The notes beneath the pieces are model-generated. The model ran no database searches. It was not told the DNA's origin and saw only the letters and a program-made list of their open reading frames with translations. Both the position numbers and the translations under genes were made by a program. Positions 1-37,690 of a stretch of 37,690 nucleotides of DNA are shown here, one piece after another (the stretch's first letter is position 1; each line of letters starts with the position of its first letter). Source of the stretch: Bacillota bacterium (GTDB lineage Bacteria > Bacillota > Limnochordia > DTU087); assembly GCA_012518315.1 (NCBI GenBank), contig JAAYSL010000162.1, forward strand, positions 1-37,690. The letters run 5' to 3'.

Positions 1-48
1 GATGGAACCAGTGGCAGTTCCGTTGACGGCACCAGTGGTAGCTCAGTT
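1..48 (+). repeat. Two imperfect 24-bp tandem repeats inside rnfG
   Basis: Bases 1-24 and 25-48 encode DGTSGSSV twice with synonymous differences. The array may continue left of the window. It would form a flexible Ser/Gly/Thr linker within the extracytoplasmic part of RnfG. Confidence 0.6.
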
Positions 49-417
49 GTTGTTAACATAGTTACCACTTACCGGGGGATGGATGCCAATGGCAATACCA
101 CCGGTATAGCCTTTGCTGTTGATGGCAATGGTTTTGGTGGCACGATTAGGCTAATGGTAGGCTTTGATCCCACCAGCCGGAAACTTAACCGAGTTAAGGT
201 GCTAGACCATCTGGAGACCCCTGGGTTAGGGGCGAGAATTACTGAACAAGCTTTCTTGAGACAATTTGAGGCTAAGTCTCTTGATGATACCTTTACCGCC
301 AAACAGGATGTGGATGCCATCACCGGAGCCACTGTCTCTTCCCAAGCCGTGGCTGCCACTATTAGGAATGCACTATCAGAGGTCGAAGCAAACTTGCGGG
401 TAGGGGGTATCTGGTAA
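1..417 (+). CDS. rnfG: RnfG, electron transport complex subunit G (3' part, truncated by window edge)
   Basis: The frame is open from base 1 to the TAA at 415-417, so only the C-terminal ~138 residues are here. RnfG carries a covalently bound FMN in the Rnf ferredoxin:NAD+ oxidoreductase, a membrane ion pump. The visible part is an FMN-binding domain with the signature DAITGATVSS, in which the GAT threonine is the expected flavinylation site. LDHLETPGLGARI is also typical of the family. The first 16 codons encode a low-complexity DGTSGSSV repeat, unusual inside this domain. The stop codon shares one base with the rnfE start, which fits the usual rnfCDGEAB order and translational coupling. The identification is secure from motif and neighbours; the start lies outside the window. 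Confidence 0.93.
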   Translation, partial: DGTSGSSVDGTSGSSVVVNIVTTYRGMDANGNTTGIAFAVDGNGFGGTIRLMVGFDPTSRKLNRVKVLDHLETPGLGARITEQAFLRQFEAKSLDDTFTAKQDVDAITGATVSSQAVAATIRNALSEVEANLRVGGIW

Positions 418-1070
418 TGAACAGCGTGCGACGGGAATTTCTTAAAGGCCTATGGGATGAACACCCAACGTTTCGATTGCTCATCGGCATGTGTCCTACA
501 CTGGCAGTTACTACTGCAGCTGCCAATGGCCTAGCAATGGGACTAGCCACAACCTTCGTGCTGGTTTGTTCATCTGTCATGATTTCATTAATGAAGAACC
601 TGATCCCAAAGAAGGTGCGCATCCCTTGTTACATTATCATTGTTGCCACCTTTGTCACCATTGCTGATATGGTGTTGGCTGCCAATTTCCCAGAACTGCA
701 TAAGGTATTGGGATTGTTTATCCCACTGATTGTAGTCAACTGTATCATCTTGGGCCGGGCAGAAGCCTATGCTTCCAAGATGCCAGTTTTCTACTCCTTT
801 ATTGATGCCTTAGGCATGGGACTAGGTATTACCTGGGGCTTGACATTCCTCGGTGTTGTTAGAGAGTTTTTGGGTATGGGCACCGTGTTCGGCGCACAGA
901 TCCTGCCGGCTACAGCTACCTCTTGGGTGATCTTCATCCTACCACCAGGTGCTTTCTTCACCCTGGGAATTGTGGTAGGAGCCATGAACCAGATTAACTA
1001 TGCTTTGGCACGCCGTAAGCGGGAGCGAGCGACTGGTTCAATCACCGCCCATCAGGCTGTTCAGGGCTAG
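417..1070 (+). CDS. rnfE: RnfE, electron transport complex subunit E
   Basis: This 217-residue integral membrane subunit of the Rnf complex belongs to the RnfA/RnfE/NqrD/NqrE family. It has about six hydrophobic helices and conserved pieces such as PTLAVTTAAANGLAMGLATTFVL near the N-terminus and IPLIVVNCIILGRAEAYASK mid-protein. The NC (Asn-Cys) pair in the latter belongs to the membrane iron-sulfur site described for the RnfA/RnfE pair. The ATG at 417 overlaps the rnfG stop, with a G-rich SD (AGGGGG) just upstream. A 18-base gap leads to rnfA. Length is normal for the family, and nothing looks broken. Confidence 0.96.
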   Translation: MNSVRREFLKGLWDEHPTFRLLIGMCPTLAVTTAAANGLAMGLATTFVLVCSSVMISLMKNLIPKKVRIPCYIIIVATFVTIADMVLAANFPELHKVLGLFIPLIVVNCIILGRAEAYASKMPVFYSFIDALGMGLGITWGLTFLGVVREFLGMGTVFGAQILPATATSWVIFILPPGAFFTLGIVVGAMNQINYALARRKRERATGSITAHQAVQG

Positions 1071-1088
1071 GAAAGGAAGGTATAGGAT

Positions 1089-1670
1089 ATGGGTGAGCTA
1101 GCACTTATCTTTATTGGCTCTGTATTGGTCAATAACTTCGTACTGGTGAGATTCTTAGGTATCTGTCCGTTCCTCGGGGTTTCCAAAGAGCTTGATACGG
1201 CCCTAGGAATGGGCATGGCCACAACTTTCGTCTTAGTACTTTCCGGGGCAGCCACCTGGCTAGTACAGACTTATATTCTCACGCCTTTTGGGATGCCCTT
1301 CCTGCAGAATGTAGCCTTTATCTTGATCATCGCCTCCTTGGTGCAATTGGTGGAGATGTTTCTGCAGAAGACGAGTCCAGGTCTATACCGTGCTTTAGGT
1401 ATCTTTCTTCCTCTGATTACCACCAACTGTGCGGTGTTGGGCCTAGCCATCTTGGTTTCACAAAAAGGCTATACACTCATTCAGACCATTGTTTTTGCTT
1501 TGGGCACCGGAGTAGGCTTCACCTTAGCCTTGGCTATGATGGCAGGAATCCGGGAACAGCTACAGTTTGCCGATATTCCAAAAGCATTACAAGGAGCAGG
1601 CATAGCACTAATCACTGCCGGCCTAATGTCCATGGCATTTATGGGCTTTTCGGGCTTGATTGCCATGTGA
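1089..1670 (+). CDS. rnfA: RnfA, electron transport complex subunit A
   Basis: This 193-residue membrane subunit is paralogous to RnfE, with six predicted helices. The N-terminus contains FIGSVLVNNFVLVRFLGICPFLGVSKEL, and mid-protein LGIFLPLITTNCAVLGLA repeats the Asn-Cys motif of the membrane Fe-S site. Together with RnfE it forms the pseudo-symmetric core carrying electrons across the membrane and coupling to Na+ or H+ transport. The start at 1089 follows an AAGGAAGG SD about 8 bases upstream. Forty-three bases separate it from rnfB in the same operon. Confidence 0.96.
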   Translation: MGELALIFIGSVLVNNFVLVRFLGICPFLGVSKELDTALGMGMATTFVLVLSGAATWLVQTYILTPFGMPFLQNVAFILIIASLVQLVEMFLQKTSPGLYRALGIFLPLITTNCAVLGLAILVSQKGYTLIQTIVFALGTGVGFTLALAMMAGIREQLQFADIPKALQGAGIALITAGLMSMAFMGFSGLIAM

Positions 1671-1713
1671 GTATGAAGGATCGGAATGTAGCAACTGGTA
1701 GGAGGGAAACTGG

Positions 1714-2544
1714 ATGGCTAATACAGTTATAGTCTCCCTGGTTAGCATGGGCGCCATGGGAGCGTTATTTGGGGCCGGATTAGCGTGGGCCTCCCGTAAA
1801 TTTGCGGTAGAGTCAGATAGCCGCATAGATGATATTGAAGCAGTTCTTCCCGGAGCAAACTGTGGTGGCTGTGGCTACCCCGGTTGCCGAGGCTTTGCTG
1901 AAGCTGTTGTCACTGGCAAAGCCTCAGTTGACGGTTGCCCCGTCGGTGGGAGTGGTGTAGCCGCCGAAGTGGCCAAGATCATGGGTGTAGAGCTAGAAGG
2001 TGGATGTGAGCGTCTAGTAGCACTGGTTCGCTGCGCGGGGGGCCGTGCTGAGGCCAAAGAAAGAGCTGAATATGTCGGCATAGATGACTGCCGGGCAGCT
2101 GAGGTGGTGGCTGGCGGATCTAAAGGCTGTGAATATGGCTGCCTAGGGCTAGCTAGCTGTGTTAAGGCCTGCCCCTTTGATGCTATTGCCATGGGCCCTA
2201 ACGGCTTACCTGTAGTCGATAAGGCCGCCTGTACCGCGTGTGGGCGCTGTGTTGTCGCCTGCCCCCGGGATCTCATTGCTCTTGTACCATGTAATATGTA
2301 TGTTCACGTGCTTTGTCGATCATATGACCGCGGAAAAGAAGTGCGAGACAACTGCCAGGTGGGTTGCATTGGCTGTAAAGCCTGTGAACGAGTCTGTGAA
2401 GATGATGCAATTCATGTTACCGATTTCTTGGCTGAGATCGACTATACGAAATGCACTAACTGTGGAGCCTGTGCAGCCAAGTGTCCAACCAAGGCGATTA
2501 TCATAGAGGATGGGGCGCCAAAGGTGACATCGGCGGCAAGCTAA
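1714..2544 (+). CDS. rnfB: RnfB, electron transport complex subunit B (polyferredoxin)
   Basis: This 276-residue protein receives electrons from reduced ferredoxin for the Rnf complex. It begins with one membrane helix (about residues 4-25). A 4Fe-4S domain follows with GANCGGCGYPGC and a later GCPVGG cysteine. Then come ferredoxin-type cysteine clusters: CLGLASCVKACP, CTACGRCVVACP, CIGCKACERVC and CTNCGACAAKCP. The count of clusters fits clostridial RnfB, which is longer than the proteobacterial form. The ATG at 1714 sits 7 bases after GGAGGG. It is the last gene of the operon; a strong terminator begins about 45 bases after the stop. Confidence 0.96.
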   Translation: MANTVIVSLVSMGAMGALFGAGLAWASRKFAVESDSRIDDIEAVLPGANCGGCGYPGCRGFAEAVVTGKASVDGCPVGGSGVAAEVAKIMGVELEGGCERLVALVRCAGGRAEAKERAEYVGIDDCRAAEVVAGGSKGCEYGCLGLASCVKACPFDAIAMGPNGLPVVDKAACTACGRCVVACPRDLIALVPCNMYVHVLCRSYDRGKEVRDNCQVGCIGCKACERVCEDDAIHVTDFLAEIDYTKCTNCGACAAKCPTKAIIIEDGAPKVTSAAS

Positions 2545-2588
2545 CAGACATTGAGATAACACATCAAGGCAACACATTACAGTCATTG

Positions 2589-2613
2589 GCCGCCTGCCCG
2601 TCAGGCGGCTTTT
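2589..2613 (+). terminator. Rho-independent terminator of the rnf operon
   Basis: GCCGCCTG (2589-2596) pairs perfectly with CAGGCGGC (2602-2609) around a 5-base loop, followed by TTTT and another T-rich stretch. It lies just after rnfB and before the nitroreductase, so the two are separate units. Confidence 0.9.
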
Positions 2614-2725
2614 CTATGCTTTTTACACCAGACCAACCAGACAAACAGGATATTGAGGAAGTAAAGGGAAAATATCATATGTAGGGGCATATGTGCGTGC
2701 CAGCAAAGAGCAAGGAGGAGATAGA

Positions 2726-3217
2726 ATGGATGCCCTGCAGGCACTTAGAACCCGAAGAAGTATAAGAAAATACGAGGATAAGCCAATCCCTAAACAGACG
2801 CTAGAGGCTATTGTCGACTGTGGTCGGCTGGCAGCTAGCGGCCGCAATGAGCAGCCGTGGGAGTTTGTAGTAGTCACTGATCCTGCGATGAAGAAGAAGA
2901 TTGCCGAAGCTACAGATTATGGGAAATTTATCGCACAGGCACCGGCCTGTATAGCGGTATTTTGCCGTGACACAACATATTATCTAGAAGATGGAGCAGC
3001 AGCAACTCAAAATATCCTGGTGGCTGCTTGGGCCCTGGGAGTTGGGAGTTGCTGGATAGCCGGAGACAAGAAACACTATGCCAAGGCCATCGGAGACATA
3101 GTGAAAGCCCCAGCTAATACCAAGCTAGTCTCCCTGATTGCCCTGGGGTACCCGGCAGAGCAGCCCACGAAGTCCAAACGAGAACTGAAGGAAGTTATCC
3201 ACTGGGACAGTTTTTAG
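2726..3217 (+). CDS. Nitroreductase family FMN oxidoreductase (small form)
   Basis: This 163-residue protein is of the nitroreductase fold, a dimeric FMN enzyme that uses NAD(P)H. Motifs seen are RTRRSIRKYEDKPI at the N-terminus (phosphate and FMN contacts), AASGRNEQPWEFVVV around residues 35-50, and AAATQNILVAAWALGVGSCWI in the second half. Members of this short clostridial subgroup have mostly unknown substrates, so none is assigned. The ATG at 2726 is chosen over upstream in-frame codons because AAGGAGGAG lies 6 bases before it. It is isolated by the rnf terminator upstream and a 125-base gap downstream. Confidence 0.88.
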   Translation: MDALQALRTRRSIRKYEDKPIPKQTLEAIVDCGRLAASGRNEQPWEFVVVTDPAMKKKIAEATDYGKFIAQAPACIAVFCRDTTYYLEDGAAATQNILVAAWALGVGSCWIAGDKKHYAKAIGDIVKAPANTKLVSLIALGYPAEQPTKSKRELKEVIHWDSF

Positions 3218-3254
3218 GTTAGTCCTGAGTCCTATACTAGTGCTTGACAAGCAA

Positions 3255-3267
3255 TTGGTCATACCAA
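3255..3267. promoter_or_regulatory. TTGGT-CAT-ACCAA inverted repeat, possible operator
   Basis: A perfect 5-3-5 inverted repeat lies between the nitroreductase and the lipoprotein gene, 7 bases after a TTGACA (3243-3248). The half-sites resemble GntR/FadR-family operators (TGGTnnnACCA). No good -10 element is seen at the right spacing, so this is only a candidate. Confidence 0.25.
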
Positions 3268-3342
3268 AGCCAATCGATCGAAGGGGGGGAAGGGCATAGA
3301 AAGACCGCTATGTAGGATGGCGGAATCGCAACGCCCAATGTC

Positions 3343-3819
3343 ATGAAGAATCGACGGATTATCGGCCTAGTAGCCCTTTTGGCACTGACAGTTACCCTGG
3401 CGGGATGTACAGTGTCTGGAACAGTACACCTAACCTTCAAGCCCCAGGATGTAGTAGAGCTAACCTTTCGGGATGCAGAGATCTACCGCCGCTGGTATGG
3501 AGCAGATCCCTACTTTAACAATCTTTCTTTTCGGGTCTATGTTAGAGACAACTATATTGGATCCATACCAAGGGAGGGCGCGTATTTGGAGATCCCAGTG
3601 GGAGAAGCTAGAGTGCTTAGTCATTCGATACGCTTCAACCCCAGTAAGTATCGATACCCACCGGATATCCGGATAGAGGTATGGGATCATGGTTATTCTC
3701 CCCGAGAAAGGGATCAACATGTAGATGATCTCTTTATCCCCTACCGAGCATGGCAGGAACAGTACACTAGTGGCAGGCATGTGTATCTACGATATGACAC
3801 CAAGATCCATCGATGGTAA
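3343..3819 (+). CDS. Putative lipoprotein of unknown function
   Basis: This 158-residue protein begins with a lipoprotein signal: basic MKNRR, a hydrophobic stretch, then the lipobox LAGC with the acylated cysteine near residue 22. The mature part is rich in Tyr, Arg and Asp and looks like a small beta-rich extracytoplasmic domain (SFRVYVRDNYIGSIP, YLEIPVGEARVLSHSIRF). I do not recognise a family. The YIG-IP and hydrophobic-alternating pattern resembles carbohydrate-binding or beta-sandwich domains, but that is only an impression. No convincing SD precedes the ATG, and no partner gene adjoins it. Confidence 0.7.
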   Translation: MKNRRIIGLVALLALTVTLAGCTVSGTVHLTFKPQDVVELTFRDAEIYRRWYGADPYFNNLSFRVYVRDNYIGSIPREGAYLEIPVGEARVLSHSIRFNPSKYRYPPDIRIEVWDHGYSPRERDQHVDDLFIPYRAWQEQYTSGRHVYLRYDTKIHRW

Positions 3820-3953
3820 GGGTGGTTGATCCTGTCCATCACCCCCCAGCCTCCCATCGATAGAAGCTTGCTTTGTCAAAGACTAGTGATGTCAAAGGCG
3901 ACTAAATGACTACCAGATGAAAACCCTAAGGAAAAGGACAGCTACAGCAAGGC

Positions 3954-3995
3954 AAAAAAGGGAGTGCGTTCTTGATATAACGAGAACACACTCCC
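3954..3995 (-). terminator. Rho-independent terminator for the 5'-nucleotidase gene (minus strand)
   Basis: GGGAGTG-C-GTTCT (from 3960) pairs with AGAAC-A-CACTCCC (ending 3995). The single mismatch becomes a U-G pair on the minus strand. On that strand the stem is followed directly by six T's (A's at 3954-3959), so it ends transcription coming from 5657-4143. Confidence 0.85.
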
Positions 3996-4142
3996 TGACT
4001 AATTGTGTCGACATTGTGTGACTAGCTACTCCGTTCCATACCTCCACCAGGTCACCATTTAAGTCACCATCAAGAGCCACCCCAGAAAGGCCAACCTATG
4101 GAATCGTGGAGGCTACTTCGTAGGTACTGATATTGGTAAGGG
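3996..4142. other. Non-coding stretch between terminator and 5'-nucleotidase stop
   Basis: No intact gene is visible. On the minus strand, just past the nucleotidase stop and one frame over, there is a reading stretch broken by a single TAG that reads ISTYEVASTIP then VGLSGVALDGDLNGDLVEVW. This may be a decayed 3' tail or chance. Confidence 0.3.
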
Positions 4143-5657
4143 CTATTCGATAACGACTATGCGCCCTTCCACCTCGGGAGCGATTGCACCCTCTTCGATG
4201 AAATGGCTGGCTACAGCATCCCTCAACATCTCACCGGTTTCCACCAGTACCTCAGCTGATTCAAACATGGTATAGCCATCGCCACCGGCAGCAATAAAGT
4301 CATTAGTGGCCACCGTATAGGCCTTATCCAGATCTAGGGCTTGCCCTCCGATCATGACATCCATCACCCTGGTACCGGGCTCTCGGGAGGGATCGAACAT
4401 AAGCTCAAGTCCAGATACCTGGAGGAAACCGCCATTTTGTTCGGGATAGAGCCTTACACTATGCTCCAAGGCAGCCAGCAGATCCCGCCCTGTCATCTCT
4501 ACCTTCACAAGGGTGTTGTCAAAAGGTAGAACTGTATAGATATCGCCAATAGTGATGGGCCCGGCATTAATGGAAGCCCGGATGCCGCCACCATTGTTAA
4601 CGGCAAGATCAGCTCCTACAGCCTCTCGCATGATATCGGTGATCAAATCACCTAAATTGGTCTCTTTGGTTCTTACATTTGCCCTTTCACCATCTAGAAG
4701 GACAGTTGTTGCACCAACTTCTTGGCCAAGCTTCTCCTTGAGCTGGTTGCCCCATTTCCCCACTACCTCAGCGGCCATGGGATGATCCGCTACTTCCGCG
4801 GTTACCGGCACAAGCTCTCCAGAGACATCAGTGACACGGCCATCCTCCAAAGTGAGCTTAAGGTAGCCCAGATTCTTAGCATGTTCCCCGGTCTGAACGA
4901 TATATGTGTTGCCAACTACCACCGGTTCCTCAAGCTGAGTATGGGAGTGCCCACCAACAATCACGTCTATCTCCGGTACCGCAGCCGCTAGCTCCCGATC
5001 TGCGTCGATACCAAGATGGGTCAAAGCGATAACTACATCCACCTGAGGGCGCAAGTAACTAGCTAGGCTTTTGGCCCTTTCGATGGGATCAGTTAGTGTG
5101 AGCCCCACGACGTTTTTAGGATGGGTGACAAAAGGCGTGTCCGGTGTCGTTAGCCCAATGATTCCTACAGTAAGGTTGCCAACTGGTTTGACCAATGCCG
5201 AGATGCCGATGGGCTCACCGGTAGCTTCCTTGATCACATTGGCTGCCAAGACCGGGAAAACCGCTTCCTCTTGCCTATTTGCCAAAGCAGTCTGGCCATA
5301 GTTGAAATCATGGTTACCTAAGGTCATGGCATCATAGGCCACCAGGTTCATGACTTCTACAACAGACTGTCCCTCAAATATACTTGCGATATTTGTTCCA
5401 TGCCAAGCATCTCCAGCATCTAGCAAAAGCACATGCTTTCCGTTATCTTCTCGCAGCTCATCTACTAAGGTTGCCACGCGGATCATGCCACCAATTGGTG
5501 CGGCATCACTGGCTGGTGCGAATGGTTCTAGGCGAGCATGGGTATCATTGGTGTGCAAGATTACCAGGGTATCTGCAGCCTGGGCCGCCCCAAATGATGC
5601 CAAGAGCAAGGTTATGACTAGCATTACTTGAAATTGCTTAACTCTACACTTCCTCAT
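4143..5657 (-). CDS. Secreted 5'-nucleotidase / 2',3'-cyclic phosphodiesterase family protein
   Basis: This 504-residue exported protein is of the UshA/YfkN type. The signal peptide is MRKCRVKQFQ, then a hydrophobic core, with likely cleavage after AQA near residue 28. The N-terminal metallophosphoesterase domain shows ILHTNDTHARL, DAGDAWHG, TLGNHDFNYG and GGHSHTQL, the usual dinuclear-metal ligands. The C-terminal nucleotidase domain shows NLGDLITDIMR, NGGGIRASI and DFIAAGGDGYTMF, the nucleoside-binding part. It likely hydrolyses extracellular nucleotides for phosphate or nucleoside salvage. A GTG at 5660 is adjacent, but the ATG at 5657 sits at better distance from the GAGGGGG SD. It is monocistronic, with its own terminator at 3954-3995. 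Confidence 0.92.
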   Translation of the reverse strand: MRKCRVKQFQVMLVITLLLASFGAAQAADTLVILHTNDTHARLEPFAPASDAAPIGGMIRVATLVDELREDNGKHVLLLDAGDAWHGTNIASIFEGQSVVEVMNLVAYDAMTLGNHDFNYGQTALANRQEEAVFPVLAANVIKEATGEPIGISALVKPVGNLTVGIIGLTTPDTPFVTHPKNVVGLTLTDPIERAKSLASYLRPQVDVVIALTHLGIDADRELAAAVPEIDVIVGGHSHTQLEEPVVVGNTYIVQTGEHAKNLGYLKLTLEDGRVTDVSGELVPVTAEVADHPMAAEVVGKWGNQLKEKLGQEVGATTVLLDGERANVRTKETNLGDLITDIMREAVGADLAVNNGGGIRASINAGPITIGDIYTVLPFDNTLVKVEMTGRDLLAALEHSVRLYPEQNGGFLQVSGLELMFDPSREPGTRVMDVMIGGQALDLDKAYTVATNDFIAAGGDGYTMFESAEVLVETGEMLRDAVASHFIEEGAIAPEVEGRIVVIE

Positions 5658-5786
5658 CACGAAACCCCCTCATATGCTTTTTTATGGTAGACTCCCCATT
5701 AAATGTACTGTATAGACCGAAGGGATTCCTGCATATTCTCCTATTCTTCTCCGCAAGGCCTGGAGCCAAGGGTGGTTAACAGAAAA

Positions 5787-5816
5787 CACCCCGGAAAATC
5801 TAAACTTTCCGGGGTG
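5787..5816 (-). terminator. Rho-independent terminator for the adenylate kinase-like gene (minus strand)
   Basis: CACCCCGGAAA (5787-5797) and TTTCCGGGGTG (5806-5816) form a perfect 11-bp stem with an 8-base loop. On the minus strand it is followed by TTTTCTGTT. It lies 36 bases after the stop at 5852. Confidence 0.85.
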
Positions 5817-5851
5817 GAGTTCTACTTCTTATTGTATTGGGACTCTAGCTC

Positions 5852-6493
5852 CTATATCTGAGGAAGGATAGTATCATCCAAAACCTCACTGATGTCCGCA
5901 AAGATATCTTCTACACCTTGATCCGCATCAATCGGATAAAGCAAACCACATCTTGTATAAAAATCCCTCAATGGCTGTATCTCTGCCTCGTAGACTTCCA
6001 TCCGGTGGCGAATGGTGTCGGGGTTATCATCTTCACGCTGAATCAGTCGACCACCACAAGGGCAGCGCTCTAGGCGATAGAATTGAATGTGATATGTCTT
6101 ACTACACCGATCACAAACCCGCCTACCAGACAAACGGCTGATAATTGACTCTACCGGTAGCTCTAGTAGAAAGACTACATCTAGTACCGGTGGATGCTCT
6201 TTCAGATAGCCATCTAGATGCTCAGCTTGCAGCAGAGTTCTGGGATAGCCATCGAGGATAACACTCTCATATCGCTGCAATTGATTTTCGATGATCATGT
6301 TCACGATCCCGTCTTCTACCATATCTCCCTTGCTAAGAGTGCCTCTGATGGAGCGGCCTATCTCACTCTGCTCTGCAACTTCCCGCCTCAAAGTACTCCC
6401 CATGGACAAATGAACTGCGCCATACTTAGTACTGACAAGCCTCGCTTGGGTTCCTTTTCCGGCGCCGGGCGCCCCTAACATGACCATACGCAT
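5852..6493 (-). CDS. Adenylate kinase-like nucleoside monophosphate kinase with zinc-type LID
   Basis: This 213-residue protein should catalyse ATP + AMP = 2 ADP or a related NMP phosphorylation. The P-loop is GAPGAGKGT (residues 7-15). DGYPRT carries the AMP-site arginine, and SGRRVCDRC with CPCGG gives a four-cysteine zinc LID as in Gram-positive Adk. DDNPDTIRHRMEVY carries the phosphate-binding arginines. Oddity: the usual STGDMLR of the NMP-binding segment reads SMGSTLR here, losing the Asp-Met but keeping the Arg. It stands alone with its own terminator, not in the ribosomal-protein secY-adk-map setting usual for the housekeeping gene, so it may be a paralogue. ATG 6493 follows AGGTGGG. 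Confidence 0.82.
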   Translation of the reverse strand: MRMVMLGAPGAGKGTQARLVSTKYGAVHLSMGSTLRREVAEQSEIGRSIRGTLSKGDMVEDGIVNMIIENQLQRYESVILDGYPRTLLQAEHLDGYLKEHPPVLDVVFLLELPVESIISRLSGRRVCDRCSKTYHIQFYRLERCPCGGRLIQREDDNPDTIRHRMEVYEAEIQPLRDFYTRCGLLYPIDADQGVEDIFADISEVLDDTILPQI

Positions 6494-6641
6494 AGTATCC
6501 CACCTGTTCTCCTTTTCTCCGCCAACAAGGCCGGGCTGTCAAGCCCAAATGGCAAATGTTCTTTATATTCGCCAGAGAGTTGAACATCCCTTCTTGGAAC
6601 TGCTTCCACTAGATTCAGATTAATCCAATTGGATCAATGCC

Positions 6642-8225
6642 TCACCTGGCTAGCACCACCTGTTTCGCTCCCTGGATCCCCTCAATCTGACAGATAGCAT
6701 CCAAAAGATCCGGTGACAGCGGCGCATCTGTACCTAAAACCATTACCGCTTGGCCACCTTGAGTCTTACGCCCTACCTGCATTGTTGCGATGTTAATCCC
6801 TGCCTGCCCCATCAGTGTACCCACTTTACCGATGATACCGGGACGATCTTGATGGGGTGCCACTAACATATGGCCTGTCGGCACGGCATCCACCCGGTAG
6901 CCGTTGATCTCCACTATCCTGGGGGAGTCTGGCTGGAAAACGCTGCCTGCCACTGTAACCAAGCCCTCTGCGGTTTCCGCTTCTACACCTATCCGGTTAT
7001 GATAATCATCACCATTACCTCGGTGGACAGTCTCCACCTTGATACCTCGGCGCTTAGCTAGGTAATCTGCATTGACCAAATTGACATGGTCATCCACAAT
7101 GCGTTCTAGTAGGCCTTTCAAAACGGATGTAGTGATGGGCCCCGTCTGCAAGTCCACCAGAGCTCCACTATAAGTCACTCGTAGCCGACCGATGCCACCG
7201 GCCATCTGAGCCAGGAAAGACCCCAGCTTTTCGGCTAGCTCGACATAAGGTGCCAACTTCTCCATAATCTCAGGTGCTATAGTTGCCATATTGACAGCAT
7301 TGTTGGGTAATCCCCCGGCTAGGAAATTGGCAATCGCCTCAGCCACATCCACCGCTACGTGGAGCTGGGCCTCTTCTGTTGAAGCACCAAGATGGGGAGT
7401 GAGCACCACATTGGGGCAATCCAAAAGGGGACTTGAGATTGCTGGCTCTTCTTCAAACACATCCACGGCAGCCCCAGCGATCCTACCTGTCTTAAGCGCC
7501 TCTGCCAAAGCAGCTTCATCGATGAGACCACCCCTAGCCACATTGATGATCCGCACTCCAGGCTTCATTAAAGCCAGAGCCTTGGCATCCAGAAGATGGC
7601 GGGTATCATTGGTTAGAGGCATATGGATGGTAAGGAAATCCGACCGTTCGAGAAGAGTCTTTAAGGGGACTAATTCTACCCCGAGCCGATCTGCCTGTTC
7701 TGCCGATATATAAGGATCATAGCCTAAGCAGATCATGTCAAAGGCTTGTGCCCGACGGGCAACTGCCGAACCAATTCGACCTAAGCCAAGAATCCCTAAG
7801 GTCTTCTGTTTAAGCTCTACTCCTACTAGGTGCTTACGTTCCCAACGGCCTTGCTTCAAACCAGCATCCCCCTGTGGGATGTTCCGGGCTAGAGCTAACA
7901 TCAATGCCAAAGAATGTTCTGCCGCTGCGATGGTATTACCATCCGGCGCATTTACCACCACAATCCCCCGGCGAGTTGCTGCTTCCAGATCTATGTTATC
8001 TACTCCAACCCCAGCTCGACCAATCACTTTCAAAGAACGGGCAGCCTCAATCACGGGAGCGGTCACCTTAGTTGCGCTGCGGACGATCAAGGCATCATAA
8101 TCCCCTATTCGGGAAATGAGTTCAGCCTCGCTCCAGCGCTCGGAAATGACTTCTACCTGCCAACCGGGGCGCCGCAGTGCTGCGACTCCCGCTTCTTTAA
8201 CTCCATCCAAAACCAGAATCTTCAT
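6642..8225 (-). CDS. serA: D-3-phosphoglycerate dehydrogenase (long form with ACT domain)
   Basis: This 527-residue enzyme oxidises 3-phosphoglycerate with NAD+ as the first step of serine synthesis. The N-terminal substrate half contains LIVRSATKVT and GRAGVGVDNID. The Rossmann fold has LGILGLGRIGSAVA, and the catalytic residues lie in NVARGGLIDE (Arg region) and LTPHLGASTEEA (His). The allosteric-substrate-binding region is followed by a C-terminal ACT domain (from about residue 455, MLVAPHQDRPGIIGKVG). The ATG at 8225 lies 8 bases after GGGAGGG; upstream in-frame GTG/ATG codons lack that spacing. It follows the class V aminotransferase by about 90 bases on the same strand and probably shares its glycine-riboswitch leader. 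Confidence 0.95.
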   Translation of the reverse strand: MKILVLDGVKEAGVAALRRPGWQVEVISERWSEAELISRIGDYDALIVRSATKVTAPVIEAARSLKVIGRAGVGVDNIDLEAATRRGIVVVNAPDGNTIAAAEHSLALMLALARNIPQGDAGLKQGRWERKHLVGVELKQKTLGILGLGRIGSAVARRAQAFDMICLGYDPYISAEQADRLGVELVPLKTLLERSDFLTIHMPLTNDTRHLLDAKALALMKPGVRIINVARGGLIDEAALAEALKTGRIAGAAVDVFEEEPAISSPLLDCPNVVLTPHLGASTEEAQLHVAVDVAEAIANFLAGGLPNNAVNMATIAPEIMEKLAPYVELAEKLGSFLAQMAGGIGRLRVTYSGALVDLQTGPITTSVLKGLLERIVDDHVNLVNADYLAKRRGIKVETVHRGNGDDYHNRIGVEAETAEGLVTVAGSVFQPDSPRIVEINGYRVDAVPTGHMLVAPHQDRPGIIGKVGTLMGQAGINIATMQVGRKTQGGQAVMVLGTDAPLSPDLLDAICQIEGIQGAKQVVLAR

Positions 8226-8316
8226 TACAAGAACCCTCCCATTACCAAACCCAGGCAAATTCCAGTAGGGCCCTATTGTTTTTTATACATGTGGGCCTCT
8301 CCAAATTTCCCAAGAA

Positions 8317-9456
8317 CTACAAAAGAGCCTCTTCCGCGGCCTTCACTCCTATCCCTAACCCAACGGCAACACCAGCTTTATGCAAAGCCATCTCTAACGC
8401 GGCCATGGCCGTGATTACATCCAATTCACTACAGTAACCCATATGCCCGATGCGTAGAAGCTTGCCCTTTAGCTGTCCCTGACCACCGGCAAAGGTAACA
8501 CCCAGTTCTTTTTGCAGGATCTTAGACAAATCACTAGCCCCGACCTCCGTCCCGGGCAGTATAGCTGTCACCGTATGGGAAGCCACGGAATTATCCGCCA
8601 AGAGCTTAAGCCCCAAAGCCCGAGCCCCTGCCCGAGCGGCCTTTGTCATCCGAGCATGCCTCTGGAAGACATTGGTCAGCCCTTCGGTTAAAATCATATC
8701 AAGGGCTGCATCAAGACCGTAGAATAGAGATACAGCCGGGGTCCAAGGGGTATTTTTCTTTTCGAAACTTTTCCGAGCTTCAAGTAAACTGAAATAGAAC
8801 CTGACTCCGTGGTTAGCCTCAATCACAGGCCATGCCTTGGGACTGACACTAACTAGAGCAAGGCCTGGGGGCAGCATCAAGGCTTTCTGGGAACCGGTCA
8901 CTATAATATCCACATGCCACTCATCAGTACGAATATCCATGGCCCCCATACTGCTAACGGCATCTACCAGAAGCAAAGCCTCGGTATTAGCCAGATAGTT
9001 GCCCAGGGCGGCTATATCATTGGTGACGCCTGTCGATGTCTCATTGTGGGTAGCTAGTACTACCTTGAATGGCCCTTCTTTTTCAAAGACCTGGATCACC
9101 TGATCCATGTCGAACGTGGTCCCCCAAGGGGTCTCTATTTTCGTCACCACCCCACCATAGGCGCTGGCAATCTTGGCAAAACGCTCACCAAAGTTACCGG
9201 TGACAAGGGCAAGCACTCGATCACCCGGGGCTACTGTATTGGCGATGGCAGTCTCCATCCCACCAGTTCCCGAAGTGGTAAGCACAAATAGATCGTTTGC
9301 GGTTTGAAAAACGAGCTTAGCTTTCGCCACAATTTCCCCGTGAAGCTTGGCGAACTCTTCACTGCGGTGCCCCATCATCGGTCGGCCCATAGCCGCTACT
9401 ACCTGTGGTGGTACGGGAGTTGGCCCCGGTGTGTAAAGATAATTCTTATCTAGCAT
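8317..9456 (-). CDS. Class V PLP aminotransferase (alanine/serine-glyoxylate or phosphoserine type)
   Basis: This 379-residue protein is of the AGXT/serine-pyruvate aminotransferase family. Recognised parts are LYTPGPTPVPPQV, MMGHRSEEF, TTSGTGGMETAI, VDAVSSMGAMDI and the PLP-lysine region VTGSQKALMLPPGLAL. In many Bacillota this family sits beside serA and can act as the phosphoserine or phosphohydroxypyruvate aminotransferase; a glyoxylate-to-glycine role is the other choice. The reading frame stays open upstream into the leader, but that part is riboswitch RNA. I set the start at ATG 9456 because AAGGGGG lies 9 bases before it; the ATG at 9465 touches the SD. The glycine riboswitch ties its expression to glycine. 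Confidence 0.9.
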   Translation of the reverse strand: MLDKNYLYTPGPTPVPPQVVAAMGRPMMGHRSEEFAKLHGEIVAKAKLVFQTANDLFVLTTSGTGGMETAIANTVAPGDRVLALVTGNFGERFAKIASAYGGVVTKIETPWGTTFDMDQVIQVFEKEGPFKVVLATHNETSTGVTNDIAALGNYLANTEALLLVDAVSSMGAMDIRTDEWHVDIIVTGSQKALMLPPGLALVSVSPKAWPVIEANHGVRFYFSLLEARKSFEKKNTPWTPAVSLFYGLDAALDMILTEGLTNVFQRHARMTKAARAGARALGLKLLADNSVASHTVTAILPGTEVGASDLSKILQKELGVTFAGGQGQLKGKLLRIGHMGYCSELDVITAMAALEMALHKAGVAVGLGIGVKAAEEALL

Positions 9457-9477
9457 ACAATGCATCCCCCTTAAAGT

Positions 9478-9506
9478 AGAAAAGGCCAAGCTATCACTGC
9501 TTGACC
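9478..9506 (-). terminator. Terminator-type expression platform of the glycine riboswitch
   Basis: On the minus strand GGTCAAGC (9506-9499) pairs with GCTTGGCC (9491-9484), with one U-G pair and a 7-base loop, followed by TTTTCTACTTT. It ends just before the SD of the aminotransferase, placing an attenuator between aptamers and gene. Confidence 0.75.
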
Positions 9507-9539
9507 TGGTTAAATGACAAAAGAGAATATTTGACGATA

Positions 9540-9726
9540 TCCTCCCCTGTCCTTTTGCCTGAGAGATTAACCCCAAGGGGCTTGCTCCTTCGGCGCCTGA
9601 TGACCAGGTCTCTCCAGAGGTCTGTCCCGTTACAGTTTCTGTGTCAACACACACCTGAGAGTTTGAGGCCTGACTAGCCCTTGCCCCTTCGGTAGGATAA
9701 AGCTCCTTTTTCTGTAACGCTCATCC
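9540..9726 (-). promoter_or_regulatory. Tandem glycine riboswitch
   Basis: Read on the minus strand, two consecutive aptamer-like units carry the glycine-riboswitch hallmarks. Unit 1 has TACCGAAGGGGCAAG, then AACTCTCAGG, closed by P1 arms CGTTACAG (9719-9712 side) and CTGTAACG (9635-9628), then GGGACAGA. Unit 2 has CTGGAGAGACC, GCGCCGAAGGAGCAAG, TCTCTCAGGCAAAAGGACAG and a P1 closed by CCTC/GAGG. The two-aptamer arrangement with a short linker is typical. A perfect promoter lies upstream and a terminator hairpin downstream. Known glycine riboswitches are mostly ON switches for glycine cleavage genes; here the target is an aminotransferase-serA pair. Confidence 0.9.
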
Positions 9727-9755
9727 AGCCTTACATATTTGATTTTATGTATCTA

Positions 9756-9785
9756 ATTATAGGAACCAGGCCAAGCCCATGTCAA
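9756..9785 (-). promoter_or_regulatory. Sigma-A promoter of the riboswitch-aminotransferase-serA unit
   Basis: On the minus strand TTGACA (9785-9780) and TATAAT (9761-9756) are both perfect consensus hexamers with an 18-base spacer. Transcription would begin near 9749, about 20 bases before the first aptamer. Confidence 0.88.
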
Positions 9786-9903
9786 GGGTCTAATGTTGCG
9801 GTTGTGTAAAAAATCAGTTGCTTGTTCCTGTTTGCCGAGGCAGGATTTGCCAGGTTACGCCCCGAAAATCGTTTTGAGTATGCCATAGAGTGGAGGTATG
9901 CAT

Positions 9904-11460
9904 ATGGGCAATCCCTCTACAGAGTACATCCTAGGTGTTGACTGCAGCACCAGTGGAACCAAGGCCTGTCTTTGGGATCTAGGTGGGACTCTCATCGCCA
10001 CTGGCACATCGCCACATTCAATTCATCGTCCCTACCCTGGCTGGTCAGAGCAGAATCCCACCTGGTATGATGCACTAATTCAAGCCATCCATCGGCTATT
10101 TACTCAAACAACGATTCGGCCTCATCAAGTGTCAGCTATTGGCATCACTCACCAAAGACATACTCTCGTCCCAGCGGATCAAGACTATAATCCCCTGGGA
10201 TCAACGATATTGCGGAATGATGTGCCCTTCCAGGCGGAAATCAATCTCTTGGCAACCCATATTGGTAAAGAAACCCTTTACCAAGCCACTGGTATGCCAC
10301 CTGGGCCATGGCCCTTGGCAAAGATCCTCTGGCTGCAACATCACCAGCCAGGCCTTTTTGCCCAAGTACACAAATTCCTTTCGGTCCACGATTACCTCGT
10401 ATACCAGCTCACAGGCGAGCTTACTACTACGGAGAGCTCGGCCTCTGCCATGGGGTGTCTTGATATACTCCACCGAAGAAGATGGGCAGCATCCATTCTC
10501 ACCACTCTGAAGATTCCTGTTGAGAAATTCGTACCTTCCATTCAACCAGCTGGCAAGATGCTTGGAACCGTCACCCCGGCCGCGGCCAAGATGACGGGGC
10601 TTAGCCCTGGCACACCGGTGATCGCCACTGCCACAGACCAGGTATGTGGCTCCCTGGCGGTGGGGCTAACCCATCCACATCAGGTAGGTATCAATAGCGG
10701 CACTTCATTGACCTTCCAGACCTTATCAACCGAACCAGCCTTTGATCCAGACTGTCACTATATCTTGGAGATTAGCCCACTTGGTTATTATGCCCCAGAG
10801 ACAGTGGTCTTTAGCGGAGTATCGGATTTACTCCAGTGGTATCGCCGGGGCTTTGCCAAGGCCGAAGAGAGGCAGGCAGAGCTTACCGGTAAGTCTATCT
10901 GGGAGATCATCGTGGATGAAGCAGCCTCTGTTGACCCGGGTTGTGAGGGATTAATGCTATTTCCCTTCTTTCAAGGAGTACAGGCCCCCTACTGGTCCAA
11001 TGATGCCAGGGGATTGCTTATTGGTCTAACCACTACCCACACCAGACATCACGTAGCTAGGGCAATACTGGAGGGCCTTGCCTATGAATCTCGCCGACAG
11101 ATTGAGTTTTTAGAATTCGGCACTGGCACCAATATCCGGGAAATCCTGCTCTACGGTGGGGCAGCGCAAAACCGCTTGTGGTGCCAAACCCTAGCCAATA
11201 TCACCGGTCGCAGGGTGAAGGCCTCTACAGATATCGAGGCCTCAGCCTTAGGAGCCGCAATGTGCGCAGCCTGGGGGATTGGAAGCTTTCCCACTCCTGA
11301 GTTAGCTGTAGTGACCATGGGCGCTCCTTACAAAAGCTTTACTCCTGTAGAGGCCCTCTATGCATTTCATGACCGGCTTTACAAAGGCGTATATGAAGTG
11401 TTTTACGACCGAATTCAGGATCTCGATTCACTACGTACCAGCTTAGCCGCCACCTGCTGA
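9904..11460 (+). CDS. FGGY-family carbohydrate kinase (xylulokinase-like)
   Basis: This 518-residue two-domain sugar kinase phosphorylates a sugar, sugar acid or polyol with ATP. The N-terminal ATPase-fold domain begins ILGVDCSTSGTKACLWD, and GITHQRHTLVPAD matches the sugar-binding segment. The catalytic Asp is likely in IATATDQVCGSLAVG. The second domain has GLMLFPFFQGVQAPYWSNDARG and LYGGAAQNRLWCQTLANITGRRV (adenosine site), near xylulokinase, but the substrate is not fixed. The ATG at 9904 is preferred over ATG 9898 because GGAGG (9892-9896) lies 7 bases from 9904 but only 1 from 9898. It is the only plus-strand gene here, and its 3' end overlaps the opposite-strand CPBP-like gene by 18 bases. 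Confidence 0.87.
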   Translation: MGNPSTEYILGVDCSTSGTKACLWDLGGTLIATGTSPHSIHRPYPGWSEQNPTWYDALIQAIHRLFTQTTIRPHQVSAIGITHQRHTLVPADQDYNPLGSTILRNDVPFQAEINLLATHIGKETLYQATGMPPGPWPLAKILWLQHHQPGLFAQVHKFLSVHDYLVYQLTGELTTTESSASAMGCLDILHRRRWAASILTTLKIPVEKFVPSIQPAGKMLGTVTPAAAKMTGLSPGTPVIATATDQVCGSLAVGLTHPHQVGINSGTSLTFQTLSTEPAFDPDCHYILEISPLGYYAPETVVFSGVSDLLQWYRRGFAKAEERQAELTGKSIWEIIVDEAASVDPGCEGLMLFPFFQGVQAPYWSNDARGLLIGLTTTHTRHHVARAILEGLAYESRRQIEFLEFGTGTNIREILLYGGAAQNRLWCQTLANITGRRVKASTDIEASALGAAMCAAWGIGSFPTPELAVVTMGAPYKSFTPVEALYAFHDRLYKGVYEVFYDRIQDLDSLRTSLAATC

Positions 11461-12204
11461 GAAAGTCTCAAACCTCTGGCGCTTTCCCCAGTATATAGCC
11501 ACAGCCATGAATCCCAAAAGGCCTATACTGCGAGGCCACGGCGAAGTGATGGGCACGATAGCCTGAGCTCCAATCAAGACATCAAAAAGAGCACCAACCC
11601 CCCAGAAAAACGGGTAGATAATGAGAACACTTTTGGCCAACCGACAGACACTCCCATACATGATACCTACTATAAATAGCTTCAGGAATTCTGACTGGAA
11701 ACCCATATGATGAAAGGAGTAAAAAACTGCTGTAAGCAACACAGCCAAAACCGTACCAAAGGCCCTCTCAAAAAGGGTAAGCTGAAAACCATAGAAAAAC
11801 ACCACCTCGAAAATGCCTGCCAACATGACATACAAAGCACATCCCAAAGTATGGCTGTCAATGCTTAGCTCCCAAGGTCCCCGGCCCAGTCGCAGACTAC
11901 CGAAGAGCATGCCTCCCAATCCTAGATTTAGCAACACATACATTTGCCACCGCTTTATGTGCAAGCCAAAGTCCGCCAACCGCCAGTGGCGATGCTGAAT
12001 AAACCAGAGGGGAAAAAGTGTGCCTACAAAAATTAGCATACCTACATCACGTAGCAGCATGCTCGCTAAGGTCCCACTGGCCGCCAACCTCCCCATTAGT
12101 GCCGAGAGGACTAGAATCGTGAAACCGGATCCAAGAGCTACCAGGGTATCTAAGGATGGACTCCAGCAAAATAGTGCTTTAGGTGGCCTTTCCATGGTCT
12201 CCAC
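11443..12204 (-). CDS. CPBP-like intramembrane protein, degenerate protease motif
   Basis: This 253-residue protein has about seven to eight hydrophobic helices. The segment AGIFEVVFFYGFQLTLFERAFG resembles motif 1 of CPBP (CAAX protease/bacteriocin-processing) proteins, normally EExxxR, but the second Glu and the Arg are replaced (EVVFFYG). FYSFHHMGF matches the His motif 2. Catalysis is therefore doubtful. The start is GTG 12204, 8 bases after GAAGGAG. It follows the aldolase gene by 135 bases on the same strand and may be the last gene of the biosynthetic block, possibly in immunity, transport or product handling. That role is inferred only from position. Its end overlaps the convergent kinase. 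Confidence 0.65.
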   Translation of the reverse strand: METMERPPKALFCWSPSLDTLVALGSGFTILVLSALMGRLAASGTLASMLLRDVGMLIFVGTLFPLWFIQHRHWRLADFGLHIKRWQMYVLLNLGLGGMLFGSLRLGRGPWELSIDSHTLGCALYVMLAGIFEVVFFYGFQLTLFERAFGTVLAVLLTAVFYSFHHMGFQSEFLKLFIVGIMYGSVCRLAKSVLIIYPFFWGVGALFDVLIGAQAIVPITSPWPRSIGLLGFMAVAIYWGKRQRFETFSAGGG

Positions 12205-12339
12205 TCATCTCACTCCTTCACACTTCCGCTTGGCTCCCGTTCACCGCCTCTTGCTGTGCAGGCATTGGCTCCTCTCCGAAACCTCATTACCCATCTACCA
12301 TTACTCATCTCTCGGCCTCCATACCAGGTTTAGAGTGAA

Positions 12340-13116
12340 CTAGGCCAGATGTGACTTGGGCTCATAACTATCCAAGATGTGACGTATCTGCCGGGTCAAG
12401 CACACCGGATGTTCATTTTGGAACAGGTTGCGGCCAATAGCCACTCCCCTAGCCCCTGCCTTGACTGCTCCTTTGATAGAACATAATATATCATCGGCAG
12501 TATTCAACTTGGGTCCACCAGCGATAACCACTGGGATCCTCACCCCTGCGACCACACCACTGAAACTCTCGGGGTCGCCTGTATAGTTGACCTTCACCAT
12601 ATCTGCTCCTAGCTCTTCCGCTACTCGAGCTGCGTGGGCAATCTTCAGGGGATTATATTCACCTTCTTTTGAACCATCTCTTACATACATCATGGCCAGG
12701 AGCGGCATCCCCCAGGCATCACAAGCCTCTGCCACTTGGCCTAGATCCTTTAACATAGACGCCTCCTTGGGACTACCTAGATTGACATGCACTGAAATGG
12801 CAGTGGCTCCCAGCTTAACAGCATATTCAGCTGTGCTGACTAGTTCCTTGCGGTTTGGATCTGGGGCTAGATCTGTTGACGCCGATAGATGCACGATCAA
12901 CTCATAATTGACCACTCCTGTGGCAATCAGGTGCCGGGCCTGACCTTTATGCACCAAGATAGCATCAGCTCCACCGGCCACAACCTGTTTTACTGTATCG
13001 CAAATATCTTCTAGTCCCAACACCGGTCCCAATGACACCCCATGATCCAAAGGCACGATCAGCAATCTATGGGAGTGTCGGAATAGTCTTTGCATACGTA
13101 ACTGTTTCCCTGTCAT
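12340..13116 (-). CDS. DhnA/ADH-synthase-like class I aldolase (GriI-like)
   Basis: This 258-residue TIM-barrel protein is of the family that includes archaeal 2-amino-3,7-dideoxy-threo-hept-6-ulosonate synthase and GriI, which joins aspartate semialdehyde to dihydroxyacetone phosphate on the way to 3-amino-4-hydroxybenzoate. Expected active-site residues are present: Asp24 in VPLDHG, Tyr144 in MMYVRDG and the Schiff-base Lys175 in MVKVNYTG. Phosphate-loop segments VIAGGPK and GVAIGRNLFQ follow. It lies 12 bases after the DHQS-II-like gene, with which it forms the GriI/GriH pair. The archaeal shikimate entry route uses the same two families. The ligases and amidohydrolase in the same gene train favour aminohydroxybenzoate formation. 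Confidence 0.9.
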   Translation of the reverse strand: MTGKQLRMQRLFRHSHRLLIVPLDHGVSLGPVLGLEDICDTVKQVVAGGADAILVHKGQARHLIATGVVNYELIVHLSASTDLAPDPNRKELVSTAEYAVKLGATAISVHVNLGSPKEASMLKDLGQVAEACDAWGMPLLAMMYVRDGSKEGEYNPLKIAHAARVAEELGADMVKVNYTGDPESFSGVVAGVRIPVVIAGGPKLNTADDILCSIKGAVKAGARGVAIGRNLFQNEHPVCLTRQIRHILDSYEPKSHLA

Positions 13117-13128
13117 ATCCCTCTTCCC

Positions 13129-14250
13129 TCACCTTTCCAGAATGGTCTCCTCAACCTTGATTCCCACGTGCCGACCAGGACTATCTAAATATGCCAGGAG
13201 CTCATCGCCGGGACGAACTAGCGTAGCATTACGCGGCTTCCCATCTACACCCATCACCCGAATATGCCAGTCATCCTGCAAGACTACATTTAGTGGTTCG
13301 TCTTCCACCAGACCCTGAATTAGGAGCAATGGGCGAACTTCAATCTTTACCCGGCCCACTACTACTTCCCGAACCTCCCCCTTGGCACTGACCGCCATGA
13401 CCCGGCTTCCTACCGCAAGGTCAGTAATATACTCAACTCTGTCATCAAACATCCAGACATAAGAGTGAACCGCACCGGCATTGACCCGAAAGGGCCGTAG
13501 ATTCATATACGGCAGAAAATGCGTCTCAGAGCAAACTAAGATCCCACCAGAGGAGGTCGACCCCACCAGTATACCTTCATCTTGACTTAAGAGACTGGCC
13601 GTATCAATACAACCCCTAAACCCCATGCCGATGTGCCGGACTTCCTCTACTACCAACGGCAAGAGCTTGATCCTCCGATGCCCAGCCTCTAGCAAGTGCC
13701 TGCTGACACTTATGATCTCGGGAATCTCATCAGTGGAAAGCAACACCCCATCACTACCTCGTTCCATGACACCTAATGCCACCTGCATTCCTTCCAGGGT
13801 AGATTCTCTTTTGAGCAAAATGGTATCACTCCCCTGGAGGCGAGCAAGAATCAATTCCAGCGGTATATTGGTGGGAAGATCAAACTCCACAACCGCATAG
13901 TCGAAGTGCCTCACTGTCTGCCAGGCCGCTTCTAGGGCCTGGCGGCTATCGATGGCCAGGAAAATGCAGGTAGGGTGCCCCAGAGTCTGAGCTTTAGCTA
14001 AGAGCTCTGGCTGGGTAGACATGACAATGTCTTCAGGATCGAGACCCTCCAATTCTGCCTCCCGTTCTATGTCAACTACCCATTGAGTTCGCAAAGGTAG
14101 ATTCAGGATGTCTCTTTGCTGTCGAGTCACCAACACTGTGTTAAGAGCCGAGCTAGCAAAAGCACCCCAGAACCCCTGATGTTCCAGACTGACATTCCTT
14201 CCATCAAGCCAGACATATTGGCTTCTTCCTTGATAATCAACTGCTTGCAT
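13129..14250 (-). CDS. 3-dehydroquinate synthase II family protein (GriH-like)
   Basis: This 373-residue protein belongs to the archaeal-type DHQ synthase II family, which also includes GriH, the enzyme that converts the GriI product to 3-amino-4-hydroxybenzoate without NAD. Conserved parts seen are FRGCIDTASLLSQDEGILVGSTSSGG, RPFRVNAGAVHSYVWM, VVVGRVKIEVRPLLLIQG and the end DSPGRHVGIKVEET. Family members usually have GRHFG at that last site. The start is ATG 14250, 8 bases after GAGGTGA; an in-frame GTG at 14262 lies within the SD region. It sits between the ligase upstream (37-50 bases) and the aldolase downstream (12 bases). It could instead serve aromatic amino acid synthesis, which I think less likely. 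Confidence 0.88.
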   Translation of the reverse strand: MQAVDYQGRSQYVWLDGRNVSLEHQGFWGAFASSALNTVLVTRQQRDILNLPLRTQWVVDIEREAELEGLDPEDIVMSTQPELLAKAQTLGHPTCIFLAIDSRQALEAAWQTVRHFDYAVVEFDLPTNIPLELILARLQGSDTILLKRESTLEGMQVALGVMERGSDGVLLSTDEIPEIISVSRHLLEAGHRRIKLLPLVVEEVRHIGMGFRGCIDTASLLSQDEGILVGSTSSGGILVCSETHFLPYMNLRPFRVNAGAVHSYVWMFDDRVEYITDLAVGSRVMAVSAKGEVREVVVGRVKIEVRPLLLIQGLVEDEPLNVVLQDDWHIRVMGVDGKPRNATLVRPGDELLAYLDSPGRHVGIKVEETILER

Positions 14251-14299
14251 GCTTCTTCTCACCTCTACGGCAGTTTTCTTTAGTTAGCAAAACCCGTTT

Positions 14300-15562
14300 T
14301 CACAAACGCAGACTCTTCGTATATGCTTTGGCGTCAAGTTCTTCTGTAGAATAGATGTAACGGGGTTTACCCACCTCACCGATGTCCAGGAGAGCTTGGG
14401 GATCAAAAAAGGTGCCTGGTGGAACAAGGCTGATCTGGATCGGTACTCTATCTTGCCCCCCAAGAATCGTCAGTGCCTCTTGGGACTTTGTGTCCTGCCC
14501 AAATTCTCTGCTTTCAACGACGAAATGCAGCCCAAAAGGCTCTAGCGGCCCTACTACCCATAGACCTTTACCGGGAACGTGCTGAATCATTGCTTCCAGA
14601 TCCCAAAGATCAAAGAGATGTCCCGCTACCTGCAAACAGTCTTCCTGCCTTCCCCGCACTTCCAATCTATACTGGGCACCACAGGGGCAGAGTTCCGGAA
14701 CCAACCGTGCTCTGTCCCCGGTCCAATAGCGCACCAAAGGCGTGGCCCGCCGCTTTAGAGTCGACACTACAAGGTAGCCAATATTACCTGGCCTCACTGG
14801 TGTTTCCCGATCCTCTTCCAGGAGCTCAAAAACGAAATCACTCAAAACCGGATGGAGCCTTCCGTAGAGACAGTCCAGGGCAGCTGCACCGATTTCGGTC
14901 ATGCCATAATTGTCAAAGACTGGTGCATTCCAGATCTCCTGAATCAGTTTTCGGCGCTGGGGACTAAGTGGCTCTCCCGCCGAACAAATGGCCCGCAAGC
15001 CAGGAAAATCCCGAGCCGGGGACAGCCCCATAAGCTCAGCACATCTAGCTAACAGGATGGCCTGCAGGGGTAAAGCCGCTAACACAGTCACATCCAGATA
15101 CCTCATCATATTTACTATCCGAGGAAAGGGACTGATGGTGGAACGAGAGCTGGCCGGTATGACACAAGCGCCCCGCAACCTAGCTGCCAAATGAAAGGTA
15201 TGGGCCACCTGTGATATGGCATAGGGATAGCGAATCAACACCGTATCCGCCACCGATAGATTAACTCCACAAGTGTTAATCTCGTCCGCAGTATCCAGTA
15301 GATCGTCCTCAGCAAGCCAAATGGACACAGGTTTTCCTGTTGTCCCGAAAGACTCATGATAGGCAGCCACTTCATGCTTGGGCACTGCCAAAAAGCCATA
15401 CGGTGAGTGTTCTCTAAGGTCTGCCTTGGTTGTCAAAGGGATCTGGGCAAGTTCCGACAAGGAACGCAAAGGCTTATCCGGAAGCCTGCCACTATAGAAG
15501 CTAGCCCTGCGAGCCCGGCTTAACATCTGATTTGCCAAATTCACATCTCCGCCAATGATCAT
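14300..15562 (-). CDS. PaaK-like adenylate-forming ligase 1
   Basis: This 420-residue protein resembles phenylacetate-CoA ligase and related enzymes that adenylate an aryl acid. The ATP phosphate loop is SFGTTGKP (residues 71-78), the adenine/aryl motif is DNYGMTEIG (218-225), and the ribose Asp is Asp283 in VRYWTGD. CPCG (292-295) is the PaaK-type cysteine pair, here shortened. The N-terminus is shorter than canonical PaaK, and the C-terminal lid is divergent (GKPRYIYS). The substrate is unknown; an aminohydroxybenzoate is the natural guess from the adjacent GriH/GriI-like genes. It is 23 bases downstream of the amidohydrolase gene. The ATG at 15562 has only a moderate SD (GGAAGGG). Confidence 0.85.
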   Translation of the reverse strand: MIIGGDVNLANQMLSRARRASFYSGRLPDKPLRSLSELAQIPLTTKADLREHSPYGFLAVPKHEVAAYHESFGTTGKPVSIWLAEDDLLDTADEINTCGVNLSVADTVLIRYPYAISQVAHTFHLAARLRGACVIPASSRSTISPFPRIVNMMRYLDVTVLAALPLQAILLARCAELMGLSPARDFPGLRAICSAGEPLSPQRRKLIQEIWNAPVFDNYGMTEIGAAALDCLYGRLHPVLSDFVFELLEEDRETPVRPGNIGYLVVSTLKRRATPLVRYWTGDRARLVPELCPCGAQYRLEVRGRQEDCLQVAGHLFDLWDLEAMIQHVPGKGLWVVGPLEPFGLHFVVESREFGQDTKSQEALTILGGQDRVPIQISLVPPGTFFDPQALLDIGEVGKPRYIYSTEELDAKAYTKSLRL

Positions 15563-15585
15563 CTACACTACGCCCTTCCAGATAC

Positions 15586-16341
15586 TCAGAGCCCCACCAG
15601 TTCTTGGATGTTCTCGCCAAGGATCCGCTCCAGCCCACCCTCAGAGAGTTCTAACAAGAGGATTTTGGCTAACTCCACCCTGGGATGAGAAAGTGGGAAT
15701 TCCGAACCAAAGATGAGTTTGCTGGCCCCGGCTTTCTCTACAGCCTGCTGGATATGAAGATAGCTACCAGTTGACGTCTCTAAGAAGAAATTGTCTAGCT
15801 CTACTGCTGCCTGCAATGCATCCTGATCGGCAGGCCCAAAACCCATGTGACCTAAGATGAAATTGGTCTTGGGAAACTGTCGGGCCAGTGATACATACCG
15901 CTCGGTAGAAGCACCGGGGTTATAGAGAACATGGCTATATACCGGCAGTCCATAATCTCCACAAATTCGGGACAGCTCCGCCACAGCTTTGCTGGCAAAG
16001 GAGAACTGATGACTCATGGGAGAAAGTTTCAATCCCCGGAACCCTGCATCAAAGGCCTCCACCAGACTCTGGCCCACACCACTTGCATGGGGGTTTAGAC
16101 AGCAGAAGCCGATGAGACTACCTTTGGCCCTTTCTGTGGCCTTTTTTACATAGGCATTGTCCGGCGGCTCAGTACTCGGTTGTGCCCGCCCAATGATATA
16201 ATCTGTCATGCGGCGCACATCGAGAGTCCCGCCCGGGACAGCAACACCAACCTCAATCCCAACCTCCTGTAGCACTTCCAGATATTCATCCACACTACCC
16301 ACCTCAGACTTGGAGATGTGAGCATGGCCATCAATGATCAT
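15586..16341 (-). CDS. Amidohydrolase-superfamily protein (amidohydrolase 2 type)
   Basis: This 251-residue TIM-barrel metal-dependent hydrolase has the HxH pair at His6/His8 (DGHAHI), GLKLSP (Lys105), His137 (YSH) and His165 (LGHMGFG). The final metal-site motif reads FGSEFP, so Glu214 replaces the usual Asp. In nataxazole and closoxazole biosynthesis, amidohydrolase-superfamily members close the benzoxazole ring, which makes this gene's position between two PaaK-like ligases notable. Known alternatives are amidase or decarboxylase activity on an aromatic acid. ATG 16341 has AGGAGG 7 bases upstream. It lies 11 bases after ligase 2 and 23 bases before ligase 1. Confidence 0.85.
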   Translation of the reverse strand: MIIDGHAHISKSEVGSVDEYLEVLQEVGIEVGVAVPGGTLDVRRMTDYIIGRAQPSTEPPDNAYVKKATERAKGSLIGFCCLNPHASGVGQSLVEAFDAGFRGLKLSPMSHQFSFASKAVAELSRICGDYGLPVYSHVLYNPGASTERYVSLARQFPKTNFILGHMGFGPADQDALQAAVELDNFFLETSTGSYLHIQQAVEKAGASKLIFGSEFPLSHPRVELAKILLLELSEGGLERILGENIQELVGL

Positions 16342-16352
16342 GTGGGTGCCTC

Positions 16353-17678
16353 CTATTCCTTCACCACTCGAATAGTCTTGCTTTTGGGGCGCCGAATACT
16401 TTCCACTAGCTCAAACGCGCAAGGGACTCCTACTGAGAATTCCATTTGACTGGCTAGCCGTTCAGCTAATCCTGGGCTCTTTTCCACCCCAGGAGCTATT
16501 TCCACTCGCACCTTAAGGGTACTGGCCCCCGGTGGAACCACAAATTCGTACCAATTACCTACCTCTGGCAACCTCATCAGGAATTCCTCAAGGTAAAAGG
16601 GAGAGAACTCTACTTGACCGATCTTGACCTGGTCAACTTGTCGGCCCCGCAAGAATAGGCGGGGAAGGGCCACACCACAAGTACAGATATCTGGATCGGT
16701 ATACCCTAGATCCTGTGTCCGGTAGCGGATTAAGGGTGTATCCCAACGCAAAAGGCAAGTAACAACGATCTCGCCAATCTCACCTGGCTCCAGTACCCGA
16801 TCTGTACTGGGATCAACTATCTCCACCAGGACATGGGACATGGGGATATGGTAGCCCCGGTGGTGATCACACTCGACACCCATGCCCCCACCTTCTAGGG
16901 AGCCATAGTAGAAATTGGCCTTCGTGCCCCAGATGCGCTCAACTCGCTCTCTAAAGGCAAAGGAACAGCCCTCTCCTGTGAGCCAGACACGCCTCAGGGG
17001 TAAAGTCCCAAGGTCAAAACCGATGGATACAGCCGCTTCTGCCAAGGCCATGGAGTAGGAAGGTGTGGTTATGATAATGGTCGGTTTTAGATCTTGCATC
17101 ACCCGCACCGTTTTCTCCGGAGTGGAATAAGCCCCAGCCTTACCTGCTGGAATTACCGTTGCCCGACACCCAGACATGAAAACCTTATGAAAAGCAAGGC
17201 CCGAAGAGCTCATCTCATAGGGTAAGGCATTTAGACAGATATCCCCCGGCCGGACATCTACCAGGTAAGGTAGAGCCGGGGTCAGCTCATTTAGGTAGAA
17301 ATCCTGCCAAGTCCAAGGGACATAGATCTCCTTTCCACTGGTAGTCCCGGTAGCCACATGCACCAAAGCAATATCGTCTTTAAAACAGGCGAGGGTGATC
17401 CATGGATCCTGTCGCAGCTCATCTTTAGTTGTGAAAGGGAGTCTGCTTACATCCTCGAGTTCCTCAATATCCTCGGGGACAACTTGAGCAGCCATCAGCT
17501 TCGCCCGATAGAATTCTGAGCGCCGAAAGGCTCTAGTGACTACCATACCTAATGCTTCCAGCTGAAAGGCTCTTAGTTTCTCTAGGGACATGTTCTCAAC
17601 GGTAGCATCAGGCTCAAAGTATTTCTCTAACAGTGGTGGTTTTTCCATTCTTCGCAGCTGATCGAAAAAGCTAGACAT
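16353..17678 (-). CDS. PaaK-like adenylate-forming ligase 2
   Basis: This 441-residue protein is of the phenylacetate-CoA ligase-like family and is clearly different from ligase 1. The phosphate loop reads ATGTTSGKE (109-117), the YGxTE region is YYGSLEGGG (257-265), and the ribose Asp is Asp323 in RYRTQDLG. CTCG (332-335) precedes PRLFLRGRQ. The C-terminal lid is complete and ends RRPKSKTIRVVKE, with candidate catalytic lysines. It would activate a carboxylic acid as acyl-AMP and perhaps CoA thioester. Two ligases in one cluster suggest two different acids, or activation and condensation by separate enzymes. It follows the repeat protein by 54 bases and has a GGTGAG SD. Confidence 0.87.
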   Translation of the reverse strand: MSSFFDQLRRMEKPPLLEKYFEPDATVENMSLEKLRAFQLEALGMVVTRAFRRSEFYRAKLMAAQVVPEDIEELEDVSRLPFTTKDELRQDPWITLACFKDDIALVHVATGTTSGKEIYVPWTWQDFYLNELTPALPYLVDVRPGDICLNALPYEMSSSGLAFHKVFMSGCRATVIPAGKAGAYSTPEKTVRVMQDLKPTIIITTPSYSMALAEAAVSIGFDLGTLPLRRVWLTGEGCSFAFRERVERIWGTKANFYYGSLEGGGMGVECDHHRGYHIPMSHVLVEIVDPSTDRVLEPGEIGEIVVTCLLRWDTPLIRYRTQDLGYTDPDICTCGVALPRLFLRGRQVDQVKIGQVEFSPFYLEEFLMRLPEVGNWYEFVVPPGASTLKVRVEIAPGVEKSPGLAERLASQMEFSVGVPCAFELVESIRRPKSKTIRVVKE

Positions 17679-17732
17679 ATCTTCTCACCATCCCAAATCA
17701 AATTGTCTTGTGGCACACTCTATCGACATTGA

Positions 17733-19454
17733 TCAAGGATTAATCTCCTGGGCTACAGCATCTGCCTTTGTGGCTTCTCCAATTCGCCGATAAGCCGTCT
17801 CGAGATCAAGCAGCATGGTAGCAAATTCAGCAGGAGTTAGAACTTCCGCTTTCTTCTTGTTCGTTCTGGCACCTTGATACCATTGCTTGACAAACTCAAA
17901 GTCTTCCACAGCTATAGTGGTCAGGTGAAAGAGGGGTTCAGGCAAGCTATAGCATAGATATCCTCTCAAGAGTCTGATTGTCGGGTTTTTCGGTCGCCGC
18001 CTGAGCGCATTGTTGATTAGCATTAACCCTTGAACTGCATTACCGAACATAGTGGATGAGTTCCGGGAGCAGCGACCAGTTAGAGCCACAGCACTACCAT
18101 AGTAGGCCTCGATCAATGGATCTTTAGGGTTAAGCTGATGTGCTTTTTCCAGGCATGCCCGGGCTGCTTCGGCAGCTTGTGGATCATCATCTATGGCCTG
18201 ATTGTGTAGACGAATACCCAATTGGAGCAAATCAGGTAGAGCCTCAACCTGGGGCAAAGCTATAGGCTCTTTGGGCAAAGCCTTATCCAACTGAGTCCTG
18301 ATTGTTTGGGCATAGGGAGAATTCGAATCCAGGGTCAAAAGCCGTTCCCAGGTATCCTTAGCCTCTAGCAACATCCCTAGCCGTAGATACGAATCGCCTA
18401 GACAATAAAGGATCTTTCGATACTCCCCGGCATCGATCTCTGTGCTACCAGACTCATATTGGGAAGCTAGGTAGGTGAGATCGGTGATAGCCGTAGTTGT
18501 GCGAAAAAAGAACTGTTCCGGCAGCCGGTAACTATGGGCGGCCCTGATGCGGCGAAGCTCAATGCTTGTCGGATCCTTACGAATCGCCTCTTCCATCATG
18601 GCAATAGCCTGTATGGCCTGGGAGAACATGGTTCCCCCCTCAGGGGCATAGCGACCCATTAGGGAAAGACTGCTACTATACAAACCTGTAATGGTGGGAT
18701 CCTCCGACCAAGTACTATGGGCTTCACTGAAGATTTCGTGGGCTTTTTGGGCCGCGGCCACATCACCCGCTTCACCTAGATGCAATAACCGCTTGCCTTC
18801 TTTAAGCACAGCATCCCGCCGGGCAACCTCCACCGGCTCCTCTTCGAAACCCTCGATTTCAATCCCCTCTGCCCTCAAGGCTCTTTGCACAGTCCTATTC
18901 GGCCCTAAGGCAGCCAATCGATGCCATGTAGCTAAAGCTGCTCCTTCATTGCCAATATTCATATGGGCTTTACCGAGGTCGAAAAGTAGTCGCCAGTAAA
19001 GCTCCTGGGCGAACACACTATTGTCTTTTTCATACTGAGCAATGAGAAAACTAAAATCGTTTATGGCCACTTGTGTCCGATGGAAATACACCTCCGGCAG
19101 CCGGTAATTCACATAGGCTCTGACGATGCGGACAGTGACCTCTTCCTGATGGGCATCGACGACCTCGTCAAGGAGCTTGATTCCCTGTAGCACTCTGGCA
19201 AACCGCTCCTGGGGATCGATACTATCCCGACCGACAAGTGCAAGTGAGCTGCCATAGTAAGCCTCGGCTTCAGGGCTTTCTGGGCGAAGTTGCCGTGCCC
19301 TTTCCAGCCAACCTATAGCCAGCTTTGTAGCGGTCTTTTCCCCCCGAACTGCGAGATTGTGAAACTCTATGCCCTTAGCCAATGCTTCATCGAAAGGTAT
19401 GTCTTCATTTATTTCCAGTAAGGCCAACTCAGTACTGCTATGATTGTAAGTCAC
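17733..19454 (-). CDS. Triplicated ~190-residue helical-repeat protein, first gene of the biosynthetic block
   Basis: This 573-residue protein has no signal peptide or membrane span. It consists of three copies of a ~190-residue helical module. Each contains a TPR-like start (YYGSSLALVGR, YSSSLSLMGR, YYGSAVALTGR), a long helix ending in a mark with LPE at 119-121, 311-313 and 504-506 (YRLPEVYFHRT, YRLPEQFFFRT, YSLPEPLFHLT), then a D-F/L-x-F/Y helix and a second TPR-like pair. The spacing of 192 and 193 residues shows internal triplication. I do not recognise a named family. It may scaffold or bind a partner. The start is GTG 19454 with a GGGGGAG SD 5 bases away. It heads the same-strand train of ligases and aldolase. 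Confidence 0.82.
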   Translation of the reverse strand: MTYNHSSTELALLEINEDIPFDEALAKGIEFHNLAVRGEKTATKLAIGWLERARQLRPESPEAEAYYGSSLALVGRDSIDPQERFARVLQGIKLLDEVVDAHQEEVTVRIVRAYVNYRLPEVYFHRTQVAINDFSFLIAQYEKDNSVFAQELYWRLLFDLGKAHMNIGNEGAALATWHRLAALGPNRTVQRALRAEGIEIEGFEEEPVEVARRDAVLKEGKRLLHLGEAGDVAAAQKAHEIFSEAHSTWSEDPTITGLYSSSLSLMGRYAPEGGTMFSQAIQAIAMMEEAIRKDPTSIELRRIRAAHSYRLPEQFFFRTTTAITDLTYLASQYESGSTEIDAGEYRKILYCLGDSYLRLGMLLEAKDTWERLLTLDSNSPYAQTIRTQLDKALPKEPIALPQVEALPDLLQLGIRLHNQAIDDDPQAAEAARACLEKAHQLNPKDPLIEAYYGSAVALTGRCSRNSSTMFGNAVQGLMLINNALRRRPKNPTIRLLRGYLCYSLPEPLFHLTTIAVEDFEFVKQWYQGARTNKKKAEVLTPAEFATMLLDLETAYRRIGEATKADAVAQEINP

Positions 19455-19522
19455 CTATTCTCCCCCCTCACCGGTGCGTACTGACTCTTCTACCAATATT
19501 GGCAGACACATTTCAGATTCAA

Positions 19523-19537
19523 TCACATGCTATGTGA
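19523..19537. promoter_or_regulatory. TCACAT-GCT-ATGTGA palindrome upstream of the biosynthetic block
   Basis: A perfect 6-3-6 inverted repeat lies about 69 bases upstream of the GTG start of the repeat protein. It is the only clear palindrome in this intergenic region and could be an operator. No convincing sigma-A promoter was identified next to it. Confidence 0.35.
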
Positions 19538-19702
19538 CCGCTGGTCTAGTAGAAATGCGCCTTCTATCCCAAACCGAGACTAAGACGTGATTTGAGATTG
19601 GCTTCCCTAATGGGCGAAAATGAAAGTGATATCCCATAGCCAGTTCGATGACAAGTAATATGCTGTAGTGGAAACAGTGTCAGAGAAAGGGGGTACAGAT
19701 GG

Positions 19703-19891
19703 ATGCCAAGGAATATTCAATTACTGTCACAGGCGTTTATGACGAAAATGCAGAGTATGGGACAGTCCCGTCCTGACCCACAGGCTATCGGAGCTGCAGT
19801 ACAGGAGTTTGTGGCAGGCTGCATGCAGGCAGTATCCCAACCCGGAGACAAGGGTAAAGAGCGACGTAGGGCTAGACGGGTTCGAGACTAA
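19703..19891 (+). CDS. Small hypothetical protein (62 aa)
   Basis: A 62-codon frame begins at ATG 19703 after AAAGGGGG (9 bases away). An overlapping ATG at 19699 gives only 25 codons. The product has a Gln/Met-rich helical first part and a strongly basic tail (KGKERRRARRVRD), suggesting nucleic-acid or membrane-surface binding if real. It lies alone between divergent and opposing transcripts. It may be a genuine small gene or chance. Confidence 0.4.
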   Translation: MPRNIQLLSQAFMTKMQSMGQSRPDPQAIGAAVQEFVAGCMQAVSQPGDKGKERRRARRVRD

Positions 19892-19918
19892 TCGACAAAT
19901 AGCCCGGGTCAAATAGTG

Positions 19919-19954
19919 AGGCCGCACCCGTATCTTGTTAATCGGGCACGGCCT
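19919..19954 (-). terminator. Hairpin downstream of the alpha-mannosidase (minus strand)
   Basis: On the minus strand AGGCCGTGCCCG pairs along 12 positions with CGGGTGCGGCCT, including two G-U pairs; on the plus strand these are two mismatches. The following T-tract is poor (CACTATTTG). It lies about 85 bases after the mannosidase stop. Confidence 0.5.
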
Positions 19955-20039
19955 TGTCTTGATCTTGCCAGGCTAGTACCGATAAATCAGTGCTGCGACT
20001 GGCAAGTTACTAATCCACAGCTGGCTCTAATAAGCGAGT

Positions 20040-22844
20040 CTAGTCAAATACCAGCTTGATATTGGCGATACTGGCTGCCTCCACCTTAAAGGAGACTCGG
20101 TTCTTCTTAGCTTCTGGTCTAGACACATCTGAAAGCACATTCTCATTGATGTCTACCAACACCGCTTCTCGAATCTCACGGCAGAAAGCGAGGGTAACCT
20201 CTGTATCCTGGCCTTCTGTCTCGTATAAGCGAATGAGCATCTCTTTGCCATCTGCCTCTTCTGGTACCTTAACAGCAGAGATTGCCACAGTCCCCGCTTC
20301 CAAAGTGATGAATCCATGGGTCAGAGGCCAGGTTCCAGCTTTGGGCCTGGTGGATAGTACTGTTAGGGAATGGTTATAGTCATAGCCCAACTGTATGAGC
20401 TCTTGGTTGGTTGTGGGACTCGTCACACATAAAGCTAGTCGAAACTCGTGGATACCCAGCTCTGGATAGGGATCAGGATCATAGGAGCTGCGGATAAGAC
20501 TTACCGCAAGGGAATTGTCGTAGCCACGGAAACCATACTTTGAATCTGTAACCAGCATCAACTGGCTCTCTTCCTCCCCTTTTGCTAGCCCGAACATCCA
20601 GCTATTGGCCGGTACATCCATATCCATGGGCTGTCTTTTGATAGTACCAAAGGGTACATCGTACTGGTAGGCATCACATTCATAGGCCACAGGAGCATAG
20701 AAATTCAACTGCGGTATGCTTTCGCCCCGCTGACCCCGTTCCTGCCAGTCACACCTGACATCATAGTTAAGCAGTCGACTGCTCTTATCCAAAGAGATGG
20801 TAACATCTAGCTGGGAATCACCGAATTTGACCCTGTAGGCTAGACTTTGACGTAATTCTCCCTGCCGAAAATCAAGAATCTTCACGTCCTTGACCAAATC
20901 CTCTGTGGTCATATGCCTGCCTACCCGCCAAGAAGTCATCCCCATCCGAGGATCTTCACTAATCAAGCGGAAAATGCCAGCCGGACGCTGACAGCACACA
21001 AGCTCCTCATCGGTAGACTTATCCTGTAAGGAAATTAGTGCGCAAGTCTTGGTGTCTAGTACCGCTTTGATTAGTTCATTTTCAAGGACGAAACAAACTG
21101 GTTCTTCTATCCTGGGATCCCGAGGGTACCGGATGGGTATCTCAAATTCATCTGTCTCATCGAGAACATAAGTAGAATAACCATAGGCGGGTACCGCTAC
21201 CTCCATCAACAACCGTACATAGGCATGACCCCAATACTGGTTAACGCCATGATCTAGCAGTTGATGGCTCACCAAGTTGCCTTGGGCATCCTTGCAGATT
21301 AGCCGCTCAAGATCGCCATTCCAATCCCAAACGACCACCTCAACCAATTCCCGCCTTTGCCTTTGGGAGGGGTTAAATACATGAAATATGCGGCCTTTAC
21401 CTGCTCCCCGGGAGGTTTGGGATATCCTAAAGCGTTCCACCCCAAAGCCCACTCCGGCACCTTCGGAGATGGTGTCCTTAATGTCCTCAAAGGGAATGAG
21501 GGGAGCAGTATCGATCTCCGCCACTAACTTCTCCAGTGCCAACTTCTTATTGGCTCCGGCTATAGCCATAGTCTCCTGGAAAAGCCCCCGGGCATGTTCC
21601 CTTGTGTCAACTACACCAGAGCCTGGGATAATATCATGGAACTGGTTAAAAAGCACATTGCGCCAGCCTTCGAAGAACTGATCATGGCAATACTGCCAAT
21701 CGGTGTTAATGGTAGCTAAAGTCCCAAAGGCTTCCGCTTCATTCAAAGCTGCCTCACCTATCCGATTTGCCGCCTTGATCCGAGTCTGGCTTGTATAACA
21801 GCCTGTAAAGACGAAGTTGCGCTCACCATGTACTTCCGGTAATGTGTCCTGAATCTCTTCTACTTCCCTAAAGAACTCTCGGAAGGTGCCAAATTCTATC
21901 CTCGGAAATACTGGCCAGGTATTCATATCGATCAGCTTTTCCAGATCCCGACGGGTAGGGCCACCTCCATGATCACCGACACCATAGACCTTGAGGGTGC
22001 AGTTAATTCCATGCTTGTGGCAAAACTCCGGTACATGCAGCGCCAAATCTGAGTTAATGTAGCCAAGATACCAGAAAGGCTCCCGATAAACGATAACCGA
22101 GCGGCCCGATGGTGCTACCCACCTTTGCAGGTAGTATCCCTCATCTCCTCGGCAATGGTAGTAATACTTGACACCACCCCGAGCCAAGACTTCGGGAACG
22201 TTGAGACTATGTCCGAAAGTATCTGGTTCAAAGTCTAGTTCCAGCGACTCAGGCTTTATGTCAAGCAGCTTAGAGAGATATCGCTTTGTATAAAGGATAT
22301 GGCGGGCCATGCTTTCCCCGTTAGGTATGTTCTTATCGGCTTCAACCCAAGTAGTAGCAGTAACTTCCCAGCGCCCCTCTTTTACCCGAGCCTTGATTTC
22401 CTCCAGCATCTCCTGCCCATAATCTTCTACGATCTTATACACCGATGCTTGGGACTGGGAAAACCTAAACTCCGGGTATTCTTCCATCAGATCCAGCATG
22501 GTTCGGAATGTATCGAGGGTGATAGCAACTGTCTCATCCCATCGCCACATCCAATTCATATCGATATGGGCGTGGGCAGCGCAGATAACTCGGTAGGACT
22601 TGGCCCTATTGGAAAGCTCACTCAGCTTGGTCTCAGCCTCCTGGCCGACACTAGCTGTGATAGTGCCGGCCTTCTCTAGCTCGGCCAAGAGGAATTCTAG
22701 CACCGAATCAATCAGCTGATCATGGCGACCAGCATCAACCCGTGACAGCCTGTAAGCATATTGGAGCTGCGCGACGATCCGTTCTGCCCAATAATTCCCT
22801 GTCTTTGCCTTTTCCGCCAGAGCAAGTCGAGCTTCTATGGTCAA
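20040..22844 (-). CDS. Alpha-mannosidase, glycoside hydrolase family 38
   Basis: This protein of about 934 residues should release alpha-linked mannose from oligosaccharides or glycans. The GH38 catalytic domain shows AAHAHIDMNWMWRWDET (metal ligands near His91/His93 and Asp95), ELDFEPDTFGHS with the nucleophile at about Asp208, and GVGDHGGGPTRRD, followed by the mid-domain and a beta-rich C-terminus. The frame is open 98 codons further upstream, but that part has no family likeness. I place the start at TTG 22844, where AGAAGGGGG lies 9 bases away and the protein begins MTIEARLALAEK. No signal peptide is seen, so it is probably cytoplasmic. No transporter adjoins it. Confidence 0.9.
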   Translation of the reverse strand: MTIEARLALAEKAKTGNYWAERIVAQLQYAYRLSRVDAGRHDQLIDSVLEFLLAELEKAGTITASVGQEAETKLSELSNRAKSYRVICAAHAHIDMNWMWRWDETVAITLDTFRTMLDLMEEYPEFRFSQSQASVYKIVEDYGQEMLEEIKARVKEGRWEVTATTWVEADKNIPNGESMARHILYTKRYLSKLLDIKPESLELDFEPDTFGHSLNVPEVLARGGVKYYYHCRGDEGYYLQRWVAPSGRSVIVYREPFWYLGYINSDLALHVPEFCHKHGINCTLKVYGVGDHGGGPTRRDLEKLIDMNTWPVFPRIEFGTFREFFREVEEIQDTLPEVHGERNFVFTGCYTSQTRIKAANRIGEAALNEAEAFGTLATINTDWQYCHDQFFEGWRNVLFNQFHDIIPGSGVVDTREHARGLFQETMAIAGANKKLALEKLVAEIDTAPLIPFEDIKDTISEGAGVGFGVERFRISQTSRGAGKGRIFHVFNPSQRQRRELVEVVVWDWNGDLERLICKDAQGNLVSHQLLDHGVNQYWGHAYVRLLMEVAVPAYGYSTYVLDETDEFEIPIRYPRDPRIEEPVCFVLENELIKAVLDTKTCALISLQDKSTDEELVCCQRPAGIFRLISEDPRMGMTSWRVGRHMTTEDLVKDVKILDFRQGELRQSLAYRVKFGDSQLDVTISLDKSSRLLNYDVRCDWQERGQRGESIPQLNFYAPVAYECDAYQYDVPFGTIKRQPMDMDVPANSWMFGLAKGEEESQLMLVTDSKYGFRGYDNSLAVSLIRSSYDPDPYPELGIHEFRLALCVTSPTTNQELIQLGYDYNHSLTVLSTRPKAGTWPLTHGFITLEAGTVAISAVKVPEEADGKEMLIRLYETEGQDTEVTLAFCREIREAVLVDINENVLSDVSRPEAKKNRVSFKVEAASIANIKLVFD

Positions 22845-22995
22845 TTCCCATTTCCCCCTTCTAAATACAGATTTGATACATTCGCCAAAACCGTTCGACA
22901 CCCTCTTCTGCTTCACCTGCAAATATCCAGGCAATGCTCGAGGGATGGACGATTCACTACCTTGGATCCATGCTACTTGGCAACTTAAAATCCGA

Positions 22996-23025
22996 TTGAC
23001 AAATCCATATCTGAGTGGGTATACT
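22996..23025 (+). promoter_or_regulatory. Sigma-A promoter of the NifX/MinD operon
   Basis: TTGACA (22996-23001) and TATACT (23020-23025) are separated by 18 bases. Transcription would begin near 23032, giving a ~130-base leader before the NifX-like gene at 23161. Confidence 0.8.
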
Positions 23026-23028
23026 ACA

Positions 23029-23046
23029 AATGGGCATATGCCCATT
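23029..23046. promoter_or_regulatory. 18-bp perfect palindrome over the expected transcription start
   Basis: AATGGGCATATGCCCATT is a perfect 18-base palindrome starting 3 bases after the -10 element. A repressor bound here would block initiation. The cognate regulator is not in the window and I cannot name its family with confidence. Confidence 0.75.
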
Positions 23047-23160
23047 ATCCATTCTCTAGCATTTCGGCGCAGTAGTAGAAGCAAAGGCATTTCACATGTT
23101 TTGCCGTTGTTACGTCGAAGCAAGGCAGTAACTAACACTAGTTATGAGAGGACTGATCTA

Positions 23161-23880
23161 ATGAAGATCGCTATCTCTGCCAAAGGTCAAGGGCTAGATG
23201 CTGTGCTTGACCCCCGTTTTGGCCGTTCCCCCTATTTTGTGATTGTCGATACAACAGCTGGTACCATTGAAACCTTGACTAATGCCAACGCCACTGCCTC
23301 AGGTGGTGCCGGAATCCAGACTGCACAGTTCATCTCCAAGCAGGGTGTGGAGCTGGTTATTACTGGTAGCGTCGGCCCTAAAGCCACTCAAGTACTAGCT
23401 CAAGCGGGCATCGAGATTAATCATACCAAGGCTAATACGGTTAGTGAGGCTATCAAAGAATTGGACAGCCCCAATGGGGATGAGGAATTCCAGCCTACCA
23501 TCACCTCTTCTCCCCAAAACGCGATAAAGCCAACGGGCTCCTATTCGAAATTGGCTATTGCTACAGATGCTAATCTGGTTGCCCCACACTTCGGCCACTG
23601 CCCCACTTTCACCATCCTTACTGTCTCGGATAACCAGGTCAAAGCCAAAAAAAGCATTCCCAACCCCGGGCATAAACCAGGATTCTTGCCTAGGTATCTG
23701 GCCGATCTTGGGATAGATTGCATCATCACCGGTGGCATTGGTGGCAATGCCGAGGCCCTATTTGCCGAAAGGGGTATAAGGGTAATCGGCGGTGTACAGG
23801 GTCCTGTAGATGATGTGGTAGCCGCTCATCTTGCCGGTCGCTTGCAGCCCGGAGAGAGCCTGTGTGATCACGACATTTGA
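23161..23880 (+). CDS. Two-domain NifX/NifB-type dinitrogenase cofactor-biosynthesis-like protein
   Basis: This 239-residue protein is made of two tandem Di-Nitro_FeMo_Co domains. Domain 1 (about 1-105) begins MKIAISAKGQGLDAVLDPRFGRSPYF; domain 2 (about 125-232) has KLAIATDANLVAPHFGHCPTF. Each ends with a GVELVITGSVG or GIDCIITGGIG strand. Such single-domain proteins bind or carry metal-sulfur clusters and occur with MinD-type ATPases in ORP-like loci, not only with nitrogenase. The start is ATG 23161 behind GAGAGGA; the frame is open further upstream, but that crosses the promoter. It is the first gene of a three-gene unit, 54 bases before the first ATPase. A fused pair rather than one domain is less common. 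Confidence 0.88.
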   Translation: MKIAISAKGQGLDAVLDPRFGRSPYFVIVDTTAGTIETLTNANATASGGAGIQTAQFISKQGVELVITGSVGPKATQVLAQAGIEINHTKANTVSEAIKELDSPNGDEEFQPTITSSPQNAIKPTGSYSKLAIATDANLVAPHFGHCPTFTILTVSDNQVKAKKSIPNPGHKPGFLPRYLADLGIDCIITGGIGGNAEALFAERGIRVIGGVQGPVDDVVAAHLAGRLQPGESLCDHDI

Positions 23881-23934
23881 GCAAATCATTGAAACACTCC
23901 AGATGGAAATCCCAGACGGAAACGGGGATATAGT

Positions 23935-24813
23935 ATGCTAATAACTATTGCTAGTGGCAAGGGTGGGACTGGAAAGACTACAGTAGCAGTCAACCTGGCC
24001 CTTACACTTAAGGAACTATTGCCAGTTGTGTTACTAGATTGCGATGTAGAAGAACCCAATGTGCACCTTTTTCTGCAGCCGGTTGTCAATGAGTCGGAAA
24101 AGGTCATGACGACTGTGCCGAAGATCGATGGGAATAAGTGTGATGGGTGCGGCAAATGCAGCGAGTTTTGCGCCTTTAATGCCATTGCCATCGTCAAGGG
24201 CAAACCCATTACTTTCCCGGAGCTTTGCCACAGTTGTCGCGGATGTACTCTTGTCTGCCCAACGGGTGCCATTACTGAGACTCCTAGACAGATTGGACTT
24301 GTGGAAAAGGGAACTTGGTCTGTCATCAAGACCGCCAAGGGAACACTCAAGATCGGCAGCCCCCTGGCACCCATGGTCGTAGATGCCGTCCGGAATACCG
24401 CGCCACTACATCACGGGGATCAGGCGGTGATCATCGATGCATCCCCTGGTACCAGCTGTGCAGTGGTAGCTGCTGCCAAGGATACTGATTTTTGTCTCCT
24501 GGTCACTGAGCCTACCCCTTTCGGGCTTAATGACCTTACTTTAGCGGTGGAACTAGCCAAAAAACTAGGATTGCCCCACGGAGTGGTAATCAATCGGGCG
24601 GGATTGGGTGATCACAGTGTCTATGATTACTGCCATGAGGCCGATATCCCCATCTTGATGGAGATCCCTTTTGATACCAAATACGCTGCCTGTTACGCTC
24701 GGGGTGGTCGGCTAGTGGAGGAATTCCCCGACCTTAGCGATAGATTTCTTAAGCTTTGGGATGTAATCCAACACCACGCCAAGAGACACCAGCGAGAGGA
24801 GCCGAAAACATGA
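23935..24813 (+). CDS. MinD/Mrp-type ATPase with inserted 2[4Fe-4S] ferredoxin domain (first)
   Basis: This 292-residue P-loop ATPase has the deviant Walker A SGKGGTGKTT (residues 7-16) and LLDCDVEEPN. A ferredoxin-like insert (about 63-105) carries CDGCGKCSEFC and CHSCRGCTLVCP. The second half has IIDASPGTSC, VTEPTPFG and VINRAG as in the Mrp/NBP35/MinD group. It probably moves or inserts Fe-S or mixed-metal clusters with its partner ATPase and the NifX-like protein. The arrangement recalls the Desulfovibrio ORP locus. Its stop overlaps the next start by ATGA, which implies close translational coupling and suggests a heterodimer. Confidence 0.92.
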   Translation: MLITIASGKGGTGKTTVAVNLALTLKELLPVVLLDCDVEEPNVHLFLQPVVNESEKVMTTVPKIDGNKCDGCGKCSEFCAFNAIAIVKGKPITFPELCHSCRGCTLVCPTGAITETPRQIGLVEKGTWSVIKTAKGTLKIGSPLAPMVVDAVRNTAPLHHGDQAVIIDASPGTSCAVVAAAKDTDFCLLVTEPTPFGLNDLTLAVELAKKLGLPHGVVINRAGLGDHSVYDYCHEADIPILMEIPFDTKYAACYARGGRLVEEFPDLSDRFLKLWDVIQHHAKRHQREEPKT

Positions 24814-25697
24814 AGGAGTTCCTCGTGATTAGTGGCAAGGGAGGCACTGGCAAAACGTCCATCACGGCAGGATTCGCTGCCCTGGCCGGGGATATCGTTT
24901 TGGCTGACTGTGATGTCGATGCGGCAAATCTGCATATGCTGCTGGAACCTGTGACCTACCATACAGAAGAATTCATTGGGTCTAGGAAGGCTACTATCGA
25001 TCCCACACATTGCAGCAACTGCCGGCTTTGCCAAGAGTCTTGCCGCTTCAATGCTATAACCAGTACTGAAATAGCCTGTACCGTCAACCCCTTAAGCTGT
25101 GAAGGTTGTGGTGTTTGCAGTTTCGTCTGCCCGAAAGGTGCCATAACCATGCATGATCATGTCTCAGGCCATTGGTTTCTCTCCGATACCCGCTATGGCC
25201 CCTTAGTCCATGCCCGCTTAGGGATAGCAGAAGAGAACTCAGGGAAATTGGTAGCTAAGGTGCGAGAACAGGCCCAGCGCATTGCACAAGAAAAGGATGT
25301 GGAATACATCCTGGTTGATGGGCCCCCGGGAACAGGCTGTCCGGTGATCTCCAGTATCTCCGGTGTGGATCTAGCCCTTATTGTGACAGAACCCACCATT
25401 GCGGGCCTACATGATCTTGAGCGAGTCAGGCAACTAGCTGGTCACTTTGACGTACCGGTAATGGTCTGTATAAACAAGTACGATTTAGATGAAGCATACA
25501 CCAGAAAGATCGAGCTCTACTGCCAGAAGCAGCAAATCGAGCTGGCTGGGCGCATTCCCTTTGATCGAAATGTCGTCTCAGCCTTGGTTAGGGGAATACC
25601 TGCAGTAGCCTATGCGGCACCATCCACCTCGGAAAACAGTGCAGCCAAAGCTATTGGGGATGTATGGCAGGCTGTGCGAAACCGTCTATTAGCATAA
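24810..25697 (+). CDS. MinD/Mrp-type ATPase with inserted 2[4Fe-4S] ferredoxin domain (second)
   Basis: This 295-residue paralogue of the preceding gene has Walker A SGKGGTGKTS (residues 8-17) and ADCDVDAANLHMLL. The ferredoxin insert carries CSNCRLCQESC and CEGCGVCSFVCP, and the later motifs are VDGPPGTGCPVI, VTEPTIAGLHDL and MVCINKYDLD. The annotated start is ATG 24810 (MKEFLVISGKGG), which overlaps the upstream stop and follows GAGAGGA. The two ATPases are about as different from one another as usual for such pairs. It is the last gene of the unit; a hairpin follows. Confidence 0.92.
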   Translation: MKEFLVISGKGGTGKTSITAGFAALAGDIVLADCDVDAANLHMLLEPVTYHTEEFIGSRKATIDPTHCSNCRLCQESCRFNAITSTEIACTVNPLSCEGCGVCSFVCPKGAITMHDHVSGHWFLSDTRYGPLVHARLGIAEENSGKLVAKVREQAQRIAQEKDVEYILVDGPPGTGCPVISSISGVDLALIVTEPTIAGLHDLERVRQLAGHFDVPVMVCINKYDLDEAYTRKIELYCQKQQIELAGRIPFDRNVVSALVRGIPAVAYAAPSTSENSAAKAIGDVWQAVRNRLLA

Positions 25698-25711
25698 GAA
25701 CCGTTGTTCCA

Positions 25712-25749
25712 AGGCCACTGCCCAGAAGCCTAACTAGGGAGAGTGGCCT
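25712..25749 (+). terminator. Probable terminator of the NifX/MinD operon
   Basis: AGGCCACT (25712-25719) pairs with AGTGGCCT (25742-25749), extended by CCC/GGG across a small bulge. It is followed by ATCTTGTCT, a modest T-rich tail, 15 bases after the last stop. Confidence 0.55.
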
Positions 25750-25945
25750 ATCTTGTCTATGATGGAGCCAGGAATTCACGAATTGAGACGCAAATGAAGG
25801 GGAATCCCCACTTGATAATCGAATATAGTCTGTGTAAGAAAATTCGCGGGAAGGCCCCAACTCTGGACTAGGGCTACCGATTCAGAGCCTTAGGGGTAGT
25901 TAGGGTGATCTCGCTGGAGAGACTGCAAAGGGAGATAGTCTTCTC

Positions 25946-26731
25946 ATGGATGAGACCAACTTATCCCGTCTAGGACAGCCTCGGGATACTTGCGAGCCGA
26001 TTGTTACTTTCATAGATGACGACGGCAAAGCCGAAGCGTGTACCCGTTTGCTTCCCATTTTTGAAGCCAAAAATGAGAGATTCGTTGTAGCAGTCTGCCC
26101 AAATAGGCTGAACACAACCGGATATCTGACCCAGAGTCAGCTGCGGGAACTACGGGATCACGGCCACGAGATTGTAAACCATACCTTTAACCATGTGGGC
26201 TACTCGAAGGTAAGGGACAAGGCGGTATGGGATGAGGACATTAGAAGGGCCAAGGAGTTCTTACGTGAAAATGGATACACCCATGACATCTTGGTAAATC
26301 CCTATGAACAAGGCAAATCCAAGAAAGCAATTAGCATAATGCAAAAGCATGCCAAGTGCGCATTTAACAGTATGGGACAGAATAAACCCGATGCCTTTTT
26401 GCCATATCGGATTAGGAGAATTGCCTTTGGTTCTTGGGTTCCGGGATATCACAAGTACGCTGGTGCGCCGTTAGAATACTACAAGAAAAAGGTTGATTAC
26501 TGTTTCAAGCATCGTACATGGCTTGTTTGGATGGTTCATTCTGCAGTCCAGCCCACCGAGCAGGACCTTGTCCTAGCTCAGTTAATTGACTACATTCAAT
26601 CGCTAGGCATCGAAATTGTGACAGCAAGTGAAGGATTTGCAGGGCGAGAACACCTAGCCAGGAGTCAAAGCTTGCTATCCATGTATCGGCCCAAGATCAA
26701 GAAATACCTGGGAAACCTTTTCCGGGCGTGA
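25946..26731 (+). CDS. NodB-type polysaccharide deacetylase family protein
   Basis: This 261-residue protein has IVTFIDDDGKAEACTRLLP (the Asp pair of motif 1) and HGHEIVNHTFNH (motif 2, HxxxH metal ligands), followed by a WDEDIRRAKEFLRENG helix. No signal peptide or membrane anchor is seen. The later motifs are diverged, so the substrate (peptidoglycan, chitin-like glycan or other amide) cannot be given. ATG 25946 lies 9 bases from AAGGGAGA. It stands alone between the Fe-S operon and the TRAP locus. WLVWMVHSAVQPTEQDL in the last third looks like the conserved final strand and histidine of the barrel. Confidence 0.78.
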   Translation: MDETNLSRLGQPRDTCEPIVTFIDDDGKAEACTRLLPIFEAKNERFVVAVCPNRLNTTGYLTQSQLRELRDHGHEIVNHTFNHVGYSKVRDKAVWDEDIRRAKEFLRENGYTHDILVNPYEQGKSKKAISIMQKHAKCAFNSMGQNKPDAFLPYRIRRIAFGSWVPGYHKYAGAPLEYYKKKVDYCFKHRTWLVWMVHSAVQPTEQDLVLAQLIDYIQSLGIEIVTASEGFAGREHLARSQSLLSMYRPKIKKYLGNLFRA

Positions 26732-27028
26732 TTGTTCAAGTAACAGCAGCTACGACATTGAAATCTCACAGGCTCTACACTCCCTGTTTCTGCCCACCTT
26801 TCCCATCGGCACGTCCTTTCTGAAGCGATTCATCATAATCTGACTGCCTTAGGCACTACCCTAGTTAGCCAATCATTCGGCGTTCCCGCTGTCTGTGATA
26901 GTGTTCGTGATAAGAATAACAATCTAGTCAGAGACTCCCAACGATATTTGACGCTCTTTTTTTACACAAACTTAACAGCACCTCATAGAGGGTTTGTTTG
27001 CAGAACGAAGAACAGAGCAATCAAACAT
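26732..27028. other. Intergenic region without a recognisable gene
   Basis: There is no intact gene. One plus-strand frame stays open for about 100 codons (from about 26765 to 27052) but has no start codon with an SD and resembles nothing I know. TTGACG at about 26948 could be a -35 element, but no convincing -10 follows. Confidence 0.4.
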
Positions 27029-27045
27029 CAAACATCTGATGTTTG
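27029..27045. promoter_or_regulatory. CAAACATC-T-GATGTTTG palindrome, candidate GntR operator
   Basis: This 17-base inverted repeat is perfect around a central T and lies 28 bases before the sugar isomerase-like gene. An extra CAAACAT half-site precedes it at 27022. The GntR regulator encoded three genes downstream is the obvious candidate to bind it. Confidence 0.6.
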
Positions 27046-27073
27046 CTGATTATCCCGGAAAGGGCGTCTATAA

Positions 27074-27904
27074 ATGAAACTGGGGATTAGTACATACACA
27101 TACACCTGGGCAATAGGGGTTCCTCATTATCAGCCTCCAAAGAACCCTCTATCCGCCCTAGGGCTATTAGAGCTAGCAAATCATCTAAGGGTCAAAGTAG
27201 TCCAGTTCGCAGATAATCTACCAATTCACCTGTTAAGTCAGGGAGAGCTTAAGCGGGTCAGAGATATTGCCGAAGACTATGAGCTAGAAATTGAACTTGG
27301 AACTAGGGGTGTCGAGCCCAAGGAACTGCTTACATATCTGGAATTGGCCAAGTTTTTCAAGGCAAAGATAGTCAGAACCTTGCTGCACTCCACTACCTCT
27401 AGCCCCGATCTAGGGCAAGCCTATGAGTGGATATCCGAAGTTGCTCCACAGTTTGCTAGCTCCAACATTGCCATTGCGATAGAGAATCATGATAGATACA
27501 CAGCCCGAGAACTTGCCCGGCTAATCGAAGCCATAGACAATCCATATGTAGGTATATGTCTAGACACAGTGAACTCCTTTGGAGCCCTGGAGGGGCCACA
27601 GACAGTACTTGACCAATTGGGTCCATATGTCAACAATCTGCATTTCAAAGACTTCGATGTCGTCAGAGCGGATCATCAAATGGGATTCAACATACATGGG
27701 ACGCCGGCAGGTAGTGGTCGGCTTAATGCCGATTGGCTATTGAACGAACTCGCTTCATACAAAAAAGATCCCAACCTAATTCTAGAGCTTTGGACACCAT
27801 TTGCTGGCACCGTAGAGGAAACTGTTGCCAAGGAGAACCAATGGGCAGAGCAGAGCATTGGGTTCCTGTGGAAAAAGCTAGAGGGAATTAGGTGTCAATC
27901 ATAG
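27074..27904 (+). CDS. Sugar phosphate isomerase/epimerase-like TIM-barrel protein
   Basis: This 276-residue protein of the xylose-isomerase-like (AP endonuclease 2) superfamily has the expected metal ligands: Glu in IAIENHD, Asp in GICLDTVNS, His in NNLHFKDFD and Glu in LILELWTP. It may isomerise or epimerise a keto sugar or a sugar acid. It is probably soluble. ATG 27074 follows GGAAAGG. It is the first gene of a unit with an ApnO-like oxidoreductase, a GntR regulator and a TRAP transporter, so its substrate is probably what the transporter brings in. Confidence 0.85.
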   Translation: MKLGISTYTYTWAIGVPHYQPPKNPLSALGLLELANHLRVKVVQFADNLPIHLLSQGELKRVRDIAEDYELEIELGTRGVEPKELLTYLELAKFFKAKIVRTLLHSTTSSPDLGQAYEWISEVAPQFASSNIAIAIENHDRYTARELARLIEAIDNPYVGICLDTVNSFGALEGPQTVLDQLGPYVNNLHFKDFDVVRADHQMGFNIHGTPAGSGRLNADWLLNELASYKKDPNLILELWTPFAGTVEETVAKENQWAEQSIGFLWKKLEGIRCQS

Positions 27905-27999
27905 TACACAGGGCAGATGTGGCTGAACCAAGATCACCATAGATCAGGAACAAGGGTAAGTATTGATGGCTCAATTACAGACTAAGTGAGGGATTATTG

Positions 28000-28842
28000 A
28001 TGCAAAAAGTAGCTTTACTTGGCGCAGGTGGCAAAATGGGTTGTCGTATCACCAAGAAACTCAAAGACAATCCAGAATATCAGCTATCCTATGTTGAAAT
28101 TGGCGATGAAGGGAAACGCCGACTATCCGAACTGGGCGTCAGCGTTACACCTCAAGAGAAAGCACTAGCAGATGCGGACATTGTGGTGTTAGCGATCCCA
28201 GATGCGGTCATCAAGAAGGTCGCAGCTGCCATTATACCAACATTGAATAGCGGAACGATAGTGGTTAGCCTCGATCCGGCAGCTGCATATGCTGGGATCC
28301 TACCAAAACGTGATGATATTACTTATTTTGTTGTTCACCCATGTCACCCACCACTGTTCAACGATGAGATTTGCCCTGAAGCCATGGTGGATTGGTTTGG
28401 TGGAACTGCCAAGCAGCATATAGTTTGTGCTCTCTTCCAGGGGCCAGAGGAACACTATAATGTAGGAGAAACCCTTGCTGTCAAAATGTTTGGACCCATT
28501 ATCCAATCCCATAGAATTACTGTAGAGCAAATGGCCATTTTGGAGCCAGCTTTGGTTGAGACCTTTACTTCCACATTAGTCGCAGCCATGAAAGAAGCAC
28601 TAGATGAAACCATCAGGATGGGTGTACCCGAAGAAGCTGCGTTCAATTTTCTAATGGGACACCTGAGAGTCCAATTTGCTGTAATATTTGGATATGCAGG
28701 TTTTGAATTCTCCGATGGGGCAAAACTTGCCATGCAACAGGCTGGTGAAGTTATCTTCAAGCCGGATTGGAAGGAAAACATCATGAATTTGGCCAGTATC
28801 CGTAATAGTGTAGATGCAATAACCAAGAATGTTGCTAAATAA
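28000..28842 (+). CDS. ApnO/phosphogluconate-dehydrogenase-like NAD-binding oxidoreductase
   Basis: This 280-residue protein has an N-terminal Rossmann fold (VALLGAGGKMGCRI), DADIVVLAIPDAVIKK and a helical C-terminal domain. The segments YFVVHPCHPPLFND, CALFQGPEEHY and TVEQMAILEPALVET are typical of the family with the phosphogluconate-dehydrogenase C-terminal domain that includes D-apionate oxidoisomerase (ApnO). A branched or related sugar acid is therefore a plausible substrate; the exact one is not shown. ATG 28000 is used rather than the TTG at 27997, as GAGGGA lies about 6 bases upstream. Genes around it encode a sugar isomerase-like protein and a TRAP carrier. Confidence 0.75.
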   Translation: MQKVALLGAGGKMGCRITKKLKDNPEYQLSYVEIGDEGKRRLSELGVSVTPQEKALADADIVVLAIPDAVIKKVAAAIIPTLNSGTIVVSLDPAAAYAGILPKRDDITYFVVHPCHPPLFNDEICPEAMVDWFGGTAKQHIVCALFQGPEEHYNVGETLAVKMFGPIIQSHRITVEQMAILEPALVETFTSTLVAAMKEALDETIRMGVPEEAAFNFLMGHLRVQFAVIFGYAGFEFSDGAKLAMQQAGEVIFKPDWKENIMNLASIRNSVDAITKNVAK

Positions 28843-28866
28843 CTTGGAAAGGTTGGCGCAAGATAG

Positions 28867-29580
28867 ATGGTTCCAGCAGTTGATTCTGAGCTTTTCAAAG
28901 CCCCACAACGAAAAACGGCAGTCGAAACTGTAATCAGCAAGATTAAGGAGTTAATCCTGACGGGCCAAATTAAGCCAGGTGATCGATTGCCTAACGAGCT
29001 CGAACTGAGTCAGAGTCTCGGAGCTAGCCGTGGCTCTGTCCGAGAAGCTCTTAAGATCTTAGATGCCTTTGGCATAATTGAGATCAAAAGAGGAGATGGC
29101 ACCTATATTGCAGACTCCGTGAACAGCAAAATGTTTGATCACATTCTATTCCACATCATCCTCAGTGGTGTTGACAAGCATAGTCTCATGGAGCTGCGGG
29201 AGTTAATGGAAATCGGTATCGCCCGCATAATCATGAAGCGCACAGGTACCGACAGTATCGCACCAATAAGACAAGCGCATAGTGAAATGCAAGCACTGAT
29301 TCAAAGCGGGAGTGCAGATCCCCAGCAACTAACACAAGCCGATCTAGCTTTCCACCAGGCACTAGCTGATGCCACCGGAAATGATCTCATTGTGAAAATT
29401 TACGGTTTCGTGCTGGAGTTGTTTATTCCATCCATTCTTGCTACCCATACGAATAAACGCCATGGGTTGAACGCTTTTAGGCTTCATACCCAAATTATTG
29501 ATGCCCTTGAAGAGAAAGACATGGAGAAGGCTAAAGCTGCCCTTTTGGAGTCAATAGATGATTGGGTTCGATACTCCTAG
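28867..29580 (+). CDS. GntR-family transcriptional regulator (FadR subfamily)
   Basis: This 237-residue protein has an N-terminal winged helix (about 15-80) with IKPGDRLPNELELSQSLGASRGSVREALKILDAFGIIEIKRGDGTYI, here cited as the family's hallmark region. It is followed by a C-terminal FCD helical ligand domain with ADLAFHQALADATGND and a late FRLHTQIIDALEEKD; the His/Asp residues of these usually bind a metal and a carboxylate. Such regulators often sense sugar acids. It is transcribed with the catabolic genes and directly before dctP. The palindrome at 27029-27045 is its likely operator. The SD before ATG 28867 is weak, so the level may be low. Confidence 0.9.
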   Translation: MVPAVDSELFKAPQRKTAVETVISKIKELILTGQIKPGDRLPNELELSQSLGASRGSVREALKILDAFGIIEIKRGDGTYIADSVNSKMFDHILFHIILSGVDKHSLMELRELMEIGIARIIMKRTGTDSIAPIRQAHSEMQALIQSGSADPQQLTQADLAFHQALADATGNDLIVKIYGFVLELFIPSILATHTNKRHGLNAFRLHTQIIDALEEKDMEKAKAALLESIDDWVRYS

Positions 29581-29667
29581 GAGCAAGAGTTCAAGTGAGT
29601 AGGGGGTGAATAACCGGCTTACCCAGTATCAATCGAGCAAAATACAGGAATAATTAGGAGGACAGAA

Positions 29668-30655
29668 ATGAAGAACAAAAAGACAGTTATCCTAATAGCA
29701 TCTTTACTTGTGTTGATAGTGGGCCTGGCTGGGACTAGCCAAGCGAGTCAGTTTAATCTTAAACTTTGGACATGGTGCCCAACTAAGTCACCCGCTACAA
29801 CGTGCCTCTGAGAGATTTGCACAACTTATCAATGAACGTACTGACGGGAAAGTCACCATTGATGTTTTCGGTAACACACAGCTCGGTCAGGAACGGGAAA
29901 TGGTTGAGGGACTTCAATTCGGGACAGTGGATCTGACCATTGTTTCTACCGGTCCCCTAGGTGGATTTGTCCCTCAAATAGGCGTCGTGGATTTACCCTT
30001 CCTCTTCAACTCCTCTGAGCACGCCTATAAGGTGCTCGATGGCCAGATTGGCCAAAGTATCTTGTCTCAGTTTGAATCCCGAGGGATAGTGGGATTAGCC
30101 TTTATGGAAAATGGATGGCGGCATCTGACAGTCTCTAATGTCAAGGTCACCAAGCCCGAAGACCTAAAAGGGTTAAAAATCCGGACTATGGAAAATCGGG
30201 TGCACATGGATGCTTTCCGGGCCATGGGAGCATCACCCGTACCAATGGTTTGGGGCGAGGTATATACCGGCTTACAGCAAGGCATCATCGACGGGCAAGA
30301 GAATCCCGTACCAATCGTCTACACAAACGCCCTATGGGAAGTTCAGAAATACTACGCTCTCACCGGGCATTTTTATACTCCATATGCCTTCTTGATGAGT
30401 AAGGCTACCTTTGACAAATTGCCAAAGGATATCCAAGACGTTTTCAAGGAGACAGCTCTTGAAGTTGCCAACTATCAAAGACAACTGATGGAGGAAGATA
30501 CTAACCACCAGATCGACCTACTGCGTGAACAAGGGATGGACGTTTATGAAGTAGATCGTAGTCTCTTTCAAGAAGCTACTCGTTCAGTGTATGACAAATA
30601 TGAAGCACAGTTCGGAAAAGAATTGCTTGATGCCATCGGAGCTTGTGGCGAATAA
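29668..30655 (+). pseudogene. dctP: TRAP transporter substrate-binding protein DctP, frameshifted
   Basis: An AGGAGG SD precedes ATG 29668, and the frame begins with a signal peptide (MKNKKTVILIASLLVLIVG to about residue 27), then ASQFNLKL. At 29765-29767 a TTT replaces an expected TT; the frame then hits TGA at 29809-29811. Deleting one T restores KLGHGAQLSHPLQRASERFAQL and joins to the long frame that runs to 30655 with FGNTQLGQEREMVEGLQFGTVDL, GLKIRTMENRVHMDAFRAMGA and GIIDGQENP, all typical of DctP. The whole product would be about 329 residues. This is either a real inactivating mutation or a sequencing error in a short homopolymer. If real, the dctQM carrier lacks its binding protein. 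Confidence 0.85.
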
Positions 30656-30670
30656 TCTATGGTTTTCTAG

Positions 30671-30705
30671 AACACGAGGGGAGTACTCATTGTTCCCCTC
30701 GTGTT
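30671..30705 (+). terminator. Strong hairpin between dctP and dctQ
   Basis: AACACGAGGGGA (30671-30682) pairs perfectly with TCCCCTCGTGTT (30694-30705), a 12-bp stem with an 11-base loop, followed by TTCC. It may partly end transcription after dctP or protect its mRNA 3' end, giving more binding protein than membrane subunits. Confidence 0.7.
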
Positions 30706-30782
30706 TTCCAAACAGGCTACATAAACCCGAGCGCTGTAGAGTTTGACTCACTTTCTATGCGACGAGGGCGACTAGCGGGGTG

Positions 30783-31310
30783 ATGTGTGTGAGGATAACC
30801 GAGGGCTTGAATCGTCTCAAACGTTCATATGACACTACTATCGATACCTTGGTCACTTTGATTCTCTTGACACTGATTATCGTGGTTTTCATCCAGGTTT
30901 TCAGCAGATATGTTTTGAATGATCCTAAGACCTGGACAGAGGAGCTGGCTAGATATCTATTTGTTTGGCTAGTATTTACAGGAAGCGCTGTAGTATTCAG
31001 GGAAAACAGGCACCTGTCGATTGACTATTTCGTTTCTTTTTTCCCCACCAAAGTCCGAAGGATTGTCAGCGTCGTAATCAATGTTATCATCGCAATCTTT
31101 ATTGTTATGGCGCTATACCACTCCAATAGACTGCTTACCATTACATCGTATCAGACTTCCCCAACTCTCATGGTGCCAATGTCCTGGATATACTTGTCAT
31201 TCCCCTTGTCTTTGGGTCTGATGTTAATAGAGCTAATGTTCCGCTTAGCTTTGTGGTTTGTTGATCGGATCCATGGTTCTACATGCTTGAAGGAAGGTGA
31301 CGTAGGATGA
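30783..31310 (+). CDS. dctQ: TRAP transporter small membrane subunit DctQ
   Basis: This protein of about 175 residues has four hydrophobic helices. The signature RYVLNDPKTWTEELARYLFVWLVFTGSAVVFRENRHLSIDYF is characteristic of DctQ; shorter cited parts are TEELARYLFVWL and the HLSIDYF turn. It links DctM with the binding protein. The exact start is uncertain: ATG 30783 is given, but GTG 30789 has better spacing from AGCGGGG. Its stop overlaps the dctM start by ATGA. It lies 127 bases after dctP behind the hairpin. Confidence 0.9.
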   Translation: MCVRITEGLNRLKRSYDTTIDTLVTLILLTLIIVVFIQVFSRYVLNDPKTWTEELARYLFVWLVFTGSAVVFRENRHLSIDYFVSFFPTKVRRIVSVVINVIIAIFIVMALYHSNRLLTITSYQTSPTLMVPMSWIYLSFPLSLGLMLIELMFRLALWFVDRIHGSTCLKEGDVG

Positions 31311-32578
31311 GTGCAGTCTTATTTGCAGTCTTTTTCGGGCTTTTAATCTTTAACATGCCCGTAGGATTTGCTTTGTTCATTTCTTCAATGATCGCGTTAT
31401 GGTATGGCGGAATACCCATTGTAGCTGTGCTACAAAGGGCAGTGAATGCCGCCGATTCCTTTATTTTATTGGCAATTCCTTTCTTCATGGTAGCCGGAAA
31501 CCTAATGTCAACGGGCGGAATATCCAATAGGTTGATCTCCTTTGCCAACTCCATTGTGGGATTTATTACAGGAGGGCTAGCACACGTTAATGTAGTCACC
31601 AGCATGTTGTTTGCGGGTATCACTGGGTCTGCCGTTGCTGATACAGTTGCAGTTGGGTCAGTTATCATACCAGCCATGAATAAGGATGGGTATCGAAACG
31701 ATCTTACTGCAGCCGTTACTTGTTGTTCGTCAGTTATCGGTGTAATTATTCCACCAAGTATTCCCTTTGTCATCTATGGCGTTGTCACTGGAGCCTCAAT
31801 TGGCAAACTGTTTCTCGCCGGGATGATCCCTGGCATTCTAATCGGTATCTACCAAATGGTTGTCTGCTACTATGCATCAAAGAAACACGGCTATGGAACT
31901 ACTAAGAAGTTTGATTTGAAAGTCTTCTGGGAAAGCCTCAAAGAGAGTCTTTTGGCACTACTGACCCCTGTTATGATTCTTGGCGGCATTGTCTTGGGAA
32001 TCGTAACACCGAGTGAGGCCGCGTTATTAGCCATCGTCTATGCCCTAATTGTTGGCTTCCTCTGCTACAAAGAACTATCATTGAAACAGCTGCCAGCACT
32101 ATTGCTAGACGCGGCCAAATCCACTGCCATTGTCATGTTCATGATTTGTGGTGCCTACTTATATGGATGGATTATCACTAATGACAAGTTGCCTGAGCGG
32201 GTACTTGGTATCATAACCGGTGTCTCCACGAATCCTACCATAGTGCTATTAATGTTCGTTTTGATCTTCTTGATTGCTGGTATGTTTATTGATTTAGGTG
32301 CCGGAATCATTTTGCTTGTACCGGTTCTATTCCCTATAGTTCAGACTCTGGGTATAGATCCTATAGTCTTTGGTACCATAACGGTAATCTCATTAGCAAT
32401 TGGACTGGTGACTCCCCCTGTGGGGGCCTGCCTATTCATCGCTAGTGAGATATCGGAAATACCCATTGTTGAAACAACCAAGGCTAGTCTGCCTTTTATA
32501 CTGGGAATGCTGGGTATAGTGATTCTAATCATATTTTTCCCACAGATAGTATTATATCTGCCTCAAAAACTGATGTAG
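31307..32578 (+). CDS. dctM: TRAP transporter large membrane subunit DctM
   Basis: This 423-residue, 11-12 helix secondary carrier imports a carboxylate-type solute with Na+ or H+. Typical parts are FNMPVGFALFISSM at the N-terminus, SFILLAIPFFMVAGNLM, MLFAGITGSAVADTVAVGSVIIPAM, IIPPSIPFVIYGVVTGAS and the late GLVTPPVGACLFIASEIS, which carry the Na+/substrate-site residues in characterised TRAP transporters. The ATG at 31307 overlaps the dctQ stop. The associated sugar isomerase-like and ApnO-like enzymes point to a sugar acid as cargo. The gene itself is intact. Confidence 0.95.
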   Translation: MSAVLFAVFFGLLIFNMPVGFALFISSMIALWYGGIPIVAVLQRAVNAADSFILLAIPFFMVAGNLMSTGGISNRLISFANSIVGFITGGLAHVNVVTSMLFAGITGSAVADTVAVGSVIIPAMNKDGYRNDLTAAVTCCSSVIGVIIPPSIPFVIYGVVTGASIGKLFLAGMIPGILIGIYQMVVCYYASKKHGYGTTKKFDLKVFWESLKESLLALLTPVMILGGIVLGIVTPSEAALLAIVYALIVGFLCYKELSLKQLPALLLDAAKSTAIVMFMICGAYLYGWIITNDKLPERVLGIITGVSTNPTIVLLMFVLIFLIAGMFIDLGAGIILLVPVLFPIVQTLGIDPIVFGTITVISLAIGLVTPPVGACLFIASEISEIPIVETTKASLPFILGMLGIVILIIFFPQIVLYLPQKLM

Positions 32579-32651
32579 CCGTCAGTTCGTTTGCCTCTTT
32601 TCGCCTGATAGCTTAGTAGGTATGCGACAATGACATCTTCATAGTTGACAA

Positions 32652-32699
32652 ACTGCTCAAGCACTGGGTCGGTTGCATTTCTCTCAGGGCTTGAGCAGT
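32652..32699. repeat. 11-bp inverted repeat, possible bidirectional terminator
   Basis: ACTGCTCAAGC (32652-32662) and GCTTGAGCAGT (32689-32699) are perfect complements around a 26-base loop. On the minus strand it is followed by TTTGTC, on the plus strand by no T-run. It lies between dctM and a possible decayed minus-strand gene. Confidence 0.5.
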
Positions 32700-32738
32700 C
32701 TCACTAAAGGGCAAGTACCGCACCTATCCAAGCATATT

Positions 32739-33082
32739 CTATGGCTTCCCTTCAACTTGAAATATGACCGACATGAAAAGATGATGCATAGAGCGGTCTC
32801 GATCTACCTCCGTTGAGGCCAAGATATTGCCATTATTGGTTGGCATGGATATGGTCTGCCCATACCGATTGTTAGGTTTCTCCACGTGTAATTCTACTTT
32901 AGTAGCATTGAACGGGAAAGATTGCCACAGCCCACTGGAGGGTTCATGCAAAGCTGTGAAGTTCGCATCCTGAAGAGCAAGCCACAATTCTGCTCATTCA
33001 CATAGGAGACTAGCCAACGGATTACTGGATTTGCGCAAGGCCTCCAGGTGAGTTTTGTCGAAACGTACTCTTTCTGTAACAT
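32739..33082 (-). pseudogene. Possible decayed minus-strand gene, unrecognised
   Basis: Two minus-strand frames overlap out of register. The upstream one (33082 to about 32990) reads MLQKEYVSTKLTWRPCANP; the downstream one (32987-32739) reads WLALQDANFTALHEPSSG then VELHVEKPNNRYGQTISMP and ends in TAG. The second looks like coding sequence in composition, lacks a good start, and is followed by the inverted repeat at 32652-32699. A frameshifted remnant would explain this, but I recognise no family and it could be chance. The rest of 32579-33252 shows no gene. Confidence 0.3.
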
Positions 33083-33252
33083 CTAGGGTGATGAGTGTTA
33101 TCCGGACTCCTGTACCAAACACGATGGCGGCGGCTCCGGGATCACAACCGATATCATACTCCACTTCATGAGGGTGCTGGTAATGGCGGCTACCCAGGAC
33201 CTTTGGTTACTCGCCCTACCACTGGGGATAATAACTATGGAGGTGGATACGT

Positions 33253-33441
33253 ATGGCTCGGAGCAAGCATCCTGCATCTACCAGTTGGGCCGTAACTGGC
33301 CTTGGAGCCATTGTTACGAGTTTGGGTTGGATCCTGCGTCCTAGAAGTAGAAAAATGTCTTCTGGGATAATGGGTTTTGGCCTTGCCCATATGGTGCTAG
33401 GGCTCTTAGACATGGTCCGACCTACAGTACGCAACAGCTAA
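33253..33441 (+). CDS. Small membrane protein (62 aa)
   Basis: The ATG at 33253 lies 6 bases after an excellent SD, GGAGGTGG. The product has two hydrophobic segments, WAVTGLGAIVTSLGWIL (about 12-28) and SGIMGFGLAHMVLGLLDMV (about 37-55), separated by a basic turn RPRSRKM, so it is probably a two-helix membrane hairpin. I know no function. GATAAT at 33228-33233 with TTGGTT about 18 bases upstream could be its promoter. It lies upstream of the Mn-catalase gene on the same strand with a 166-base gap. Confidence 0.6.
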   Translation: MARSKHPASTSWAVTGLGAIVTSLGWILRPRSRKMSSGIMGFGLAHMVLGLLDMVRPTVRNS

Positions 33442-33607
33442 GACCTCCACATGGTGCGGGATCGCTACACAGATCCCGCCCTCTCTTAGTCCTTGTTCTC
33501 CAGCGTTTTCGCCAAACATTAGCGACTAACATCAACGAGCAATTATACCATGTCCGCCGAACATATCGTGTAGTTGACCAACTCTATTGTAATAGGGAGG
33601 TATTGTG

Positions 33608-34357
33608 ATGTTCAAGCATGAAAAGCAATTGCTTCATGAAGTACGAATCGATAAGCCTAATCCGACTTACGCGACGATGCTAACAGAACAAGTTGGCGGG
33701 CCCAATGGAGAGCTGAAAGCGGCCATGCAATATATGGCCCAAAGCTTCCGGATAAAGGATCCCGCCATCAAAGACTTATTTCTGGACATAGCCGCAGAAG
33801 AGCTAAGTCACCTGGAAATCGTCTCCACCACAGTATCTTTGCTCAATGGACATAATGTAGATAGCCAGGCAGTCCAATCCGGACACATTGAGTCCCATGT
33901 CTTGACTGGACTAGCTCCTTATCTAGCTAACGCTTCTGGAGTCCCCTGGTCTGCCGCCTACGTGAACGTTACTGGTGACCTAGTAGCTGACCTGCTTTCA
34001 AACATTGCTGCAGAGCAAAGAGCAAAGGTAGTATACGAGTACCTTTACCGCCAGATCAATGATAGGTATGTAAGGGAAACCATCGACTTTCTCTTGAATC
34101 GGGAAGAAGCACACAATACCCTTTTCCGTGAAGCTCTGAACAAGGTGAAAGATACAGGATCCAATGTGGACTTTGGCGTTGATGAAGATGCCCGTCTATA
34201 CTTCGATCTTTCCACCCCAGGCAAGTATTTCGATGTCGGGCAGCCCCAACCCCCAGCATTTCAGACTCCTGATCTCTCATCCGCGCAAGTAACAGGCGGA
34301 GCTCTTGGCGGGGCCAAGCAGCAGCAACCCGATGGGCAACCAAACCTGCCCCAATAG
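33608..34357 (+). CDS. Manganese-containing (non-haem) catalase
   Basis: This 249-residue four-helix-bundle protein has the dinuclear Mn ligands seen by motif: Glu35 (GGPNGELKAAMQY), Glu65 and His68 (AAEELSHLEI), Glu136 (AAEQRAKVVYE) and Glu166/His169 region (NREEAHNTLF). It converts H2O2 to water and oxygen. Related CotJC proteins are spore-coat constituents; the length and full C-terminus (QPQPPAFQTPDLSS and a Gln/Gly/Pro-rich tail) favour the catalase form. ATG 33608 is chosen, with GGGAGG 7 bases upstream; a GTG at 33605 precedes it. It sits between a small membrane protein and copA, a stress-defence setting. Confidence 0.92.
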   Translation: MFKHEKQLLHEVRIDKPNPTYATMLTEQVGGPNGELKAAMQYMAQSFRIKDPAIKDLFLDIAAEELSHLEIVSTTVSLLNGHNVDSQAVQSGHIESHVLTGLAPYLANASGVPWSAAYVNVTGDLVADLLSNIAAEQRAKVVYEYLYRQINDRYVRETIDFLLNREEAHNTLFREALNKVKDTGSNVDFGVDEDARLYFDLSTPGKYFDVGQPQPPAFQTPDLSSAQVTGGALGGAKQQQPDGQPNLPQ

Positions 34358-34380
34358 GCTAAATATTAACGGTCAGTCGG

Positions 34381-34420
34381 GGCCCGGCACTTTGCTGTTT
34401 GTTCCAGGTGCCGGGCCTTT
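34381..34420 (+). terminator. Terminator hairpin after the Mn-catalase
   Basis: GGCCCGGCAC (34381-34390) pairs perfectly with GTGCCGGGCC (34408-34417), followed by TTTCCC. The stem is strong but the T-run short. It also lies just past the end of the convergent copA gene. Confidence 0.7.
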
Positions 34421-34437
34421 CCCAGGACAAATGTGGT

Positions 34438-36705
34438 TCATATATCTTCCTTGTATCTCCACCGCTTTAGCCGAAGGGCATTAGTAACTACTGAAACCGA
34501 GCTAAAAGCCATGGCACCTCCTGCTACTACCGGTGATAGAAGTCCAAAGGCAGCAACTGGAATGCCAATAGTGTTATAGACCAAGGCCCAAAACAGGTTC
34601 TCCTTGACATTCCGCATGGTACTACGACTTAGCTGTATAGCAGCTACTACACCCTTTAGATCACCCTTAATCAAGGTTATGTCAGCTGACTCCATGGCTA
34701 CATCTGTACCAGTTCCAATGGCAAAACCGATATCGGCTGTGGCTAACGCCGGCGCATCATTGATCCCATCTCCCACCATACCGACAACTAGCCCGGCATC
34801 CCTTAACCTTTGAACTTCCCTAGCTTTATCCTCCGGCAATACCTCTGCTAGCACATGTTCAATACCTACCTCTTGGGCAATGGCAGCGGCTGTGCGCTGA
34901 TTATCTCCGGTAATCATGTACACCGAAAGCCCCATGTGCTTCATGGCCGCAATGGCGCCGATCGAGCCTGGTTTTACTGTGTCCGCCACCCCGATTACTC
35001 CGGCCAAGTTTTCGTCAACTGCCACTAGCATGGCGGTCTTACCTTCACTCTCCAAGTGGTTAGCCTCATTCTCGATAACCTCAAGGGTAATCCCTTTATC
35101 CTGTAGAAGCCTACGGTTGCCAACCAGCAAATCACGGCCTTCTACCCTAGCCCGAATACCATGTCCTGGTATGGCTTGAAAATCTCTAGGTTCATCCAAA
35201 GGCAAACCCACGTCCCTGGCTCCTCGAATAATCGCCTGCCCCAAGGGGTGCTCTGAGCCCCTTTCCGCGCTGGCGGCCAAACGCAGCAGTTCATCTTGGG
35301 CAAACCCGCCCACCGTTACTACATCGGTTAGCTCTGGTTCCCCCTTAGTGATTGTCCCGGTCTTATCTAGGATAATTGCCTGCAACCTATGAGCCTTCTC
35401 CAGGTGTTCTCCCCCTTTGATGAGAATGCCATTCTCTGCACCCTTTCCAGTCCCCACCATGATTGATGTGGGAGTAGCCAAACCCAAGGCACAGGGACAA
35501 GCTATTACTAATACCGCTGTCATGTTAATTAAGGCCCGGGTGAGATTACCTGGATCACCCCAGAAGTACCAACCGAAGAAAGTGATAATGGCAATCCCCA
35601 CTACCACCGGTACAAACTTGCCGGAGATGGTATCAGCTAGTCTCTGAATCGGCGCCTTAGAACCCTGGGCTTCCTCCACTATGCGTATGATCTGTGCTAG
35701 TGCTGTATCCCGTCCTACTTTAGTCGCTTCGAATCTAAAGCTACCATGCTTATTGATGGTAGAACCAATAACCTCATCACCCACTTGTTTGTCCACAGGC
35801 ACGCTTTCTCCAGTTAGCATTGATTCATCTACCGACGAATAACCATCCACGATGAGGCCATCCACCGGGACTCTTTCACCGGGACGCACTACTACTAGAT
35901 CGCCTACAATGACATCTTCGATGGGGATATCCATCTCTTGGTTATCTCGAATTACCCGCGCCGTTTTGGCTTGTAGTCCGATAAGCTTCTTGATAGCTTC
36001 CGATGTCCTGCCTTTGGCCTTAGCTTCGAGCAGTTTACCTAGTAGGATAAGGGTAATAATTACAGCTGAGCTTTCGAAATAAACTTCATGTAGCCCAAAC
36101 CGATTACCCCAAAAGACAACAGCCAGGCTGTAGAAATATGCCGCACTAGTCCCCAAGGCAACCAGAACAGACATATTGGCACTACCGCTTCTTAGCGCAT
36201 AATAAGAGTCTCGGTAGAACTGCCACCCGGCAATGAACTGCACTGGAGTGGCCAAAGCCAACTGAAACCAAGGATTGAGTAGTACTGCGGGTAGACGGTC
36301 AGTTACCCGCAGGTGAACTAGCATGGTAAGCAGTAGGGGCGTTGACAGAACCGCGGAGAAGACAAACATAGCATTTTGCCTGCGAATCTCCTTTTCCCTT
36401 TCCGCTTTCTCAGTATCCACCTCGACTTGACTAGCCATGTCACTGGCTCGATAGCCTATTTCCTCCACTACCTTTTTGAGATCTTCCACTTCCACCAGGG
36501 AACTATCGTAAGTGATTACCCCTTTCTCCGCCGTCAAATTGACCGCGGCATCATGTACTCCTGGAACACTCCTCAGCTGAGTCTCGACTCGGCTGACACA
36601 GGCAGCACAGCTCATCCCACTTATTTTTAGGGAAGCTTGCTTTAGCTTCCCATTACTGTCTTGTACCTTGACGTGATCTCTTTTCTCGTCGACTTGATGG
36701 TTCAC
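34438..36705 (-). CDS. copA: Copper-exporting P-type ATPase CopA
   Basis: This P1B-type ATPase of 755 residues exports Cu+ across the membrane. It has one N-terminal metal-binding domain with GMSCAACV (Cys33, Cys36), eight membrane helices, the actuator TGES (about 298-301) and the membrane Cu motif CPC (about 403-405). DKTGT has the phosphorylated Asp at about 447; SEHPLG (about 486) and [11 protein letters not shown] follow. The frame runs upstream to an ATG at 36720, but GGAGGTGG lies inside that stretch, so the true start is GTG 36705, with the SD 5-8 bases away. The protein then begins MNHQVDEK. Expression is very likely copper-induced through the CsoR-type operator upstream. Confidence 0.95.
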
Positions 36706-36727
36706 ACAACCCACCTCCATGCCCTTT

Positions 36728-36744
36728 ATACCCTACAGGGGTAT
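36728..36744. promoter_or_regulatory. CsoR-type copper operator upstream of copA
   Basis: ATACCC-TACAG-GGGTAT is a perfect 6-5-6 inverted repeat matching the known G-rich CsoR box form. It overlaps the end of the copA -10 element and the expected start of transcription, as a copper-released repressor site should. No csoR gene is in the window. Confidence 0.85.
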
Positions 36745-36771
36745 TGTATCCGTTGCTGCAAGTTTAGTCAA
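36743..36771 (-). promoter_or_regulatory. Sigma-A promoter of copA
   Basis: On the minus strand TTGACT (36771-36766) and TACAAT (36748-36743) are separated by exactly 17 bases. The CsoR-like box covers the -10 edge and start site. Confidence 0.85.
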
Positions 36772-36964
36772 TAGTCTCATGCACAAGTTTCGCTCTTGAC
36801 CTTATCTGCAGTGTTCCCGTCAAAGAGAGACCCTATCAACAGCTGAACTACGCTCGCCTACAAAGTAGATTCCAATGTGTGGACTCAGACATCAGCAAGG
36901 AAGACGTATCTTTTCTCCCGAAGAATGTTCTAGAAGAAGACAAGATTGCGGAGGAGTGAACCAC

Positions 36965-37597
36965 GTGTCTGAGCTCACTTATGATGGGCAAACATTATTG
37001 GGCGAGACCTTTGACGGTGTCGATTTTGCTGGGATTTCCTTTGAAGAAACCAAGATACATAATTGCCGGTTCGTTCGGTGTTCTTTTCGTGACGCTAGAA
37101 TGCTGGAATGCCACACAGCCTCCTGTTGGTTCGAGGAGTGCAGTTTTAACGGAACGGCCTTCGGCGGTTCACAGCACGACATGACTAGTTTCGTTAACTG
37201 CCAATTCGACCACACGTCAATGCTTGATGTTGCCTTTCTCAATTGCAGATTACTAGGAAGCGATTTCGTGGAGACATCATTGTTTGGCTGTACTATCAAG
37301 GGTGGAGACTGGTCTTTTGTGAGTTTACGTAATCAGAATCTGAGTAAACAGAATTTGCGTAACGTGAAACTTGCGGAAACGGATTTGACTGGATGTACCC
37401 TAGAGAATGCAGATCTGAGGGGGGCCGATCTCTCCCGGACCAACCTTAGCCATACCAAGCTACGGGGCGCCGACTTACGTGGAACCCTGATGGAAGGCAC
37501 AGATTTGCGGGGTCTTAATATTCAGGGCGCCAAAATTGACATGCCCTTTGCTGTGGCCTTTGCTCTTGCCCATGGAGGCATATTGGTAGACGAATAA
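36965..37597 (+). CDS. Pentapeptide-repeat protein
   Basis: This protein of about 210 residues is built from A(D/N)LxX-type five-residue repeats that form a right-handed quadrilateral beta-helix. Early repeats are Phe/Cys-rich (FDGVDFAGISFEETKIHNCRF). Later ones are classical: ENADLRGADLSRTNL, GADLRGTLMEGTDLRGLN. Such proteins include Qnr/MfpA gyrase protectors, but most have no known role. The Cys content is high. The start is GTG 36965 (MSELTYDGQ), 9 bases after GGAGGA; the open frame upstream to 36875 lacks repeats and an SD. A short Met/Ala-rich tail ends the coil. It is likely an independent unit, divergent from copA. Confidence 0.85.
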   Translation: MSELTYDGQTLLGETFDGVDFAGISFEETKIHNCRFVRCSFRDARMLECHTASCWFEECSFNGTAFGGSQHDMTSFVNCQFDHTSMLDVAFLNCRLLGSDFVETSLFGCTIKGGDWSFVSLRNQNLSKQNLRNVKLAETDLTGCTLENADLRGADLSRTNLSHTKLRGADLRGTLMEGTDLRGLNIQGAKIDMPFAVAFALAHGGILVDE

Positions 37598-37679
37598 GAA
37601 TACGTCGTACTGGGAGCAGGTTAGCGGCCATACCACCCTGAACCCACATCCCAGATAAGCTGATAGGAGGATGAGCAAA

Positions 37680-37690
37680 ATGAGCAAGAA
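37680..37690 (+). CDS. Start of a downstream gene (cut by window edge)
   Basis: AGGAGG at 37665-37670 is followed 9 bases later by ATG 37680, reading MSK before the window ends. An ATG at 37671 touches the SD and is less likely. The product is unknown. Confidence 0.45.

Follow-up and report, generated by a model that had tools for sequence, protein, structure and literature searches.

Most of the benzoxazole pathways known so far come from scattered antibiotic producers. Among the closest described systems are the closoxazole clusters, clxA-E in Clostridium cavendishii and pfxA-E in Pyxidicoccus fallax, each encoding two ligases (ClxA and ClxC; PfxC and PfxA), an amidohydrolase, a DHQS-II-type synthase of 3-amino-4-hydroxybenzoate (3,4-AHBA) and an aldolase of the ADH synthase type (PMC12118335). 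In vitro, PfxA, PfxB and PfxC suffice to make closoxazole A from 3,4-AHBA (PMC12118335). The nataxazole pathway (NatL2/NatAM) starts from 3-hydroxyanthranilate instead of 3,4-AHBA, and the similarity between ClxD and NatAM is only about 18% (PMC12118335). The same aldolase and DHQS-II families are also found in the grixazone pathway (GriI/GriH), in bagremycin and ferroverdin synthesis (BagB/BagC/BagE), and in archaea.

The window analysed here, meaning the whole stretch of 37,690 nucleotides, belongs to the genome of an uncultured anaerobe (assembly of 2.72 Mb in 281 contigs, 97.65% complete). It carries a cluster whose gene content, protein families, conserved residues and co-occurrence lead us to infer, with a probability of roughly 0.7, the reactions and product of a closoxazole-type benzoxazole pathway. 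The following scheme can be proposed. The aldolase and the DHQS-II protein would use aspartate semialdehyde and a triose-phosphate donor to make 3,4-AHBA. The ligase LIG1 would adenylate an aryl acid for coupling to 3,4-AHBA. The product of this coupling would probably be an unstable phenyl ester, which the amidohydrolase would then close into a benzoxazole. A second ligase, LIG2, would attach a further aryl acid. During these steps, a TPR protein may hold ligases and amidohydrolase close to each other, and the labile ester would then undergo ring closure before it could rearrange to a dead-end amide.

Gene content and layout of the locus

Seven ORFs, all on the minus strand, run from 19454 down to 11443, exactly where the initial annotation had placed them, and domain searches return the families that it had named. 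In transcription order these are:

17733 to 19454, minus strand: TPR-repeat protein of 573 aa, the operon's first gene; three units of about 190 aa; recurrent pathway partner
16353 to 17678, minus strand: LIG2, PaaK-like adenylating ligase with a C-terminal KTxRVV lysine motif; putative ClxC-like role in a second ligation
15586 to 16341, minus strand: amidohydrolase (Amidohydro_2, 6.8e-24); putative ring-closing enzyme
14300 to 15562, minus strand: LIG1, ClxA/NatL2-type ligase with partner-chain Lys and Zn ligands kept; putative aryl acid dimerisation
13129 to 14262, minus strand: DHQS-II-like protein (DHQS PF01959, 4.2e-93); putative 3,4-AHBA synthase of the GriH/ClxB type
12340 to 13116, minus strand: DhnA-type aldolase (DeoC/LacD) of the ADH synthase family, GriI/ClxE/MJ0400 type
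11443 to 12204, minus strand: CPBP (Rce1-like) membrane protein with a degenerate protease motif

The first six genes are tightly packed, with gaps of 54 (TPR-LIG2), 11 (LIG2-amidohydrolase), 23 (amidohydrolase-LIG1), 37 (LIG1-DHQS-II) and 12 bases (DHQS-II-aldolase), in agreement with the 11 to 54 bases given before. The CPBP gene follows more loosely, 135 bases after the aldolase. No further tailoring genes are seen in this operon, which sets it apart from the grixazone and bagremycin/ferroverdin clusters, and a reading as a defence system found no PADLOC match. Elsewhere in the window, a glycine riboswitch aptamer (9537-9627, minus strand, 68.5 bits) lies upstream of aminotransferase/serA genes. 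The aptamer and the 5' end of the ORF listed as 8317-9654 overlap, and this ORF probably starts at a later ATG.

The two ligases, the amidohydrolase, the DHQS-II-type synthase and the ADH-synthase-type aldolase equal the gene set of clxA-E and pfxA-E, to which the window adds the TPR and CPBP proteins; for ClxB to ClxE, the likeness to the window proteins is one of family and gene content rather than of alignment. The gene set had been called non-canonical. This does not apply to the paired ligases, which are canonical in closoxazole clusters (PMC12118335), but the repeat protein is indeed unusual, as is the CPBP protein. The latter adjoins the cluster recurrently in families f1, f27, f88 and f101. 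In its alignment, the canonical EExxxR is replaced by a conserved FEVxFFYGF and the HH motif (HHxGFQ) is kept. Since these two motifs stand in place of the canonical pattern, the protein is probably not an active protease, and it would probably serve as a membrane accessory in self-protection or export.

Putative precursor genes and the shikimate route

The aldolase scores above the TIGR01949 cut-off for ADH synthases (309 against 299). Its closest solved relative is MJ0400 (2qjg, 2.3e-75), and Asp24, Tyr144 and Lys175, annotated as intact, do lie within blocks that are aligned and conserved between the two. The DHQS-II protein falls under every NCBIfam subfamily cut-off and is thus a member of none of the named subgroups; a sequence search found no solved structure for it. 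The operon holds an ADH-synthase-type aldolase and a DHQS-II-type 3,4-AHBA synthase as a pair at family level only, and the comparison with GriI and GriH stands at the same level. Matches to the bagremycin/ferroverdin families all remain below cut-off, at 229 against 800 bits for BagE/FevW, 238 against 750 for BagC/FevH and 231 against 500 for BagB/FevI. In trees that took in homologues from Streptomyces, Klebsiella and a Sinorhizobium plasmid, and left out archaeal DHQS-II, both proteins group with other Bacillota cluster members, away from Streptomyces; some comparator branches are very long, and deep placement is unsure.

The same pair of families serves the early shikimate route of archaea, the group to which MJ0400 belongs. 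An equivalent role here, with the aldolase and the DHQS-II protein supplying 3-dehydroquinate, would suit an aldolase that exceeds the ADH synthase cut-off. However, the pair shares its operon with ligases and an amidohydrolase, and the canonical enzymes are not missing: aroB and two DAHP synthases are encoded elsewhere in the window's genome, and aroB is present in all 21 genomes checked that have the cluster or its TPR-ligase module. Because these canonical enzymes are present, a shikimate role is highly improbable and was rejected, which leaves the initial assignment to another pathway in place.

Ligases, amidohydrolase and putative ring closure

The best solved relative of LIG1 is 9s3l (E 1.4e-67), followed by AjiA1 (6wuq) and NatL2 (6siw). 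In 9s3l, S118, P120, K140, M198, Y219, T222, N226, D281, H301 and K393 match the residues given for ClxA (PMC12519233), and the structure is therefore taken to be ClxA. LIG1 is 35.6% identical to it and joins ClxA/NatL2 in the tree with a support of 100/99, apart from PaaK. It retains S118, Y219, T222, D281 and the partner-chain trans-acting lysine K393 of ClxA, and its C-x5-H and CxCG motifs are the counterparts of the NatL2 zinc ligands (PMC7204872), so that both the trans-acting lysine and the zinc ligands are common to LIG1 and NatL2. LIG2 is a second PaaK-like AMP ligase by profile search and by tree, where it is separate from LIG1 and on the PaaK side; it is compared with ClxC at family level.

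Two ClxA residues are not kept. K140 is Ser in LIG1, and N226, which in ClxA contacts the para-hydroxyl of 3,4-AHBA (PMC12519233), is Ala in LIG1 and Thr in most relatives. The loss of this contact residue suggests that the donor acid of LIG1 may differ from that of ClxA, and that the cluster may make something other than closoxazole itself. The benzoxazole-type cluster first proposed thus holds in outline, with its 3,4-AHBA-type precursor pair, ClxA/NatL2-type ligase and amidohydrolase, but closoxazole as such is uncertain.

The ring-closing candidate belongs to the amidohydrolase superfamily and has the metal-binding His residues, and it is 41% identical to the homologue in a cluster that has no TPR protein (L051). 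His6, His8, His137 and His165 are common to all 14 homologues compared. The metal-site residue of the superfamily is usually Asp, as in 3cjp, whereas Glu214 occupies this position in 14 of 14 homologues, which suggests an altered chemistry. Ring closure is the putative role on the grounds of genomic context and of ClxD/PfxB, rather than of sequence alignment to either. The predicted model (mean pLDDT 90) finds its nearest solved folds in the uncharacterised 3cjp, in several aryl decarboxylases (dihydroxybenzoate decarboxylases) and in ACMSD.

These last folds could also fit an aryl decarboxylase or a hydrolase that closes no ring, in which case the cluster would make amide or ester oligomers of 3,4-AHBA, or a bagremycin-like ester. 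ClxA itself yields dimers and trimers (PMC12519233), and BagE/FevW is the best NCBIfam match of LIG1, but with a score so far under the cut-off the match is a distant one. Moreover, a single conserved module keeps the amidohydrolase and both ligases together, which is also the case in the closoxazole clusters, and the invariant Glu points away from the usual chemistry. Oligomers or a simple ester are accordingly considered quite unlikely, and a closoxazole-type benzoxazole is preferred.

Distribution and a possible role of the TPR protein

In an even draw of 399 Bacillota genomes, DHQS-II is found in 19 and the TPR family in 32. The TPR family occurs in 18 of the 19 genomes with DHQS-II against 14 of the 380 without (Fisher's test, 1e-21); as related genomes are not independent, the fairer measure is the family count, the 18 genomes spanning eight families (f1, f19, f27, f41, f46, f61, f88 and f101). 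Where examined in these genomes, the TPR gene has the ligases and the amidohydrolase as neighbours, or DHQS-II where the contig ends. The sole DHQS-II genome without the TPR family, G233, has at L051 (8378-15291) three PaaK-like ligases, an amidohydrolase, DHQS-II and an aldolase, and this locus could be a different closoxazole relative.

Nineteen DHQS-II loci were taken from named or MAG contigs. At most of those with enough flank, TPR, LIG2, amidohydrolase, LIG1, DHQS-II and aldolase genes are found together, and the module appears in this order in Heliobacterium chlorum, H. mobile, Filobacillus milosensis, Aquisalibacillus elongatus, Brevibacillus dissolubilis and MAGs. In Thermincola-labelled genomes its parts are rearranged, with LIG1 farther downstream. 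Because many genomes repeat this gene set, mostly with its order unchanged, the arrangement is not due to chance. Ligases and amidohydrolase consistently accompany the homologues, and the consistent absence that would have spoken against the initial annotation is not seen. DHQS-II is present in 7/9 heliobacterial genomes and in 8/11 genomes of the window's own family, and the TPR family in 6/9 genomes of Thermincola's family. The gene trees broadly follow taxonomy, which suggests an old, largely vertically inherited trait, with losses.

Several other features accompany the relatives. L113 (G094) and L114 (G399) have TPR-LIG2-amidohydrolase-LIG1 modules, to which L113 adds a lone aldolase, and no DHQS-II was found in either assembly. 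Importer-type ABC transporters adjoin the cluster in L027, L028, L053, L060, L113, L114 and L022, being of the branched-chain amino acid type, or of the NMT1/THI5 type in L022; there are none in the window. In L027 (14545-15096; no Pfam match for this copy), L028, L022 and L019, the cluster is adjoined by the gene of a small, conserved protein (176-199 aa). Lys/Asp-rich or Tyr-rich low-complexity ORFs are also found near the cluster (e.g. L021:10497-10904). Some neighbours, low-complexity proteins resembling the spore-coat type, prompted a search for a link with sporulation, which was rejected: SpoIVA is present in 18/19 cluster genomes and in 321/380 others (Fisher p 0.33), nor are complete promoter patterns for sigma-E or sigma-K enriched upstream of the operons. 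The bare CATA-N3-T motif is commoner there than in plain shuffles (27 against 14), a control that ignores dinucleotide content.

Three units of about 190 residues make up the TPR protein, and relatives often have an extra single-unit gene adjoining. Its predicted model contains helical hairpins only, and the fold search returned only generic TPR proteins and scaffolds. Since PfxA, PfxB and PfxC need no further protein to form closoxazole A in vitro, the TPR protein is not needed for the chemistry and is probably non-catalytic. The first ligase's ester is unstable, and its rearrangement yields an amide used by neither PfxB nor NatAM, although for ClxD an amide substrate is reported (PMC12118335; PMC7204872). 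A scaffold that passes on this ester would thus make sense, and we tentatively suggest that the TPR protein may hold the ligases and the amidohydrolase together. Such a scaffold is not required, however, since the known clusters function without it. The family is not exclusive to the pathway either, as homologous units also occur in unrelated settings: 14 of the 32 genomes with the TPR family have no DHQS-II, and most of these hold it in unrelated contexts. In L118, L119 and L120, single-unit members outside the pathway have a 715-aa protein and a small ORF as neighbours; where scanned, in L119, these are a flavin amine oxidase and a PadR regulator.

With the same benzoxazole-type chemistry, the TPR protein could instead be a regulator, a carrier or an immunity factor, and the product a cell-associated physiological compound. 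The broad agreement of gene trees with taxonomy, the high retention in heliobacteria and in Thermincola's family, and the importer-type ABC genes near some relatives would fit this. Yet the Pfam scan found no DNA-binding domain in the protein, nothing ties it to product binding, and no sporulation link was found, which makes such a role somewhat unlikely.

What is new here is the recurrent TPR protein together with the breadth of conservation. A literature search found no report linking a TPR protein to this pathway; the original 2022 description of closoxazole, in which some of these relatives may already figure, was outside this search. In its fullest form, a TPR-scaffolded aryl-benzoxazole pathway, widely and largely vertically inherited, would serve physiology rather than antibiosis in anaerobic and spore-forming Bacillota, heliobacteria and Thermincola among them, a proposal that is speculative and, taken whole, rather unlikely. 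Finally, at least eight families share a closoxazole-type module in which an extra TPR protein is constant, and most of the heliobacterial genomes sampled have it, which suggests a conserved function.
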